NCBI GenBank assembly: GCA_018267915.1
Contig: JAFDXN010000060.1
Location: 62,001 to 126,000, forward strand
Direction: 5' to 3'
Origin: Bacteroidota bacterium
GTDB taxonomy: Bacteria; Bacteroidota; Bacteroidia; Chitinophagales; Chitinophagaceae
Length of the DNA stretch: 64,000 nucleotides
Position 1 is the first letter of the stretch. The number at the start of each line of letters is the position of its first letter. This document shows, in pieces, positions 1 to 64,000 of this stretch. The notes beneath the pieces are model-generated. The model had not been told where the DNA came from. It did not search any database and saw only the letters and a list, made by a program, of their open reading frames with translations. A program made the translations under genes and the position numbers.

Positions 1-3000
1 ATTGTCATTACAGGTCTTACGGCCGGTTCTTATACGAACATATATGTCACGGTCAACGGATGTAACTCCAATACGGTAGCCGGCCCGATCACATTGGTCG
101 ATCCTCCCACTCCTTCCATTAGCTCCGTTACCTACACCGATCCTACCACATGCGGCGGCACCGATGGTACAATTACGCTGCATGGTTTATTGGCCAACAC
201 AACATACACACTTAATTATGCGCTTAACAACGTTGCTCAGGGACCGTTCACTGTTACTGCTAATGCCTCGGGCGATATCATTATTGCCAACCTTGCAGCG
301 GGTACTTATAGCAATATTACTGTAACGAGGTTTGGCTGCACTTCTAATGTCGCAGGGCCCGTTACACTCTTTAGTCCTCAGCCGCCGGTTATTACAAACA
401 TTACGTTTACCAACCCCACTACCTGCAATGGTACCAATGGTACTATTACATTGTACGGATTGCTTGCTAATACAACGTATTTCCTGTACTACACTTCGCC
501 CACCGGTCCCGTTGGCCCGGTTCCGGTTACTGCCGATAATGCTGGCCATATACTCATCGGCAATCTGCAGGCGGGAACATACAGCAATTTTTATGTCACC
601 TGGCTTAGCTGTACTTCCAACACGGTTGGCCCCGTTACGCTCGTAGCGCCGGTCCCCCCTGTGATCGCAAATGTTGCAGCGCAAAATCCCGCAACTTGTA
701 CTGGCGCCAATGGTTCATTGTTCATCACCGGATTGCTGGCCAACACAGCTTACACGGTTTTCTACAATTACAACGCGTCACCACAGTCTGTTGTGGTCAC
801 TTCCGACGCGTCTGGCAATGTGCTCGTTGCCAGCCTTATTTCTGGCACTTACGATAATGTCTATGTCTCGTTGAACAATTGCCCGTCTAACATATTTGCC
901 GGTCCCTTTGTTTTGATCGATCCGGCACCGCCTGTTATTACTAGCAGCACCCATACTGATCCCACCACTTGTTTAGGCGTCGACGGCAGCATCGTTCTTC
1001 AGGGCTTGCAGGCAAGCACCTCTTACATTTTAAACTACAATAAGAACGCCGTTCCCCAGGGTCCGGTAAATGTTACTTCGGATGCTGCCGGAAATCTGAA
1101 TATGACAAACCTGTCTGCCGGCACTTACGATAACATCAGTGTCACTCTTTCTAACTGTCTGTCTAATATTCTTGGACCTGTTACTCTCGTCGACCCCACA
1201 GCACCATCTATTACCAATTCCCTCGCTGCCAACCCCACCACTTGTGGCGGCACTCAGGGCAGCATAACGTTGTATGGCCTGCTCCCTAATACCGCTTATA
1301 GTCTTAATTACGACCTGAACGCTACACCGCAGGGACCGGTCAACGTTGTCAGCGACGCTACAGGCAATGTCACAATAAGCGGTCTGGCTGCGGGCATCTA
1401 CAACAATATCTCTCTTACAAGGTTTGGCTGCCTGTCAAATGTTGTTGGTCCGTTTACGCTGGCCGATCCCGTTCCTCCGGCGCCACCGGCTGTAAGCAAT
1501 GTTACTTATTGCCAGTTTGATGTCCCGCAACAGTTGACCGCTACAGGCATCAACCTGTTATGGTACAACGTGCCGACAGGCGGCATTGGTGACCCGGTCG
1601 CACCCACGCCTTCAACCGCAACGGCCGGGCTTACTCCATATTATGTAACCCAGACCACGAATGGTTGTGAGAGCCAGCGGGCGGTTCTGGTAGTAACAGT
1701 TAATGCAAAACCTGCTGCGCCTGTCGTTGTGACACCAGTTACCTACTGCCAGTATGAGCAGGCTATCGCACTTTCCGCAACAGGGCAAAATTTACTTTGG
1801 TACAACACGCCTACGGGCGGTGTCGGCAATGCTGCTGCTCCCATACCTTCAACAGCTGTTGCGAATTCCACAGATTATTACGTCAGCCAGTCACTGAATG
1901 GCTGCGAAAGCGATCGCTCGCAGATAACTGTAATAGTAGGCCCCACGCCTGCGGCCCCTGCAGTTATGTCTCCGGTTACCTATTGTCAGTTCGATGTCCC
2001 ATCGCAGCCAATGAGCAGCTACGTTACGGGCAATGGCATTTTATGGTATACCGCACCGATAGGTGGTATTGGTGATCCGGTAGCACCTGTTGCGAACACC
2101 AATACGCCCGGCAGCACTACATATTATGTAACACAAAGCCTCGGTAATTGCGAAAGTTCGCGTTCAGCGCTCACGGTCAATATAAATCCGAAACCGCAAC
2201 CGCCCACCACCTCCGACATTACTTATTGCCAGGGCGAGGTGGCCCCGCCGCTTACAGCTAATGGGCAAAACCTGCTCTGGTATACCATGGCTATCGGTGG
2301 CGTTGGTACTCCTTCACTTACGCCTTCTACCGCCACACCCGGCGCCATTATCTATTACGTTTCACAGTCTGTAAATAGTTGCGAGAGCGAACGCTCCGGC
2401 CTCACTGTTACGGTAAAGCCCAAACCATCCGTTCCGACAACTGCTGTTTCCTCATACACGTATTGCCAGTTCGATGCGGGTGCACTGCCACTCCTTGCAA
2501 ATGGCGCCAACCTGCAGTGGTACGATCAGCCCATAGGTGGCACGCCGGTTGCAACTGCTCCCGTGCCTTCTACCACTACAGCCGGCACATTCACTTGGTA
2601 TGTTACCCAAACCATGAATGGCTGTGAAAGTGACAGGCTACCCATCGTTGTCACGGTCAATGCAAAGCCACTGCCGCCGGTTGTTGCAGATGTCACTTAC
2701 TGCCAGGGCGATGCAGCAACGCCGCTCACCGCCACAGGCCAGAACCTGAAATGGTACGATGTCGCATCAGGCGGCATACCACAACTAAACGCGCCTCTGC
2801 CGGTAACTGCCGATTCGGGTGTGTTCGTATGGTATGTAAGCCAGACTACCAATGGCTGCGAAAGTGATCGTGCAGCAATAAAATACATCGTATACTTCAA
2901 GCCCGACGCCGCTATTACTGCTCAGAGCGATAGCGTTTGTCAGCACGATACGCTGAGCTTCACATATCTAGGTAATGGTACAACTGCTTACGCATACAAT

Positions 3001-3939
3001 TGGTCAGTGGCTGCAGGTGCAACTATCCTGTCCGGCACGGGCCAGGGACCTGTGTTAGTGCGTTTTGATGCAACAGGCGATCACACTGTTTCTTTGGTGG
3101 TGGACAACAACGGCTGCAAGAGTCCATTGGCAACTTATACTGTACACGTCAAAGATGCACCCGATTTTACGCTTACGGCGCCTACGTCTGCCTGCCCTGG
3201 AGATACCATTAGTGTCGGGATGAGCTATGTTGATTCGCCCGTTGACAATTATAACTGGAATTTTGATGGAGCAAAAATAATACCGGTCAAAAACCAAAGG
3301 CCAGGTGGCCCTTATCTCATCAAATGGGAGGCTCCCGGTATGCACACTGTTAGTCTGCTTGCCGGGCATAACGGCTGTTCATCGCCCCTGGTGGTCGATA
3401 GCGTCAATGTGTTCCCAAGACCGGAAGCTAAGATCATGGCGCAGAGCAGGGATAACATTTGTGCGGGCGATACTATTTTATTATCAGCGTCTACCAACGA
3501 CCCTACCAACAAGTATTGGTGGTACCCCGGGCAATTCTTCGACAATGGCAATTATTCCGCATCCATACTTGGCGCTATCGATTTCACAACCTACGTGAAG
3601 CTGCAGGTGACCTCAGTTTATGGCTGTAAGGCCACGGATAGCGTATTGGTTACCACGCATTCCTGCTGTCATGTTGAGTTCCCCACAGCCTTTTCACCAA
3701 ATGGCGATGGCAATAACGACAACTTCCGTCCCATCACTGTTCGCGATAACCCTGTAAGCTACTTCCGCATCTTCAACCGTTGGGGCAAGATCGTGTTCGA
3801 GTCACTCGACGTGAAGCATGGTTGGAACGGTGCGGTCGACGGTGTTGCGCAGGATATAGGTACCTATTTCTATCAGTTTCAATATAGCTGCGAAGGCAAG
3901 CTTGTCGAGCAGCATGGAGAGTTTACGCTGGTCAGGTAA
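1..3939 (+). CDS. Giant repeat adhesin, T9SS type B sorting domain (5' end outside window)
   Basis: The reading frame is open from base 1, so the N-terminus and signal peptide lie outside the window. The visible 1312 residues are modular. Five copies of a 91-residue repeat begin at the (D/N)P(T/A)TC motif at bases 139, 412, 685, 958 and 1231, exactly 273 bp apart, with a partial copy before them. Six Ig-like repeats with the VTYCQ motif follow at 1501, 1738, 1975, 2218, 2455 and 2692, 237 bp apart except for one 243-bp step. Three PKD-like domains run from about 2900 to 3650. The C-terminus starts near FPTAFSPNGDGNND and ends in FTLVR, typical of the gliding-motility-associated (type B) domain exported by the type IX secretion system. 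It is probably a large surface or secreted adhesin; ligand unknown. A terminator follows. Confidence 0.9.
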   Translation: MVITGLTAGSYTNIYVTVNGCNSNTVAGPITLVDPPTPSISSVTYTDPTTCGGTDGTITLHGLLANTTYTLNYALNNVAQGPFTVTANASGDIIIANLAAGTYSNITVTRFGCTSNVAGPVTLFSPQPPVITNITFTNPTTCNGTNGTITLYGLLANTTYFLYYTSPTGPVGPVPVTADNAGHILIGNLQAGTYSNFYVTWLSCTSNTVGPVTLVAPVPPVIANVAAQNPATCTGANGSLFITGLLANTAYTVFYNYNASPQSVVVTSDASGNVLVASLISGTYDNVYVSLNNCPSNIFAGPFVLIDPAPPVITSSTHTDPTTCLGVDGSIVLQGLQASTSYILNYNKNAVPQGPVNVTSDAAGNLNMTNLSAGTYDNISVTLSNCLSNILGPVTLVDPTAPSITNSLAANPTTCGGTQGSITLYGLLPNTAYSLNYDLNATPQGPVNVVSDATGNVTISGLAAGIYNNISLTRFGCLSNVVGPFTLADPVPPAPPAVSNVTYCQFDVPQQLTATGINLLWYNVPTGGIGDPVAPTPSTATAGLTPYYVTQTTNGCESQRAVLVVTVNAKPAAPVVVTPVTYCQYEQAIALSATGQNLLWYNTPTGGVGNAAAPIPSTAVANSTDYYVSQSLNGCESDRSQITVIVGPTPAAPAVMSPVTYCQFDVPSQPMSSYVTGNGILWYTAPIGGIGDPVAPVANTNTPGSTTYYVTQSLGNCESSRSALTVNINPKPQPPTTSDITYCQGEVAPPLTANGQNLLWYTMAIGGVGTPSLTPSTATPGAIIYYVSQSVNSCESERSGLTVTVKPKPSVPTTAVSSYTYCQFDAGALPLLANGANLQWYDQPIGGTPVATAPVPSTTTAGTFTWYVTQTMNGCESDRLPIVVTVNAKPLPPVVADVTYCQGDAATPLTATGQNLKWYDVASGGIPQLNAPLPVTADSGVFVWYVSQTTNGCESDRAAIKYIVYFKPDAAITAQSDSVCQHDTLSFTYLGNGTTAYAYNWSVAAGATILSGTGQGPVLVRFDATGDHTVSLVVDNNGCKSPLATYTVHVKDAPDFTLTAPTSACPGDTISVGMSYVDSPVDNYNWNFDGAKIIPVKNQRPGGPYLIKWEAPGMHTVSLLAGHNGCSSPLVVDSVNVFPRPEAKIMAQSRDNICAGDTILLSASTNDPTNKYWWYPGQFFDNGNYSASILGAIDFTTYVKLQVTSVYGCKATDSVLVTTHSCCHVEFPTAFSPNGDGNNDNFRPITVRDNPVSYFRIFNRWGKIVFESLDVKHGWNGAVDGVAQDIGTYFYQFQYSCEGKLVEQHGEFTLVR

Positions 3940-3961
3940 GTCGTTCAGGATAAGATCAGGA

Positions 3962-3988
3962 GAGGGGGCATATATAGCCCCTTTTTCT
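3962..3988 (+). terminator. Terminator after the adhesin gene
   Basis: GGGGC (3965-3969), a 7-base ATATATA loop, GCCCC (3977-3981) and then a T run. It lies 23 bp after the adhesin stop codon. Confidence 0.75.
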
Positions 3989-4045
3989 ATTGATATATAT
4001 CCTTCAAATAGCCATAAGCCACCCTGTTATATCTTGGGGATTCCT

Positions 4046-4053
4046 TATCTTTG
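4046..4053 (+). promoter_or_regulatory. Bacteroidota -7 box before ahcY
   Basis: TATCTTTG matches the Bacteroidota -7 consensus TAnnTTTG and lies 37 bp before the ahcY start. No clear -33 TTTG is present at the usual 19-21 bp spacing, so this is a partial match. Confidence 0.5.
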
Positions 4054-4090
4054 CAGCTCTTATTCGAAATAAATAAAACATTTCATTATC

Positions 4091-5419
4091 ATGAGTACGA
4101 TGACTCGTTCGAACATTGACTTCAAATTGCCTTACAAGGTTAAAGATATCAGCCTTGCAGAGTGGGGCCGTAAAGAAATAAAACTGGCTGAAGCTGAGAT
4201 GCCCGGCCTAATGGCGATACGCGCCGAATATGGCGCACAAAAGCCTTTGAAAGGCGCTCGTATCGCTGGCTGCCTGCACATGACCATCCAGACTGCCGTG
4301 CTCATCGAAACCCTGGTTGAACTGGGTGCTGAAGTACGCTGGAGCTCTTGCAATATCTTCTCTACACAGGATCACGCTGCCGCGGCTATTGCAGCTGCCG
4401 GTATCGGTGTCTTCGCCTGGAAAGGCCAGAGCCTGCAGGAAGCAGACTGGTGTATCGAGCAGACATTGTTCTTCGGTAGCGAAGATCGCCCGCTGAACAT
4501 GATCCTCGACGATGGTGGCGATCTGACCAACATGGTATTCGACAATTACACAGAACTGGTGCAACATATCAAGGGTCTGAGCGAAGAAACCACTACCGGT
4601 GTTCACCGTCTTTACGAAAGGATGCAGAAGGGTACATTGCCTATTCCTGCTATCAATGTGAACGATTCGGTTACCAAATCTAAGTTCGACAATAAATACG
4701 GTTGTAAAGAATCACTGGTGGATGCCATACGCCGCGCTACCGATGTTATGATGGCCGGTAAAGTGGCTGTTGTAGGTGGTTATGGTGACGTAGGCAAAGG
4801 CTCTGCAGAATCACTGCGTGGCGCCGGTGCCCGTGTTATCGTTACAGAGATCGATCCGATATGCGCCCTCCAGGCCGCTATGGATGGCTTTGAAGTGAAG
4901 AAGATGATCGACGCAGTGAAAGAAGCGGATATCATCGTTACCGCTTCCGGCTGCCGCGACCTGATCACTGAAAAGCATTTCAGGCTCATGAAAGACAAGG
5001 CTATTGTTTGTAACATCGGCCACTTCGATATCGAGATCGATATGGCATGGATCAATGGTGCCTACGGTCACACGAAGGACACTATCAAGCCGCAGGTAGA
5101 TCTTTATAACATCGACGGTAAAGAAGTGATCGTGCTGGCTGAAGGCCGCCTGGTGAACCTGGGATGCGCTACAGGTCACCCAAGCTTCGTAATGAGTAAC
5201 TCATTCAGCAACCAGACACTGGCACAGATAGAGCTGTGGAGCAACCACAGCAACTACGAAAACAAAGTGTATGTGCTGCCTAAACACCTCGACGAAAAGG
5301 TTGCACGCCTGCACCTTGCCAAGATCGGTGTTGAACTGGAAGAACTGACTGACGCCCAGGCCGATTACCTTGGCATACCGAAGAATGGCCCGTTCAAAGC
5401 TGAACAATATCGCTACTAG
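4091..5419 (+). CDS. ahcY: Adenosylhomocysteinase
   Basis: Hydrolyses S-adenosylhomocysteine to adenosine and homocysteine in the cytoplasm, using bound NAD, as part of the methyl cycle. The 442 residues match the family length. Visible signatures include [16 protein letters not shown] near the start, the NAD-binding Rossmann motif [21 protein letters not shown] (around residues 226-245), [11 protein letters not shown], and the C-terminal KAEQYRY ending typical of the enzyme. The ATG at 4091 is preceded by an A/T-rich leader without Shine-Dalgarno, as usual in this phylum. A hairpin terminator follows. metH, the next step of the cycle, lies 0.7 kb away on the opposite strand, but the two are not co-transcribed. 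Assignment is secure. Confidence 0.98.
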
Positions 5420-5441
5420 TAGCTCAATTCGATATTTTTCT

Positions 5442-5468
5442 AAGGGCACGCACTGCGTGCCTTTATTA
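5442..5468. terminator. Bidirectional terminator between ahcY and the PAP2 gene
   Basis: GGCACGC (5445-5451), loop ACT, GCGTGCC (5455-5461), flanked by A-rich and T-rich sequence. It separates the convergent ahcY and PAP2-like genes. Confidence 0.75.
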
Positions 5469-6161
5469 TTTTAGGTAGAGGAAGGCCGCGAGCATCACCA
5501 CTATGCCCAATAGGTAACCCAGCCATACCTCCCAGATGCGGTGCATGCCCAGGAGCATACGTGCTGTGCCCACAATACCGGCTATTGCCAATGCGATAAA
5601 GAGCAGGGCCACCACGTTGACGGGGCTCACGATCATCAGCACGATGAGTATACCGATAAGTCCGCCCATGGCGGTGGTGTGCATACTGATCTTATAAAAG
5701 ATATTGATGACGAAGAGCACAATAAGGGTCCAATAGCTGCCGGTCAGTAGTACACGAAGGATGAGCGGCGGTACCTGGTTATTACCGGGCTCCTTGCCAA
5801 GAGAGTTAAATACATGTGCCGCCCAGAAGTAAAAGATCATCGTGGCTATAAGGGGAATGACGCGCTCCTTCGCTGTGCGCAGGTGAATGCTCTGCACGAA
5901 GCCGAGGCCCTTCATCAGCAAGAGGCTGAAGAGCGGGAAGAAGAGGGTAGTAATACCGATGCTCGCCAACCACCTGTAAAACTGGAAGGGAGTGATGCCC
6001 GCAAAGCTAACAGGTGCAAATTTGTAGAGCACGAACGTCATGCCTGTGGGCACAAACACGGGATGGAAAATATAGGACACTATATATGCCATCACTCGCA
6101 CGAATTTTGATTGCACCGGTTGAATCTCGCCTGTTGCCGGTACTGTAGCTGTATCGTTCAT
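5466..6161 (-). CDS. PAP2-superfamily integral membrane protein
   Basis: A 231-residue hydrophobic protein with about six membrane segments. The spaced motifs RTAKERVIP, KISMHTTAMGG and ARMLLGMHRIWEVWLG correspond to the three phosphatase motifs of the PAP2 family (K/RxxxxxRP, SGH, RxxxxxH), but the second reads SMH rather than SGH. Family members dephosphorylate lipid phosphates such as undecaprenyl or phosphatidylglycerol phosphate; the substrate here is not inferable. The ATG at 6161 overlaps the metH stop (TAATG), arguing for translational coupling. A longer version starting at 6188 would lie inside metH and is less likely. Confidence 0.72.
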   Translation of the reverse strand: MNDTATVPATGEIQPVQSKFVRVMAYIVSYIFHPVFVPTGMTFVLYKFAPVSFAGITPFQFYRWLASIGITTLFFPLFSLLLMKGLGFVQSIHLRTAKERVIPLIATMIFYFWAAHVFNSLGKEPGNNQVPPLILRVLLTGSYWTLIVLFVINIFYKISMHTTAMGGLIGILIVLMIVSPVNVVALLFIALAIAGIVGTARMLLGMHRIWEVWLGYLLGIVVMLAAFLYLK

Positions 6162-8836
6162 TAAGTGTCTAATATTGGTGAAAGCCATTTCCGCATTTCA
6201 TCAGCGGATAGGCCCTTTCGTTGTACATAATCTTCAAACTGGTCTTTCTCGATATGGCCAATGCCGAAGTAAGTGCTCTCCGGATGACTGAAGTACCATC
6301 CGCATACTGATGCCGCAGGATACATCGCCAGCGATTCCGTAAGCTGTATGCCAGCATTTTCGGTAGCATTCAGCAGGTCGAAGAGTTTGTACTTCTCCGT
6401 GTGGTCGGGGCAGGCAGGGTAGCCGGGTGCCGGGCGTATGCCGCGGTAGCTTTCCTTTACCAGTTCCTCATTACTCAGGTTTTCTTCTTTTGCATAGCCC
6501 CAGTATTCCTTGCGCACTTTCAGGTGGAGCGTCTCAGCAAAGGCTTCGGCAAGGCGATCGGCGAGGGCCTGCAACATGATCTTGTTGTAGTCGTCATGAG
6601 CAGCGATGAAACGCTGCAGGTGTGGCTCTATACCGTGTATGCTTACTGCGAAAGCGCCAATGTGATCGCTTTGAACGGGGCTAATGAAATCCGCGAGAGA
6701 AAATTCCGGTTGGTCAGCGGCTTTCTTCACTTGCTGCCGCAAGTGTTCAAGCCTCTTCAGCTCATTACCTTTATCGTCGCGCACAATAATAGTATCGGGT
6801 GCAGGCCTGCTTGTTTGCCAGAAGCCTATTACCCCTTGGGCATTGAGCCATTGTTCCTTAATGATCGTATCGAGCAGGGCATTGGCATCGTTATATAGTT
6901 TAGTCGCTTCAGCACCTGCGTGCGGGTCGCTAAGAATGGCGGGAAATTTCCCCTTCATTTCCCATGCGATGAAGAAAGGTCCCCAGTCGATGTACTGCCT
7001 TATCTCGTTAAGATCGTAGTTGTTGAAGACTTGGGTGCCGGTGAACTGTGGTACAGGCGGTGTGTAACCGTTCCAGTCGATCTGCACGCCTTTTTGCTGT
7101 GCTTCTGTATATGGTATGTATTCTTTTACGCTTTTCTTGTTGGCGAAGTCGGCGCGTATCTTATCGTATTCCGCGCCTATATTATTCAGGAAGCCCGGCT
7201 TTTGTTCCTTGTTCAGCAGGTTGCCGGCCACGGTCACGCTGCGGCTGGCATCCAGCACATGGACCACGCCATTGTTATATTCCGGTGCGATCTTTACGGC
7301 TGTGTGCGTGCGCGATGTAGTTGCTCCGCCTATCAGCAGCGGCTGCTTCATGTTACGGCGCTTCATTTCCTTTGCTACATGCACCATCTCATCGAGCGAT
7401 GGTGTGATCAGCCCACTCAGCCCTATGATATCTACATTTTCCTTCTCTGCTGTTTCCAGTATCTTATCTGCCGGTACCATCACGCCCATATCTATCACAT
7501 CGTAGCCGTTACAGCCCAGCACCACGCCCACTATGTTCTTGCCTATATCGTGTACATCGCCTTTTACCGTGGCCATCAATATCCGGGCAGCTCCTCCTTG
7601 TTGTGCTGCGGGGTTGGTCTTCTTTTCTTCTTCAATATAAGGTGTCAGCCACGCCACGCTCTTCTTCATCACGCGTGCGCTCTTCACTACCTGTGGCAGG
7701 AACATTTTGCCGCTGCCGAAAAGATCGCCGACGACGTTCATGCCGTCCATCAGGGGGCCCTCGATCACCTCAAGCGGACGTGCGTATTTCTGCCGCGCTT
7801 CTTCAGTATCGGTGTCAATATAGTCGGTAATGCCGTTGACCAATGCATGCTTTAACCGTTCTTCAACAGTGGTACTCCGCCATGCATCGTCTTTCTTTTC
7901 TTCTTTTCCTTTTGCCTTCACCGTCTCAGCAAAGCTGACGAGGCGCTCAGTAGCATCGGGACGTTTGTTGAGTATCACGTCTTCGCACAGCTCGCGTAGT
8001 TGCGGCTCTATCTCATCATACACCTGCAGTTGCCCTGCATTTACAATACCCATGTCCATGCCGGCCTTTATTGCGTGAAGCAGAAACACACTATGTATCG
8101 CTTCGCGCACCGTATCATTGCCCCTGAAGGAGAACGAAACGTTGCTGACACCACCACTCACCTTGGTCAGCGGCATCTTTTGCTTTATGATGCGTGTAGC
8201 CTCAATGAAGTCGACAGCATAATTGTTGTGCTCCTCGATGCCTGTTGCAATCGCGAAGATGTTGGGATCGAAGATGATGTCTTCCGGGTGGAAACCAACT
8301 TTTTCCGTAAGTATCTTATATGCGCGTTCGCAGATGCTTACACGCTTTTCGAGCGTATCGGCCTGGCCGTTTTCGTCGAAGGCCATTACTATCACCGCCG
8401 CGCCGTAGTCGCGACATATGATGGCCTGCTCAATAAATTTATGTTCGCCCTCTTTTAGTGATATGGAATTTACGATGCACTTGCCCTGCACACACTTAAG
8501 CCCGGCCTCTATGATGGAGAACTTAGAGGAGTCGAGCATGATGGGGATCTTGGCAATGTCGGGTTCGCTCTGCAGGAGGTTCAGGTAAGTGGTCATTGCC
8601 AGCTCACCGTCCAGCAGGGCGTCATCCATATTCACATCGAGCACCTGGGCGCCGCTTTCCACCTGCTGGCGGGCTACGGAGAGGGCCTCCTCGTATTTGT
8701 TTTCTTTGATGAGACGCGCGAATTTTTTAGAGCCCGTAACATTGGTACGTTCCCCTACATTCACAAAGTTGGTCTCGGGCCTGACGGTCAGCGGTTCCAA
8801 ACCACTGAGCCGGAGGAAAGGTCGTATATTAATCAT
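6161..8836 (-). CDS. metH: Cobalamin-dependent methionine synthase lacking the homocysteine domain
   Basis: Transfers the methyl group of methyltetrahydrofolate via cobalamin to homocysteine. The 891 residues begin directly at the pterin-binding module ([13 protein letters not shown] near residue 30, [19 protein letters not shown] near 103). Then come the B12 cap and Rossmann module with the cobalt-ligating histidine in [10 protein letters not shown] (about 430), and the SAM-dependent reactivation domain with [15 protein letters not shown] (about 800). Full-length MetH has about 1200 residues; the N-terminal zinc/homocysteine methyltransferase module (about 330 residues) is absent and not encoded in this window. 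In many Bacteroidota it is a separate gene, usually adjacent. ATG 8836 is preferred over TTG 8842. The downstream PAP2 gene overlaps its stop. Confidence 0.93.
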
Positions 8837-8865
8837 TTGCAATAAATGCGATTCGAAAAGCGTTG

Positions 8866-8873
8866 CAAAGGTA
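8866..8873 (-). promoter_or_regulatory. -7 box before metH
   Basis: On the minus strand the sequence reads TACCTTTG, a perfect TAnnTTTG box, 30 bp before the metH ATG. No convincing -33 TTTG was found. The leader is too short to hold a cobalamin or SAM riboswitch. Confidence 0.5.
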
Positions 8874-8896
8874 ACTAATAGCGGGCTATTTATAGG

Positions 8897-9565
8897 CTAA
8901 AAACGGGCGGCCAGTCCCATACAGATGATACCTTTGTAGCCGTAGCCAAGCTCAAAGAAAAAGGACAGTGGGCCGTTGCTTTTGATCCCAAGAGGAGTGA
9001 ACTGCCCGTTTAAATGGGTGGACTGCTCATGGGTTACCTCGTCCTGAGCCAGTGGTTGCGTGATGTAAGGGCGGCTGTTGTAATAGTCTTTGCTAAGTGT
9101 GCTGGTGGCCCTGTACAACGTGATGCCCGGAGCAAGGCCACCGTACAGTTGAAAGCGCTGCTTGTCGATGACAATGAATGTAAACTCCAGAGCGGCGGTG
9201 TAGGCGCAACGGTCGTATTTGCCGATTATCGCATTGTCACTTTGCTTTGAGTAATTGGTACGGTTACCTTTTTGATAATCCGCACCCAAGGCGGCTCCTA
9301 CCGCAAGCCAGTTAGCAACATAGTATCTGTAGGCAATAAAGTCAGCCCCTGAAATGATTTGAGGGAAATCGAAACCGGTGTCATAATTTGTCTTGATACC
9401 TATCAACTGGTCTGTGCTGAAGGCGCCTGCGCTGATGCGGATCTCGTGCCGGCCATACCATATTGCAGAGCCCAGGTCGTTGGTTGCAGGATTGTAATTA
9501 TATTGTGCCGATGCAGTGGACAAGAACAGTGTGAATAATATGATTGTTGATAAAGTTTTGGTCAT
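8897..9565 (-). CDS. Predicted outer-membrane beta-barrel protein, paralog of the next gene
   Basis: 222 residues beginning with a signal peptide (MTKTLSTIILFTLFLSTASA, cleavage before QYNYN). The mature protein shows alternating hydrophobic and aromatic strands and ends in MGLAARF, a terminal aromatic residue typical of outer-membrane barrels. It shares a distinctive framework with the gene at 9627-10307: GRHEIR, a DQ-GI segment, NxSNYSK/NRTNYSK, YDRC, the QLYGG/QMYGG segment, then LG(I/L)KSNGP and FFELGYGY. The two are clear tandem duplicates. Function is unknown. Confidence 0.7.
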   Translation of the reverse strand: MTKTLSTIILFTLFLSTASAQYNYNPATNDLGSAIWYGRHEIRISAGAFSTDQLIGIKTNYDTGFDFPQIISGADFIAYRYYVANWLAVGAALGADYQKGNRTNYSKQSDNAIIGKYDRCAYTAALEFTFIVIDKQRFQLYGGLAPGITLYRATSTLSKDYYNSRPYITQPLAQDEVTHEQSTHLNGQFTPLGIKSNGPLSFFFELGYGYKGIICMGLAARF

Positions 9566-9626
9566 AATAAGATCTTATTGTTGATGAGCATAAATAGTGC
9601 CAAATCATAACCGTTCGTTGAGCACC

Positions 9627-10307
9627 TTACAAGCGCCCGGCAACGCCTAATACTATCATCCCCCTGTAACCATATCCCAGCTCGAAGAAAACAGAAAAAG
9701 GTCCGTTACTTTTTAGACCCAGAGCTGTCACCTGCCAGCACGGATAGGTGTCGCGCACATGAAGCGGATTGGAAGTTTGTGATAGATTGTAACCTACTAC
9801 CGTCCTGTTATTCCAATAAGCAGTGTCAAAATAGGTATTGGCCTTATACAGTGTATAGCCGCCTTCGATGCCACCGTACATTTGAAAGCCAAAATCGTCG
9901 ACATAAATAAAGGTGATGCCCAGGGCGGCAGACCAGGAGCAGCGATCATAGGTGCCAATGGTAAGGTTGGGATAAGTTTTGGAGTAATTACTGGCATTAC
10001 CATTCTGATAATCGACTGCGCCAGTGAGGCTGATCGCCATCCAATCGACCGGGTAAAACCTATATCCAAGTGAAACGGCTGTAGAGATGGTCTTAGGAAA
10101 ATCGAATTTTGTTTGTTCGGCCGTACTGATGCCTCTTATCTGGTCGGCACTGAGCGCGCCTATATCCAGCCTGATCTCATGCCGGCCAAGCTCTGAAACT
10201 GAGCTGTAGCTGCCCGGGTCGTAGTGGGAAAAACGAAAGTGTTGCGCCTCCGCAACATTCGTTATAGAAAAAAGCAGGAAAAAGGCTCTAAGTAATGTTT
10301 GACGCAT
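9627..10307 (-). CDS. Predicted outer-membrane beta-barrel protein, tandem paralog
   Basis: 226 residues starting at ATG 10307, where a signal peptide (MRQTLLRAFFLLFSITNVAEA) begins; a start 54 bp upstream would bury it. It shares GRHEIRLDIGALSADQIRGI, NASNYSK, YDRCSW, LGLKSNGPFSVFFELGYGY and a terminal VLGVAGRL with its downstream neighbour. A 61-bp gap separates the pair, which are probably co-transcribed. Probably surface-exposed; no function can be assigned. Confidence 0.7.
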   Translation of the reverse strand: MRQTLLRAFFLLFSITNVAEAQHFRFSHYDPGSYSSVSELGRHEIRLDIGALSADQIRGISTAEQTKFDFPKTISTAVSLGYRFYPVDWMAISLTGAVDYQNGNASNYSKTYPNLTIGTYDRCSWSAALGITFIYVDDFGFQMYGGIEGGYTLYKANTYFDTAYWNNRTVVGYNLSQTSNPLHVRDTYPCWQVTALGLKSNGPFSVFFELGYGYRGMIVLGVAGRL

Positions 10308-10348
10308 ACATATTAGTGTGTGCATTTGAGTGCATAAATAATGCCAAA

Positions 10349-11236
10349 TTAATACCGGCAAAACCCCTTGCCGTGGCGTATCTCTACGCAGTCTTTCTTC
10401 GGCACTTCGCGGAAGCCATCGGGCGGCAGGCCGTATTTGGGGCTGCCGAACTTGCGCCGGGTAATCTTGTAGTAATAGAAAGTGTAGGGATCGTCAGGGT
10501 CGCGGGTGCACTTGGGAGGGTATTTTACTTCGGTGATCTGCGGGCCGATATCCCCCTGCTGTGCGGCAACAGCCGTTACCGCACAGCGTCCCTCCTCGAA
10601 GGAGGAATTCAGTACCGGTTCATTGCCTATGTATTGCCTATGCTGTGCCTGTGGGTTTTCTGTGGGGCTTCGATCGCCGGGAGCTTCCACATCCCCCTGT
10701 TCTGCGTCAACATTCGTTTCCGCAGAACGTCCCCCCTCAAGGGGGGAACCGTCATTTTCATCTCCCCAGTTGTAGGCGACCTCGTGGGATTTGATGCCGT
10801 TCATTTCGCGGCCCTGAAGGACTTCCTGAGCGTAGTCGGTGACCTGCTGGGCAAGTGTGATATCCCGGAGGCCGATGCGGGTGATGAGGTTTTGCATGAC
10901 ATCGATACTGGCGCCTACGGATACCTGCTTCTGTATATTATTAATGCAGACGATGAGCTTGCGCATGGTCTCTGCCTCCTTTAACGTAGGAAACCGGTTG
11001 CCTTCATCACGTGCATCGATCGCCTCGTTGAGTGCGGCTAACTGGTTGAAATACTGCTCGACAAGAATGGCGGGTGTGCGCCGTGCTGCCAGTTTTATTT
11101 CCTTCCATTTGCCATGTTTGACCCACAGGTTTACTGTTTTAGGGTCAACGCCGACGCGGCGGGCAATTTCGGCCTGGGAATGATCTGTAGCGAAAAAGAG
11201 ATCGCGTGCTGTTTGCTGTTCGGATGATTTTTTCAT
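10349..11236 (-). CDS. HTH protein (phage terminase small-subunit-like) with two in-frame palindromic inserts
   Basis: 295 residues. Residues about 8-45 form a helix-turn-helix (HSQAEIARRVGVDPKTVNLW) like those of phage terminase small subunits and transposase-type DNA-binding domains. A helical region follows to about 155. The middle (about 160-235) is low-complexity and encoded by two copies of a palindromic DNA element, giving the related peptides EGGRSAETNVDAEQGD and EEGRCAVTAVAAQQGD. The last 60 residues are rich in K, Y and P (DPYTFYYYKITRRKFG) and unrecognised. No phage genes are nearby, so this may be a domesticated or host gene. The repeat array at 11.24-12.11 kb begins 5 bp before its ATG and would lie in its promoter or leader. 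Function unknown. Confidence 0.7.
   Translation of the reverse strand: MKKSSEQQTARDLFFATDHSQAEIARRVGVDPKTVNLWVKHGKWKEIKLAARRTPAILVEQYFNQLAALNEAIDARDEGNRFPTLKEAETMRKLIVCINNIQKQVSVGASIDVMQNLITRIGLRDITLAQQVTDYAQEVLQGREMNGIKSHEVAYNWGDENDGSPLEGGRSAETNVDAEQGDVEAPGDRSPTENPQAQHRQYIGNEPVLNSSFEEGRCAVTAVAAQQGDIGPQITEVKYPPKCTRDPDDPYTFYYYKITRRKFGSPKYGLPPDGFREVPKKDCVEIRHGKGFCRY
10551..10610. repeat. Palindromic element copy A inside the HTH gene
   Basis: Two hairpins: CTGTGCGG pairs with CCGCACAG (8 bp), then CCTCCT, loop CGA, AGGAGG (6 bp). It opens with TCCCCCTG. Copy B begins 141 bp downstream, a multiple of three, so both copies are read in the same frame. Confidence 0.8.
10692..10750. repeat. Palindromic element copy B inside the HTH gene
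   Basis: Same layout as copy A with different stem sequences: TTCTGCG pairs with CGCAGAA, then CCCCCCT pairs with AGGGGGG. Several differences from copy A occur on both arms and preserve pairing, so hairpin structure rather than sequence is conserved. Confidence 0.8.
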
Positions 11237-11240
11237 AGTT

Positions 11241-11271
11241 GTTTAGTAGTTAGTAGTTAGTAGTTAGTAGA
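11241..11271. repeat. 7-bp tandem repeat next to the HTH start codon
   Basis: About four copies of TTAGTAG, beginning 5 bp upstream of the HTH gene ATG. It forms the near edge of the larger array. Confidence 0.7.
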
Positions 11272-11280
11272 GAGTATTTA

Positions 11281-12110
11281 GTCGTAAATCTTAAGTTGAA
11301 AGCTGTATTTGCAATATGTAAGCGCGAGGGGCACAAGTATGCTATCCTCATGGCCGCCCTACATACTTGCGCCGGTAGAGTATTTAGTCGTAAGTCATAA
11401 GTTGAAAGCTGTAATTGTAACATGTAAGCGCGAGGCGCACAAGTATGCTATCCCCCATGGCCGCCCTACATACTTGCGCCGGCAGAGTACTTAGTCGTAA
11501 GTCGTAAGTTATAAGTCATATGTCGTAAGTCGTAAGCTTTATTTGCAATATGTGAGCGGGAGGGGCACAAGTATGCTATCCTCATGGCCGCCCTACATAC
11601 TTGCGCCGGCAGAGTCGTAAGTTATTAGTCATAAGTCATAAGTCGTAAGTCATAAGTCATAAGTCGTAAGTCATAAATTGAAAGCTGGAATTGTAACATG
11701 TAAGCGCGAGGGGCACAAGTATGCTATCCTCATGGCCGCCCTACATACCTGCGCCGGCAGAGCCGGCAGAGTCGTAAGTTGTAAGTCGTAAGTTATAAGT
11801 CATATGTCGTAATTCGAAAGCTTTATTTGCAATATGTGAGCGGGAGGGGCACAAGTATGCTATCCTCATGGCCGCCCTACATACTTGCGCCGGCAGAGTT
11901 ATTAGTCATAAGTCATAAGTCGTAAGTCATAAATTGAAAGCTGGAATTGCAACATGTAAGCGCGAGGGGTACAAGTATGCTATCCTCATGGCCGCCCTAC
12001 ATACTTGCGCCGGCACAAGAGTACTTAGTCGTAAGTCGTAAGTTATAAGTCATAAGTCGTAAGTGTTAGCAGAAAGCTGTATTGCGACATATGGACGCCA
12101 AGGCATGCTA
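11281..12110. repeat. Higher-order minisatellite of six palindromic units with 7-bp spacer repeats
   Basis: Six cores of about 84 bp each contain CAAGTATG and, about 20 bases later, its inverse CATACTTG. The left arms start at 11334, 11440, 11568, 11716, 11852 and 11972; one copy has CATACCTG. The pairing extends to GGC/GCC with one A-C mismatch. Cores 3 and 5 share GCTTTATTTGCAATATGTGAG; cores 2, 4 and 6 share an AATTG(T/C)AACATGTAAG form, so two subtypes alternate. Spacers are tandem GTCRTAA heptamers with variants, giving steps of 106-148 bp. A decayed seventh copy lies at 12071-12110. No coding sequence is credible here. The array fills the gap between the divergent HTH and adhesin genes. 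Confidence 0.9.
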
Positions 12111-12238
12111 GGTGCTAAGGCGCATCCAGATAATATGATAGTTTAAGGCTCATAAAATGATAATTTCCCTGCAAAGGTCGGACGGGGTTTTGGATGGGAC
12201 AAATAAGGATATCCACATTTTTAGTTTGCAAATATGCC

Positions 12239-12292
12239 AATGTGAGAATGTGCAAATTGATAGTGTTCGAATGTGAGAATATGTAAAATTGA
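12239..12292. repeat. Short imperfect direct repeat
   Basis: Two copies of AATGTGAGAATRTG followed by a (C/T)AAA(A)TTGA tail, about 31 bp apart, in the A/T-rich stretch between the array and the adhesin gene. Nothing else was recognised in 12111-12385. Confidence 0.6.
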
Positions 12293-12385
12293 CGGTGGAG
12301 GCGAGATGAATGTATCACCTGCGGCGGGGATGACAAAAACACTTAGGAGATATGATTAATTATATTTTTTCTGTATTTTTATATT

Positions 12386-15250
12386 GTGAAACCTGTTGTC
12401 GCCACCTGTCTTTTATTCATGCTGAACTGCCCGCTTTTTTGCTATGGGCAGGGTGAAAATAATATCTGGTGTTTCGGATACCAGCTAGGATTGGATTTTA
12501 CCGGCGGGCCGCCGGTGCAGATTACCACGCCAATGATCGCGGTCGAAGCTTGCGGATCCGTCTGCGATCCGGCAGGCAATCTGCTTTTTTACTCCAATGC
12601 CAATGAGGTTTATGACCGTAACAACAACATAATGCCAAATGGCAGCGGACTACAGGGGGGTACTTCCTGCACACAGGGTGTCGCTATCGTCCAATCGTAC
12701 GCCAACGCAGATCAGTATTTCCTGTTTACAATGGATAACGATCCTGCATATCCTGCTACGACAGGATACCTCCATTATTCAGTGATCGACATGACGCTCA
12801 ATGCAGGACTAGGCGATGTGATAGTGGGACAAAAAAACATCTTGCTTGATAGTGGAATGCTTGAGAAAATGATAGTGGTGAGGGGCAGCGGATGTTTTAG
12901 CTGGCTGTTGGTGCATCATATGTCGTCACCGCTTTTTCATGCCTTTAAAATCGATGCCTCCGGATTAAACACCAATCCCATCGTTTCAACTTCGGGTTTT
13001 CACAATAGCAATAACTATTATGCCCTCGGTGAGATGAAGGTGGCGCAGGGGGACAGTATTATAGCATTAGTTACTTATTGGAACCCCATTTTAGAACTGC
13101 ATTCCTTCAACAATAGTACAGGTGTCGTCTCCAATGGTGTTGATCTTGATTCGTCATTGATTGCTGGTAGTACCTGGTACGGGATCAGTTTCTCGCCTGA
13201 TGGCAGCAGGTTATATCGCACCTGTTTTTCAAATCCCGTAGGTCTCTACCAGTATGATATGAGCCTGATGCCGAACGTGGCAGCTGTCTATAATTCGAGG
13301 ACACAGATCGCTAATCATTTATACCATAGTATGCGCATTGGGCCTGACAATAAGGTTTATGTTTCGGACGGTAACGAGGTGCTATGGGCAGTTAACAATC
13401 CCAACGCGCTGGGGCCGGCCTGCAATTTTGGAATGACCAATTTGACCGGTGCGATCGGGATAGGAAATAATTTCGTGTCCCACGTGGTGGCGCAATCCAG
13501 CATTTATTCCCATGATACCACAGTCTGCCTGCACTTTAATACACTGACTCAATCGTCGGCAGCTGGCTACATAACTTATCAATGGAGTGACGGTAAAACA
13601 ACACAATCGGATACCTTCTCCGCTACGGGCACTAAATGGGTGGTGGCAACTCAGAGTTGCAGTATCAGGGTAGATACCTTTCATGTGACGGCGATGCCCT
13701 TTAGCCAAAACACGGCTGTTACGGACACTTCAGTATGTTTTATCAATAACGTGCCTGTGGTTACCGCGCCGGGAGGGTATACTTCGTATGCATGGAGTGA
13801 CGGCTTCACACAACAACAGGATACGTTCAGCGCTCCAGGCACAAAATGGGTGATAGCAAAAAATGTAAATGCCTGCACGGAGCTTACCGATACCTTTAAA
13901 GTGCACAGCAGTTTAGACACGACAACATATGTTACCGATACCACCCATTGTGTAGCCTATTCGCCGATCACGATCTTTGGCCCGGCCGGTTATACTACTT
14001 ATTTGTGGAGCGATGGCAAAACCACACAGGTGGATACCTTCTTCTCAAGCACTACAAAATGGGTGCGCGCTCAAAACGGCTGCAATATTTTGATAGACAC
14101 GGTACATTTTACAGCGACGCAGGTGCCGCAGGATTCGGTGACTATGCTGGGAACGGATACTGCAATATGTTTTGAAGCAGGCGCAGTGAGCGTATCAGCC
14201 CCGGCGGGATATACCTACTATCTTTGGAGCGATGGAAGCACACAACAGGTTGACGTTTTTACAGGTCCCGGTACTAAATGGGTTTACTCGCAGCGTTTGT
14301 GCTATCTTTTTGTGGATACCTTCCTGGTCCATTCCGCAGGCACTGACACGCTGAGGGGGAGGGTGGACACGACGCTATGCTTCAGCAGCGGAGTGCGCCT
14401 GAGCGCAGCGCCGGGCTACCTGAGCTATCAATGGACTGACGGTAATACGGGACAAACAGACACCTTCAGCTACACGTCGACAAAGCTGGTGTATGCACAT
14501 AAGGCATGCGCCGAACGAGTTGATACGATGCATGCGCAATTCATCAACGATCTGAGTGTGAACCTGGGACCGGATACCGCCATTTGTAAGGGCGAGAAGG
14601 TGGTGCTGAATGCGACAAACACAATTTACAATACGGCAAAGTACCTATGGCAGGACGGTAGCACCAATGCTACCTATACTGTGACCAGTGGCGGAGATTA
14701 TGGTGTGAGTGTGAGCGTGGGGCCATGTACTGTGAGTGATGTAATCAGGGTGCATGAGAAGGTGATAGACGTGAAGCTGGGTAATGGACTGATACCCTGC
14801 CACGAGGACTCGATAATACTGGATGCGGGTGTGGACAATGCGAGCTACCTGTGGCAGGACGGCAGCACGAGGCGTACTTATAAGGCAACGAAAGAAGGAA
14901 GCTACAGCGTGAAGGTGATGCAGGATGACTGCAGTACTACAGCGAGCGTGACGGTGCGCTTCGAAGGATGTGACTGCGTGGTGGTATTGCCGACGGGCTT
15001 CAGTCCGAATAACGACAGCAGGAATGACAGGTTCGGTCCGACCATCAATTGCCCGGTGAGCAGTTTTAAGATGATGATCTACAACCGCTGGGGCAACGAG
15101 GTATTCGATAGCGAGGATGTGAGCAACAGATGGGATGGTACGGTTAAAGGCGTACCTGTTGATGGAGACACGTTCAACTACTATATAGAGTTTAAAGACG
15201 GTGAAGGAAAGACTTACTATTACAAAGGCACAGTTACACTGGTGAGGTAG
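12386..15250 (+). CDS. Secreted repeat protein, T9SS type B sorting domain
   Basis: 954 residues from a GTG start that opens a signal peptide (MKPVVATCLLFMLNCPLFCYGQ). Residues about 25-380 look like a beta-propeller of the kind found in many Bacteroidota secreted proteins (NNIWCFGYQLGLDF, CDPAGNLLFYSN, GSRLYRT, GPDNKVYVSDG). Five repeats of about 70 residues follow with a GY-x3-Y-x-WSDG core (tryptophan codons at 13583, 13793, 14006, 14225 and 14432), then two shorter SYLWQDGST repeats. The last 90 residues (LPTGFSPNNDSRNDRFGP to TVTLVR) are a gliding-motility-associated type B sorting domain. Probably surface-attached; ligand unknown. It starts just beyond the satellite array. Confidence 0.88.
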   Translation: MKPVVATCLLFMLNCPLFCYGQGENNIWCFGYQLGLDFTGGPPVQITTPMIAVEACGSVCDPAGNLLFYSNANEVYDRNNNIMPNGSGLQGGTSCTQGVAIVQSYANADQYFLFTMDNDPAYPATTGYLHYSVIDMTLNAGLGDVIVGQKNILLDSGMLEKMIVVRGSGCFSWLLVHHMSSPLFHAFKIDASGLNTNPIVSTSGFHNSNNYYALGEMKVAQGDSIIALVTYWNPILELHSFNNSTGVVSNGVDLDSSLIAGSTWYGISFSPDGSRLYRTCFSNPVGLYQYDMSLMPNVAAVYNSRTQIANHLYHSMRIGPDNKVYVSDGNEVLWAVNNPNALGPACNFGMTNLTGAIGIGNNFVSHVVAQSSIYSHDTTVCLHFNTLTQSSAAGYITYQWSDGKTTQSDTFSATGTKWVVATQSCSIRVDTFHVTAMPFSQNTAVTDTSVCFINNVPVVTAPGGYTSYAWSDGFTQQQDTFSAPGTKWVIAKNVNACTELTDTFKVHSSLDTTTYVTDTTHCVAYSPITIFGPAGYTTYLWSDGKTTQVDTFFSSTTKWVRAQNGCNILIDTVHFTATQVPQDSVTMLGTDTAICFEAGAVSVSAPAGYTYYLWSDGSTQQVDVFTGPGTKWVYSQRLCYLFVDTFLVHSAGTDTLRGRVDTTLCFSSGVRLSAAPGYLSYQWTDGNTGQTDTFSYTSTKLVYAHKACAERVDTMHAQFINDLSVNLGPDTAICKGEKVVLNATNTIYNTAKYLWQDGSTNATYTVTSGGDYGVSVSVGPCTVSDVIRVHEKVIDVKLGNGLIPCHEDSIILDAGVDNASYLWQDGSTRRTYKATKEGSYSVKVMQDDCSTTASVTVRFEGCDCVVVLPTGFSPNNDSRNDRFGPTINCPVSSFKMMIYNRWGNEVFDSEDVSNRWDGTVKGVPVDGDTFNYYIEFKDGEGKTYYYKGTVTLVR

Positions 15251-15270
15251 TTGTGTCAGATCACCGTCCA

Positions 15271-15525
15271 CTAATTGCTGAAAATAGCCTTGCCTTCCTC
15301 GTCGATGACGAAGTGTCTGCAGATACCCGCTATGTGCCACTTGGTGCTGTTCGCTTTTTTGTCGAAAGATTCGTCTGAAAAAGTGTTAACCCGGCAGTCG
15401 AGGCTGCGGGCCAGGTACTCTTCATCGTTAATGATAATACGCCAATAAAAATCGGTATCGCCGTGCATGGTATTGAAGCGTATCTTGAAAAAGATATTGT
15501 CGTCGAGTGATATCGGTGTCATCAA
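15271..15525 (-). CDS. Small conserved-looking hypothetical protein
   Basis: 84 residues, no signal peptide or membrane segment. Its ATG (15525) overlaps the stop of the upstream aminotransferase gene (ATGA arrangement), supporting a real, translationally coupled gene. The sequence has alternating polar and aromatic beta-type segments (FFKIRFNTMHGDTDFYWRI, KWHIAGICRHFVIDEEG). No family is recognised. Confidence 0.65.
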   Translation of the reverse strand: MMTPISLDDNIFFKIRFNTMHGDTDFYWRIIINDEEYLARSLDCRVNTFSDESFDKKANSTKWHIAGICRHFVIDEEGKAIFSN

Positions 15526-16778
15526 TGTGCTTTTTGTAGTGCTGATTCCAATTTTTTGAACATTTCATCTATCTCTCCAAGTGAGCAGGTGCCTACGCTG
15601 AGGCGGTACCAAGGCGATTGCCTGTCGGCGCCGAAGGCATAGAAGGGCACGAGGGCCAGCTTCGCCTCATCCAGCAGGTAACTCGTTACATCGTTCTGCG
15701 TTTCCAGGAAGCGGCCATTGGGGCTCCGGCCCTTGAGGTCGATCCTGATGGTGAGATAGATGGCGGCTTGCGGTGCAACGGCATCTACAGGGTATCCTTT
15801 ATCCTTAAGTGCTTTGAAGCCGTTGTATATCTTCACCAGGCGCTCTTCGAGTGCTGCCTTAAAGCCCGACAGGTAAGTGTCGATGGCCTGCTCCTCGCTC
15901 ATGAACTGTGCTGTGGCTTTCTGTTCGGCCATTGGCGCCCATGCACCGATGTGGCTAAGGAGCGCCTTCATTTTTGCTATCACCTTGGTGGGGCCCAGCG
16001 CCCAGCCCACGCGCACGCCGGTTGCAGCAAATGCCTTTGATATCCCATCTACGAAGATTGTATATGGTTTTATTTCCGGCCGTAGCGCTACGGGGTTGTA
16101 GTGTACTGTGTTGCCATAGGTGAGTACCCAATACATCTGGTCGAACATGATGTAGAGCTTTTTGGCATCGGCACTGCGCCTGCTGTTTTCTTCCAGCACC
16201 ATATCGCATATCTCTTCCAGCGTTTGCTTGTTAAGCGTAGTGCCGGTAGGGTTTTGCGGTGTGCAGAGGCAGATGAGCGTTGCGTCTTCTATATGCGGCC
16301 TTATGTCGTTTGCCGTTGGCATAAAGTCATTTTCCGGCAGCGCTTCCACTACACAGTGGCGGCCGTGGTTCATGTGGGTGTAGTGATTGTTGTTCCACGA
16401 TGGGACCGCATAGATCACCTTATCGCCTTCGTCGACTATTGTTTTGAAAACAGAATAAATAAGCGGTCTGCCGCCTGAGGCTACCAGTATTTCGTTAGCA
16501 GCATATTGAATGCCCTCGCGCTTGGCAATGAAGGCGGCAACTGCCTGCCTGAGTTCCAGCAGGCCATCGCCGGGAGGATAATTGGTGTAATGTTGCTTAT
16601 AAGCATCGATGACGAGCTCCTCAAGTCGCCCGGGGATAGGGAATATCTTCGGGTCAAAGTCGCCGATGGTATAGTTATATATTTTCTCTCCCTGACGGAT
16701 GCGGTCGGCGATCTCATTTCCGAGACGGACGATCTCGGAACCAGTAAGCGATTCTGACAGTTGGCTTAATAAACTCAT
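15522..16778 (-). CDS. PLP-dependent aminotransferase, class I/II
   Basis: 418 residues of fold-type I aminotransferase. Visible features are NYTIGDFDPKIFPIP at the N-terminus, NYPPGDGLLELRQAVA, the phosphate-binding ASGGRPLIY segment (around 103), the CTPQNPTGT motif (around 195) and the PLP-binding lysine in VDGISKAFAATGVRVGWALG (around 265). It resembles AspC-type enzymes, but the amino-acid substrate cannot be fixed from sequence. It is transcribed divergently from acs across 85 bp and overlaps the small downstream gene. Confidence 0.88.
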   Translation of the reverse strand: MSLLSQLSESLTGSEIVRLGNEIADRIRQGEKIYNYTIGDFDPKIFPIPGRLEELVIDAYKQHYTNYPPGDGLLELRQAVAAFIAKREGIQYAANEILVASGGRPLIYSVFKTIVDEGDKVIYAVPSWNNNHYTHMNHGRHCVVEALPENDFMPTANDIRPHIEDATLICLCTPQNPTGTTLNKQTLEEICDMVLEENSRRSADAKKLYIMFDQMYWVLTYGNTVHYNPVALRPEIKPYTIFVDGISKAFAATGVRVGWALGPTKVIAKMKALLSHIGAWAPMAEQKATAQFMSEEQAIDTYLSGFKAALEERLVKIYNGFKALKDKGYPVDAVAPQAAIYLTIRIDLKGRSPNGRFLETQNDVTSYLLDEAKLALVPFYAFGADRQSPWYRLSVGTCSLGEIDEMFKKLESALQKAH

Positions 16779-16863
16779 CTATCGTAATATACTAATAATG
16801 GAACAAATGTATTGAACCAGCGCAAAATTGTAAATTTACTTACACCACTAAAGACCAGGAAAT

Positions 16864-18762
16864 ATGTCATATCCTTATAAAATCGGTTCAAAAGAAGCAT
16901 ACCAGGCCGCATGGAAGAGAAGCGTGGAAGACCCCGAAGGGTTCTGGGCCGATGTGGCTGGCAATTTTGACTGGAAGAAGCGTTGGGACAAAGTGTTGGA
17001 TTGGAATTTTACAGAACCAAACGTGAAATGGTTCGTTGGCGGGAAGCTGAACGTCACTGAGAACTGCCTGGACCGGCACCTGGTGGAACGGGGTGACGAG
17101 GCGGCTATCATATGGGAGCCTAATAATCCTAAAGAGCAGTATCGCACACTCAGCTATACAGAGCTGCATGCAGAAGTATGCCGTTTTGCGAATGTTCTAA
17201 AGAACAATGGCGTACGCAAGGGAGACAGGGTGTGCATATACATGGGTATGGTGCCTGAACTGGCAATTGCCGTGCTGGCGTGTGCAAGGATAGGCGCGAT
17301 ACACTCTGTGATCTTCGGAGGTTTTAGCGCAAAAAGCATTGCTGACAGGCTGGTGGATGCACAAGCGGAGTATATAGTGACAGCAGACGGGGCATACCGT
17401 GGTGCGAAAGATATACCGCTGAAGAGCGTGATCGACGACGCGCTGGACCAGGTGGACATTGTAAAAAAAGTAATCGTGCTGCTGCGCACCAAGACGCCGG
17501 TGAGTATGATAAAGAACCGGGACGTGTGGTGGGCGGATGAGATGGCGCGAGCGGATGCCGCTTGCCCGGCAGAGGTAATGGATGCTGAGGACCCGCTGTT
17601 CATACTCTACACATCAGGATCGACGGGGAAGCCAAAGGGTGTGGTGCATAGCAGCGGCGGGTACATGGTGTATGCTGCGTACAGTTTTGTGAATGTGTTT
17701 CAGTATGAGCCGGCGCAGATCCATTTCTGCACGGCAGATATAGGGTGGATAACGGGGCACAGCTATATAGTGTACGGTCCGCTGTGTGCGGGTGCTACCG
17801 TTATGATGTTTGAAGGGATACCGACATGGCCGGATGCGGGAAGATTTTGGGATATAGTGGACAAGCATAAGGTGAACATTCTCTATACTGCGCCAACGGC
17901 CATACGCAGCCTGATGGCCTACGGTACGGAGTGGGTGGACAAGCATGACTTGAGCAGCTTAAGGATATTGGGCTCGGTAGGAGAGCCGATCAATGAAGAG
18001 GCCTGGCATTGGTTTGATAAACATGTTGGCAAAGGCAAATGTCCTATAGTAGACACCTGGTGGCAAACGGAAACCGGTGGTATTATGATATCGAACCTGG
18101 CAGGGGTGACGCCGGCAAAGCCATCGTTTGCCACACTGCCCCTGCCAGGTGTGCAGCCGGTATTAATGGATGAGAAGGGCAATGAAATAGAGGGTAACGA
18201 TGTGAGTGGCAACCTGTGCATTAAATTTCCCTGGCCGTCTATCATACGGACAACCTATGGCGATCATGAGCGCTGCCGTGCCAACTATTTTGCAGCTTAT
18301 CCGAATTATTACTTCACCGGCGACGGATGCTACATGGATGTTGATGGCAATTACAGAATCACCGGGCGGGTGGATGATGTGCTGAACGTGAGCGGACACA
18401 GAATAGGAACTGCTGAGGTAGAGAACGCAATTAATATGCATGAGGGTGTAGTGGAAAGCGCGGTAGTAGGTTACCCGCACGACCTGAAAGGGCAGGGTAT
18501 CTATGCCTACGTGATACATGATAACACACATGATGAAGAGCTGACGAGACAGGATATTCTGCAAACGGTGGCCCGTATTATCGGGCCGATTGCAAAGCCC
18601 GATAAGATACAATTCGTGAAAGGCTTGCCTAAAACGAGAAGCGGGAAAATAATGCGCCGCATACTGCGTAAGATAGCCGAGGGCGACATGAGCAATATGG
18701 GCGACACGACAACGCTGCTGGACCCGCAGGTAGTGGATGACATAAAAGAAGGAAAGCTGTGA
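16864..18762 (+). CDS. acs: Acetyl-coenzyme A synthetase
   Basis: Converts acetate, ATP and CoA to acetyl-CoA in the cytoplasm. The 632 residues match AMP-forming acetate-CoA ligases. Motifs in order: N-terminal YPYKIGSKEAYQAAWKRS; ATP-binding YTSGSTGKPKGVVH (about 248); GWITGHSYIVYGPL, a typical acetyl-CoA synthetase motif (about 288); DTWWQTETGG (about 393); GRVDDVLNVSGHRIGTAEVE (about 502); and the C-terminal KTRSGKIMRR, whose lysine is the acetylation site that silences the enzyme in studied bacteria. Its stop overlaps the next gene by 4 bp (GTGA). Confidence 0.97.
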   Translation: MSYPYKIGSKEAYQAAWKRSVEDPEGFWADVAGNFDWKKRWDKVLDWNFTEPNVKWFVGGKLNVTENCLDRHLVERGDEAAIIWEPNNPKEQYRTLSYTELHAEVCRFANVLKNNGVRKGDRVCIYMGMVPELAIAVLACARIGAIHSVIFGGFSAKSIADRLVDAQAEYIVTADGAYRGAKDIPLKSVIDDALDQVDIVKKVIVLLRTKTPVSMIKNRDVWWADEMARADAACPAEVMDAEDPLFILYTSGSTGKPKGVVHSSGGYMVYAAYSFVNVFQYEPAQIHFCTADIGWITGHSYIVYGPLCAGATVMMFEGIPTWPDAGRFWDIVDKHKVNILYTAPTAIRSLMAYGTEWVDKHDLSSLRILGSVGEPINEEAWHWFDKHVGKGKCPIVDTWWQTETGGIMISNLAGVTPAKPSFATLPLPGVQPVLMDEKGNEIEGNDVSGNLCIKFPWPSIIRTTYGDHERCRANYFAAYPNYYFTGDGCYMDVDGNYRITGRVDDVLNVSGHRIGTAEVENAINMHEGVVESAVVGYPHDLKGQGIYAYVIHDNTHDEELTRQDILQTVARIIGPIAKPDKIQFVKGLPKTRSGKIMRRILRKIAEGDMSNMGDTTTLLDPQVVDDIKEGKL

Positions 18763-19451
18763 GCGGTACGGAAACGTTTGCGGGCAGGGTGCTGCGCCTT
18801 TTTAAGAAAGTAGACTATAAGGGTGCATTGCCGGAGGGTATAGCGATCATGAACCCTTACAAGGATAAGCGTGTAATGGTTTGTGTGAAGGCCTTTTACA
18901 ATAAGTATTATGGAGACAACAATAGGCGTAGACTGATACTAGGCATTAATCCAGGACGGCTAGGAGCGGGTGCTACAGGCATTCCTTTTACGGATCCGAA
19001 GCGGCTGATAGAAAAATGCGGGATACCATATGCAGGAAAACTTTTGCATGAACCCTCCTCGGTATATGTGTACGAGATGATAGAAGCTTACGGTGGCGCT
19101 GAGGCTTTCTATGCCGATTATTATATCAGCTCAGTGTGCCCGCTGGGGTTCGTAAAGATGGACAGGCAAGGTAAGGCTACCAACTACAATTATTTCGATA
19201 GTAAAGGACTGATTGGAATGCTACGCGATTTCATTGATTGGAATATTAAAGAGCAGATAAAGATAGGTTGCGATACAGACAAGGTATTTTGCCTGGGCTA
19301 TTCGAAAAATTATCAATTTCTGTCACAGTTGAACAAGGAGAACAAATATTTCGGGGAGATCGTTCCGTTGGAGCATCCCCGGTTTATAGTACAGTATAAG
19401 TCGAAAGAGAAGGACAGGTATATAGCGGATTATTTGAAGAAATTAGCTTGA
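18759..19451 (+). CDS. SMUG-like uracil-DNA glycosylase family protein
   Basis: 230 residues. GINPGRLGAGATGIPFTDP (around 66) closely resembles the active-site loop of SMUG1 glycosylases, including the catalytic asparagine in the NPG segment. EHPRF near residue 207 matches the position of the second conserved histidine. Such enzymes remove uracil or oxidised pyrimidines from DNA; Bacteroidota homologs have been classed as DUF4918. The GTG start overlaps the acs stop, so it is probably translated from the acs mRNA although no metabolic link is known. The substrate is inferred. Confidence 0.75.
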   Translation: MSGTETFAGRVLRLFKKVDYKGALPEGIAIMNPYKDKRVMVCVKAFYNKYYGDNNRRRLILGINPGRLGAGATGIPFTDPKRLIEKCGIPYAGKLLHEPSSVYVYEMIEAYGGAEAFYADYYISSVCPLGFVKMDRQGKATNYNYFDSKGLIGMLRDFIDWNIKEQIKIGCDTDKVFCLGYSKNYQFLSQLNKENKYFGEIVPLEHPRFIVQYKSKEKDRYIADYLKKLA

Positions 19452-19467
19452 GTGATTATCTTGTTGT

Positions 19468-19983
19468 ATGCCTCAATCGCTGCCGCTTTCCAAACGACCT
19501 GTTGATATCGCACTGATCGTTTTCTTTATCATCAATCTTGGCTTCATTACCTATATAGTGGATATCGAGCAATTGGTTATCGCGCACCCGGAAAAATTTC
19601 AATACCCGGTGTGGCCACCAAAAAGTATGGTGGACCTGGTGCACTGGTATGGCAGCAATTTTGACCCTGTACTAATGGCGCGGCCGGCATGGTGGCGTGC
19701 TACAATATGGATCGATGCATTGTTCTTCGGGCCGTTCTACGCGGCGGCTATCTATGCATATGCGAAGGGAAAAAACTGGATACGCTTTGGCAGCATTGTG
19801 TGGGCATCAGTTATGCTCACAAATGTCACTATAATACTGTTTGAAGAATTTTGCGGCGAACATGTGACCCCCGCACCGGGCAGGGTGTTGCTGGCCAATG
19901 CGGCCTGGCTCATCTTTCCGGTTATAACATTATGGCGCATGTGGGGCTCGGTAAATCCCTTTTCTCCCAGGCAAGACTCATGA
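19468..19983 (+). CDS. EXPERA-domain membrane protein (TMEM97/emopamil-binding-like)
   Basis: 171 residues with four membrane segments (about 12-32, 75-95, 103-125, 138-158). The pattern WPPKSMVDLVHWYGSNFDP, then W-x5-WIDALFFGPFYAAAIYAYAKGKNWIR and FEEFCG, matches the EXPERA fold shared by eukaryotic TMEM97 (sigma-2 receptor), TM6SF and emopamil-binding protein, with acidic residues lining the membrane pocket. In eukaryotes these bind or isomerise sterols; the bacterial role is unknown. It lies 16 bp after the glycosylase gene and its end overlaps the convergent GH3 gene by 6 bp. Confidence 0.7.
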   Translation: MPQSLPLSKRPVDIALIVFFIINLGFITYIVDIEQLVIAHPEKFQYPVWPPKSMVDLVHWYGSNFDPVLMARPAWWRATIWIDALFFGPFYAAAIYAYAKGKNWIRFGSIVWASVMLTNVTIILFEEFCGEHVTPAPGRVLLANAAWLIFPVITLWRMWGSVNPFSPRQDS

Positions 19984-21543
19984 GCCCGCCGGTGCATGGA
20001 TAATGTGAACCTTTTGTGTTCCGATAAAGTTCAGCCAATCTTCCAATTGCTGTCCTTTGATCACGCGGGGGAATTTGTTCATCGCTCCTACTTTCCCCTT
20101 TGCATTCATATAGTCATAGAATACATTGCTGGGCAGTATCTCAACAAATATTTCTTTGAGGGCTGATGTTCGTTCCACCGCATAATCGTCATTAATATCG
20201 CAGAGGGTTTGATCAAGCAGCCTGCGCACTTCTTCAGGATCGACCGTGGGATCGTCGCAGCCAATATACCAGCGGTGGGCAAAGAGTGTATCGTATTTAA
20301 GTCCTTCTACAGTGAACTCGCGTATAGTTATTTTGAGCTTTTTCGAAACAGTGTCGATGGCCTTGTTCATATTATCCACCGACATGTGCTCGCCGCAGAG
20401 GCTGAGGAACTGCTTAGTGCGACCCGTGATGATGATCTCGTGTTCTTTTGGGTTGGTGAAGCGGATAACGTCGCCTATAACGTAGCGCCAGGCCCCTGAA
20501 CAGGTACTGATCATCACAGCGTAGTCGGTATTCTCCTGCACTTCATCGATCGTTAGTGTATTGGCGCCCGCTTTGGGGTTGCCATCCTCATCGAAGTTTT
20601 CGGAGGTGAAGGGTACGAACTCGAAGAAGATACCTGCATTGAGTACCAGCTTAATACCCGGAACGCCCGGCCTGGCCTGGAAACCAAAAGAGCCCTCGGA
20701 AGCCATGTAGGTCTCGATGAACTTGATGGGCTTACCCAATAGTTTTTTAAAGCTTTCCCGGTAGGGTTCGAACGACACGCCACCGTGTATATATATGGTG
20801 AGGTTGGGCCATATCTCGTGAATATTCTTTACGTTATGGTATTTGATGACCTGTTCCAGCACTATCTGTACCCAGGCCGGCACGCCGCAAATGGTACCCA
20901 CATCCCATTTTTTTGCATTGCGAACGATAAGCCTGATCCTGTCTTCCCATTTGGGGCGTTTTGATATACGCTGGCCCGGCTTGTAGAGCATGGCCGACAT
21001 CCAGCGGGGCATGTTCTTGGCGCTGATGCCGCTCATATCCCCTTCGTAGTATTCGCCGCGCTCAAAAAGAGAGGTAGTACCACCCAGCATCAGGATACCC
21101 TTTCCGAAAGCTGATGCGGGTACCTTGAAATCGGTCATGCTGTAGAGCTGCTTGAAACCCACCTTTTTGATAGACCGGATCATATCCTGTGTGACAGGTA
21201 TGTGCTTGCTGGCAGACTCGGAAGTGCCGGAGCTGAGCGCGAAGTACTTGACCTTGCCGGGCCATGTTACATTCTCCTCACCCTCGCGGCATCGATACCA
21301 CCATTGCTTATACATTTCGTTGTAAGTATAAACAGGCACCCGATCGCGGAAGGCCTTTACGAAATCAACCTCACGGCTGAGTATATTATTGAAACCGTAA
21401 TGTTTTCCGAACGCTGTATATTGACCGCGCTCCAGGAGCTGGCGGAGAGTGTGACGCTGATAAACTATGGGTGATGCTACAGGAAGATGAAATTTTTTCC
21501 TTACTTCTAATGAACGTGCTATAAGATTACCTAACAATGCCAT
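19978..21543 (-). CDS. GH3-family acyl-adenylate-forming enzyme
   Basis: 521 residues of the GH3 (auxin-responsive promoter) family, in plants acyl-acid amido synthetases that conjugate jasmonate or auxin to amino acids. Visible: RQLLERGQYTAFGKHYGF at the N-terminus, the ATP/AMP loop FALSSGTSESASKHIPVT (about 103), ETYMASEGSFGFQ (about 285), RYVIGDVIRFTNPKEHEIIITGR (about 352) and a C-terminal cap domain. Bacterial members are common in Bacteroidota, but the acyl substrate is not known. No biosynthetic partner genes are adjacent. Confidence 0.85.
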   Translation of the reverse strand: MALLGNLIARSLEVRKKFHLPVASPIVYQRHTLRQLLERGQYTAFGKHYGFNNILSREVDFVKAFRDRVPVYTYNEMYKQWWYRCREGEENVTWPGKVKYFALSSGTSESASKHIPVTQDMIRSIKKVGFKQLYSMTDFKVPASAFGKGILMLGGTTSLFERGEYYEGDMSGISAKNMPRWMSAMLYKPGQRISKRPKWEDRIRLIVRNAKKWDVGTICGVPAWVQIVLEQVIKYHNVKNIHEIWPNLTIYIHGGVSFEPYRESFKKLLGKPIKFIETYMASEGSFGFQARPGVPGIKLVLNAGIFFEFVPFTSENFDEDGNPKAGANTLTIDEVQENTDYAVMISTCSGAWRYVIGDVIRFTNPKEHEIIITGRTKQFLSLCGEHMSVDNMNKAIDTVSKKLKITIREFTVEGLKYDTLFAHRWYIGCDDPTVDPEEVRRLLDQTLCDINDDYAVERTSALKEIFVEILPSNVFYDYMNAKGKVGAMNKFPRVIKGQQLEDWLNFIGTQKVHIIHAPAGS

Positions 21544-21740
21544 TTTTGCCTGAGGGCTTAATAATTTGTTTTTCTAAACTGCCTACAAAATTAACCAATC
21601 CAACCTGCTTTTTCGGAGTTTGCATGTATATTAATAATAATATAATTAAGGTTTAACAATAAGTAAAAAGGCCAACGGACGCTATATTTTTACAGTTACC
21701 GCGCAAAATGAAGGGATGGTGTTTTTGGTTCATCCTTCGC

Positions 21741-21748
21741 TACCTTTG
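21741..21748 (+). promoter_or_regulatory. -7 box before dut
   Basis: TACCTTTG (perfect TAnnTTTG) ends 11 bp before the dut ATG, predicting a very short leader. A TTTG lies only 13 bp upstream, closer than usual. Confidence 0.5.
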
Positions 21749-21759
21749 CGCACACATTT

Positions 21760-22200
21760 ATGACCGTACAGATATCTATTGTCAACAAGTCGCCGCACGC
21801 GCTGCCTGAGTACCAGACTGAAGGTTCGGCAGGAATGGACCTTAGGGCCTGGCTACCCGAGCCCGTGTCGTTGCGGCCCATGGAGCGCAAACTGATACCA
21901 ACAGGCTTATATATGGCGCTGCCACAGGGCTATGAGGCGCAGATAAGGCCGAGAAGCGGCCTGGCAATAAAAAGGGGTCTAAGCCTTGTGAACACACCCG
22001 GTACAATAGATAGCGATTACAGGGGGGAGATAATGGTGCCGATCATCAACCTAAGCACCGAAGTGCAGGAACTGACGGACGGCGAACGGATAGCCCAGAT
22101 GATAATTGCCAAGTATGAGCGTGCGGAGTGGCTGCCGGCCGAGAGCCTGGATGAAACAGTGCGCGGCGCAGGCGGTTTCGGGCATTCGGGAACGCATTGA
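21760..22200 (+). CDS. dut: dUTP diphosphatase
   Basis: Hydrolyses dUTP to dUMP, keeping uracil out of DNA and feeding dTMP synthesis. 146 residues with all five trimeric dUTPase motifs: AGMDLRAW (1), [10 protein letters not shown] (2), [13 protein letters not shown] (3), GERIAQMII (4) and [10 protein letters not shown] (5). It is the first gene of a cluster dut / sugar nucleotidyltransferase / TPR protein / DUF4292 lipoprotein, an order recurrent in Bacteroidota. Confidence 0.97.
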
Positions 22201-22240
22201 TAAATCAAAAGTCAAATTCAAAAAAGTTAAAAAGAAATCA

Positions 22241-23248
22241 ATGAACATTATTATTCCAATGGCGGGTATGGGCAAGCGAATGAGGCCGCATACCTTAACC
22301 ACCGCTAAGCCATTAATACCTATAGCAGGCAAGCCGATAGTGCAGCGCCTGGTAGAGGACATTGTAGCTACCTGCAATGAAAAGATCGATGAGATCGCTT
22401 TTATCATTGCTCCCAATTTTGGGAAGGAAGTAGAGGATCACCTGTTGAAGGTGGCTGAAGCGCTAGGCGCAAAAGGCAAAATTTGCTACCAGGAACAAGC
22501 GCTTGGCACTGCGCATGCAATATTGTGTGCTTCAGAAAGCCTGGATGGCAACGTATTCATTGCCTTTGCCGATACACTGTTCAAGGCCACGTTCCGTATC
22601 GACACCAGCAAGGACGCGATCGTCTGGACACAGCGCATCGACGACCCATCGGCCTTTGGCGTGGTGAAGCTCACGAATAATAACCAGATAGAAGCCTTTG
22701 TGGAAAAGCCCAAGGATTTCGTATCAGACCTGGCGATCATCGGGGTATATTACTTCAGGGATGGGCAAAGGCTGAAAAAGGAGTTACAGCGGCTGCTGGA
22801 TGAAGACATCAAGCTGAAGGGCGAATACCAGATAACCGATGCCATGGAGCATATGCTGCAAAATGGAGTGAAATTCTATATGGACCAGGTGGACGAATGG
22901 CTGGATTGTGGCAATAAGGATGCTACCGTGTACACTAACCAGCGGATACTGGATATAAAGAAAGATAAGGAGCCGTTAGTGTCGGACAGCCATAAGACTC
23001 AGAATGCGCTGATCATTCAACCCTGTTTCATAGGTGAGAATGTAAAGATCAGCAATTCGGTGATCGGCCCGTTCGTATCTCTCGAAGAGGGTGTGGAGGT
23101 CCACGATTCGCGTATTACCAACAGCATTGTGCAGGCTAACACTGTTGTTAAAAATGCTGTCATTGACAATTCCTTATTGGGTAAAAGCGTAAATTACAGC
23201 GGAAAGCCAAAGGAACTGAGCCTGGGCGATTTTTCAACGGAATCATGA
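22241..23248 (+). CDS. Sugar-phosphate nucleotidyltransferase
   Basis: 335 residues from ATG 22241. A start 135 bp upstream would run through the end of dut and add a basic non-homologous leader. MNIIIPMAGMGKRMRPHTL is the nucleotide-binding loop of the RmlA/GlmU-type nucleotidyltransferases, followed by AKPLIPIAGKPIVQRL. The acceptor region contains FVEKPKDF, and WLDCGNKDA lies near residue 222. The C-terminus is a short left-handed beta-helix (IGENVKISNSVIGPFVSLEE) as in GlmU or GlgC relatives. The sugar and nucleotide cannot be fixed; glucose-1-phosphate is likely. Its stop overlaps the next ATG (ATGA). Confidence 0.85.
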   Translation: MNIIIPMAGMGKRMRPHTLTTAKPLIPIAGKPIVQRLVEDIVATCNEKIDEIAFIIAPNFGKEVEDHLLKVAEALGAKGKICYQEQALGTAHAILCASESLDGNVFIAFADTLFKATFRIDTSKDAIVWTQRIDDPSAFGVVKLTNNNQIEAFVEKPKDFVSDLAIIGVYYFRDGQRLKKELQRLLDEDIKLKGEYQITDAMEHMLQNGVKFYMDQVDEWLDCGNKDATVYTNQRILDIKKDKEPLVSDSHKTQNALIIQPCFIGENVKISNSVIGPFVSLEEGVEVHDSRITNSIVQANTVVKNAVIDNSLLGKSVNYSGKPKELSLGDFSTES

Positions 23249-24978
23249 AGCTGCTGAGCCGGACAGGAATTCTCCGAACGATAATACTATTACCTGCAAG
23301 TTGTTTTGCACTTGGCGCCTATGGGCAAGACCTCAGCGTGCCCATCACCAGGGAAGAGGGCCGTGCAGATTCTATGTATTATGACGCGATAAAGGCGCGT
23401 ATGCTGGACGATGACAAGCAGGAAATGACCTTGCTACAGGGTGTGATAGCCATGAAGCCACAGGAAGCAGCACCCTATTACGACCTCTCCCGTCTTTACA
23501 TGAAGGAGAAGAACCTTGCGAAGGCAACAGAGAATGTAAAAAAAGCAATAGCCCTGAATGATAAGAACAAGTGGTATAAGGAACAGTATGCTAACATACT
23601 GGGCATGGATAACCACTATGAGGAGGCGGCGGACATTTATGGTGGGCTGGCAAAAACAGAGAAACAAAATAACGATTACCTTTTAAAAGCTTCTTTGTTG
23701 TATGAGCGCGCCGGTAAGCATAAGGAGGCGCTGGCGATACTGGATAAACTAATAGAAAAGACGGGGGACGACGAGAACTACCTGATGCAAAAGCAGCAGA
23801 TATACCTGAAGATGAACGACCTGGAGAGCGCTGCAAAGGTGACGCAAAGGCTGATAGACGACAATCCGACAGAAGGCCGCTACTATGTGTTGCTGGCAGA
23901 GATGTATGAAAATAATAAAGAGCCGCAGAAGGCCCTGGAAGTATACAAAAAAGCGCAGCAACAATTGCCCAATGATGCCGACATACAATTTGGTGTTGCC
24001 GAATATTACAGGCGCACTAATGACACGGTGAACTACAGTGCTTACCTTAAAAAACTGGTTACCAATAAAGACCTGGACGCTGAGGCGCAAATGGGCATGC
24101 TGATAGAGCTGATACAGCAGGCCGGCGACGATAGCCTGAAAAAGCAGGAGACGATAAAGATCGCGGATGGGCTGGCCAAACTCCACGATAGCAATGCGCA
24201 AGTGCAGGACATATATGGCCAGGTGTTGGTATTAAATGGCAAACCTGAAGAGGCGGCGCAGCAGTTCAAAAAGTCACTGGCTATAGACCAGTCGCACTTC
24301 GACGTTTGGCAAAGGTTGCTGTCTACCTATACAGCACGAAAGGACGCCGACTCGCTGATATTTTACAGCCGGAAAGCGATCAAGCTGTTCCCCAACCAGG
24401 CACTGGCCCATTTTATGAACGGGCTGGGTTATGTGAACAAAAAGGATAACCAGGCAGCCGAGAAGGCGATCAGCAGGGCTATAGACCTGCAAGGTGATGA
24501 TAATACCGGCCTCACTGCCGAGATGTACTCCACCCTGGGTGATGTTTATTACACCGACAGACAATATGCGCTATCGGATAGCTGCTATAACAAGGCAATA
24601 AAACTGCAGCCGGATGATGCGACGATGCTTAATAACTACAGCTATTACCTCTCGGAAAGAGGAACCAGGCTGGATGACGCAGAAAAAATGTCAAAACGCT
24701 CGCTGGAGCTAAGACCTAACGAACCCACCTTCCTGGATACTTATGGCTGGATACTTTATAAGCGCGGACAGTATGACAAAGCCAGGGAATATGTGGAGAA
24801 AGCTGTGGAGGGCAATAGGGAAAACGCGGACGCCACACTCTTTGAACACCTTGGCGACATCTATTATAAACTGAACAAAGCTGACAAGGCGCTGGAATAC
24901 TGGAAGAAAGCCAAAGAGAAAGGAAGCGAGAACCCGGAACTGGATAAAAAAATAAAAGACAAAAAGCTGTATGAATAA
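23245..24978 (+). CDS. Secreted tetratricopeptide-repeat protein
   Basis: 577 residues with a signal peptide (about 1-27, ending ALGAYGQD) followed by tetratricopeptide repeats over almost the whole length. Examples are AAPYYDLSRLYMKEKNLAKATENVKKAI near 74, YVLLAEMYENNKEPQKALEVYKKA near 215, and a well-conserved block from about 430 to 560. It probably acts as a periplasmic scaffold in envelope biogenesis. The ATG overlaps the preceding stop, and the gene overlaps the next by 8 bp, so the three are translationally coupled. Confidence 0.88.
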   Translation: MKLLSRTGILRTIILLPASCFALGAYGQDLSVPITREEGRADSMYYDAIKARMLDDDKQEMTLLQGVIAMKPQEAAPYYDLSRLYMKEKNLAKATENVKKAIALNDKNKWYKEQYANILGMDNHYEEAADIYGGLAKTEKQNNDYLLKASLLYERAGKHKEALAILDKLIEKTGDDENYLMQKQQIYLKMNDLESAAKVTQRLIDDNPTEGRYYVLLAEMYENNKEPQKALEVYKKAQQQLPNDADIQFGVAEYYRRTNDTVNYSAYLKKLVTNKDLDAEAQMGMLIELIQQAGDDSLKKQETIKIADGLAKLHDSNAQVQDIYGQVLVLNGKPEEAAQQFKKSLAIDQSHFDVWQRLLSTYTARKDADSLIFYSRKAIKLFPNQALAHFMNGLGYVNKKDNQAAEKAISRAIDLQGDDNTGLTAEMYSTLGDVYYTDRQYALSDSCYNKAIKLQPDDATMLNNYSYYLSERGTRLDDAEKMSKRSLELRPNEPTFLDTYGWILYKRGQYDKAREYVEKAVEGNRENADATLFEHLGDIYYKLNKADKALEYWKKAKEKGSENPELDKKIKDKKLYE

Positions 24979-25804
24979 ATTGCGGGCGGCCGTGATGGCG
25001 GTGCTTTTGATAATGGTGCTGCCGGCTTGCAAGGTGAAACAAAAAGCGGCGAAAAAAGAGACCCTCGCCGCTAACAAGGTGGCGGACAGTATTGCACTGG
25101 CCAACAAACTGAACGAGCAGATAGCCAATAAACAGGCGTTGATAGATAGCCTGAAGCCCGTCTGGAACCACGAGATCAACTATAAGACCTTTGCAGGCAA
25201 GGCAAAAATGCATTATGAGGCCGGTGATCAGAAGCAGGATTTTACAGCCAACATCAGGATACAAAAAGACCAGATCATCTGGGTATCGGCAACAGCGCTT
25301 GGTGGCATTGTACAAGTGGCGCGGATTTACATAACGCCTGACAGCTTTAAGATGATCAACTACCTGGATAAGTCGGTAACGATGATGACGCTGGCCCAGG
25401 CCGAGGCGCTATTGCCCACACCAATGGACTACTCCGTATTGCAAAATGTGATAGTTGGCAATGTGATGAGTAAAGCCAACCCGGTAAGTAATGCATTGAG
25501 CTTATCAGACTCATGGGTGCTAGCTACTGAAAATGACCGCTATGTACAAGAGGTGACCTACAACAAGGCTGACAGTGCAATCCGCCTTGAGCAGTTCACT
25601 GATAAGCGACAGGGTGGGCCTACGGCCAAGATACAGTATGCCAATTATGTACCTGTAGATAACAGGTTATTTTCGTTCAGCCGGGCCATCAATATGTCGA
25701 ATGCGGGAGTGAATTACTTCCTCGATATGAATTATACGAGCATGGACTTTGACAGGGTAATCGACTTTCCTTTTTCGATACCGAAAAACTATACTGTTAA
25801 GTAA
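24971..25804 (+). CDS. DUF4292 lipoprotein
   Basis: 277 residues with a lipoprotein signal (MVLPACK; lipidated Cys20). A basic, alanine-rich helix follows, then a beta-rich domain with FAGKAKMHYEAGDQKQDFTANIRIQKDQIIW, typical of DUF4292. The layout of a long curved sheet resembles LolA/LolB-type lipoprotein or lipid carriers, and DUF4292 has been suggested to be related; this is inference. It overlaps the TPR gene by 8 bp. In other Bacteroidota an EnvC-like M23 peptidase often follows; here it is absent and a DUF1232 gene comes next. Confidence 0.85.
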   Translation: MNKLRAAVMAVLLIMVLPACKVKQKAAKKETLAANKVADSIALANKLNEQIANKQALIDSLKPVWNHEINYKTFAGKAKMHYEAGDQKQDFTANIRIQKDQIIWVSATALGGIVQVARIYITPDSFKMINYLDKSVTMMTLAQAEALLPTPMDYSVLQNVIVGNVMSKANPVSNALSLSDSWVLATENDRYVQEVTYNKADSAIRLEQFTDKRQGGPTAKIQYANYVPVDNRLFSFSRAINMSNAGVNYFLDMNYTSMDFDRVIDFPFSIPKNYTVK

Positions 25805-25877
25805 CGGTGGGGTAGAGTTTGTTTAACATTACCTCAACATTAAGCGGGGTAAATTTGCATGAATAAATACCCCGGAT

Positions 25878-26186
25878 ATGCCGAAATTGATACCTGCGCG
25901 GCATGTGAAGTCTGCACGATACGCCTCACACCTGTTCCAAAGCCGCAGAACATTATTGCAAATGATGAAAGAGGCTTTTAGAGGCCGTTACAAAATGTCA
26001 TTGATCACTACCCTGGTGATGATACTTGCCCTTGCTTATGTTATATTTCCTTTTGACCTCGTGCCGGATTATATGCCCGTACTTGGCTGGATAGACGATG
26101 GCTTAGTGCTTTATCTCTTATTGAGGCGTTTGCATGCCGAGACGCATAGGTATAACAGGTACAAAGCAGCGGAAAGGCGGAGATAG
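25878..26186 (+). CDS. DUF1232 (YkvA-like) membrane protein
   Basis: 102 residues. The core ALAYVIFPFDLVPDYMPVLGWIDDGLVLYLLL (about 52-83) is the DUF1232 signature, with the PFDL-x-PD motif and a downstream DD. It is flanked by a basic N-terminus and a basic tail. One or two membrane segments. Function unknown; family members are small inner-membrane proteins. Confidence 0.85.
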   Translation: MPKLIPARHVKSARYASHLFQSRRTLLQMMKEAFRGRYKMSLITTLVMILALAYVIFPFDLVPDYMPVLGWIDDGLVLYLLLRRLHAETHRYNRYKAAERRR

Positions 26187-26194
26187 ATTCCTTC

Positions 26195-26653
26195 TTAATA
26201 TTTTACTTCTTTAGGAACAAACTTACTCACGTCGCCGCCGTTGCGAATGACGTCGCGGACCAGTGTGGAAGAAATGGTAGAGTAGTCGGGTGAGCAGGTG
26301 AGGAAGAGTGTTTCAATGCCGGGCTCAAGCATGCGGTTCATGTCGGCGATCGCTTTCTCATATTCGAAGTCACTTACATAGCGGATGCCGCGCAGAATAT
26401 ATGCGGCGTTGATCTTTTTGCAAAAGTCCACGGTCAATCCTTCGTAGCCGGCCACTTCTATGTGCGGCTCGTCTTTAAATATCTCTTTGAACCAGCCTGT
26501 GCGCTGCTCAATACTGAACATCGGTTGCTTGGATGAGTTGATGCCCACGCCAATGACCAGCTTGTCGAAAAGTGAAACTGCGCGTTTAATGACATCGACA
26601 TGCCCGAGTGTAATAGGATCAAAAGTGCCGGGAAATAAACAGATGCGTTGCAT
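26195..26653 (-). CDS. coaD: Phosphopantetheine adenylyltransferase
   Basis: Fourth step of coenzyme A synthesis: 4'-phosphopantetheine plus ATP gives dephospho-CoA. 152 residues of the nucleotidyltransferase fold with the T/HxGH element FPGTFDPITLGHVDVIKRA at the start, RGIRYVSDFEYE (about 88) and STISSTLVRDVIRNGGDVSKFVP near the end. The gene starts 3 bp after the rsmD stop, in an operon DUF3822-rsmD-coaD. The adjacency of rsmD and coaD is conserved in many bacteria. Confidence 0.97.
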   Translation of the reverse strand: MQRICLFPGTFDPITLGHVDVIKRAVSLFDKLVIGVGINSSKQPMFSIEQRTGWFKEIFKDEPHIEVAGYEGLTVDFCKKINAAYILRGIRYVSDFEYEKAIADMNRMLEPGIETLFLTCSPDYSTISSTLVRDVIRNGGDVSKFVPKEVKY

Positions 26654-26656
26654 ATA

Positions 26657-27202
26657 CTATTCAGCTGCGTTTGTAAAGAAAGTGAATACCGTGGTGCCGT
26701 AGTTTTTCATGCGTTTGAAATGCGGATGGTGCTGGTAATCATTACGTGGCGTATGCTCCAGTACAAATATACCATTTGGCGCCAACATATTTTTTTCGAA
26801 GACCAGCATGGGCAGGTCGTCGATATTCTGTAAAGCGTAGGGCGGGCCTGCAAAAATAAAATCATATTGATCGGTGCTTTGCTTCATGAATTTAAAAACA
26901 TCGCCCCGGATGATGTGCAGTATGTCTTCAATACCCAGTTCTTTGGCTGTTTTCTTTATAAAATTGATATTGCCCTGGTCACGCTCGATGAGGGTGAGGT
27001 CGGCAGCGCCACGCGAGGCCAGCTCGTAGCTGATGCTGCCCGTGCCACCGAAAATATCGCAGGTCTTTGCCCCTTCTATATCCATCATATTCTGCAGAAT
27101 ATTGAAGAGCCCTTCCTTAGCTATGTCTGTTGTGGGGCGGGCCGGCGTGCTAGTGGGTGGACTGAACCTGCGGCCGCTGAATGTGCCGCCTATAATGCGC
27201 AT
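26657..27202 (-). CDS. rsmD: 16S rRNA (guanine-966-N2)-methyltransferase with altered DPPY motif
   Basis: Methylates G966 of 16S rRNA using SAM. 181 residues; the family features RIIGGTFSGRRF, RPTTDIAKEGLFNIL, SAM loop DIFGGTGSISYE (about 49) and ERD are present. The catalytic (D/N)PP(Y/F) motif, normally DPPY in this family, reads GPPY here (FIFAGPPYAL, about 115-124). The glycine codon is GGC, one transition from the expected GAC. Activity is therefore uncertain. The start overlaps the end of the DUF3822 gene by 13 bp. Confidence 0.9.
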   Translation of the reverse strand: MRIIGGTFSGRRFSPPTSTPARPTTDIAKEGLFNILQNMMDIEGAKTCDIFGGTGSISYELASRGAADLTLIERDQGNINFIKKTAKELGIEDILHIIRGDVFKFMKQSTDQYDFIFAGPPYALQNIDDLPMLVFEKNMLAPNGIFVLEHTPRNDYQHHPHFKRMKNYGTTVFTFFTNAAE

Positions 27203-28032
27203 GCGTAGAGCTGTTGTAGCAGGTAGATAGTGCCCGTCCAGTTGCGATCATTGGTGCCTACATTGCCGGTGCCGTCTTTAAGATCCGGGAAGAACTGTGC
27301 AAGTTCATTTACAATAGTTGCAAGGCCCTTATTGGCCATGGTGCACTGCATGCCCATGCGCAGGGGCTCAATGTCGTTTTGCTTGCAAAGCAGTTTCACC
27401 TGGTAGGCGATGTCTTCGGCAGTGTCATATGGGAATACCTGGTGCCAGTGCAATGTACGATTGTTATACAATGTGGCGTAAACATGTTCGCTCGTGATGC
27501 AGCACTGCAAAGAGCATTCTGACTTATACGGCTTGTAAAACTGGTAGGCTGCGAAAGGCAGTATGCGGGCATTGCCAAAATAGCGGGTCATGAGGCTTTT
27601 GATAGTGCCCGGCCATGCATACATATAGTTGGCTTTGTCCTCGCGCAGGTGATGCTTGCTTATTATCTCATTCCCTTCTACGAAGTATATCTTCTTCATC
27701 CACTCTTCTGAAGCAGTTTCGTTAAACAGTACTTCGGGAACCACCATGCTCTTTTCGCCGGCTATGAAAGCTGCGGTAACCTTGTTTGGGTCGGCAAAGA
27801 GGGGCTCATTGATGAACTGGTGCTCGAAGAAATCGAGGATCCAGGCTGGGAGATTCTTTTTATAATCGCTATAGCGTATCATCAGCAGATCGCCATGCTC
27901 GCTAAAGCCTGCGATGGTCAAAGCACGGGGCATAAGGACACAAAGCACCCGCCTTACCTGGTTGATCAGCGAATCGCCACCGTGTGCATTGTAGACCTGC
28001 TGGCTTAAATTACTATTACTTATCTCTGTCAT
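27190..28032 (-). CDS. DUF3822 family protein
   Basis: 280 residues from ATG 28032 (a GTG 12 bp upstream is possible). It belongs to the DUF3822 family of Bacteroidota, whose fold resembles actin/PilM-like ATPases in outline. Visible: YKKNLPAWILDFFEHQFINEPLF, KVTAAFIAGEKSMVVPEVLF and a C-terminal WTGTIYLLQQLYACAL. It is the first gene of the operon with rsmD and coaD. No function is established. Confidence 0.78.
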   Translation of the reverse strand: MTEISNSNLSQQVYNAHGGDSLINQVRRVLCVLMPRALTIAGFSEHGDLLMIRYSDYKKNLPAWILDFFEHQFINEPLFADPNKVTAAFIAGEKSMVVPEVLFNETASEEWMKKIYFVEGNEIISKHHLREDKANYMYAWPGTIKSLMTRYFGNARILPFAAYQFYKPYKSECSLQCCITSEHVYATLYNNRTLHWHQVFPYDTAEDIAYQVKLLCKQNDIEPLRMGMQCTMANKGLATIVNELAQFFPDLKDGTGNVGTNDRNWTGTIYLLQQLYACAL

Positions 28033-28157
28033 AGATACGCACACAATTATAGAATATTTTTACGAGAATCGGGCATCACAAGGGCCAAACAACGCCATTG
28101 CAGATAGAAGGGGAACGATGTTTATGGGTTATCTTGTGCCGTTTTTGATAATTGATT

Positions 28158-29489
28158 GTGAAAGTACCGGTTACAAATAAAGATATCATCAGGCTGGCGG
28201 CGCCCATATCGCTGGCCCTGCTGGTGCCTCAGGTAAGCTTCCTGACCAACACGGCCTTCCTGGGCCGCTTTGGCGAGCGCGAACTTGGGGTGAACGGTGT
28301 GAGCGGTATTTTTTACCTCATTATATCGATGATCGGCTACGGGCTTAGCTGCGGTATGCAGATACAGATGTCGCGCAGGGCCGGGGAAGGAGATAATGAC
28401 GGTCTTGCCAAAGTGTTTGTGAATGGCGCGATGCTCTCAGTAATGTTTGCCTTAGGCCTGATGATGCTATCGCTATGGGTCACGCCGGTGCTCTTCGGGC
28501 TGAGCCTGCACAATAGCGACAACATTGTGCTTACGATCAATTATCTATATGTGCGAGTCTGGGGCTTGCCATTCCTGATGCTGACACAGATAGCCAACTC
28601 CTTCTTTATATCCATCCATCGTTCGCGTTACCTGATCTACGGATCATTGGTGGGTGCCGTAATGAACATATTTTTTGACTACACGTTGATATTCGGCCAT
28701 TTCGGCTTTCCGCGCTGGGGGCTTGCCGGTGCGGCTACTGCTTCTATAATCGGGGAAGGGGCATCTTGTGCAGTGATGTATGGGGTTTTCTACTTCAACA
28801 AACTTTATGTCCGCTACCGTGTTCAGGACTACATGGTTTTCGATATAAAACTATCGCGCAGAACATTGAAAGTGGCTGCTCCGCTCATCATACAATTTCT
28901 CTTTAGCATAGGTGGCTGGCAGATATTTTTCATTTTTGTGGAGCACCTGGGGGGGCAAGAGCTTGCGGCCTCTCAAATACTGAGAAGTATCTTTGGTATT
29001 GTGGGTGTTATCACCTGGGCATTTGCTTCCACATGCAACACCATGGTGAGCCATGTGATTGGCCAGGGAAAACAAAGCCTTGTGATCGCTACGATATTGA
29101 AAGTGGTGAAGCTAAGTATGCTCTGTACAGTGATAGTGTGCGCCACTTTATTGCTATTCTCTCACTCTTTTTTGCAGCTATACAGTAACGATGAAGCATT
29201 GGTGCTTTTCGCGATACCAAGCCTGAGGGTTATTGTGCTGGCCACGGTTATTATGTCAATTTCGACTGTGGTTTTCAATGGTGTCGTAGGCACAGGTAAC
29301 ACTGTTGTTAACCTGTTCACTGAAATAGCCTGTGTATGTACCTACCTTGTGTATTGTTACTTTATGATAGAGCGCAACCGCTGTTCATTGCCATGGGCGT
29401 GGGTATCAGAATTCGTGTATTGGAGCAGCCTGCTGATAGGCTCGTTTATCTACCTGAGAAGCGGACGTTGGAGAGGAAAAACGATATAG
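28158..29489 (+). CDS. MATE family efflux transporter
   Basis: 443 residues with twelve predicted membrane helices. The start MKVPVTNKDIIRLAAPISLALL and the later GAAPLIIQF-like element (KVAAPLIIQFLFSIGGWQIFF, about 237) show the two-fold internal repeat of MATE multidrug and toxin exporters. Other family segments are SFLTNTAFLGRFGERELG and the cation-site region around CNTMVSHVIGQG. Substrate not predictable. GTG 28158 is taken as start; TTG 28152 is an alternative. Confidence 0.88.
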   Translation: MKVPVTNKDIIRLAAPISLALLVPQVSFLTNTAFLGRFGERELGVNGVSGIFYLIISMIGYGLSCGMQIQMSRRAGEGDNDGLAKVFVNGAMLSVMFALGLMMLSLWVTPVLFGLSLHNSDNIVLTINYLYVRVWGLPFLMLTQIANSFFISIHRSRYLIYGSLVGAVMNIFFDYTLIFGHFGFPRWGLAGAATASIIGEGASCAVMYGVFYFNKLYVRYRVQDYMVFDIKLSRRTLKVAAPLIIQFLFSIGGWQIFFIFVEHLGGQELAASQILRSIFGIVGVITWAFASTCNTMVSHVIGQGKQSLVIATILKVVKLSMLCTVIVCATLLLFSHSFLQLYSNDEALVLFAIPSLRVIVLATVIMSISTVVFNGVVGTGNTVVNLFTEIACVCTYLVYCYFMIERNRCSLPWAWVSEFVYWSSLLIGSFIYLRSGRWRGKTI

Positions 29490-29512
29490 GTTGGTAAGTT
29501 AGTGCGTGGCTT

Positions 29513-29842
29513 TTAAGCGGCTTGTGCGATAATATCTTCCATTGTAATGCCGATATGGCTTTCATCATAGATACACTCGCCGTTTTTGATCAGTAATATT
29601 TGTGGGGATTCGTGCCAAACGTCGAACACATCGGCGATCTTGTTGGATAACGCGCGGTACTTGATCAGGTCCAGAAAATAGAATTTAATGTCTTCCGGGG
29701 CTTTTGCTCTTTCCAATCTCATTTTGGCCATTTCGCTGGTGCCGCAGCGGGTACTGTGCTTGAATATAATTACCGGCTGATGTTTACTCTCTTCTATTAT
29801 TGTGTCCAGCTGTGTTTCGTCAGTCAGTTTGATCCAGTTCAT
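29513..29842 (-). CDS. ytxJ: Bacillithiol-system redox protein YtxJ
   Basis: 109 residues of thioredoxin-like fold with the motif FKHSTRCGTSEMAK (about 28-41), a single-cysteine (monothiol) active site as in YtxJ. YtxJ proteins occur with bacillithiol biosynthesis and are thought to act as bacilliredoxins, removing bacillithiol from protein cysteines. Other matches: HESPQILLIKNGECIYDESH. It implies that this organism makes bacillithiol, consistent with Bacteroidota. Confidence 0.88.
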   Translation of the reverse strand: MNWIKLTDETQLDTIIEESKHQPVIIFKHSTRCGTSEMAKMRLERAKAPEDIKFYFLDLIKYRALSNKIADVFDVWHESPQILLIKNGECIYDESHIGITMEDIIAQAA

Positions 29843-29908
29843 ACGGCAAATATATCATGAAGTATGCCATCAACTATTTGATAATGTTAATAAGGCCATA
29901 GGCAAATG

Positions 29909-29940
29909 TTTGTTCGGGAGGGTATTTGCCTTTATTTTCG
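29909..29940 (+). promoter_or_regulatory. Promoter of fabD
   Basis: TTTG (29909-29912), 20 bp, TATTTTCG (29933-29940): one mismatch to the Bacteroidota pair TTTG / TAnnTTTG. The fabD ATG follows 17 bp later. Confidence 0.55.
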
Positions 29941-29957
29941 CGGCGTAAAAGATATTT

Positions 29958-30839
29958 ATGAAGCATGCATATATTTTTCCCGGCCAGGGCGCTCAGTTTT
30001 CGGGCATGGGGAAAAGCCTTTACGAGCAAAACTCATTGGCAAAGGAATATTTTGAACAGGCCAATGAGATACTGGGTTTCAGGATCACGGACATTATGTT
30101 CAACGGCAGCGATGAAGACCTGAAGCAGACGAAAGTGACACAGCCGGCTGTGTTCCTGCATTCGGTAATACTCTTCAATACCGCGCCCGACCTGATACCG
30201 GATGTAGTGGCGGGGCACTCCCTGGGTGAGATATCGGCGCTTGTGGCAAATAAGGTACTGACCTTTGAAGATGGCCTGAAGCTGGTTGCGAAGCGCGCCA
30301 TGGCTATGCAGAAAGCCTGTGAGATCAACCCATCCACCATGGCCGCGGTATTGGGCATGGAAGATGCCAAGATCGAAGAGATCGTTAGCGGTATTACCGA
30401 TGAAGTGGTGGTGGCTGCGAACTACAACAGCCCGGGCCAGCTGGTGATCAGCGGCAGCATTGCAGGTATCAATAAGGCATGTGAGCTGCTGAAGGCCGCA
30501 GGTGCGAAGCGTGCGCTGGTATTACCCGTGGGTGGCGCTTTCCACTCGCCACTAATGGCGCCTGCAAGGGAAGAACTTGCGGCTGCGATAGAGCGCACGC
30601 ATTTCAACAACCCTACCTGCCCGATATACCAGAATGTGGATGCCAACCCGTATATAGACCCGCATATGATAAAAGAAAACCTGATCAACCAACTGACATC
30701 GCCCGTGCGCTGGACTCAAACGGTGGAGCATATGGTGCGTAACGGTGTAACACAATTTACAGAAGTGGGACCGGGCAGTGTGCTGCAGGGACTGGTAAAG
30801 AAGATAGCGAAGGATGTGGCTACTGATGGAATAAGCTAG
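29958..30839 (+). CDS. fabD: Malonyl-CoA:acyl-carrier-protein transacylase
   Basis: Loads malonyl groups from CoA onto acyl carrier protein for fatty-acid synthesis. 293 residues with FPGQGAQFSGMGK at the N-terminus, the nucleophile in VAGHSLGEISAL (serine about 90), the conserved arginine region KLVAKRAMAMQKAC, and the catalytic histidine in GGAFHSPLM (about 198). A strong terminator follows. The gene stands alone, away from the usual fab cluster. Confidence 0.96.
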   Translation: MKHAYIFPGQGAQFSGMGKSLYEQNSLAKEYFEQANEILGFRITDIMFNGSDEDLKQTKVTQPAVFLHSVILFNTAPDLIPDVVAGHSLGEISALVANKVLTFEDGLKLVAKRAMAMQKACEINPSTMAAVLGMEDAKIEEIVSGITDEVVVAANYNSPGQLVISGSIAGINKACELLKAAGAKRALVLPVGGAFHSPLMAPAREELAAAIERTHFNNPTCPIYQNVDANPYIDPHMIKENLINQLTSPVRWTQTVEHMVRNGVTQFTEVGPGSVLQGLVKKIAKDVATDGIS

Positions 30840-30861
30840 TCGATTATAATAGGGAAGAAAT

Positions 30862-30892
30862 AAAAAATGGCTGCTAAATGCAGCCATTTTTC
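30862..30892. terminator. Bidirectional terminator between fabD and a type A secreted protein
   Basis: AAAATGGCTGC (30864-30874), loop TAAAT, GCAGCCATTTT (30880-30890), with A and T runs on either side. It serves both convergent genes. Confidence 0.85.
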
Positions 30893-30912
30893 TTATAAGG
30901 ATGACAATAAAA

Positions 30913-32610
30913 TCAGAGCTTTTCGAACTTAATTGTCTTGTTTCCCATTTCACCCTTCAAATTGGCAAAGTAGATACCCGCAGGTAAGGTTTTGACATTT
31001 ATTTTGGTGTTGTTTTGTTTTATGGATTGCTTCAGCACTATCTGGCCAAGGGTGTTTGTTATTTCAATAGTACTATAAGTCGACATGTCAGTTGTAATGG
31101 TGAGTAGGTCGTTTACAGGATTGGGGAACACTGCAATTTTCGTGCTGTTCAGAATTTCAACCTTTTCGGGAACATGTATTTTATTCACAACCTGGTTGGT
31201 CATCACTACAGGATTTACGTCAAAATAAATGCCTGCTCTATTTGGTATGTAAGTTCCGGGTGGCAATGTCGGTTTAGATTGAATATTGTATACCACCATG
31301 CCTGCATCATGGCCGTGGTGCGAACTATCGGGTAAGTTGATGTTGGGGAAATCGAACTTTAATATGTAGTGACTCCCGCCATATTTTATCAGTTCCGTGT
31401 AGACGTCCGCAGTTGTCGACACCAGGTTAAAGGTGTTTGGAGTTACATTGTCGGATAAGGTGTCCAATATGTGAATGTTCCTGGCTGTGTCGTTCCCGGT
31501 ATTTTGGAAATGAATGGTGTATTCCAGTCTTGTTCCTGCCGTTATATCACCCTGCGGTGATACATTTTTGTAGTTAGGGTCCCATGCAGCTTTAACAGTA
31601 TCCACCCTTATGACGGTATTATTTGAAACGTTCGTGTCACCGGCGGTTGGCGTAAGATAAAAACTGTATTGCAGGGTATCGCCTACTGTTAGCGAAGGAA
31701 TAAAGGGCGTATCTACTGCCAGAGTTACGTACTGGGGTATGTAAGCGGCCACACCAAAATTCCAGGTAACAGTATTGCCGACAACAGTCGTTGGGGCTGG
31801 ATAAGCTCCCGAAAAAGCTATTTTCGGACTGAGGTTTGCCACAAGGGTTGCATTGGCTCCGTTGCAGTCGGTGTTGGTAACGTGAATGTTAATGTAAGCC
31901 CATGTCGGCTTTATGCCAATACTAACATGTTCCGCTAGATCGTATGCAGGCACGGGAGCACAATTAAGCGCAAAATACTTGTGCGCGTGTTGGTTCGGAG
32001 CATTTACCGTGTCATAAATAATGCCGCTTAAAGGGCACGTAACGGTGATGCCGGGCGGTGTCGCGATGATTTTGTAGGTATAGATCGTTCCGGGAGGGCC
32101 ATAGTGGATGAAATACAGCCCACATGCGTCGACAGTATCTATTACAACGTTACTCGAGTCGATCTCAATGGTTAAGGGAAAATAGTTGGGAATATCGCCG
32201 GCGTCGAAAACGCAGTTATTATTAATGTCGTTGTATGAAGATATGCTGATATGCTGACAACCATTATAGTTGAAATTGTGTGTTTGAGAGTCAACACGCT
32301 GGCCGGCATTAATCAGCACATACTTTATTGTGTAGGCTCCCACACTTGTATATATTGTGCTTCCCTGCGCATTGCCCTGCCCGGCCATGTTAGTTACGTT
32401 AACTGTATCTACGGTGGCGTTGCCCCAGGAGATTTCTATCGCTTGGCCAACAGTATAGGTGTTGGTCATTACGTGAGCACCCACATGTCCGTTGCACGAT
32501 GTATCAACGGATTCGGCCGCACCGGTAATGTGATATAGTTGAGCACTAATCCTGGAAGAACTTGCAAGCATTGCAGTCAATATGGTCAGGAATAAGTAGA
32601 TCTTTTTCAT
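30913..32610 (-). CDS. Secreted protein with T9SS type A sorting domain
   Basis: 565 residues with a signal peptide (about 1-24, MKKIYLFLTILTAMLASSS...SAQ). Beta-sandwich domains follow, including a CNA-like segment (SSYNDINNNCVFDAGDIPNY) and DUF11/DUF7619-type domains with DPNYKNVSPQGDITAG and LEYTIHFQNTGNDTARNI (about 350-385). The final 75 residues (KIAVFPNPVNDLLTI ... KTIKFEKL) form a type A sorting domain for export through the type IX system. Probably a surface or released structural protein. Confidence 0.87.
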   Translation of the reverse strand: MKKIYLFLTILTAMLASSSRISAQLYHITGAAESVDTSCNGHVGAHVMTNTYTVGQAIEISWGNATVDTVNVTNMAGQGNAQGSTIYTSVGAYTIKYVLINAGQRVDSQTHNFNYNGCQHISISSYNDINNNCVFDAGDIPNYFPLTIEIDSSNVVIDTVDACGLYFIHYGPPGTIYTYKIIATPPGITVTCPLSGIIYDTVNAPNQHAHKYFALNCAPVPAYDLAEHVSIGIKPTWAYINIHVTNTDCNGANATLVANLSPKIAFSGAYPAPTTVVGNTVTWNFGVAAYIPQYVTLAVDTPFIPSLTVGDTLQYSFYLTPTAGDTNVSNNTVIRVDTVKAAWDPNYKNVSPQGDITAGTRLEYTIHFQNTGNDTARNIHILDTLSDNVTPNTFNLVSTTADVYTELIKYGGSHYILKFDFPNINLPDSSHHGHDAGMVVYNIQSKPTLPPGTYIPNRAGIYFDVNPVVMTNQVVNKIHVPEKVEILNSTKIAVFPNPVNDLLTITTDMSTYSTIEITNTLGQIVLKQSIKQNNTKINVKTLPAGIYFANLKGEMGNKTIKFEKL

Positions 32611-32706
32611 TTGATTTCGATTTGAAGGTTAAAAAGGTGCTTCGGTATTATTGACGTAAATATATGTATGGGCGTTAGAAGAAAACAGAAAATTAATAAA
32701 ATGAAA

Positions 32707-32728
32707 AAGGCCGGTAGATACCGGCCTT
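32707..32728 (-). terminator. Orphan minus-strand terminator
   Basis: AAGGCCGGTA, loop of 2, TACCGGCCTT: a perfect 10-bp stem. The T run (TTTTTC) follows only on the minus strand. No minus-strand gene ends here: upstream on that strand is the plus-strand sucD leader. It would block read-through into the type A secreted protein gene. Confidence 0.7.
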
Positions 32729-32884
32729 CGAAATCTAGAATTGATTACCCATTACAAAATTTAATCTTTTATGGTACAGTACAGGTTTATCTTTGTAGCA
32801 ATTAAGTAGACATAAGGTGTTTGGAAAAGGTTGGGAAAAAGGTAAAAGCTTTTTGTTATTCTTAACAAGCGGGCCGAAAGGACG

Positions 32885-32915
32885 CTTGCTTTTGATGGCA
32901 ATTCCCTTAATTTTG
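32885..32915 (+). promoter_or_regulatory. Promoter of sucD
   Basis: CTTG (32885-32888), 19 bp, TAATTTTG (32908-32915), a full TAnnTTTG match. The sucD ATG lies 34 bp downstream. Confidence 0.55.
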
Positions 32916-32949
32916 CCCGCGTTCTAAAAAAATAATTGATATAAGGCTT

Positions 32950-33834
32950 ATGGCTGTTCTGGTTAATAAGAATTCGAAAGTGATTGTGCAGGGCTTTACG
33001 GGTACCGAAGGTACGTTCCACGCCACGCAAATGATAGAATATGGCACCAATGTAGTGGGTGGCGTAACGCCTGCCAAGGGCGGTACACAGCACCTGGACC
33101 GCCCGGTGTTCAATACCGTAAAAGATGCAGTGGACGGGACCGGTGCTGATGTGTCGATCATTTTCGTTCCGCCCGCTTTTGCAGCCGATGCGATCATGGA
33201 AGCTGCCGATGCCGGTATCAAGGTGATCATCTGCATTACTGAAGGCATACCGGTACAGGATATGGTGAAGGCCCGTGAGTACCTCAAAGGCAGGGACTGC
33301 AGGCTGATAGGCCCCAACTGCCCCGGCGTAATTACGGCGGGTGAGGCTAAGGTGGGTATCATGCCCGGCTTTGTGTTCAAGGCTGGCCGTATTGGTGTGG
33401 TATCAAAATCGGGTACGCTTACTTACGAGGCTGCCGACCAGGTGGTGAAGGCCGGACTGGGCATCTCTACTGCCATAGGTATAGGTGGTGACCCGATCAT
33501 AGGGACCACGACTAAAGAAGCGGTGGAACTGCTGATGAACGATCCGGAAACAGACGGCATCATCATGATAGGCGAGATAGGCGGCAACATGGAAGCCGAA
33601 GCTGCCAACTGGCTGAAGAATAATATGCGCAAACCTGTGGTAGGCTTCATAGCCGGCCAGACAGCACCTCCGGGCCGACGTATGGGCCATGCGGGTGCGA
33701 TAATAGGCGGCGCCGACGATACGGCCGCAGCGAAGATGAAGATCATGCGGGAGTGCGGTATCAATGTAGTGGAAAGCCCGGCCAACATCGGTGCGACTAT
33801 GGCAAAAGTGTTGAAGAAAGAAGCGGTAGCTTAA
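32950..33834 (+). CDS. sucD: Succinyl-CoA ligase alpha subunit
   Basis: Alpha subunit of the TCA-cycle enzyme that converts succinyl-CoA to succinate with ATP or GTP formation. 294 residues: CoA-binding Rossmann domain ([39 protein letters not shown]) and ligase domain with the phosphohistidine loop GHAGAIIGG (about 245). The beta subunit gene sucC is not adjacent, so the pair is separated on this chromosome. A perfect-palindrome terminator follows. Confidence 0.97.
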
Positions 33835-33851
33835 TACCGATAATATACTTT

Positions 33852-33888
33852 GAGAAGAGGCGGGAAATTTCCCGCCTCTTCTCTTTTA
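33852..33888. terminator. Bidirectional terminator between sucD and uvrA
   Basis: A perfect 32-bp palindrome: arm GAGAAGAGGCGGGAAA (33852-33867) and its complement (33868-33883), then TTTT. It is shared by the convergent sucD and uvrA genes. Confidence 0.85.
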
Positions 33889-36738
33889 TCATAGTTCCAA
33901 TTTCAAATATTGGCCGGTATAGCTATCGGCAATTTTGGCGATCTTCTCGGGTGTACCTTCTCCCACTACCTTGCCACCGCCTGAGCCGCCTTCAGGGCCC
34001 ATGTCTATTATATAATCTGCGACCTTGATCACGTCCATATTGTGTTCAATTACTAAGACTGTGTTGCCCCGGTCGGCAAGTTTGTTGAGTACCGCGAGCA
34101 GGTGTTTTATATCTTCAAAGTGCAGGCCGGTGGTCGGTTCGTCGAGTATGTAGATAGTCTGGCCGGTATCACGCTTTGAGAGTTCCGTTGCCAGCTTTAC
34201 CCGTTGAGCTTCACCACCACTTAATGTCACAGCGCTTTGTCCTAATGTAACATAGCCCAGGCCCACATCCTGCAATGTCTTGATCTTGCGATGCAGGTAA
34301 TGCACATTGTTGAAAAAGCTTACGGCCTCGTCAACAGTCATATCAAGCACATCGGCTATCGATTTGCCTTTGTATCGTATTTCAAGCGTTTCGCGATTAT
34401 AGCGGCGGCCATTGCATTTTTCGCAAGGCACATATACATCGGGCAGGAAGTTCATTTCTATCACACGCATGCCACCACCCTGGCATTCTTCACAACGGCC
34501 ACCCTTTACATTGAAGGAAAAGCGGCCTGCGTTGTAGCCGCGGATCTTTGCTTCCGGCACCTGAGCAAAAAGCTGACGCACCTCGTTAAAGAAACCGCAG
34601 TAGGTGGCAGGGTTGCTGCGTGGCGTTCGTCCGATAGGGCTCTGGTCTATTTCAATTACTTTATCGATATGCTCCAGGCCCTCTACTTTTTTGTAGGGCA
34701 TGGGTACCTGCTTGAAGTTGTGGTAGCAGTGTTTACCTAATATGGGATACAGCGTATCGTTGATCAGTGTGCTTTTACCACTGCCGGAAACACCCGTTAC
34801 GCAAACGAAGGTGCCAAGCGGCAAATCGATGCTTACATTCTTTAAGTTATGACCGGTTGCTCCTTTCAATACCAGTTTCTTACCGATGCCTTTGCGGCGC
34901 TCCGCGGGCACTTCTATTTTTAGGTGCTGATTGAGGTAACCTGCTGTTGTTGTGTTGCTCTTAATAACATCTTCGGGGCTGCCCTGGCTTACGATCCTGC
35001 CTCCATGTATCCCGGCAGCCGGGCCGATATCGATCAGGTGATCTGCCGCGAGCATAATGTCTTTATCGTGTTCTACCACTAACACTGAATTGCCGCCATC
35101 GCGCAGGTTGCGCAGGGCATTGATGAGCCGGTGGTTATCGCGCTGGTGCAGGCCGATGCTTGGCTCGTCGAGTATGTAAGTGATGCCCGTGAGCTGCGAG
35201 CCGATCTGGGTGGCAAGGCGGATACGTTGCGATTCGCCGCCGCTGAGTGTGCGGGTGGGCCTGTCGAGTGTGAGGTAATGCAAGCCTACATCGAGCAGGA
35301 AATGCAAACGGTCGCGTATCTCCTTAAGTATGTCTTTGGCAATTACATTTTGCTTGTTGCTCAGCCGTTTTTCTATCCCTGTGAACCAGGTCATCAGGTC
35401 TTGCAATGATTTCTGCGACAGTTCAGCAACATTCAGCCCATCTACCTTAAACCACAAGCTTTCTTTCTTTAGTCTTGCGCCATTGCATTCAGGACAGAGT
35501 GTCAACTCCATATAGCTTTCTGCCCAGTCGCGTATAGCCTCAGAAGTCGTCTCATTGAACCAACGCAGCAGCATGTTCACAATACCCTCATAGCTGTGTT
35601 GCGCTACTTGTTCATGGTAAGCTTCAGCTTCGTCGTTAGTGTAAGTGAGCACACCTTCTTCGTTCCCGTAGAGCAAAAGGTTGAGTTGCTTTTGCGGAAT
35701 GTCCTTTATCGGCGTGGTAAGTGATATTTTATTTTTCCGGGCCAGTATAGTGGCCTGCTGAAATGTCCATGCTTCGCGCTCCCCACCCAATGGAGCAATG
35801 CCGCCGTCATTAATGCTTTTGCTCTTGTCCGGCAGCACCTCAGCCATATTCACCTGGTACACACTGCCCAGGCCTTTACACTTGGGGCAGTAGCCGTAAG
35901 GTGAGTTGAAAGAGAAGGTGTTGGGTGATGGTTCTTCATATGACAGGCCTGTATCGGCGCACATCAGTTGCTTGCTGTACTGTGTGACCGCATTCTTGTC
36001 AACGTCGAGAACGAAAAGGAGGTCTTTGCCCATTTGCAAAGCTTTCTGTATACTTTGATTCAGGCGCGCATTTGCATCGGTTTGTACGATCAAGCGGTCT
36101 ACTACCAGCTCAATGTCGTGAATCTTATACCTGTCCACCTGCATCCGCTCTTTCAGATCTGTGATCTCGCCATCTACGCGCACTTTCAGATAGCCTTGCT
36201 TCCGCAATTGTTCAAAGAGTTCACGATAATGCCCTTTGCGGCCACGTACTATAGGTGCTAAAATGGCTATTTTTTTGTCGCTGAAATGTTCGCGCACATG
36301 GGCTATGATCTCATCTTCGCTGAAGCGCGACATTTTTTTGCCTGTGTTGTAAGAGAACGCTTCCGAAGCTCTTGCGAAAAGCAATCGCATAAAATCGTAC
36401 ACTTCCGTCACGGTGCCCACAGTTGAGCGTGGGTTGCGATTCGTGGTCTTTTGTTCAATTGATATTACAGGCGAGAGCCCGGATATCTTATCTACATCCG
36501 GCCGGTCGAGGTCGCCCATGAACTGTCGTGCATAGGCAGCAAAGCTCTCCATATATCGCCTCTGCCCCTCTGCAAAAATGGTATCGAATGCCAGTGAAGA
36601 TTTACCACTGCCGCTGATACCCGTTATCACAACCAGTTTGTTCTTGGGAATATTGACATCGATATTCTTCAGGTTATGCACCCTTGCTCCCTGCACTTCT
36701 ATATGTCCGTCTGCTGTGCGCTGCTCCTGCTTTGCCAT
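33889..36738 (-). CDS. uvrA: UvrA excinuclease subunit, copy 1
   Basis: Damage-recognising ATPase of nucleotide excision repair, acting with UvrB and UvrC. 949 residues from ATG 36738 (preferred over a TTG 15 bp upstream). It has two ABC modules: Walker A GISGSGKSSL near residue 40 and GVSGSGKSTLIND near 640; signatures LSGGESQRIRLATQIG and LSGGEAQRVKLATELS; and zinc-binding pairs CPKCKG, CPECNGARL and CEECQGGG...CEKCNGRR. Repair-domain sequence RSTVGTVTEVYDF is present. A second full-length UvrA is encoded 10 kb away. Which copy is the main repair enzyme cannot be told from sequence. Confidence 0.95.
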   Translation of the reverse strand: MAKQEQRTADGHIEVQGARVHNLKNIDVNIPKNKLVVITGISGSGKSSLAFDTIFAEGQRRYMESFAAYARQFMGDLDRPDVDKISGLSPVISIEQKTTNRNPRSTVGTVTEVYDFMRLLFARASEAFSYNTGKKMSRFSEDEIIAHVREHFSDKKIAILAPIVRGRKGHYRELFEQLRKQGYLKVRVDGEITDLKERMQVDRYKIHDIELVVDRLIVQTDANARLNQSIQKALQMGKDLLFVLDVDKNAVTQYSKQLMCADTGLSYEEPSPNTFSFNSPYGYCPKCKGLGSVYQVNMAEVLPDKSKSINDGGIAPLGGEREAWTFQQATILARKNKISLTTPIKDIPQKQLNLLLYGNEEGVLTYTNDEAEAYHEQVAQHSYEGIVNMLLRWFNETTSEAIRDWAESYMELTLCPECNGARLKKESLWFKVDGLNVAELSQKSLQDLMTWFTGIEKRLSNKQNVIAKDILKEIRDRLHFLLDVGLHYLTLDRPTRTLSGGESQRIRLATQIGSQLTGITYILDEPSIGLHQRDNHRLINALRNLRDGGNSVLVVEHDKDIMLAADHLIDIGPAAGIHGGRIVSQGSPEDVIKSNTTTAGYLNQHLKIEVPAERRKGIGKKLVLKGATGHNLKNVSIDLPLGTFVCVTGVSGSGKSTLINDTLYPILGKHCYHNFKQVPMPYKKVEGLEHIDKVIEIDQSPIGRTPRSNPATYCGFFNEVRQLFAQVPEAKIRGYNAGRFSFNVKGGRCEECQGGGMRVIEMNFLPDVYVPCEKCNGRRYNRETLEIRYKGKSIADVLDMTVDEAVSFFNNVHYLHRKIKTLQDVGLGYVTLGQSAVTLSGGEAQRVKLATELSKRDTGQTIYILDEPTTGLHFEDIKHLLAVLNKLADRGNTVLVIEHNMDVIKVADYIIDMGPEGGSGGGKVVGEGTPEKIAKIADSYTGQYLKLEL

Positions 36739-36750
36739 AAATTGAGGATG

Positions 36751-36758
36751 CAAATTTA
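36751..36758 (-). promoter_or_regulatory. -7 box before uvrA copy 1
   Basis: TAAATTTG on the minus strand, 12 bp before the ATG at 36738. No clear -33 element and no obvious LexA-type operator was seen. Confidence 0.4.
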
Positions 36759-36814
36759 CTAATGAAAATACAGGGAATCCGTCTTACGGTTATTGTTATT
36801 TGGAATGACCCTAT

Positions 36815-37777
36815 TTAGTGCTTGCGGTCTATCACGTAGGCCACTAATTCTTCCATAGCACGTCTCTCGGGGGAATCAGGGTATAGGTGTAGCAATTCCA
36901 GGCCCTGTTGCTGGTATTCCTTCATTTTTTGCTGGGCATATTCAATACCGCCTGTGCTACGTACAATACCGATCACTTCATTTACGGCCTGCCTGTCAGT
37001 ATTTTTATTTTTTACTATATATATGATCTTCTTCTTTGTAGCATTGTCTACGTTTTGGAGCGCGTATATCAAGGGGAGGGTCATTTTGCGCTCCTTTATA
37101 TCTATACCTGTAGGCTTGCCAATGTTGTCGTCACCATAGTCGAAGAGATCATCCTTGATCTGGAAGGCGATGCCGATCTTTTCGCCGAAAAGCCTGAAGG
37201 ATTCCGCTTGCTCCGGGCTATCACCGGCTGAAAAGGCTCCGGCCGCACAGGCCGCTGACAGCAGGGACGCCGTTTTCGCTTTAATTATTTCGAAATATAT
37301 TTCTTCTTTAATGTCCAGTTTTCGTGCTTTCTCCATCTGGAGCAGCTCGCCCTCGCTTATTTCCTTCACAGCACGCGAGGTGATCTGCAGAATAGGGTAG
37401 TCGCCATGCTCTACTGACAATAAGAGGCCCTTAGCGAGCAGGTAATCGCCCACCAGCACAGCTATTTTATTCTTCCATAATGCGTTTATTGAGAAAAAAT
37501 TTCTACGAATCATGGCATTGTCCACCACATCGTCGTGCACCAGGGTAGCAGTGTGCAGCAATTCTATGAGCGATGCGGCGCGATAAGTCTTTTCGTTGAT
37601 GCCCCCGGCAATTTTGGCAGAAAGCAGCACGAACATGGGGCGCATTTGCTTACCTTTTCGCTTTATAATAAAGCGCATAATCTTGTCTAGCAAGGGGTTT
37701 GAGCCCTTTACATTGTCTGAGAATTTTTTCTCAAATGTCGACAGTTCATTGCCTATCAGCTGCTTTACCAGTTCCAT
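36815..37777 (-). CDS. Long-chain polyprenyl diphosphate synthase
   Basis: 320-residue trans-prenyltransferase that extends farnesyl diphosphate to make, for example, the menaquinone side chain. The first aspartate-rich motif is LVHDDVVD (about 80), the second QIKDDLFDYGDD (about 208), and GKQMRPMF (about 42) binds the diphosphate. Small residues before the first motif fit long-chain products such as hepta- or octaprenyl diphosphate, but chain length is not certain. It lies 76 bp upstream of uvrA on the same strand and diverges from the porin gene. Confidence 0.92.
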   Translation of the reverse strand: MELVKQLIGNELSTFEKKFSDNVKGSNPLLDKIMRFIIKRKGKQMRPMFVLLSAKIAGGINEKTYRAASLIELLHTATLVHDDVVDNAMIRRNFFSINALWKNKIAVLVGDYLLAKGLLLSVEHGDYPILQITSRAVKEISEGELLQMEKARKLDIKEEIYFEIIKAKTASLLSAACAAGAFSAGDSPEQAESFRLFGEKIGIAFQIKDDLFDYGDDNIGKPTGIDIKERKMTLPLIYALQNVDNATKKKIIYIVKNKNTDRQAVNEVIGIVRSTGGIEYAQQKMKEYQQQGLELLHLYPDSPERRAMEELVAYVIDRKH

Positions 37778-37904
37778 TTATTGATGCCAAACGGCCATAA
37801 AGATTGCAAAAGTCGGCTATGAATGCGAAAAATTGGCCTTTTTTTTGGCATAGTCCTTGGTAAATGTAAAATCGATGTTAATGAAACATTTTTATTTTTT
37901 ATTC

Positions 37905-37935
37905 TTTGTTTTTTTCAAAGTGTCCTTTACCTTTG
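37905..37935 (+). promoter_or_regulatory. Promoter of the OmpA-family gene
   Basis: TTTG (37905-37908), exactly 19 bp, TACCTTTG (37928-37935): a consensus Bacteroidota promoter. The start codon is 64 bp downstream, giving an A/T-rich leader of about 60 bases. Confidence 0.75.
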
Positions 37936-37999
37936 TTCCGTATTTGTATTTTAACCAAAATATAGTTTAACCAAAATTCTCTAAATAAACAAATCTGTT

Positions 38000-39760
38000 A
38001 TGGTCAACAAAAAGTACCTATTGCTAGCCGGTTTATGTTTTGCCTTTGCATCGCAGCCGGTGTTCGCACAGGAAAGTCAGACACAACCCGATGGTGCCAA
38101 TGCACAGTGGGCAGGTCGTGACATGACATATCGTGGTCAGAACTACGATGTTATGGACTCGAGCTACATCCCTAAATCACGCATGGATCAGCATCGCAAA
38201 TTCATGAATCACCAGTACTTTTTCCCCGCAAAACCTCGCAATATGTGGGAAATTGGTGTAGGTGCCGGCCTGTATAATGTGTTGGGCGACGTGCCTAGCC
38301 TTATGTTATGGCAGGGTGGTGGTTATGGTTTCAACGTACACGTTCGTAAGGCGTGGGGTTATGTGATCTCAACCCGCCTGGATTATAGCTACGGTGTAGG
38401 TAAAGGCCTTCAGTGGCAGGAATCTACCAACTACAGGTGGAACCCAGCCTGGAATGGCGACCCGCGCGCTCCGCACGAAGCTTATAATTATGCTGGTAAT
38501 CCAACCAATTCACCGGTTGATCCCGTATTTTATAACTATAAAATGACATCGCACCAGTTGAACCTGGACCTGATGGCATCTACAAACAATATACGTTTCC
38601 ACAAGGCCCGTACAGGTATGTCGGTATATGGTTTCGTAGGTATTGGCGGCATTGCGTATAACACGCGTGTAAACGCGGCAAACGGTACTGAGAAATATGA
38701 TTTCGCTGCTATTGTTGGCAACACCCCCCAGATTTACGAAAACCGTAATGAGATCCGTAAAGAACTGAAGGCTCATATGGATAAGACTTACGAGTCGGCT
38801 GCTGAAACAGAAGCAGGCCGCCGCCGCAAGGCATTAGGCAGCCCTGGCACTATAGGTGTGAGGACTTTGGTGTTCACTCCGAGCCTGGGTGTTGGCATGG
38901 CTTTCCGTGTTAGCAAGCGCGTAAACATCTCTATCGAAGACCGCCTTTCTTTCCCGAACGATGAAGATCTGCTGGATGGTCAACGTTGGGCTGAGCAGGT
39001 TTCAGGCTCTCCGATACAGACTCAGAACAATGATGATATCAACTATTTCTCAGTTGGGCTGAACTTCAACCTGGGCAACAAGAAGAAGAATGTTGAACCA
39101 TTGTACTGGCTCAACCCGCTCGACTACGCTTACAGCGAACTTAACTCTCCGCGCCACATGTTGTTGCCTGAGCCAGTACTGCCTGATGCAGATGGTGACG
39201 GTATCACTGACCAGTTCGACAAGTGCCCCGGCACTCCTGCTGGTGTAGCTGTTGACAGCCATGGCTGCCCAATGGATACAGACGGTGATGGTGTACCTGA
39301 CTTCCGCGATAAGCAGCTTATCACTCCTACAGAGTGTCAGCCTGTTGACGCTGATGGTGTTGGTAAGTGTCCATGCCCAGAAGGTTGCGGCACTGCTGCT
39401 CCTGCCTGCGGTAACATCGGTTCAGGTGCTTGCACTTTCGACAACAACTCTTCAAGGATACGTCCTACAATGCAGGTGCAACTGGCTACCCTGGCTGCAC
39501 AAATGCAGGCTAACCCAACTTGTAAGGTGGTGATCACCGGTGCAGGTAACGGTAGCAAGCTGCAACAGCAACGTTCATGGGATCGCGTTAACGCTATCAT
39601 CGAGTACATGAGCGAAAAACACGGTATCGATCGCAACCGCTTCATATTCCAATATGGCCAGCCGGGCGACGCTAATACAGTTATGTATCGCTCTGCAATG
39701 AGCGGCGAAGAAGGACCTGCTAACGTAGCTCCTCCGTTCCCGAACCTCAGGAGAGACTAA
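38000..39760 (+). CDS. OmpA-family outer-membrane protein with calcium-binding linker
   Basis: 586 residues. Signal peptide (about 1-23, ending FAQE), an N-terminal beta-barrel of about 350 residues (WEIGVGAGLYNVLGDV; SVGLNFNLGN), then thrombospondin-type-3 calcium-binding repeats (DADGDGITDQFDKCPGTP, DTDGDGVPDFRDK; about 395-430). A cysteine-rich link follows, then an OmpA-like peptidoglycan-binding domain (about 475-575). The last is divergent: the canonical NELS-type helix reads QRSWDRVNAIIEYM. Abundant outer-membrane/peptidoglycan tether in related bacteria. A strong consensus promoter and terminator suggest high expression. Confidence 0.9.
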   Translation: MVNKKYLLLAGLCFAFASQPVFAQESQTQPDGANAQWAGRDMTYRGQNYDVMDSSYIPKSRMDQHRKFMNHQYFFPAKPRNMWEIGVGAGLYNVLGDVPSLMLWQGGGYGFNVHVRKAWGYVISTRLDYSYGVGKGLQWQESTNYRWNPAWNGDPRAPHEAYNYAGNPTNSPVDPVFYNYKMTSHQLNLDLMASTNNIRFHKARTGMSVYGFVGIGGIAYNTRVNAANGTEKYDFAAIVGNTPQIYENRNEIRKELKAHMDKTYESAAETEAGRRRKALGSPGTIGVRTLVFTPSLGVGMAFRVSKRVNISIEDRLSFPNDEDLLDGQRWAEQVSGSPIQTQNNDDINYFSVGLNFNLGNKKKNVEPLYWLNPLDYAYSELNSPRHMLLPEPVLPDADGDGITDQFDKCPGTPAGVAVDSHGCPMDTDGDGVPDFRDKQLITPTECQPVDADGVGKCPCPEGCGTAAPACGNIGSGACTFDNNSSRIRPTMQVQLATLAAQMQANPTCKVVITGAGNGSKLQQQRSWDRVNAIIEYMSEKHGIDRNRFIFQYGQPGDANTVMYRSAMSGEEGPANVAPPFPNLRRD

Positions 39761-39784
39761 TCTCAAAATGAGTAAATAATATTG

Positions 39785-39818
39785 GTAGTCCCGCCCAACG
39801 GCGGGACTACTTCTTTTT
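39785..39818 (+). terminator. Terminator of the OmpA-family gene
   Basis: GTAGTCCCGCC (39785-39795), loop CAAC, GGCGGGACTAC (39800-39810), then TTCTTTTT. Confidence 0.88.
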
Positions 39819-39827
39819 ATGCCGCAT

Positions 39828-39856
39828 AAAAAATCCCGCATTTTTTGGACGCGGGA
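39828..39856 (-). terminator. Minus-strand terminator of the kinase gene
   Basis: On the minus strand, TCCCGC, an 11-base loop and GCGGGA are followed by TTTTTTAT. It lies 24 bp past the stop of the BadF-type kinase gene. Confidence 0.75.
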
Positions 39857-39880
39857 CCTTAGCTATCATTAGTAGTATTA

Positions 39881-40723
39881 TTACTGTTTGTGGTAGCGGA
39901 TGAGGCCTTCCAGGGGGCTTTTTTCAATTGCGCCCGGCTCCAATTCGTATTGATCACATAGTGCGCGGATCACGTCACTAAAGGCATAGGCCACTGAGCC
40001 GGTAAAATTGATTGAATACCTGAAGCTCTGCCTGTACTTTAAAATGTGGTGCTGGAAGAAATCGTTGAGGCAATCTTCAATAATATTTTCCACCATATAG
40101 TGACCGCGATTTGCCACCAGCAGTTGCACAAATGTGGCGAGGTACCGATTGGGAAATGGCTCACGGTATAGTTGGTGAAGTATGTCCCCGACATTGCTGC
40201 CGAAAAGCTGTTCAAAGCCCATTTTTAATTCTGCATCGAACGTATTGTAAGCATAATACTGCAATACGCGTTTGCCCATATGATTGCCGCTGCCTTCATC
40301 GCCGGCGATATAGCCAAGCGACACCTGGCGATCTTTGATCTTTTCGCCATTGTAATAGCAGGAATTACTCCCTGTGCCCAAAATGCAAACTATGCCTTTA
40401 TCATTACCGCAAAGTCCGCGTGCGGCTGCCACCAGGTCGCTTTGCACATCGATCTGCTTTACGCCGAAGTGCTTTTTCAGTATGTTTTTCAGTTCTTTTT
40501 TGCGTTGGGCAGTACCAAGTCCCGCTCCGTAAAATGCAATGCATTTTGGCTGTCCCGTTGCAGGCCACTTATGTAATTCCTTTTTGAGAACACCCAGCAT
40601 ATCATCCCCCGATTGAAGGTAGGGATTCAGCCCCTGGGTCTTATGACGTAAAGGTTTTGAGCCTTTGCGCAGCAGGCACCAGTCTGTTTTAGTAGATCCG
40701 CTTTCAGCTAATAGCAGGGACAT
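39881..40723 (-). CDS. BadF/BcrA-type kinase, N-acetylglucosamine kinase-like
   Basis: 280 residues from ATG 40723, where the ATPase phosphate-1 loop begins at once (LLLAESGSTKTDWCLL); a longer start would add an odd hydrophobic leader. CILGTGSNSCYYNG (about 110) is the phosphate-2 motif and GYIAGDEGSGNHMGKRVL (about 135) is typical of the N-acetylglucosamine kinase branch of the ASKHA superfamily. Likely role: phosphorylation of amino sugars recovered from peptidoglycan or chitin; the substrate is inferred. Confidence 0.85.
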   Translation of the reverse strand: MSLLLAESGSTKTDWCLLRKGSKPLRHKTQGLNPYLQSGDDMLGVLKKELHKWPATGQPKCIAFYGAGLGTAQRKKELKNILKKHFGVKQIDVQSDLVAAARGLCGNDKGIVCILGTGSNSCYYNGEKIKDRQVSLGYIAGDEGSGNHMGKRVLQYYAYNTFDAELKMGFEQLFGSNVGDILHQLYREPFPNRYLATFVQLLVANRGHYMVENIIEDCLNDFFQHHILKYRQSFRYSINFTGSVAYAFSDVIRALCDQYELEPGAIEKSPLEGLIRYHKQ

Positions 40724-40853
40724 AGCAATCAATTTGACAGTACAAATTAGCACAGCAATCCGGTAAATTCATACTCCCGAAAAGATATTTATGATGGTAT
40801 GTTTTTTTATGAGTTTATGCGTTTTGTTTATTATAATGTTAAGTAATTGCAAG

Positions 40854-40861
40854 TACCTTTG
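40854..40861 (+). promoter_or_regulatory. -7 box before the S41 protease gene
   Basis: TACCTTTG, 16 bp before the ATG at 40878. A -33 TTTG at proper spacing is not evident. Confidence 0.5.
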
Positions 40862-40877
40862 CACTCCAATTTAGGTC

Positions 40878-42521
40878 ATGGGCGAACACAGGATGGGTAG
40901 GTTTAGGGTCTGGACTCCGCTACTTTTCTCTCTTATTTTAATCATTGGTATGACGCTGGGTTTTAACCTGCGTGATACCCTGCGAAATAAACGCGACATA
41001 CAAGCCGTGATAGAACGCAATGACCGCCTGGAGGAAATGATCGACCTTATCAACGCGAAATACGTGGACAGTGTAAATAGTAATAACCTTTACAGTGACG
41101 CGATAACCGGAATATTGAGCAAGCTTGATCCCCATACAGTTTATATCCCCGCCGATCAATTGGAGTCAGTTAACGAAGACCTTGAAGGTGGCTTCTTTGG
41201 CATAGGTGTAGAATTCTCTATTATCAGGGATACCATACAGGTTACCTCAGTAATAGAGAACGGCCCGGCAGAGCATGCAGGTGTTGGTATAGGCGATCAG
41301 CTGATAAAAGTGAACGATAGCGTTGTAGCCGGTAAGCAAATCTCGTCGGATAAGATCATGAAATTGCTGAAGGGTAAGCAACATACCAAAGTGTTCGTGA
41401 CGCTACGCCAGCCTATAGCAGGAACATCGCGCCAGATACCCATCGAACGCGACATAGTCCCTGTTTTCAGTGTAGAAGCGGGTATCATGCTTGACACCGC
41501 CACGGGCTTTATTAAGATCAATCGCTTCAGTGCCACTACATACGAGGAGTTCAGCAAAGCATTGAAGAAACTAAAGGCGCAGGGCATGAAGCAATTGATA
41601 CTCGATCTTCGTGACAACCCCGGCGGCTACCTCGACGATGCAACCATGATAGCCGATGAACTGCTCGATGACAACAAACTAATAGTCTACACCAAGGGCC
41701 GTCACACGCAGCGGATGGAGTACAAAGCAGACCGTCATGGAATGTTTGAAAAAGGTAAGCTGGCTGTGTTAGTGGATGAAAGTTCAGCCTCTGCAAGCGA
41801 GATACTTGCGGGTGCCATCCAGGATTGGGACAGGGGTGTTATAATAGGACGCCGCACTTTTGGAAAGGGCCTGGTGCAGGAGCAGTATGAACTGGAAGAC
41901 GGCGCTGCACTCAGGCTGACCATAGCGCGTTATTACACGCCGTCAGGGCGCAGCATACAGCGTTCCTTCGCGAAAGGCAAGCAAGCTTACGAAGATGATT
42001 TTACGCAACGCTTTGAGAATGGCGAGCTCACCGGCCGCGATTCATTTGCCCAGGCCGATACCACTCATTACTACACTTCAAAGCACAGGCTGGTGTATGG
42101 GGGCGGGGGCATTAATCCTGATATATATGTACCCTATGACACGGCGCGATTGTCCGCAGCATTCCTGAACATGATCTACAGCGAAGAGTTGAAAGATGTG
42201 CTGTGGGATTATTTTATCCGGCATAGAGATTCGTTGAAGTTTAGCTCGGTAAAAGACTATGATCGCAAATTTGCCGGCGAGGCGGCACTCATTGATTCAT
42301 ATCTGGCTTCGCTCAAAGAGGGTAACAGGACTGCAGCCCAAAAAATGTTGAAAGACACCGGGCATTACCAATATTTCCGCTTGCAAATTCGTGCACAACT
42401 GGCGCGGCTGCTCTTCCGCGATAATGGCTACTATTACATTAACTCACAAAAGGACAATGTAGTGCTTCAGGCGCTCGACGTGCTGAACAATGGTAGCTAC
42501 TCAAGGGTTGTAGGCGGGTAA
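40878..42521 (+). CDS. C-terminal-processing (S41) serine protease
   Basis: 547 residues. An N-terminal signal anchor (about 13-31), an S41 N-terminal segment (DAITGILSKLDPHTVYIP), and a PDZ domain (GIGVEFSI to about 180, with GPAEHAGVGIGDQL). In the protease domain the nucleophile lies in DESSASASEILAGA (about 305) and the general-base lysine in FGKGLVQEQ (about 333). CtpA-type proteases trim tails of periplasmic and outer-membrane proteins. The 3' end overlaps the convergent HsdR-N gene by 21 bp. Confidence 0.94.
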   Translation: MGEHRMGRFRVWTPLLFSLILIIGMTLGFNLRDTLRNKRDIQAVIERNDRLEEMIDLINAKYVDSVNSNNLYSDAITGILSKLDPHTVYIPADQLESVNEDLEGGFFGIGVEFSIIRDTIQVTSVIENGPAEHAGVGIGDQLIKVNDSVVAGKQISSDKIMKLLKGKQHTKVFVTLRQPIAGTSRQIPIERDIVPVFSVEAGIMLDTATGFIKINRFSATTYEEFSKALKKLKAQGMKQLILDLRDNPGGYLDDATMIADELLDDNKLIVYTKGRHTQRMEYKADRHGMFEKGKLAVLVDESSASASEILAGAIQDWDRGVIIGRRTFGKGLVQEQYELEDGAALRLTIARYYTPSGRSIQRSFAKGKQAYEDDFTQRFENGELTGRDSFAQADTTHYYTSKHRLVYGGGGINPDIYVPYDTARLSAAFLNMIYSEELKDVLWDYFIRHRDSLKFSSVKDYDRKFAGEAALIDSYLASLKEGNRTAAQKMLKDTGHYQYFRLQIRAQLARLLFRDNGYYYINSQKDNVVLQALDVLNNGSYSRVVGG

Positions 42522-42944
42522 CGCCGTAAGCCATTTGATCTGTTCTATCTTTTCGCCATCCGCGCAAAACAGATACCTGCCATTGCAGATGCACCAATAC
42601 CTGCATTGTATCGTTCGTTGGTAGTTAAGCAGTTGGTGCAGCGTTTTTTCCGTGATCTCTACAGAGGGGGCTTTGCATTCCACCAGCATCCAGGGCTTGT
42701 GCTCGCGGTCGTACACCGCAATATCGAAGCGCTTCGGCATGTTGCCCACCATGATGCGGCGTTCCGCAGCCATCATGCCGATAGGGTATTGCGCGACTTC
42801 AGTAAAATAATGGACCAGGTATTGGCGCACATGTTCTTCGGGGGTGAGCACATACCAGCCCTTTCGCAGGGCATCGTATACATATGGCTTACCACCTTCG
42901 TTTTTTAATTTAAGCTCGACACTTGTAAGGTTGACCGGTATCAT
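42501..42944 (-). CDS. HsdR N-terminal-like PD-(D/E)xK protein
   Basis: 147 residues of the stand-alone 'type I restriction enzyme R protein N-terminus' family, common in Bacteroidota. Nuclease-type motif: KRFDIAVYDREHKPWMLVECKAP (about 70-92), with the D and the ExK residues of the PD-(D/E)xK fold in place. There are no helicase, specificity or methylase genes nearby, so this is not a restriction system. The biological role is unknown; it might bind or cut nucleic acid. Confidence 0.82.
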   Translation of the reverse strand: MIPVNLTSVELKLKNEGGKPYVYDALRKGWYVLTPEEHVRQYLVHYFTEVAQYPIGMMAAERRIMVGNMPKRFDIAVYDREHKPWMLVECKAPSVEITEKTLHQLLNYQRTIQCRYWCICNGRYLFCADGEKIEQIKWLTALPAYNP

Positions 42945-43034
42945 AAAGCGGAATTCAATCCCAATATATACAAAATATAAGATGAAAATAACAGAGCTCA
43001 GGGCTATTGCTTTCAGGATATTTTTCGAATTTGC

Positions 43035-43042
43035 TACCTTTG
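43035..43042 (+). promoter_or_regulatory. -7 box immediately before the AMP nucleosidase start
   Basis: TACCTTTG ends only 3 bases before the ATG at 43046. With a start of transcription about 4-7 bases after the box, the mRNA would be leaderless or nearly so. Confidence 0.5.
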
Positions 43043-43045
43043 TAT

Positions 43046-43816
43046 ATGAAAACTAAACAGGAAATAGTAGAAAACTGGCTGCCGCGCTACACAGGCCAGG
43101 AGCTCAAGGGATTTGGCGAATACATTCTCCTCTGTAATTTCATCAATTATGTAAGGCTGTTCGCAGAAATGCACGATGTGCCCGTGGTGGGCGAAGACAA
43201 ACCATGGCAATGCGCTACTGCCAACGGTATCTCGATCATCAACTTCGGTATGGGTAGCCCCAGCGCCGCAACTATGATGGACCTTCTTTCAGCTATCGAG
43301 CCGAAAGCAGCCCTTTTCCTTGGCAAATGCGGGGGACTTAAAAAGAAAAATAAGGTAGGCGACCTGATACTGCCTATCGCTGCGATAAGGGGCGACGGCA
43401 CCAGCAATGACTACTTCCCGCCCGAAGTGCCGGCCCTTCCTTCTTTTGCTCTGCAAAAAGCCATCTCAACTACCATTCGTGATAATAAGCGCGACTACTG
43501 GACCGGCACCGTATACACCACCAACCGTCGGGTTTGGGAGCACGACGACGAGTTCAAAGAATATTTACGAAAGATCAGGGCGATGGCTATCGATATGGAA
43601 ACAGCCACGATCTTTACCACAGGTTTTTATAATGGCATCCCCACGGGAGCGCTTTTGCTGGTGTCCGATCAGCCCATGGTGCCTGACGGGGTTAAAACAA
43701 GTGCCAGCGATAAGACGGTGACCAATAACTACGTCGACATGCATCTTAAAATAGGCATCGATTCGCTGAAGCAGTTGATAAATGGCGGGCTTACTGTAAA
43801 ACACCTGAAATTCTAG
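43046..43816 (+). CDS. amn: AMP nucleosidase (short form)
   Basis: Cleaves AMP to adenine and ribose-5-phosphate. 256 residues from ATG 43046; upstream TTG starts are unlikely. The phosphorylase fold is shown by NFGMGSPSAATMMDLL (about 65), FLGKCGGLKKKNKVGDLI (about 92), and AIDMETATIFTTGF (about 183) with the E-x-A/T nucleoside-binding signature. This is the short Bacteroidota form without the extra N-terminal domain of E. coli Amn. The stop overlaps the next start (TAGTG), so the ABC ATPase gene is coupled to it. Confidence 0.88.
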   Translation: MKTKQEIVENWLPRYTGQELKGFGEYILLCNFINYVRLFAEMHDVPVVGEDKPWQCATANGISIINFGMGSPSAATMMDLLSAIEPKAALFLGKCGGLKKKNKVGDLILPIAAIRGDGTSNDYFPPEVPALPSFALQKAISTTIRDNKRDYWTGTVYTTNRRVWEHDDEFKEYLRKIRAMAIDMETATIFTTGFYNGIPTGALLLVSDQPMVPDGVKTSASDKTVTNNYVDMHLKIGIDSLKQLINGGLTVKHLKF

Positions 43817-45489
43817 TGCAGGAACAGCGAACTGTCATAAGCGTAGACCAACTGCGGGTTGCCTTCGGTGATTTCGTTGCTGTAAAGGATATTTCGTTTG
43901 CACTGTCTAAGGGCCGCACCCTTGCGATAGTGGGTGAGAGCGGCTCGGGAAAATCGTTGACTGCACTTGCATTGATGGGTTTGTTGCCAAAGACAGCAGT
44001 CTTGCGCGGTAATATTTCACTTAATGCAAACGGCAAACAGCACGCCTTGCAGGATATTAAAGCCACGAACGAACAGCAATTACGCGGTAAAGATATCAGC
44101 ATGGTATTCCAGGAGCCGATGAGCTCACTGAATTCCGTAATGCGTGTTGGTAAACAACTGGCCGAATGCATACTGGCGCACAGAAACATAAGCAGTAAAG
44201 CTGCGAAGGAACTGGCGATAGAATGGTTGCGAAAAGTGCAGCTGCCTTCGCCCGAAAAAATGTACGATCGTTATCCGCATCAGCTATCGGGCGGTCAGAA
44301 GCAGCGCGTAATGATAGCAATGGCCATGTGTAACCATCCCGCGTTGCTAATAGCCGACGAACCTACTACTGCACTGGATGTAACGGTGCAAAAGGATATA
44401 GTGCTATTGATGCGCGAGTTGCAGCTTGAGCATCACACGGCCATGATATTCATCACACACGACCTGGCGCTTGCCGCAGAAATAGCAGACGAAGTACTGG
44501 TTATGTACAAGGGTGAAGTGGTGGAATACGGCAGTACTGAAAAGGTGCTTCAAAACCCGCAAAGCAATTATACAAAAGCGCTCCTGGCCTGCAGACCGGC
44601 TGCACAAAACAAAGGCCAAAAATTGCCGACGGTAAGCGATTTTATGGAACCCGGCAAAGTGTTGGTGGCACCGGTAGCGCAACAGCAGACCATGCCGGAA
44701 GAAAAGCCACTGCTGCAGGTAAATGAATTAAAAGTATGGTTTGCCGAAGAGAAGAATCTTTTCGGCAAACCGCTAAGCTACTTTAAGGCTGTAGATGATG
44801 TGTCGTTCACATTGCATAAAGGTGAAGTATTGGGACTGGTGGGAGAGAGCGGATGTGGTAAAAGCACGCTCAGCCGCAGCCTGTTAGGATTGCTGCCGGT
44901 GCATGACGGACAGATCCTTTTTAACGGTAAAGATCTGGCACAGATACCGCATAAGGACTGGCGCAGTGTACGCAGGCAGGTACAAATGATCTTCCAGGAT
45001 CCGTATGCATCACTTAATCCGCGCATCAGCATTGGCGATATGCTGAAAGAGCCATTGATGGTACACGGCATCGTACCACAAAGCGAACTGGAAACGGAAG
45101 CGAAGCGCTTGCTGGATATCGTGCAATTACCTGCTGACGCTTTGAAACGCTACCCGCACCAATTTTCGGGTGGCCAAAGGCAAAGGCTGGGAATAGCGAG
45201 GGCGCTTGCGTTAAGGCCACAACTATTGATATGTGATGAGAGCGTTTCGGCGCTTGATGTAAGTGTGCAGGCGCAGATACTGAATTTGTTGAAAGAGTTG
45301 CAGGGGGATCTGCAGCTTTCTTACCTGTTCATCTCTCACGATCTGAATGTAGTGTACTACATTAGCGACCGGGTAATGGTGATGCAGGCCGGTAAGATTG
45401 TAGAGAGTGGTGAAGCTGAACAAGTACTTAAGCAGCCGCAGAATAATTATACAAAGAAGCTGATAGCGGCTATGCCCGGTTCAAAATAG
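43816..45489 (+). CDS. Fused oligopeptide-type ABC transporter ATPase
   Basis: 557 residues containing two complete ABC ATPase domains of the DppD/DppF (YejF) type. First: GESGSGKS (about 36), LSGGQKQRVMIAMA, LLIADEPTTALD. Second: GESGCGKS (about 343), FSGGQRQRLGIARAL, LLICDESVSALD. A short oligopeptide-transporter C-terminal segment follows domain 1 (NYTKALLACRP). It should energise uptake of peptides or similar solutes, but no permease or binding-protein gene is adjacent, so its partners lie elsewhere. GTG start overlapping the amn stop by one base. Confidence 0.9.
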   Translation: MQEQRTVISVDQLRVAFGDFVAVKDISFALSKGRTLAIVGESGSGKSLTALALMGLLPKTAVLRGNISLNANGKQHALQDIKATNEQQLRGKDISMVFQEPMSSLNSVMRVGKQLAECILAHRNISSKAAKELAIEWLRKVQLPSPEKMYDRYPHQLSGGQKQRVMIAMAMCNHPALLIADEPTTALDVTVQKDIVLLMRELQLEHHTAMIFITHDLALAAEIADEVLVMYKGEVVEYGSTEKVLQNPQSNYTKALLACRPAAQNKGQKLPTVSDFMEPGKVLVAPVAQQQTMPEEKPLLQVNELKVWFAEEKNLFGKPLSYFKAVDDVSFTLHKGEVLGLVGESGCGKSTLSRSLLGLLPVHDGQILFNGKDLAQIPHKDWRSVRRQVQMIFQDPYASLNPRISIGDMLKEPLMVHGIVPQSELETEAKRLLDIVQLPADALKRYPHQFSGGQRQRLGIARALALRPQLLICDESVSALDVSVQAQILNLLKELQGDLQLSYLFISHDLNVVYYISDRVMVMQAGKIVESGEAEQVLKQPQNNYTKKLIAAMPGSK

Positions 45490-45508
45490 TTCTTTGCGTC
45501 TTCGCGCC

Positions 45509-45540
45509 TTTGCGGTTAAATGTCGGAATAGCTATATTTG
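45509..45540 (+). promoter_or_regulatory. Promoter of the VOC protein gene
   Basis: TTTG (45509-45512), 20 bp, TATATTTG (45533-45540): consensus Bacteroidota promoter; ATG 13 bp later. Confidence 0.7.
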
Positions 45541-45553
45541 GCAAAAACGCTGG

Positions 45554-45922
45554 ATGCCAGGCTACTTCTCATATATCGCAATACCCTGTACTGATTTTCA
45601 AAGAGCTTTTGATTTTTACGCTGCCATAACGGGTGGTAAGCTGGTCAAGAATCCGTCAATGCCCTTTCCAATGGCCTACTTCAAGGACGAATTTGGCAAT
45701 AACATAGGTCACCTCTTCCAGATGGCGGGTATAGAACCTTCCTCCGATGGGCCTATCGTTTATTTGAGACTATCCGAGAATCTGAATGATACACTTTCAA
45801 AGGTGGAAGCTGTAGGCGGCAAGATCATTATGCCTAAGAGCCTTATATCTGCCGAGGCGGGTTACTGGGCTATCTTTCTCGACAGCGAAGGTAACAGGCT
45901 GGCCTTGCACTCAATGAAATAG
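45554..45922 (+). CDS. VOC (glyoxalase/bleomycin-resistance) superfamily protein
   Basis: 122 residues from ATG 45554, just after a consensus promoter; an ATG 60 bp upstream would place the promoter within the gene. Two beta-alpha-beta-beta-beta modules: YFSYIAIPCTDFQRAFDFYAAITGG and IVYLRLSENLNDTLSKVEAVGGKI, ending FLDSEGNRLALHS with the usual metal-ligand position. Metal-dependent enzyme or binding protein; substrate unknown. Confidence 0.82.
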   Translation: MPGYFSYIAIPCTDFQRAFDFYAAITGGKLVKNPSMPFPMAYFKDEFGNNIGHLFQMAGIEPSSDGPIVYLRLSENLNDTLSKVEAVGGKIIMPKSLISAEAGYWAIFLDSEGNRLALHSMK

Positions 45923-46498
45923 CTCATCGCCGCGATTCTGTAGATCCTCCGGGAGGCCCTTCATTTCGTAAGTATATAACGTTTCCCACCGTTTCCCGTT
46001 ATGCTTCCATAACTCGAATTCATCAACCTCGAATTCGCCAGCAAACGATTTCGCTTGGTATTCAGCTGCGGCTTGTGAATATACCTCCGTGGGTACATCT
46101 CTGTACCCGATGGTGATATGCGGATGAAAAGGGCCAATCACCCTGAAGGTACCGGATGGGAGTGAATCTTTCACTTTGGTCAAACCCATGCGAAGCGCAT
46201 TCAATTCAGCATTTGGCTCTACATCAATGAATACGACCCCATTGCCGGGAAATGTGCTGTAATCACGCAGTTTTATGGTAAACGGCTGTAGGGTAGCTGC
46301 CCATTCGGTCACCCACTCTATCTTGGCTTCTGCTCATGGCAGCATCCAGAAGTTGGGTAGCAGCGTAATATGCACCGGCGGTTTTAGGGCCGCCTTGCAA
46401 TTGTATTTCTCGGCAAATGCTATTCTTATCTGGTGTATCTCATCCGTCAGTTCAGCCGGCGGCCGGATAGCAAGAAGATATTGGCATTTCACGTCCAT
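45911..46498 (-). pseudogene. 2'-5' RNA ligase-like (2H phosphoesterase) gene interrupted by an in-frame TGA
   Basis: Reading minus from ATG 46498 gives MDVKCQYLLAIRPPAEL ... LKPPVHITLLPNFWMLP, then TGA at 46336-46334, and the same frame continues AEAKIEWVTEWAATLQPF ... GPFHPHITIGYRDV to 45911. The two HxT motifs (PVHITLL and HPHITIGY) of the 2H/LigT fold lie on opposite sides of the stop. Total length of 194 residues plus the stop equals a normal family member. A GTG at 46312 could restart the C-terminal half, but it would lack the first catalytic HxT. Most likely a recent nonsense mutation. It starts 29 bp after the stop of uvrA copy 2. Confidence 0.8.
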
Positions 46499-46526
46499 AG
46501 GTGATTATTGATCAAGATCATTGTCT

Positions 46527-49433
46527 TCAGACGTACTGCCCTGTATAGCTCCCTTTCACGGCTTTCAATCCTTCGGGTACGCCTTCATAGAGTAAATAGC
46601 CACCGCCTGCACCGCCCTCTGGGCCCAGGTCTATCACCCAGTCGGCGCTTTTTATTACGTCGGTATTGTGTTCTATTACTATGATCGAGTGACCTTGCTC
46701 TATCAGGGCATCGAAGGAGCCAAGCAGCTTCTTGATATCGTGCATGTGCAGACCCGTTGTCGGCTCATCAAAGATGAAAAGCACTTTTTCTTTCACTTTC
46801 CCCTTACCCAGGAACGATGCCAGTTTCACCCGCTGGGCTTCACCACCGCTCAGCGTATCGCTGCTTTGTCCCAGCTTCACATAGCCCAGGCCCACATCGC
46901 TGAGCGGCTGCAGCGCAGTGGCAAGCTTCTTTTCGTCTTTGAAGAACTCTATCGATTCATCCACGCTCATCTCCAGTATGTCATAAACGTTTTTCCCACG
47001 ATAGGTCACTTCCAGCACATCGTCTTTAAAGCGCTTGCCTTTACATGTTTCACAGAGGAGGTGCACGTCCGCGAGGAACTGCATTTCAACTATTACCTCG
47101 CCTTCACCTTTACACGTATCGCAACGGCCGCCGTCTGTATTGAATGAAAAATGCTTTTCAGCATAGCCGCGCATTTTCGACAATGGCTGCTTGGCATACA
47201 GCTTACGTATTTCGTCATAAGCCTTTATGTAGGTCACGGGGTTGCTGCGCGACGATTTGCCGATCGGGTTTTGGTCCACCATCTCCACATGTCCTATACT
47301 GTGCAGGTCGCCGCTCAACTGTTTGTGCTGTCCGGGTCTGTCAGCGCCTTCGCCGTAGTGTTTTTGCAGTGCAGGGTAGAGCGTCTGTTTTACCAATGTG
47401 GTCTTGCCGCTACCACTCACGCCTGTAACCACGCAAAGCACATTAAGCGGAAAATCTGCATCCACATTTTTCAGGTTGTGCTGCCGGCAGCCCTCTATGC
47501 GGATCTTGCCGCGGGGCTTGCGTTTGATCTTCGGCACTTCTATGTGCATCGCCCCGTCCAGGTATTGGCCCGTGAGGCTTGCTTTATTTTTTATGATCTT
47601 GTCATAAGGGCCTGCTGCTACTACTTCACCACCCAGGTGGCTGGCTAGCGGTCCCATATCTATGATGTAGTCGGCCTCGCGCATCATCATTTCATCGTGC
47701 TCCACCACTACCACTGTATTGCCAAGATCGCGCAATGATTTCAGCACGTTAATAAGTCTTTCCGTGTCACGACTATGGAGGCCTATGCTCGGCTCATCGA
47801 GTATGTAGAGCGAGTCGGTTAGGTTGCTACCCAAAAATTTGGTGAGCTGTATACGCTGACTTTCACCGCCGCTTAGTGTGTTGGCAAGGCGGTTAAGGGT
47901 AAGATAGCCCAGGCCCACATCCAGCAGCGTTTTCATCCGCTGATTGATCTCGATAAGTATCCTTCTACCGATAGATAACTCATGATCGCTCAGCTTCAGC
48001 TTTTGAAACCACTGGTACAGGTCTGCCGAAGGCATGAACATCAGGTCGGCAATGGTAGTGCCTTGTATTTTCACATACATAGCTTCCGGCCTCAACCTTG
48101 CGCCATTGCAGGTGGGGCATATGGTGCGGCCTCGGTATCGCGCCTGCATCACCCTGTATTGCACCTTATACAGGTTTTGCTCCACCATTTTAAAAAAGTC
48201 TTTGATGCCTTCCACTTTGCTGTTGCCTTCCCAAAGCAGTTTGTATTCGCTGGCGCTCAGGTCTGCAACAGCTTTGTGTATCGGGAAGCCGAACTTCGCC
48301 GCATTGCGTATGAACGATGCCTGCCATTCGCTCATCTTATCCCCCCTCCAGCATGCCACGGCGCCTTCATACACGCTTAGCGATTTATCCGGTATCACCA
48401 GGTCGGCATCGATGCCAAGTACCTGGCCGAAGCCTTCGCATTGCGGACAAGCACCGTAAGGATTATTGAATGAAAATAAGTTGGGCGTTGGCTCTTCGAA
48501 CACCATTCCGTCTGCCTCAAATCGGTTGTTGAACACATGCAGTTCTTTCCCGTCGGTCTCCACATAGCATTCGCCTTCACTTTCGTAAAAGCCGGTCTGG
48601 ATACTGTCGGCCATGCGGTGAATGTCGTCCTCGTCAAATACTTCCTTTACTACTATCCGGTCTATGAGTAGATAAAGGTGCTTCTTAGGCAATTTTATTT
48701 TTAGCTCCGGGCTAATTTCCGGGTTCGCCGGAATGATCAGCGCATCCTCGATCCTTATCGGCTTTTCGTCGAGATCGGGGGCGTATACACGACTAAAGCC
48801 TTTTTGCATGAGTATATTCAACTCCTCGGCTACACTGCGACCATAACGGGTCACCAGCGGAACGATGAATTGCACTTTGGTGCCTGTTTTAAGCGTCTTT
48901 ACAAAATCAACTACATCGCTCACGGTGTCCTTCTTCACCTCCTTACCGCTTTTGGGCGAATAGGTTTTGCCCACGCGTGCAAATAGCAAACGCAGGTAAT
49001 CATATATTTCCGTCATGCTGCCCACAGTACTGCGTGGCGTGCGTGTGGTTACTTTTTGTTCAATGGCTATCGCCGGACAAATGCCGTGTATGTAATCCAC
49101 ATCCGGCTTATCCATGCGCATCAGGAACTGGCGTGCATAGGCACTCAGGCTCTCTGCATAGCGGCGTTGTCCTTCGGCGAAAAGTGTATCCATCGTCAGG
49201 CTGCTCTTGCCTGATCCCGACACACCCGTCACTACAACTAACTTGTTGCGCGGTATGCCCACATCCACGTTCTTTAGATTGTGCATGCGTGCTCCCTTGA
49301 TGAAAATGAAATTGGGATCGCTTGCCTGCTTCGGTTCGTGCTCGCCTATATGTTCCAGTTCCGGCTGGGATATCCCTTCTACCCTCTTTATTTTGCTTGC
49401 TGCCTTGCCGGCAGCACCTTTCTTTACGGCCAT
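46527..49433 (-). CDS. uvrA: UvrA excinuclease subunit, copy 2
   Basis: 968 residues, full-length UvrA. A lysine/alanine-rich N-terminal extension of about 40 residues (MAVKKGAAGKAASKIKRVEG) precedes the first ABC module (Walker A GVSGSGKSSLTMD). RSTVGSMTEIYDYLRLLFARVG marks the repair domain. Zinc pairs are CPQCEGFG, CPTCNGARL and CDTCKGEG...CETCKGKR. Second Walker A GVSGSGKTTL; signatures LSGGESQRIQLTKFLG and LSGGEAQRVKLASFLG. It differs clearly from copy 1 throughout, so it is an old paralog rather than a recent duplicate. It may be specialised in damage recognition or resistance. Confidence 0.93.
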   Translation of the reverse strand: MAVKKGAAGKAASKIKRVEGISQPELEHIGEHEPKQASDPNFIFIKGARMHNLKNVDVGIPRNKLVVVTGVSGSGKSSLTMDTLFAEGQRRYAESLSAYARQFLMRMDKPDVDYIHGICPAIAIEQKVTTRTPRSTVGSMTEIYDYLRLLFARVGKTYSPKSGKEVKKDTVSDVVDFVKTLKTGTKVQFIVPLVTRYGRSVAEELNILMQKGFSRVYAPDLDEKPIRIEDALIIPANPEISPELKIKLPKKHLYLLIDRIVVKEVFDEDDIHRMADSIQTGFYESEGECYVETDGKELHVFNNRFEADGMVFEEPTPNLFSFNNPYGACPQCEGFGQVLGIDADLVIPDKSLSVYEGAVACWRGDKMSEWQASFIRNAAKFGFPIHKAVADLSASEYKLLWEGNSKVEGIKDFFKMVEQNLYKVQYRVMQARYRGRTICPTCNGARLRPEAMYVKIQGTTIADLMFMPSADLYQWFQKLKLSDHELSIGRRILIEINQRMKTLLDVGLGYLTLNRLANTLSGGESQRIQLTKFLGSNLTDSLYILDEPSIGLHSRDTERLINVLKSLRDLGNTVVVVEHDEMMMREADYIIDMGPLASHLGGEVVAAGPYDKIIKNKASLTGQYLDGAMHIEVPKIKRKPRGKIRIEGCRQHNLKNVDADFPLNVLCVVTGVSGSGKTTLVKQTLYPALQKHYGEGADRPGQHKQLSGDLHSIGHVEMVDQNPIGKSSRSNPVTYIKAYDEIRKLYAKQPLSKMRGYAEKHFSFNTDGGRCDTCKGEGEVIVEMQFLADVHLLCETCKGKRFKDDVLEVTYRGKNVYDILEMSVDESIEFFKDEKKLATALQPLSDVGLGYVKLGQSSDTLSGGEAQRVKLASFLGKGKVKEKVLFIFDEPTTGLHMHDIKKLLGSFDALIEQGHSIIVIEHNTDVIKSADWVIDLGPEGGAGGGYLLYEGVPEGLKAVKGSYTGQYV

Positions 49434-49444
49434 AAAATAGTCTG

Positions 49445-49452
49445 CAAATTTA
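49445..49452 (-). promoter_or_regulatory. -7 box before uvrA copy 2
   Basis: TAAATTTG on the minus strand, 11 bp before the ATG at 49433; the same box occurs before uvrA copy 1. No -33 element recognised. Confidence 0.4.
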
Positions 49453-49500
49453 CACTATTTGACCGCGGCGAAGATTATAACAATATCCACATTATTTATA

Positions 49501-49737
49501 TTATGGTGCTATCTTATCTATTGCTGCTGCCAGCTTTCTATCCCGGTCCGTAACAGTATTTCCTGCATCATGTGTGCACAGCCATATCTCCACCTTGTTC
49601 CAGGTATTGGTCCAGGTAGGGTGGTGGTTTTGCTTCTCAGCCAGGATAGCCACTCTTGTCATAAATGCAAAAGTTTCCGAAAAATCATTAAAGGTGAAGC
49701 TGCGATATAGTTTGTTGTCTTTTTCTTCCCAGGCCAT
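49501..49737 (-). CDS. phhB: Pterin-4a-carbinolamine dehydratase
   Basis: 78 residues of the PCD/DCoH family, which dehydrates 4a-hydroxytetrahydrobiopterin after aromatic amino-acid hydroxylation. Signature [20 protein letters not shown] with its two active-site histidines, followed by [20 protein letters not shown], matches the family end to end. The hydroxylase gene is not in the window. Confidence 0.92.
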
Positions 49738-49796
49738 TATTTTTTTTACATTTGCTACTAAAATTACGAAAACTTAATACTGTAAATCTTATTTTG

Positions 49797-50456
49797 ATGC
49801 TAAAGCGTTTCTCTTTAGTGCTGCTTGCAGTGCTTATTGCTGGCCAGTTGCACGCCAAAATTCTGGACATAGTTGTTAGTGGTGGCCTTGTGAAATGTAC
49901 AAAGGCTTTGGATAAGTCAAATTATGGAACTACAAGTTTCAAGCCAATAGGTTCGCTCTGCCTTATGTTTCATGTTCCTCATAATAGCTTTTCAGCAGGC
50001 ATAGGCGCTGATGTTCACGGTATTACATTGAATTCTATCATAAGTTCTGTTCGTTTGGCCCATCCTTTGATACCTGTTTACATAAAATTCGAAGAAAAAA
50101 TGACAGGTAATAGCAGTGCTTACATTACGGCTGGTTTAAACTTTGGCATTGCTTTAGCGACCGGTACCGAAAGCATAAATGCGAATTCCTATGCAACTTC
50201 TTTTATTCCTTCAGACGTATACTATGGTAAAGGCACTGGCTTTATGATCGGGGCGAATTTTGCTGCCGTTTTCAAACTAACTAAAGAGATGTCTTTTGAT
50301 TTTGCATTCAATCCTCGATATTATAGCATGCAGCTTTCGCGCACTTATGCGCTCAGCTATCAATATGGGATGAGTACTACAAATTATGTTCAGGATAAGG
50401 TCGGATATCAAACAATTGCTTTCCCCGTACTATTGGGTTTACGGTTTGGCATCTAA
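49797..50456 (+). CDS. Predicted outer-membrane beta-barrel protein
   Basis: 219 residues from ATG 49797, which opens a signal peptide (MLKRFSLVLLAVLIAGQLHA). The mature chain alternates short amphipathic strands (GLVKCTKALD, SAYITAGLNFGIALATG, FMIGANFAAVFKL, MSFDFAFNPRYYSMQLS) and ends in LLGLRFGI, as outer-membrane barrels do. A TACATTTG box lies at 49747-49754. No family or function recognised. Confidence 0.7.
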   Translation: MLKRFSLVLLAVLIAGQLHAKILDIVVSGGLVKCTKALDKSNYGTTSFKPIGSLCLMFHVPHNSFSAGIGADVHGITLNSIISSVRLAHPLIPVYIKFEEKMTGNSSAYITAGLNFGIALATGTESINANSYATSFIPSDVYYGKGTGFMIGANFAAVFKLTKEMSFDFAFNPRYYSMQLSRTYALSYQYGMSTTNYVQDKVGYQTIAFPVLLGLRFGI

Positions 50457-50954
50457 TTAGATCAGCACTTTCCGCATCACATGGTCGTTCATCCAATAGG
50501 GGCCAATAGCTATGTCTTCATCATAAGCAACTGCATAGCCCATACGTTTGTAAAACTGTATCGCCTTGTTGTTACGGTTCACATTAAGCTCCAGTATGCT
50601 TTTCCCTGCTTTTAATACTTCCTGTTCTACAGCGGTTATCAGTGCTTTGCCGTAACCTTTCCCCTGCAATGCTGGTATGCAGTACAGTTTGTGCAGTTTA
50701 TAGACATCGCTGTTTTCAGGGCGCACAGCATAAGCAGCGAAGCCTACCGCTTTATCGCCATCGTAGAGCAGGAGATAGTTTTGGCTTCCGGTTGCTATCT
50801 GCTCCCTGATCTTTCTTTCTTCAAAAAGCAGCTCCAGCATATACCTGGATTGCCCAACCGGCAATATCGGATCGTAGGTAGGCTCCCAGGTTGCCCGGGT
50901 TATTGCCACTATCACCGCAGCATCATCAACCCCGGCGTGTGCAATTTTGATCAT
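50457..50954 (-). CDS. GNAT-family N-acetyltransferase
   Basis: 165 residues. The acetyl-CoA-binding motif A lies at LYCIPALQGKGYGKALITAVEQ (about 90-111; Q-x-x-G-x-G/A pattern), and motif B follows with ELNVNRNNKAIQFYKRMGY. Catalyses acetyl transfer to an unknown amine. It starts 21 bp after the stop of the PNPOx-like gene. Confidence 0.88.
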   Translation of the reverse strand: MIKIAHAGVDDAAVIVAITRATWEPTYDPILPVGQSRYMLELLFEERKIREQIATGSQNYLLLYDGDKAVGFAAYAVRPENSDVYKLHKLYCIPALQGKGYGKALITAVEQEVLKAGKSILELNVNRNNKAIQFYKRMGYAVAYDEDIAIGPYWMNDHVMRKVLI

Positions 50955-50975
50955 GATGCAATGATAGTGAATTTG

Positions 50976-51482
50976 TTAAGGCTCCAGCGTGCCTTCTATG
51001 CCGTCATCCATGGTCTTGCCGCTCACCAGGGCCGCTGCTATTTTGGCCAGTGCCACCAGCTTGTTGTGTTTATTGTCCCAATAGTATCCGCCTTTAGGGG
51101 TGACCTTTATAACACTCAGGTTCGGATCGTCCTTGCCGCCCTGCATCCATGCTTTGGCTACAGGCTCCCATAGCTGTTCTATCTTTTCTCTGTCGTAAAA
51201 TGCTTCGGCTGCGCCATATACGCTCATAAAGTTGTAGTTCGCTGAGTTGGTATAAAGCAGTTGCACGTTGGCGTCAGCTTTTATATCCCGGTTTTTGTCG
51301 CTGTTCTTGTCGCTAAGGAACCAAACGTTCCCTTCGTCGTCCACATCCTGTGTCGACATCGGCCGGGTGTCAAATCGGCCATCCCCGATATTCGTACAAA
51401 AAAGGCAGCTCTTTATTTCGCTTGCCATTTCTTTTATCTTTTCTATTGCTTCTTTACCTGCTAAGTTTTTTACGTCTCCCAT
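50976..51482 (-). CDS. Pyridoxamine-phosphate-oxidase-like flavin-binding protein
   Basis: 168 residues of the split-barrel FMN-binding superfamily, closest in outline to general stress protein 26. Visible: KSCLFCTNIGDGRFDTRPMSTQDVDDEGNVWFLSD near residues 27-62 and VQLLYTNSANYNFMSVYGAAE. A true PdxH activity is unlikely. It may use FMN or F420-like cofactors. Probably an operon with the GNAT gene. Confidence 0.82.
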   Translation of the reverse strand: MGDVKNLAGKEAIEKIKEMASEIKSCLFCTNIGDGRFDTRPMSTQDVDDEGNVWFLSDKNSDKNRDIKADANVQLLYTNSANYNFMSVYGAAEAFYDREKIEQLWEPVAKAWMQGGKDDPNLSVIKVTPKGGYYWDNKHNKLVALAKIAAALVSGKTMDDGIEGTLEP

Positions 51483-51576
51483 ATTGTAGGTTTTACATTT
51501 AAGGCTTCAACAGTAAAAAACATGCCATTAATGACTATTATATAAACTGTATTTATCTTTAGCTATCATTTTGCTT

Positions 51577-53304
51577 ATGCACATTAGGTTCTCACTGATT
51601 CTTTTTCTCTTTATTTCATACATCTCAAAAGCACAGGATATGAAAACAGTTTACGAACGCTCGGGCGGTAAAGAGACCGCAACATACCTGGAGACGATCG
51701 CATTTTACAAAGAGCTCGATAAACGCTATCTCAGCGTCAGGATGGAAGAGATAGGGCCTACCGACAGCTACTACCCGCTGCATGTGGTGTACTACTGCGC
51801 TGACGGTAATGTAAATCCAGACAAATGGAAAGCCAAAGGCAAGACCATCCTGCTCATCAACAATGGCATACATCCAGGCGAACCCGACGGTGTCGACGCT
51901 TGCATGATGCTGCTGCGCGATGCTGCAATGGGCAATATCGTGATCCCCGACAACATGGCACTTGCCGTGATTCCTGTATTTAATATCGGTGGGGCGCTCA
52001 ACCGGGGCCGGCCAAGCCGTGCCAACCAGAATGGCCCTGAAGCCTATGGCTTTCGCGGTAATTCTCAACACCTCGATCTTAACCGCGATTTCATAAAGCT
52101 GGATGCGAAGGAGACCCGCAGCCTGGTAAAACTGTTTCACCGCCTCGACCCGGACATATTCATCGACAACCACGTGAGCGACGGCGCCGATTACCAGCAC
52201 ATTATGACTCTGCTGGAAACACAACACAACAAGCTGGGCGGTGAAACAGGAAAGTTGCAGCACGAGACCATTATACCGGAAGTGTATAGCGATATGAAAG
52301 AACGTGGCTACGACCTGGTGCCCTATGTGAATGACTTCGACAATACGCCCGACAAAGGCTTCCGCGAGTTTTACGATTACCCTCGCTTTTCAAGTGGCTT
52401 CGCTGCATTATTCCAGACACTGGCCTTCGTGCCCGAAACTCATATGTGGAAGCCTTACAAACAACGCGTAGAGTCGACCTATGCATTGATGCTGAGCTTT
52501 ATAAAGACAGCTTCTGAGCATGCAAAAGATATACGCGATGCGCGTCACTTGGACAGGGATGAGATATTGAAACGCAAAACCTTCACTATCGACTGGAAAG
52601 TAGATACCAGCAAGCATTCCGAGATCACTTTTAAGGGCTATGAAGCGGTGCATAAACCCAGCGAAGTGTCGGGACAGGACAGGCTTTATTACGATCGCAG
52701 CAAGCCTTATACCAGGCGCATACCACTCTTCGATCATTTCGTGACTACTAAAAAAGTGGATGCGCCCAAAGCTTATATAATACCCCGCGGCTTTACCGAG
52801 GCTATCAAACGCCTGAAATGGAATGGGGTAGAGATGCAGGAGGTAGAGGATGATACGGTAATGAAACTGACGGTTTACCGCATCGACAAGTATGACACCA
52901 TGCCGCATCCCTACGAGCGCCACTATATGCACCGGGCTGTAGCAGTGCATGCTGAAAAGGAAAAAGTGCAGCTCTACAAGGGCGATTATATAATACCTAC
53001 TAGCCAGCAGGCCAAACGCTACCTGGTGGAGGTGCTGGAACCAATGGCACCCGATGCCTTGTTTGCATGGAACTTTTTCGATGGCATACTGCAGCAGAAG
53101 GAGTACTACAGCGACTACATTTTCGAAGATATGGCGGCGAAAATGTTGAAGAAAGACGAGAAGCTCCGCAAGCTATTTGAAGCCGAAAAGAAGAGGAACA
53201 AAGGCTTTTCAGCCAATGGCCGCGCCCAGCTCGACTTCATCTACCGGCACTCAAAATACATGGAGCCTGAATATATGCGTTACCCGGTTTTTAGAATGGA
53301 GTAG
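51577..53304 (+). CDS. Secreted M14 (carboxypeptidase-like) metallopeptidase
   Basis: 575 residues from ATG 51577, opening a signal peptide (MHIRFSLILFLFISYISKAQD). Zinc motif HPGEPDG (H-x-x-E, about 107), the substrate-binding region LDLNRDFIKLDAKETRSLV, the third zinc ligand in DIFIDNHVSDGAD (about 190), and the candidate catalytic glutamate in FVPETHMW (about 285). A C-terminal half of about 250 residues without a recognised domain follows. Probably periplasmic or exported; it would trim peptides or peptidoglycan stems. It abuts the convergent SET gene with no gap. Confidence 0.87.
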   Translation: MHIRFSLILFLFISYISKAQDMKTVYERSGGKETATYLETIAFYKELDKRYLSVRMEEIGPTDSYYPLHVVYYCADGNVNPDKWKAKGKTILLINNGIHPGEPDGVDACMMLLRDAAMGNIVIPDNMALAVIPVFNIGGALNRGRPSRANQNGPEAYGFRGNSQHLDLNRDFIKLDAKETRSLVKLFHRLDPDIFIDNHVSDGADYQHIMTLLETQHNKLGGETGKLQHETIIPEVYSDMKERGYDLVPYVNDFDNTPDKGFREFYDYPRFSSGFAALFQTLAFVPETHMWKPYKQRVESTYALMLSFIKTASEHAKDIRDARHLDRDEILKRKTFTIDWKVDTSKHSEITFKGYEAVHKPSEVSGQDRLYYDRSKPYTRRIPLFDHFVTTKKVDAPKAYIIPRGFTEAIKRLKWNGVEMQEVEDDTVMKLTVYRIDKYDTMPHPYERHYMHRAVAVHAEKEKVQLYKGDYIIPTSQQAKRYLVEVLEPMAPDALFAWNFFDGILQQKEYYSDYIFEDMAAKMLKKDEKLRKLFEAEKKRNKGFSANGRAQLDFIYRHSKYMEPEYMRYPVFRME

Positions 53305-53691
53305 CTACCTCGCATCAAACCATACATCCTTTGTCTCGTTCCAGTCGCCGTTGTAGTTGATGGTCAGCTCCTCTCCGGGCTCTATGTCGCGCACGGCCTT
53401 GATGAACATCGTCTCATTGTCGTAGTCCATAAAGTGCTCGCAGTTCGATGTGTAAGAGTGGTTGTACATGGGTATATTGCCCAAGGCCATGCAGCACATT
53501 TTCTCGCCCTTCGGCGTCCATTCAAAGATGTAGTCGTGCAGCAGGGTCTGGTCCAGCAGCTTGCGGTCCTCGGCACTCATTACTATCACCTGCGCTACCT
53601 CTATGATGGTCCCGGCGGGGATGAATTTTTTCGTAAACACCCCCCGTCCTTTATCCTTTGTGCTCTCAACCTGTACGCCCTTGAATTGCAT
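53305..53691 (-). CDS. Minimal SET-domain protein
   Basis: 128 residues consisting of almost nothing but a SET domain, the fold of lysine methyltransferases. KGRGVFTKKFIPAGTIIE (about 13-30) starts the fold, YNHSYTSNCEHF (about 76) is the SAM-binding NHS motif, and RDIEPGEELTINYNGDW (about 100) carries the catalytic-tyrosine GEELT-x-NY signature. There is no post-SET cysteine cluster. The substrate is unknown. Confidence 0.88.
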   Translation of the reverse strand: MQFKGVQVESTKDKGRGVFTKKFIPAGTIIEVAQVIVMSAEDRKLLDQTLLHDYIFEWTPKGEKMCCMALGNIPMYNHSYTSNCEHFMDYDNETMFIKAVRDIEPGEELTINYNGDWNETKDVWFDAR

Positions 53692-53747
53692 ATTGGGGGC
53701 AAAGCTAGAATTTACCGCTTACTGAGACGACAAAAGTTCCGTCGCTA

Positions 53748-53778
53748 TTTGAATAAAATGAAATGATTTTTATATTTG
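53748..53778 (+). promoter_or_regulatory. Promoter of the acidic-tailed envelope protein gene
   Basis: TTTG (53748-53751), exactly 19 bp, TATATTTG (53771-53778): consensus. The ATG is 31 bp downstream. Confidence 0.75.
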
Positions 53779-53809
53779 AGCATAATATTTATCCTTTAAC
53801 CAATTATTT

Positions 53810-54610
53810 ATGTCCTGTAAAAAACTGTTAAGCATCCTGATGCTATTGGTGCTTTGTACGCACACCGCCTTTGCCGACGATGACGACGACGAGGAGGGTG
53901 GCAAGCACAAGAAAGCCCGCCGCTCCGAGCTGGGCCTCTCTTACCCTATGACCAACACATCCTTCTTCTACCGCTACCGCGAGTTTGGCTATGGCCAGTT
54001 CGGCACTTCATACGATACCTCGTTTAGCTTTAAGTTAAAGAGCAAAGGCGGCTTCGGCCTTACGGTTGGTGGCTTTATACCCATCATCCCGGCGCATGCC
54101 AAGACCAGTATGCTGGCATTCAACATCACCGGCTCCTTTAACATCATCACCTGGGACCTCGGCAGCGTGGCTGATAATGCCTTTAACGATGGCTCCCTGT
54201 TTTATGATGATGCGCTCGTCACATCTTCTACCATGATCATGAGTTTCCTTTTGGGCTTCGACTATAAATATGGCGCTGATGCCGCACTCGATAAGGGGCA
54301 GCGTTTCTGCTTCACCATGGGTGGGGGCGTGGCCCCTACCATGACCCTGACACAGTTCGGTGGCATACCTGCAGGGGCGTCTATGAAGGTAAAGCCTTAT
54401 GCCAAGGTGGAACTGGGCATGATGGCCGGTATCTGTATGAAGCTGAGGGTGCTCTACACCATTGGCGATCTCGACTACTTCAGCTATCATGATAAGGGTA
54501 GTACGTACGATGAGTCGCTTTCATTGACCGACAAGTCGAACTTTGCAGTGGCCCTGGTGCTGATGCCGATGTCTTTTAAATGGGAGAAGAAAGACAAATG
54601 GGACAGGTAA
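53810..54610 (+). CDS. Predicted outer-membrane protein with an acidic N-terminal tract
   Basis: 266 residues. A signal peptide (MSCKKLLSILMLLVLCTHTAFA) is followed directly by a DDDDDEEGGKHKKARR tract, acidic then basic. Beta-strand-rich sequence follows with many Gly/aromatic alternations (GFGLTVGGFIPIIPAH, MSFLLGFDYKYGAD, FTMGGGVAPTMTL). No family recognised; probably an outer-membrane barrel. It has a consensus promoter and a very strong terminator of its own, so it is monocistronic. Confidence 0.68.
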   Translation: MSCKKLLSILMLLVLCTHTAFADDDDDEEGGKHKKARRSELGLSYPMTNTSFFYRYREFGYGQFGTSYDTSFSFKLKSKGGFGLTVGGFIPIIPAHAKTSMLAFNITGSFNIITWDLGSVADNAFNDGSLFYDDALVTSSTMIMSFLLGFDYKYGADAALDKGQRFCFTMGGGVAPTMTLTQFGGIPAGASMKVKPYAKVELGMMAGICMKLRVLYTIGDLDYFSYHDKGSTYDESLSLTDKSNFAVALVLMPMSFKWEKKDKWDR

Positions 54611-54629
54611 TGCTTGTCCTTCCAACGAT

Positions 54630-54668
54630 AAAAGAAGATGTCCCGCCACCGGCGGGACATCTTCTTTT
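54630..54668. terminator. Bidirectional terminator between the envelope protein and rlpA genes
   Basis: An 18-bp stem, AAAAGAAGATGTCCCGCC (54630-54647) pairing with 54651-54668, with a 3-base loop. It serves both convergent genes. Confidence 0.9.
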
Positions 54669-54681
54669 ATATCAAGACCTT

Positions 54682-55134
54682 TTATAGTTCGTTCCTGTTC
54701 ACCGGTTCAGCTATATCGCGTTGGGCCAGTATTTTGTTTTTGCCTTCATCGGCGGGCACTATTTCCATCTTTACGTTAGCCAGGCCCTTGTCTTTAAACT
54801 GCAGCTTCTCGGCCGCTACACTCGCCAGGTCTATCAGGCGGGGATTGTTAGGCGCCATACGGTCATTGATGCGTACGTATACGATCTTGCCGTTAGTCAG
54901 GTTGGTCACCTTTACATAGGTGCCCAGTTTCACCCTGTTGCTGGCTGCGGTAAATTCATCATTGTCAAAAACTTCGCCCGTTGCTGTCTTGCGGCCTTCA
55001 AACTTATCATGATAAAAGCTTGCTGTGCCCTTTTTGTCTGCAATGGTGTTATCCTGCTTTTGTACTTGCTGTGCCCGAAGGCCTATTCCCGTAAATAAGA
55101 ACAGTGTAAAAATTTTCAGTAGCCTCATACGCAT
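54682..55134 (-). CDS. rlpA: RlpA-family septal-ring lytic transglycosylase
   Basis: 150 residues with a signal peptide (about 1-21) and a double-psi beta-barrel: KGTASFYHDKFEGRKTATGE (about 35-54), FTAASNRVKLGTYVKVTNL, and VRINDRMAP with the catalytic aspartate. RlpA cleaves glycan strands lacking stem peptides. There is no lipobox and no SPOR domain, so this is the short, soluble form common in Bacteroidota. Confidence 0.9.
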   Translation of the reverse strand: MRMRLLKIFTLFLFTGIGLRAQQVQKQDNTIADKKGTASFYHDKFEGRKTATGEVFDNDEFTAASNRVKLGTYVKVTNLTNGKIVYVRINDRMAPNNPRLIDLASVAAEKLQFKDKGLANVKMEIVPADEGKNKILAQRDIAEPVNRNEL

Positions 55135-55196
55135 TATAATTAGTTTGCAAAAATAGGGATATACTCCTAAAAAGTCAAACTCAAATTATTTAATAA

Positions 55197-56909
55197 TTAA
55201 TATCTCTTGTTAAACTTTTGTGAACCGCCGCGCTCACCCGGTTTCTTGTATTGCCCCGAAAAGCGCTTCTGTTGCGGCCTTTCGAAGTTTCCGCCACCCC
55301 TTTCCCGGTCCCTTTGCTCGGCCTCTTCCATGCGCACTTTTCTCCCCTTAAATTTCTTCTGGGTCATGGTTTGCACGATAAATTCAGCCGCATCAGCCCT
55401 CACATTAAAGAAACTGCTCAGGTCACGAACAGTTACCCGGTCAATAATACCCGGCTCGATATCGGTGCTTTCGGTAATGAAATTGATCAGTCGCTCGGCT
55501 GAATTGATACCGTCTTTCTGGCCAATGTTAATGAAGAGGCGCACGCTGCTGCGGCCACCGCGGCCACGCTCCTTGCTTTCGTAACTGGCGTTCAGATCTT
55601 CAGCTTCTTCATAGGATGCTATTGTGTCTTTGAGCTGCAGCCATATCAGTCGGCGTATCAGCTCGTCTTTCTCCATATCTTCAAAGCGTTCGTGTATGGT
55701 TTCCTGGTACACGCGGGCAAAGTCTTCTTTCGGATCGGCCTCGGCTATCTGCTCCAGGTAGTAGAACAGGCGCTTGCGCACCACCTCAGCCCCGTCGGGT
55801 ATATCGCTGCGGTTGAAGCGCTGCTTCACGATCCTTTCTATCTGCCGGATGTTCGATATCTCTTTGGGCGACACGATGCTCATGCAGATACCGCTCTTTC
55901 CGGCGCGCGCCGTGCGGCCGCTGCGGTGGGTGTAGACCTCAGGATCATCGGGCAGCTCGTAGTTTATTACGTGTGTTATATCGTTCACATCAATACCGCG
56001 GGCAGCCACGTCGGTAGCCACTATGGCCTGCAGGCTGCGATTCTTAAAGCGCTCCATCACCTTGCTGCGCATCTTCTGGTCCATATCGCCATGCAGGGGG
56101 CTCACATGGTAGCCCTGGCGCATCAGCTTCTCGGCCACGTCCTGGCAGTCTTGCTTGGTGCGGGTGAAGATGATACCGTATATGCCGGGCGCAAAATCCA
56201 GCAGGCGCTGCAGCGTCTCGAAGCGGTTGTGGTGATTGGTTACAAAGTATTGGTGATCGATGTTTTCATTCGTCACATTGGCTGCGCCGGCGCTGAACTC
56301 CTGCCATTGCTTCATAAAGCGTTTGGCGATGCCGCGCACCTCGTTGCTCATGGTGGCGCTAAAGAGCCAGGTATGCTCGCGTGCAGGTGTGTTCTTAAGG
56401 ATAAAGTCGATATCCTCGCGGAAGCCCATGTTCAGCATCTCGTCGGCCTCGTCCAGCACCACATATTGCACATGGTCCAGGCTGATGGCCTTGCGCTCCA
56501 GCAGGTCTATCAGGCGGCCGGGGGTGGCCACCACCACCTGCGGATTGCCCTTCAGCTCGCGTATCTGGCCGCCTATGGGCACACCGCCATATACCGCAGT
56601 GCTGCGGAAGCCGCGCATGTGCGCGCCATATTTTTTAAATTCTTCCTGGATCTGCATACAGAGCTCGCGTGTGGGGCTCAGCACCAGGGCCTGCACATGC
56701 TTCTGTGCAGTATCGGTATGGTGTAAAAGCGGCAGGCCAAAGGCGGCGGTTTTACCGGTACCGGTTTGTGCCAGGCCAATGATATCAACAGGTTGGGATA
56801 AAAGTGTGGGGATTACCTTTTGTTGGATGGGAGTAGGGGTCTCAAAACCCAGATCAGCTACGGCACGCATTAGTTCTTCCCGCATGGGGAAGCTAGAAAA
56901 AGACGTCAT
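55197..56909 (-). CDS. DEAD-box RNA helicase with DbpA-type RNA-binding domain
   Basis: 570 residues. Q motif GFETPTPIQQKVIP, Walker A AQTGTGKT (about 47), PTRELC, TPGR, DEAD (about 155), SAT, and HRSGRTARAGKSG (about 330). After the helicase core comes a DbpA-like RNA-recognition domain (about 455-530, SSVRLFINIGQKDGINSAERL), then an arginine/glycine-rich tail. Such helicases assist ribosome assembly or cold adaptation. The overall plan matches DeaD/CsdA and DbpA relatives. Confidence 0.93.
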   Translation of the reverse strand: MTSFSSFPMREELMRAVADLGFETPTPIQQKVIPTLLSQPVDIIGLAQTGTGKTAAFGLPLLHHTDTAQKHVQALVLSPTRELCMQIQEEFKKYGAHMRGFRSTAVYGGVPIGGQIRELKGNPQVVVATPGRLIDLLERKAISLDHVQYVVLDEADEMLNMGFREDIDFILKNTPAREHTWLFSATMSNEVRGIAKRFMKQWQEFSAGAANVTNENIDHQYFVTNHHNRFETLQRLLDFAPGIYGIIFTRTKQDCQDVAEKLMRQGYHVSPLHGDMDQKMRSKVMERFKNRSLQAIVATDVAARGIDVNDITHVINYELPDDPEVYTHRSGRTARAGKSGICMSIVSPKEISNIRQIERIVKQRFNRSDIPDGAEVVRKRLFYYLEQIAEADPKEDFARVYQETIHERFEDMEKDELIRRLIWLQLKDTIASYEEAEDLNASYESKERGRGGRSSVRLFINIGQKDGINSAERLINFITESTDIEPGIIDRVTVRDLSSFFNVRADAAEFIVQTMTQKKFKGRKVRMEEAEQRDRERGGGNFERPQQKRFSGQYKKPGERGGSQKFNKRY

Positions 56910-57521
56910 TAAATTTAAGAACTTTTATAATAAATGAGGCGCAAAGGTACGGTTTATTTGTTTCGCTTCCGCTTTTAATGTGTTAATTGATTAATAAGTT
57001 GAAAGGTTGACAGGTTGATAGGTTGAGAAGTTTAAGCGGTCGTTTTGCTAAAATGCCCGAATCGGGCATAATAACGAAAATCGGGCTTCTTGTTGATAGG
57101 TAATTGATATTCAGGCGTTAACTGAAATGCCGATGCCCGAACCATGCCTGATCTGTGCCCGACTCCGTTGAAATGTCACGCCAAATCCGGGGGTATCACT
57201 AAATTGAAAAAGTGTGTAAAATACTGATCTGAGATTCATAGTTTTTATAGGTTGCCGGCGTGAAAGTAGCCGGATGGTTACAAAGTTCGGATGGGTTTTT
57301 GAGAGTAAAAAATAAAGCTTCAATTTTTTGATCGAGGCGCAAAGGGGAGGTAATATGGCTGTTTTACGGCAATCTGAAGATTGCCTGCTGGTGGGACGAA
57401 GTCGGAAGACTTCGCCCAACTTGGAAGACTTCGCCCAACTTGGGCCTGTTTGAAATCACACGTGGTACGAAGCAATAATATGGACAAGGCAAGCGTGACA
57501 ATTCCCCTCATTTACGAGCAA
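56910..57521. other. Gene-free stretch with one REP copy
   Basis: 612 bp without a convincing gene. It contains short 10-bp direct repeats (GGTTGA variants near 57000-57025), a stretch with CCCGAATCGGGC (57056-57067), and the REP-like element at 57340-57441. A weak 102-residue frame on the minus strand (57111-57419) starts inside the REP and is not believed. Confidence 0.6.
57340..57441 (+). repeat. REP-like double hairpin, copy 1
   Basis: Hairpin 1 GCAATCT-GA-AGATTGC (57369-57384); hairpin 2 CGAAGTC-GGAA-GACTTCG (57397-57414); then a tandem GAAGACTTCGCCCAACTTG-type 19-bp repeat. About 30 bp upstream also match copy 3. It lies 2.2 kb from the nearest RAYT gene. Confidence 0.88.
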
Positions 57522-58850
57522 CTACTCCTTCCCAAACCGCCTCACCACCACATTTCCGTTCCTGTCACTCACCTTTACAAAATACACACCACTTGCCAGG
57601 CTTCCCACATTCATTATCGCTTTGTCACTGTAGTTCATCTGCTCTATCAGCACCTGGCCTATGGCATTCAGTACCGTTATGCTTTTTATACTACTGCCTG
57701 TTATCGTTAGTTGCTCTTTGGCAGGGTTGGGATAAATGGCGATAGCATTTATAGTTGGTAGGTGTTTAACTTCTGTGGGCAAACAACTGGGGTTGAAAGC
57801 TACCTTGCGGATGCGATGATTACCATTATCAACAATATACAAATTGCCGCAGGAGTCAAGAGCAATCCCTCTAGGGCTGTTTAATGCCGAAGTATCAGCT
57901 TTACCGCCGTCACCGTTATAACCGGAAATCCCATTTCCCGCGACAGTATGAATTATACCTATTGCGTCTACTTTGCGAATCCTGTCATTATTATCATCGC
58001 TAATGTACAGGTTCCCGGAGTTATTAATGGCTAGACCTTGGGGAAAACTAAAGGAGGCAGTTAGGGCTGATGCCCCATCTCCTGCAAACCCTACTGCACC
58101 GCTTCCGGCATAAGCGCTTATCACGCCGGTAGTAGTATTTATCTTTCTAACTCTGCCACTATCAGTAAAATATAAGTTATTCGATTGATCAACGCATATC
58201 GCAATAGGAGAATATATTTTCGCCAAGGTTGCCAGTCCACCGTCTCCGGTTGATCCTCCAATGCCCGTTCCTGCCACAGTGGTAATAATACCACTTGTAT
58301 TAACTTTACGGATCCTATAGTTTAGTTGATCTACTATATATAAATTCCCTTCTTTGTCAAAACAAATTCCATATGGCATGTTTAATTGAGCTGAAACAGC
58401 AGCGCTGCCATCTCCGCTAAAACCAGCAGTACCGTTACCAACCACAGTTGAAACGATACCGCTAATTGCGTCTACTTTTCTTATTCTGTTATTTATAATT
58501 TCAGAAAAATATAGATTCCCCAAAGAATCAGTTGCCATAAAGCCTGAAAGATATAAGTTGGCCGATGTTGCTAATCCACCATCTCCACTATATCCCTGAG
58601 TGCCTGTGCCCGCATATTTGCTGATGATTCCATTATTAGAAATCTTTCGGATTGTATTGTTATTTTCTGAGACATAATAATTACCTGAAACATCGAACAC
58701 TATTCCGCCTGCCGAACCTATTGAAGCCAATATTGCAGAATCATTGTCACCTGAATATCCTGTAGAACCATCACCTGCAACTGTAGTGATGATTTGACCA
58801 TTTGCTAATAACGGCAATAATACTGACAGTAACAAAATAGCTTTTTTCAT
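57522..58850 (-). CDS. NHL-repeat secreted protein, T9SS type A sorting domain
   Basis: 442 residues: signal peptide (about 1-19, ending LANGQ), then six NHL beta-propeller repeats (e.g. NGIISKYAGTGTQGYSGDGG, GNLYIVDQLNYRIRKVNTSG), and a C-terminal type A sorting domain (AIAIYPNPAKEQLTITG ... RRFGKE). The propeller repeats recur about every 55-60 residues. Probably an exported sugar- or protein-binding propeller. It starts 16 bp after the upstream GG-repeat gene. Confidence 0.88.
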   Translation of the reverse strand: MKKAILLLSVLLPLLANGQIITTVAGDGSTGYSGDNDSAILASIGSAGGIVFDVSGNYYVSENNNTIRKISNNGIISKYAGTGTQGYSGDGGLATSANLYLSGFMATDSLGNLYFSEIINNRIRKVDAISGIVSTVVGNGTAGFSGDGSAAVSAQLNMPYGICFDKEGNLYIVDQLNYRIRKVNTSGIITTVAGTGIGGSTGDGGLATLAKIYSPIAICVDQSNNLYFTDSGRVRKINTTTGVISAYAGSGAVGFAGDGASALTASFSFPQGLAINNSGNLYISDDNNDRIRKVDAIGIIHTVAGNGISGYNGDGGKADTSALNSPRGIALDSCGNLYIVDNGNHRIRKVAFNPSCLPTEVKHLPTINAIAIYPNPAKEQLTITGSSIKSITVLNAIGQVLIEQMNYSDKAIMNVGSLASGVYFVKVSDRNGNVVVRRFGKE

Positions 58851-58866
58851 TGATCCTCAATTTTTT

Positions 58867-59436
58867 CTACATTATATAGAGTGCACAAGCTCCTGGGAAA
58901 GGACAGGATGTTGCATAATATATTGTACCAGTTGGCAATAACGGATTGTATACCGGCGTATTGATCGCATTCAAACACTCCACATGGAACGTATTAGCTG
59001 CAGCCGAGTTCAAATTCTGCCCAAAGATAGCTGAATATGCATGTGTAACACCTATCGTATTGCCACTACCGCCCAATACTGTCGAGTAGCTGGCATTCAC
59101 CGTGTTAGCGCTACCAAGCAGCACGCCCGAATGTACATTGAGTGCGCAGTTATGCGCGCCACTTCCGATGAATGAGAAAGCACCCGCGCCATCAACATTG
59201 TTACAGAAGCCACCGCCTATAAAGTTGCAGCCACCATGCAACACTTGGTTGCAGAAACCCTGCACTATGGCCGAGTAAACGCCCTGCTGCCTGTTGCACG
59301 CACCACCAACTATAGTGCTACAGTTCTGCAATTCTATCCTGTTATTAAGGCCACCCAGTATGGCAGAGTGACCAGTTGTTCCGGATGTTCCACAGGGCAT
59401 CCGGTACACGAAATAAAGCTCCATTTGTAATGGCAT
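58867..59436 (-). CDS. GGxxN-repeat protein (YadA-head/tail-fibre-like)
   Basis: 189 residues made largely of degenerate 12-16-residue repeats of the form S-x-I-x-GG-x-x-N: HSAILGGLNNRI, CSTIVGGACNRQ, CNFIGGGFCNNV, YSTVLGGSGNTI. These occur in trimeric-adhesin heads and S74-type phage tail fibres. No signal peptide, anchor or chaperone domain is present, so the gene may be a 5'- or 3'-truncated fragment of a longer fibre protein. A second ATG 4 bp upstream in another frame codes nothing similar. Confidence 0.6.
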   Translation of the reverse strand: MPLQMELYFVYRMPCGTSGTTGHSAILGGLNNRIELQNCSTIVGGACNRQQGVYSAIVQGFCNQVLHGGCNFIGGGFCNNVDGAGAFSFIGSGAHNCALNVHSGVLLGSANTVNASYSTVLGGSGNTIGVTHAYSAIFGQNLNSAAANTFHVECLNAINTPVYNPLLPTGTIYYATSCPFPGACALYIM

Positions 59437-59657
59437 TCATTGATCTTTAGCTTAATGATTGTTGACATTCCCAAATAGCGGTCGGAACTTCTGCCCGCTT
59501 ACTCTACATCTTTATCCGCACCGCACAGCATTCCGTTTGCAAAACTGCCTTTCTATTCCTTGTTCCGGATGTCTTTGCTGAACATCCTGAACAACTCACT
59601 TCTGTTACGTATTTTCACAGGCTATCCAAATATACTTAAATTAAATAAAACAACACT

Positions 59658-60134
59658 ATGGGTTTCGGTTACAAAATAGACGACCAGCAGGGCCTGTACT
59701 TTGTCACGTGCACCGTAACACAATGGGTCGATGTTTTTACACGCAAGGAGTATGCAGATATTATAATAAACAGCCTGAAGCATTGCCAGCAGCACAAAGG
59801 CCTGCAGATATATGGTTGGGTCATCATGAGCAACCACCTGCACATGATCGCTGCCTGTACCGGGGGTCATGAGTTAAGCGATACTCTTCGCGATTTCAAA
59901 AAATACACTGCATCAAAAATAGTTGAGGCGATAGAGAACAATAAACAGGAGAGCCGCAAAAGCTGGCTGTTATGGTTACTCAAGCAAGACGGCAACATTA
60001 CTTTTTGGCAACCAGGCAACCATCCGGAATTGATACATAGCCGTCCATTCCGTTCGGCGAAGTCTTCCGACTTCGTCGTCCCGGCAGGCAATCTTCAGAT
60101 TGCTTTACTCATGCCAATGACTAAGTGGCAATAA
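59658..60134 (+). pseudogene. REP-associated transposase (RAYT) truncated by a REP copy
   Basis: The frame gives 158 residues. Residues 1-131 match a RAYT/IS200-like Y1 transposase: GLYFVTCTVTQWVDVF, IYGWVIMSNHLHMIA with the HUH motif NHLHM, and LRDFKKYTASKI. From about base 60050 the frame is read through an inverted REP copy, giving the tail RSAKSSDFVVPAGNLQIA, and it stops 27 codons later. The region corresponding to KLNYLHQNPVRAG and the C-terminus of the intact neighbour is missing. The gene is therefore truncated, with its 3' end replaced by REP sequence. Confidence 0.78.
60050..60107 (-). repeat. REP-like double hairpin, inverted copy between the two RAYT genes
   Basis: Hairpin CGAAGTC-TTCC-GACTTCG (60058-60075) and hairpin GCAATCT-TC-AGATTGC (60088-60103), the reverse of the other copies. 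It supplies the last codons of the truncated RAYT and ends at the stop codon of the intact one. Confidence 0.88.
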
Positions 60135-60653
60135 ATTGATTTTGCCGTAGAAGACGCCCGCGCTGCTATAACACCAATCCTCCTCTTTTTCAACCCAGCC
60201 TGCCCGCACGGGATTTTGATGTAGGTAGTTAAGTTTCTGTAAGAAGAACGGGTGCGAAAATATCTCCTCGGCATGGTTGCTGTGCGTCCATAGCTGGAAA
60301 TGGCTGTTAGCGGTGCGTTGTGCCGCGTTCCATGCAAAGCGATGCAGCAGCCATTCGCGCCTGCTTTCAGGCTCTTCTTTTATCGCTTCCAATATTTTGA
60401 AGGAGGTGAATTTCTTGAAGTCCCTGACTATTCCTGACAAGTTGCCTTGTGCACCCTGAATAATAAGGTGCATATGATTTGTCATTATCACGTAGCCATA
60501 TATTTTTAAGCCTTTATGCTCAGCGCAGTGCCTCAGGCTGTCGATCACGATATCACGGTAGATCTTCCGGGAAAAAATATCGACCCAGTCTACAACAGTA
60601 AATGTGACAAAATATAAGCCATATTGATTTGTGATCTGGTAACCGGTGCTCAT
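60105..60653 (-). CDS. REP-associated transposase (RAYT), complete
   Basis: 182 residues from ATG 60653. A longer open frame upstream only translates REP repeats. Y1-type transposase: GLYFVTFTVVDWVDIF, VIMTNHMHLIIQG with HUH motif NHMHL, and the family block QKLNYLHQNPVRAGWVEK followed by WCYSSA. The residue aligned with the other copy's tyrosine in DFKKYT is Phe (DFKKFT). Since many Bacteroidota relatives may vary there, this alone does not prove inactivity. The gene is bounded by an inverted REP at its 3' end (60050-60107) and direct REPs at its 5' end (60655 onward). Confidence 0.85.
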   Translation of the reverse strand: MSTGYQITNQYGLYFVTFTVVDWVDIFSRKIYRDIVIDSLRHCAEHKGLKIYGYVIMTNHMHLIIQGAQGNLSGIVRDFKKFTSFKILEAIKEEPESRREWLLHRFAWNAAQRTANSHFQLWTHSNHAEEIFSHPFFLQKLNYLHQNPVRAGWVEKEEDWCYSSAGVFYGKINLLPLSHWHE

Positions 60654-60654
60654 G

Positions 60655-60785
60655 GCAGGTAATATAGCAATCTGAAGATTGCCTGCCGGTGGGACGAAGT
60701 CGGAAGACTTCGCCCAACTTGAAAGACTTCCCGGTGGGACGAAGTCGGAAGACTTCGCCCAACTTGAAAGACTTCGCCCAACTTG
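60655..60785 (+). repeat. REP-like copies 2 (partly duplicated)
   Basis: Hairpin 1 at 60667-60682, then two tandem blocks of the CGAAGTC hairpin with GAAGACTTCGCCCAACTTG repeats. It begins 2 bp upstream of the RAYT start codon. Confidence 0.85.
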
Positions 60786-60786
60786 A

Positions 60787-60908
60787 GCAAAGGCAGGTAG
60801 CGTAGCTGTTTTACGGCAATCTGAAGATTGCCTGCCGGTGGGACGAAGTCGGAAGACTTCGCCCAACTTAAAGACTTCGCCCAACTTGACGAAGTCGGAA
60901 GACCCACC
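60787..60908 (+). repeat. REP-like copy 3
   Basis: Shares the sequence GCTGTTTTACGGCAATCTG with copy 1 at 57340-57441; hairpins at 60816-60831 and 60844-60861, then GAAGACTTCGCCCAACTT repeats and a partial GAAGTCGGAAGAC. Confidence 0.85.
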
Positions 60909-60937
60909 CTACTTGAGGTTGGATTCCACCAATTTCC

Positions 60938-60945
60938 TAACTTTG
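60938..60945 (+). promoter_or_regulatory. -7 box immediately before the small CxxC protein start
   Basis: TAACTTTG ends 4 bases before the ATG at 60950; CTTG lies 22 bp upstream of it. It predicts a leaderless or nearly leaderless mRNA, and the promoter lies at the edge of the REP cluster. Confidence 0.5.
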
Positions 60946-60949
60946 CAGC

Positions 60950-61171
60950 ATGAAAAGGTACTTGCTCGTATTGCTTTGTTTCTTTGCTTTGCTGGCCACA
61001 GCACCTCGCGGATCGGCACAGGGCTGCGCAGTATGTACCAAAACGGCCTCCACCCTCGGCGACAAGGGCGCACGCGGCCTCAATGGCGGCATCCTCTACC
61101 TCGCAGCCATACCCCTTAGCCTTATAGGCGCCATCGGCTTCATCTGGTGGCGGCACAATAAGAACAGCTAG
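60950..61171 (+). CDS. Small secreted/membrane CxxC protein
   Basis: 73 residues: signal peptide (about 1-23), a GCAVCTKTAS segment with a CxxC pair, a short charged loop, then a membrane helix (LYLAAIPLSLIGAIGFIWW) and a basic tail. Similar small CxxC/transmembrane proteins occur across Bacteroidota. A redox or metal role is possible but unproven. Confidence 0.78.
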   Translation: MKRYLLVLLCFFALLATAPRGSAQGCAVCTKTASTLGDKGARGLNGGILYLAAIPLSLIGAIGFIWWRHNKNS

Positions 61172-61219
61172 TGCTTGCGGAAGATGTGTTGTATATTTAG
61201 CTAAACACTCATTACCAAT

Positions 61220-61945
61220 ATGAACAACGCTTTCCGCCACTTAGCAGTGCTGGTATGCAGCACAGCGGTCCTGTTTTCCTGCAGGGAGAACACCATATCC
61301 GGCCACGGCAACATCGGCAACGAGATGCGCAACACAGGCAGCTTCACCGCCATCGAAATATCGGTGCCGCTGAAAGCCTCCATCCGCGTAGGAGCAGCAC
61401 AGTCGGTAAAGCTCTCGGGCTACAGCAACATCCTTAAGTACATCAAGACAGAGGTAAAGGACAACAAGCTGAAAATATTTACCGACCCCGGCGTCAATAT
61501 AGATAATGCCGAATACCTCAATGCCGAGATAAGCATTCCCTCGCTGAGCCAGCTGGTAATGGAAGGCGCGCCTGATGCCGAAGTGCACGGCCCCATCACC
61601 GGGCAAGACTTCCAGCTCACCATATCGGGCGCCAGCGATGTAACCATCGACGAGGTCAACACTACCCACTTCAGCACCACCGTATCGGGCGCGGGCGATG
61701 TAAAGGTGAGCAAAGGCACCGTGCAGCAGGCCGAATACTCAGTGGCCGGCGCCGGCGATATAAAAGCCTATGGCCTGCACAGTACCGAGACCAGTGCCAC
61801 CGTAGCGGGCGCCGGCGATGTGGACGTATATGCCGAACAAAAACTTACCACCAGCATCAGCGGCGCAGGCACCGTTCGTTACAAAGGGCACCCGCAGGTC
61901 ACCACACAAACCAGCGGCATGGGTGGGGTAGAGGACGCGAACTAG
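61220..61945 (+). CDS. DUF2807 lipoprotein (GIN domain)
   Basis: 241 residues with lipoprotein signal (AVLFSC; lipidated Cys21). The DUF2807/GIN fold, a right-handed beta-helix-like head domain, is shown by the recurring turn motif ISGASDV, VSGAGDV, VAGAGDI, VAGAGDV, ISGAGTV at roughly 20-residue intervals from about 131. Also RNTGSFTAIEISVPLKASI at the start of the domain. Probably an outer-membrane-attached surface protein; function unknown. Confidence 0.87.
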   Translation: MNNAFRHLAVLVCSTAVLFSCRENTISGHGNIGNEMRNTGSFTAIEISVPLKASIRVGAAQSVKLSGYSNILKYIKTEVKDNKLKIFTDPGVNIDNAEYLNAEISIPSLSQLVMEGAPDAEVHGPITGQDFQLTISGASDVTIDEVNTTHFSTTVSGAGDVKVSKGTVQQAEYSVAGAGDIKAYGLHSTETSATVAGAGDVDVYAEQKLTTSISGAGTVRYKGHPQVTTQTSGMGGVEDAN

Positions 61946-61983
61946 CACAATTTTTGCAGGCATAAATAAAACAGTTCCCGCGT

Positions 61984-62430
61984 ATGACAATGAGCAACTT
62001 CAGCAGGATATTATTGTTCTCCATCGCAATGCTGGCGTTCCGGGTGGCAAGCTTTGCCCAGGCCGATCCCATAGAGCACACCTGGTACAATGAAGCTAAG
62101 ACCGGCAAGATACAGATATACAAAGCGAAGGATGGTAAGTTCTACGGTAAGATAGTATGGCTTAAAGAACCCAACCGCGACGGCAAGCCCAAGCTCGACA
62201 TCAGCAACCCCGACAAAGCCCGCAGGAACGACCCGGTGATGGGCCTGTTGGTGCTAAAAAAATTTAAGAAAACAGGCGATGGCGAATACGAGGACGGCAC
62301 CATTTACGATCCGAAGAATGGCAAAACCTACGACTGCACCATGAAGCTGAAAGGCAATGTACTCGACGTGCACGGCTATGTGCTCATATCGCTCATTGGC
62401 CGTTCAGAAAAATGGACCATAGCCGACTAA
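61984..62430 (+). CDS. DUF2147 secreted protein
   Basis: 148 residues: signal peptide (about 1-25, ending ASFAQ), then the DUF2147 domain: IEHTWYNEAKTGKIQIYKAKDGKFYGKIVWL, DPVMGLLVLKKFKK, GTIYDPKNGKTYDCTM, and VLDVHGYVLISLIGRSEKW. The fold is a small beta-barrel. Function unknown; commonly periplasmic. Confidence 0.9.
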   Translation: MTMSNFSRILLFSIAMLAFRVASFAQADPIEHTWYNEAKTGKIQIYKAKDGKFYGKIVWLKEPNRDGKPKLDISNPDKARRNDPVMGLLVLKKFKKTGDGEYEDGTIYDPKNGKTYDCTMKLKGNVLDVHGYVLISLIGRSEKWTIAD

Positions 62431-62451
62431 GAGATAAAGCAGTAAAAATAA

Positions 62452-62478
62452 AAATGGAGTGCTTTTGGCACTCCATTT
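62452..62478. terminator. Bidirectional terminator between the DUF2147 and YXWGXW genes
   Basis: AAATGGAGTGC (62452-62462), loop TTTTG, GCACTCCATTT (62468-62478). The long T run follows on the minus strand; the plus-strand tail is weaker. Confidence 0.75.
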
Positions 62479-62496
62479 CAGTTCTTTAACAGGTGA

Positions 62497-62802
62497 TTAT
62501 CTCCAGTGGCCAGGTATCCAAATATAGCCAGCACGGCTGTGGCGCCAGTGGCCTTCTACCCAACGCGCGCGTGGACGAGGTGGCTCGGCCCAGTAGCCGC
62601 CATGCCAGCGGTACTCGTTACCATTAGGTTCCCAGTCTTCACGCACCCATACGTGACGGGGGCTAGGCCTGGCGGGACGCACAGTTACATTAACATGCGG
62701 CCGTGGGGGGCGCACATGCACAACTATCTGTGCAGATAGTTGTGTTGCAGTGAAGCCCAATAACATAAGCATTAACAACACACTTTTTCTCATCGTTTTC
62801 AT
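62497..62802 (-). CDS. YXWGXW-repeat secreted protein
   Basis: 101 residues: signal peptide (about 1-24), then a proline-, arginine- and tryptophan-rich chain with WHGGYW, RWVEGHW and YIWIPGHW, the aromatic repeat of the YXWGXW/BcpO-related family. PRPHVNVTVRPARPSPRHV forms a basic linker. Small exported protein; role unknown. Confidence 0.85.
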   Translation of the reverse strand: MKTMRKSVLLMLMLLGFTATQLSAQIVVHVRPPRPHVNVTVRPARPSPRHVWVREDWEPNGNEYRWHGGYWAEPPRPRARWVEGHWRHSRAGYIWIPGHWR

Positions 62803-62940
62803 AACTCAAATTTTGTTCTGGTTTATTAAACAATAGATGTTTTTAAAAGCCCCGGGTTTAAACACGGGAAATTTTTCAGTCTACATGAATAAAAATTTGT
62901 GCCAAAGCGAGCTCCTTAACAAAATGTTGAAGACCGCAAA

Positions 62941-62972
62941 AAAAAGACCGGCTGCCATTGAGCAGCCGGTCT
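62941..62972 (-). terminator. Terminator of the type A secreted protein gene
   Basis: On the minus strand, AGACCGGCTGC, a 6-base loop and GCAGCCGGTCT are followed by a T-rich run. Confidence 0.85.
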
Positions 62973-62992
62973 GTATAGTGTGCTTATGTTTA

Positions 62993-64000
62993 TTAACGTG
63001 TTACGCTGAACTGGCGCACTGTGTTGCCATCAGTGCCTTTGATAACCAGGAAGTAGTTGCCAGCAGCAAGGTCGGCAACGGGGATAGTCTTTGAATAGCT
63101 GGTGGTTGCAGCCTCGTTCCAGTGGCGCAGCATGCGGCCCTGCACATCAAATACCGTTACACTGAAAGCCTGCGCCTTATTCCATGTCATGTCGATGTTC
63201 AGCAGGTTCTGTGCAGGGACAGGATACAATTTCAGGTCGCCGGCGTTGTTGTTAACACCTGCAACTTTCGTAGCGCTATCCAGCATGTAGTAATAAGTGG
63301 TCAGCATGTCGCTGTTGTTAAATACCCAGAAGCCTGAAGAATCCCATGAGGAAGACTGCATGGTAGTGGGCTGATTGTAAGCGTTGTAAGTCCAGTCGTA
63401 GTGCTTCTGGTTCACAAACATTACTGCAGTGCTGTCCCAAAGTTTATGTGTCTGCGCAGTTCTGCTATGCATAGCGTTGTACATCGTGCTGTCGGCATAC
63501 TCAGGTACGCCGCCATTGTAGTGCCAGCTGGCAATTGCATCGCCATTCGCATCGTTGACAAATACATCCTTAGTGATAGTAGTCCAGTTAGGACCTACCA
63601 TTACCTGGTAGAATACCGAGTCAACCGTCATGTTATTATCATGAGAGTAGTAGATGTAGTGCTCAGCATTTTGCCAGCTGCTGCCGTTCCATGTTTGTAT
63701 CAGCGAGCTGGTTACTTTATTGAGGAAGTTGTAGTAGTAAACGTACTTGGTATTGTTGTTCCATGAAGAGCCGTTCCACAGCATGCTGGTGATAGAAGTG
63801 ATATTATTGGCGGGGTCGTAAGTGTAAGAATACATCATGTCGTTCACCCAGTTACTACCTACCCTGTCCTGTGAAGTTTGCGAAGTGATATTGCCGGTAG
63901 CGCTATCGTACTGATAGTTCACGCGCGACTGGTCCATCCATGTCATTGCACTGTCGGGTGCGCTGAATGTATTAGACATAAGCTTACCGCTTGCGCTGTC
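62993..64000 (-). CDS. Secreted protein with T9SS type A sorting domain (5' end outside window)
   Basis: The frame is open to the window edge, so the start and signal peptide lie beyond base 64000. The 335 visible residues contain repeats of about 30-40 residues of an RHS/YD-like type (YQYDSATGNITSQTSQDRV, YTYDPANNITSITSMLWNG). The last 75 residues (KLYPVPAQNLLNIDMTWNK ... VRQFSVTR) are a type A sorting domain. It is probably an exported repeat protein; no enzymatic motif seen. Confidence 0.85.
   Translation of the reverse strand, partial: DSASGKLMSNTFSAPDSAMTWMDQSRVNYQYDSATGNITSQTSQDRVGSNWVNDMMYSYTYDPANNITSITSMLWNGSSWNNNTKYVYYYNFLNKVTSSLIQTWNGSSWQNAEHYIYYSHDNNMTVDSVFYQVMVGPNWTTITKDVFVNDANGDAIASWHYNGGVPEYADSTMYNAMHSRTAQTHKLWDSTAVMFVNQKHYDWTYNAYNQPTTMQSSSWDSSGFWVFNNSDMLTTYYYMLDSATKVAGVNNNAGDLKLYPVPAQNLLNIDMTWNKAQAFSVTVFDVQGRMLRHWNEAATTSYSKTIPVADLAAGNYFLVIKGTDGNTVRQFSVTR

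Follow-up and report, generated by a model that had tools for sequence, protein, structure and literature searches.

Are two palindromic stretches inside one protein-coding gene inserted DNA repeats, or do they belong to an ordinary protein linker? The gene lies in the window, the whole 64,000-nt stretch of a Chitinophagaceae contig that was analysed. The original prediction regarded the two stretches as in-frame elements, possibly a Bacteroidota counterpart of the Rickettsia palindromic elements (RPE). In-frame palindromic elements have so far been best known from Rickettsia and from a few REP-tagged genes.

The two copies and their host gene

Two copies of a 62-nt, two-hairpin element were found in the window, both on the minus strand and in frame within a single gene (Table 1). 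The mechanical repeat search returned matching stretches at 10550-10607 and 10691-10748 (plus-strand coordinates), which share 79% identity. Their starts are 141 bp apart, as predicted, and the differing stems quoted for the two related copies were also found in the sequence; the reading strand is the minus strand. The element plan includes a C-rich/G-rich hairpin, then a second hypervariable hairpin, and then a tail of the AGGGGG(A/T)T type. In each window copy, hairpin 1 is of the CCCCCCTTGAGGGGGG type and hairpin 2 of the GTTCTGCG..CGCAGAAC type; the third conserved part is the unpaired tail AGGGGGAT. The window copies fold far better than their dinucleotide shuffles (z -5.2 and -5.3). The length of the element is 62-64 nt, or 90 nt when a nested insert is present.

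Table 1. Positions of the host gene, its parts and the two element copies in the window
Feature	Position	Strand	Details or basis
Host gene, TerS-like (terminase-small-subunit-like) DNA-binding protein, 295 aa	10349..11236	minus	ORF; Pfam Terminase_5; phrog_4151
Conserved N-terminal helical part with HTH, residues 1-142	10811..11236	minus	12-paralogue alignment; AlphaFold2; HTH matches with middling Z
Predicted-disordered linker, residues 143-243, containing both copies	10508..10810	minus	pLDDT <50 throughout
Copy 1 of the element	10688-10749	minus	hairpin 1 10729-10749; hairpin 2 10699-10728; tail 10688-10698
Copy 1 peptide			SPLEGGRSAETNVDAEQGDV
Copy 2 of the element	10547-10608	minus	hairpin 1 10589-10607; hairpin 2 10558-10587; tail 10547-10557
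Copy 2 peptide			SSFEEGRCAVTAVAAQQGDI

The host protein matched Pfam Terminase_5 just above the cut-off (21.8 bits; cut-off 20.3) and phrog_4151, a DNA-binding protein (E=1.1e-27), and the PHROGs of terminase small subunits gave weak scores. Terminase_5 represents the N-terminal part of the gpP-like subunit, and the N-terminal HTH of the host protein fits the terminase models. The AlphaFold2 model of the N-terminal part has pLDDT values mostly of 53-89; the fold search returned HTH-type matches alone, with middling scores.

The own genome contains 13 paralogues of the host gene on at least nine contigs, which comprise 11.8 kb or about 0.26% of the genome. A role of the host protein in phage DNA packaging is therefore doubtful. 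Among the 61 relatives searched, the family is large in this genus only (13, 8, 8, 20 and 2 matches), and a scan with the single protein picked up one relative, which belongs to the MAG Bacteroidetes bacterium 46-16. The N-terminal ~150 residues of the paralogues are conserved and are followed by a variable linker; many paralogues end with a motif like FSIGDAIYYIKKK. One TerS-like paralogue (L014/L050, at the end of G000:C27) is apparently cut short and lies beside IS3-type transposase genes.

Copies, stem pairing and turnover within the genus

Further copies were found by genome searches. Blastn against the own genome revealed four further places beyond copy 1, all in paralogues of the window gene. 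The covariance-model search that had been proposed was performed over five genomes of the genus, and full-length copies were found in three of them: eight in the own genome, four in G003, and five in G002 (two of these five are cut by contig ends). All 17 copies lie within genes of the TerS-like family, in one orientation and in one hairpin-2 frame; the copy at L008 has lost 2 nt, and a frame shift follows it. Since some sites are common to sister paralogues and orthologues, the 17 copies correspond to about 10 separate ones. The 5' flanks at these sites are unrelated, and several copies have about 40 bp of 3' flank in common (SPAPQPDQGTE-like). In window-type copies the spacing between the hairpins is 1 nt less than in most others, which changes the reading frame of hairpin 1 but not that of hairpin 2.

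Each copy has 3-5 open frames of the six, so openness alone is insufficient to explain why all 17 are read in one frame. The used frame was the most acidic in 13 of the 14 copies tested, and the net charge was negative in 30 of 30 long linkers. Disorder propensity (TOP-IDP) was rejected as the reason for the frame choice: the frames showed no clear difference in it, and charge alone separates them. Simple patterns of the other linker palindrome families gave 18, 7, 5 and 3 forward matches versus 0 reverse; these counts leave out the CTTCTCCA..TGGAGAAG type. The pattern of the focal element matched only six copies, and its orientation was taken from the 17-copy comparison instead. The counts of orientation and frame are not independent, since shared descent and recombination contribute to them.

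Compensatory stem changes had been claimed from the two window copies, and the claim extends to an alignment of 10 copies, with 500 shuffles as the control. Standard pairs occupy 95.3% of the stem cells versus 84.8% in the shuffles. Both sides have changed in 10 of 17 stem pairs, and none of the 500 shuffles equalled this number. When the structure was shifted by 1-3 columns, only 43-64% of the positions were paired. Hairpin-templated mutation is known for quasi-palindromes; the pairing may be preserved through this process or through selection on the hairpin.

The linkers in the element-carrying genomes are mosaics of palindromic peptides, including SLSFGEGRGEA, PSPLVEKGPGDE, APPLFLGEVPEGGRGQLA, RHPELVSGP, SLRGTKQS, and others. 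Their hairpin density of 2.8 per kb is about 10 times that of the coding background (0.26); in the N-domain parts of these genes it is 0.05. The linker sequence varies fast, and comparison with 464 kb of the own genome revealed only three short matching places outside the window gene. The palindromes are not all exclusive to linkers; the CCCTCTCC..GGAGAGGG type was also found elsewhere by the whole-genome pattern search. Apart from the coding linkers, a general excess of hairpins near the TerS-like genes was also rejected, the density there being not clearly above that of other intergenic DNA.

Turnover was observed between closely similar paralogues. For example, the DNA of L007, L010 and L011 is closely similar on either side of the linker start, yet different palindromes are found there. 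Smaller palindromes are also nested inside larger ones, with length differences of +21, +24 and +27 nt, each a multiple of three. Copy 1 is common to the orthologues in G002 and G003 and is therefore older than the split of these related species, whereas copy 2 is absent from both. Neither outcome that would have refuted the prediction occurred: the genome searches gave further copies, and the two copies are not present together in every orthologue. Since copy 1 is common to three species, the pattern partly reflects vertical descent. No clean empty site with identical flanks was found for the whole element; the paralogue comparisons showed replacement rather than simple gain.

Relatives outside the genus, known repeats and origin

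Matches of the covariance model (E <= 1e-4) were found in 16 of 296 Chitinophagaceae genomes, including four of this genus. The matches in G197 and G291 are mostly intergenic. In G122, the three best matches lie inside Terminase_2-type TerS-like genes, and one of them is reversed (L217/L273); forward orientation was therefore rejected as a universal rule. This Terminase_2-type family, assigned mainly via phrog_51 with a weak Pfam match (one gene, below the cut-off), is unrelated to the TerS-like family of the window. It is also expanded, with 19 matches at L259-L282 versus 3 and 2 in the relatives of G122. Copies close to TerS-like genes were found in G062 and G194. Short forms near the TerS-like genes of G001 and G004 gave 14 model matches (E <= 0.1) in 95 kb, compared with 2 in 200 kb of the G001 background; the two sets differ in genome make-up, so the contrast gives a lead and not a quantified enrichment.

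The RPE are in-frame palindromic repeats within protein genes and comprise several families, in each of which a peptide recurs (PMC10969869). The present element is similarly in frame in ORFs, with all 17 copies in the frame of the family, and it is likened to the RPE in these features. The RPE are about 150 bp long and occur in many unrelated genes; whereas the present element has 62-64 nt and is concentrated in one paralogous TerS-like family of the genus, with a second, unrelated TerS-like family in G122. The analogy with Rickettsia is largely right: its in-frame part holds, and its part concerning many unrelated genes does not. The element looks like a Bacteroidota counterpart of the Rickettsia elements that is confined to one kind of gene, and its concentration in a multicopy TerS-like family is distinct from the known in-frame palindromes.

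The CGTC REPs have no known transposase, and the CGTC and GTAG REPs occur in frame in various genes (PMC3733652). The tnpA_REP genes of subclass 2.4, which are common in Bacteroidetes and cyanobacteria, also have in-frame REPs (PMC6006769). The present element resembles the REPs in its short hairpins and in its mostly intergenic, partly intragenic location in other genomes. However, it has two hairpins and a tail, contains no GTAG tag, and is not located beside Y1 genes in the own genome; moreover, its host is a TerS-like family rather than a transposase. GACG (CGTC on the other strand) adjoins hairpin 1 in the two window copies and in some further copies; most of the remaining ones have GACA there. 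The AT at the stem start, described for the CGTC REPs (PMC3733652), is missing. The flanks of the Y1/RAYT genes in the own genome lack the element, and no convincing model match was found at these genes. In G122, G197 and G291, three of eight Y1 genes have a model match within about 500 bp; those genes have their own, different palindromes. An RAYT was rejected as the cognate mobiliser, since the flanking palindromes of the Y1 genes differ from the element. Y1-transposase genes were also observed within about 1.5 kb of TerS-like genes, once in G000 and twice in G003 (L071, L074, L065).

We consider it probable, with considerable reserve, that disordered linkers tolerate REP/RPE-like palindromes, that frame and acidity act as filters on them, and that both insertion and recombination between paralogues have spread them. 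Such palindromic DNA repeats would have entered the predicted-disordered linker of a TerS-like DNA-binding protein. This linker might tolerate extra residues, so that insertions would survive wherever their orientation, frame and length did not interrupt the reading frame; of the possible frames, the one encoding an acidic peptide would usually be retained. The element would be mobile, and its copies might have been distributed and replaced across the 13-20 paralogues through further insertion (palindromes within palindromes) and recombination between paralogues. At the nucleic-acid level, either hairpin-templated correction or selection acting on the hairpin would maintain the stem pairing. 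Insertion and spread are supported by the placement of all 17 copies, the covariation, turnover and nesting, the hairpin density and the acidic frame, and also by the homologous, mostly intergenic elements in other genera and the recurrence in TerS-like genes of G122. Against this explanation stand the partly vertical descent, the non-independence of the copies, and the failure to find a mobilising enzyme or a clean empty site.

A possible but clearly less likely explanation is that one or a few insertions of the element into an ancestral TerS-like gene were followed by gene duplication and by gene conversion between paralogues, with little independent insertion. The single orientation and frame of all copies, the common 3' flank of several of them, and the sites common to sister paralogues are consistent with it. 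However, such a history accounts poorly for about 10 sites with unrelated 5' flanks and for the restriction of copy 2 to its own gene; moreover, homologous elements occur outside the family in other genera, and a similar pattern was found in an unrelated TerS family.

We regard it as improbable that the hairpins instead function at the RNA level, within the mRNA or as a small RNA, with the coding frame secondary. The structured RNA whalefall-1 has been reported from whale-fall metagenomes only, as a noncoding RNA (PMC2864571). Its Rfam model (RF01762) aligned from end to end with the best copy (32.6 bits, E=6.5e-5), and this alignment includes hairpin 1, CAG, hairpin 2 and the CAGGGKGA tail. 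The stem covariation and the constant orientation relative to transcription within the genus would also fit an RNA. However, the score is below the curated cut-off of 37 bits, which was reached by none of the 296 Chitinophagaceae genomes, and the present copies are protein-coding. The constant frame is not explained by an RNA function, and the reversed copy inside the G122 TerS-like gene also argues against it. In view of the resemblance, whalefall-1 may be a member of a palindromic DNA repeat family despite its classification as a noncoding RNA. An ordinary low-complexity linker with accidental palindromes, consistent with the predicted disorder and fast variation, is refuted by the covariation and the intergenic relatives, and also disagrees with the hairpin density.

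Beyond tolerated insertion and spread, the expanded orphan TerS-like families and the repeats might be functionally linked, since several genera, and two TerS superfamilies unrelated to each other, have repeats accumulated within or next to genes of this sort. On this reading, which is speculative and rather unlikely, the palindromes could be bound or guided by the proteins, or be of benefit to them, and the linkers would be exchangeable cassette arrays that diversify the proteins. In this Bacteroidota genus, a single multicopy gene family houses several palindromic repeat families, whose hairpins have been preserved along with their peptides. They provide a natural series for how selfish repeats turn into protein sequence.

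Surroundings of the TerS-like genes and other window features

A promoter-like conserved stretch, TGTGGATAT(C/G)...TTTG...TACCTTTG, was observed about 85-210 bp upstream of TerS-like genes. Of the 51 family genes, 21 have it (0.015 expected per 450 bp), including those at L012, L016-L018, L115, L021, L131, L140, L038, L116, L121, L129, L133, L147, and others. Short, gene-specific direct repeats (e.g. GGGACAT, TGCAGTT, CAGGAAATAAC), resembling iterons or binding-site arrays, are located just 3' of the TerS-like genes at L038, L116, L121, L129, L147, L143, L016 and L117, and inside the linkers at L105, L113 and L123.

Upstream of the host gene (11243-12064), 7-bp repeats (TTAGTAG, AGTCGTA) alternate with six units of about 104 bp. 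Each unit contains a long palindrome, GGCGCAAGTATG..CATACTTGTGCC, and similar palindromes were found upstream of other paralogues. Elsewhere in the window, tandem repeats with units such as GGAAGACTTCGCCCAACTT are located at 57404-57443 and 60686-60887. Two adjacent similar genes of the minus strand (8897-9565 and 9627-10361) have no Pfam match, and a 26-bp sequence accompanying them is common to positions 9588 and 10332.
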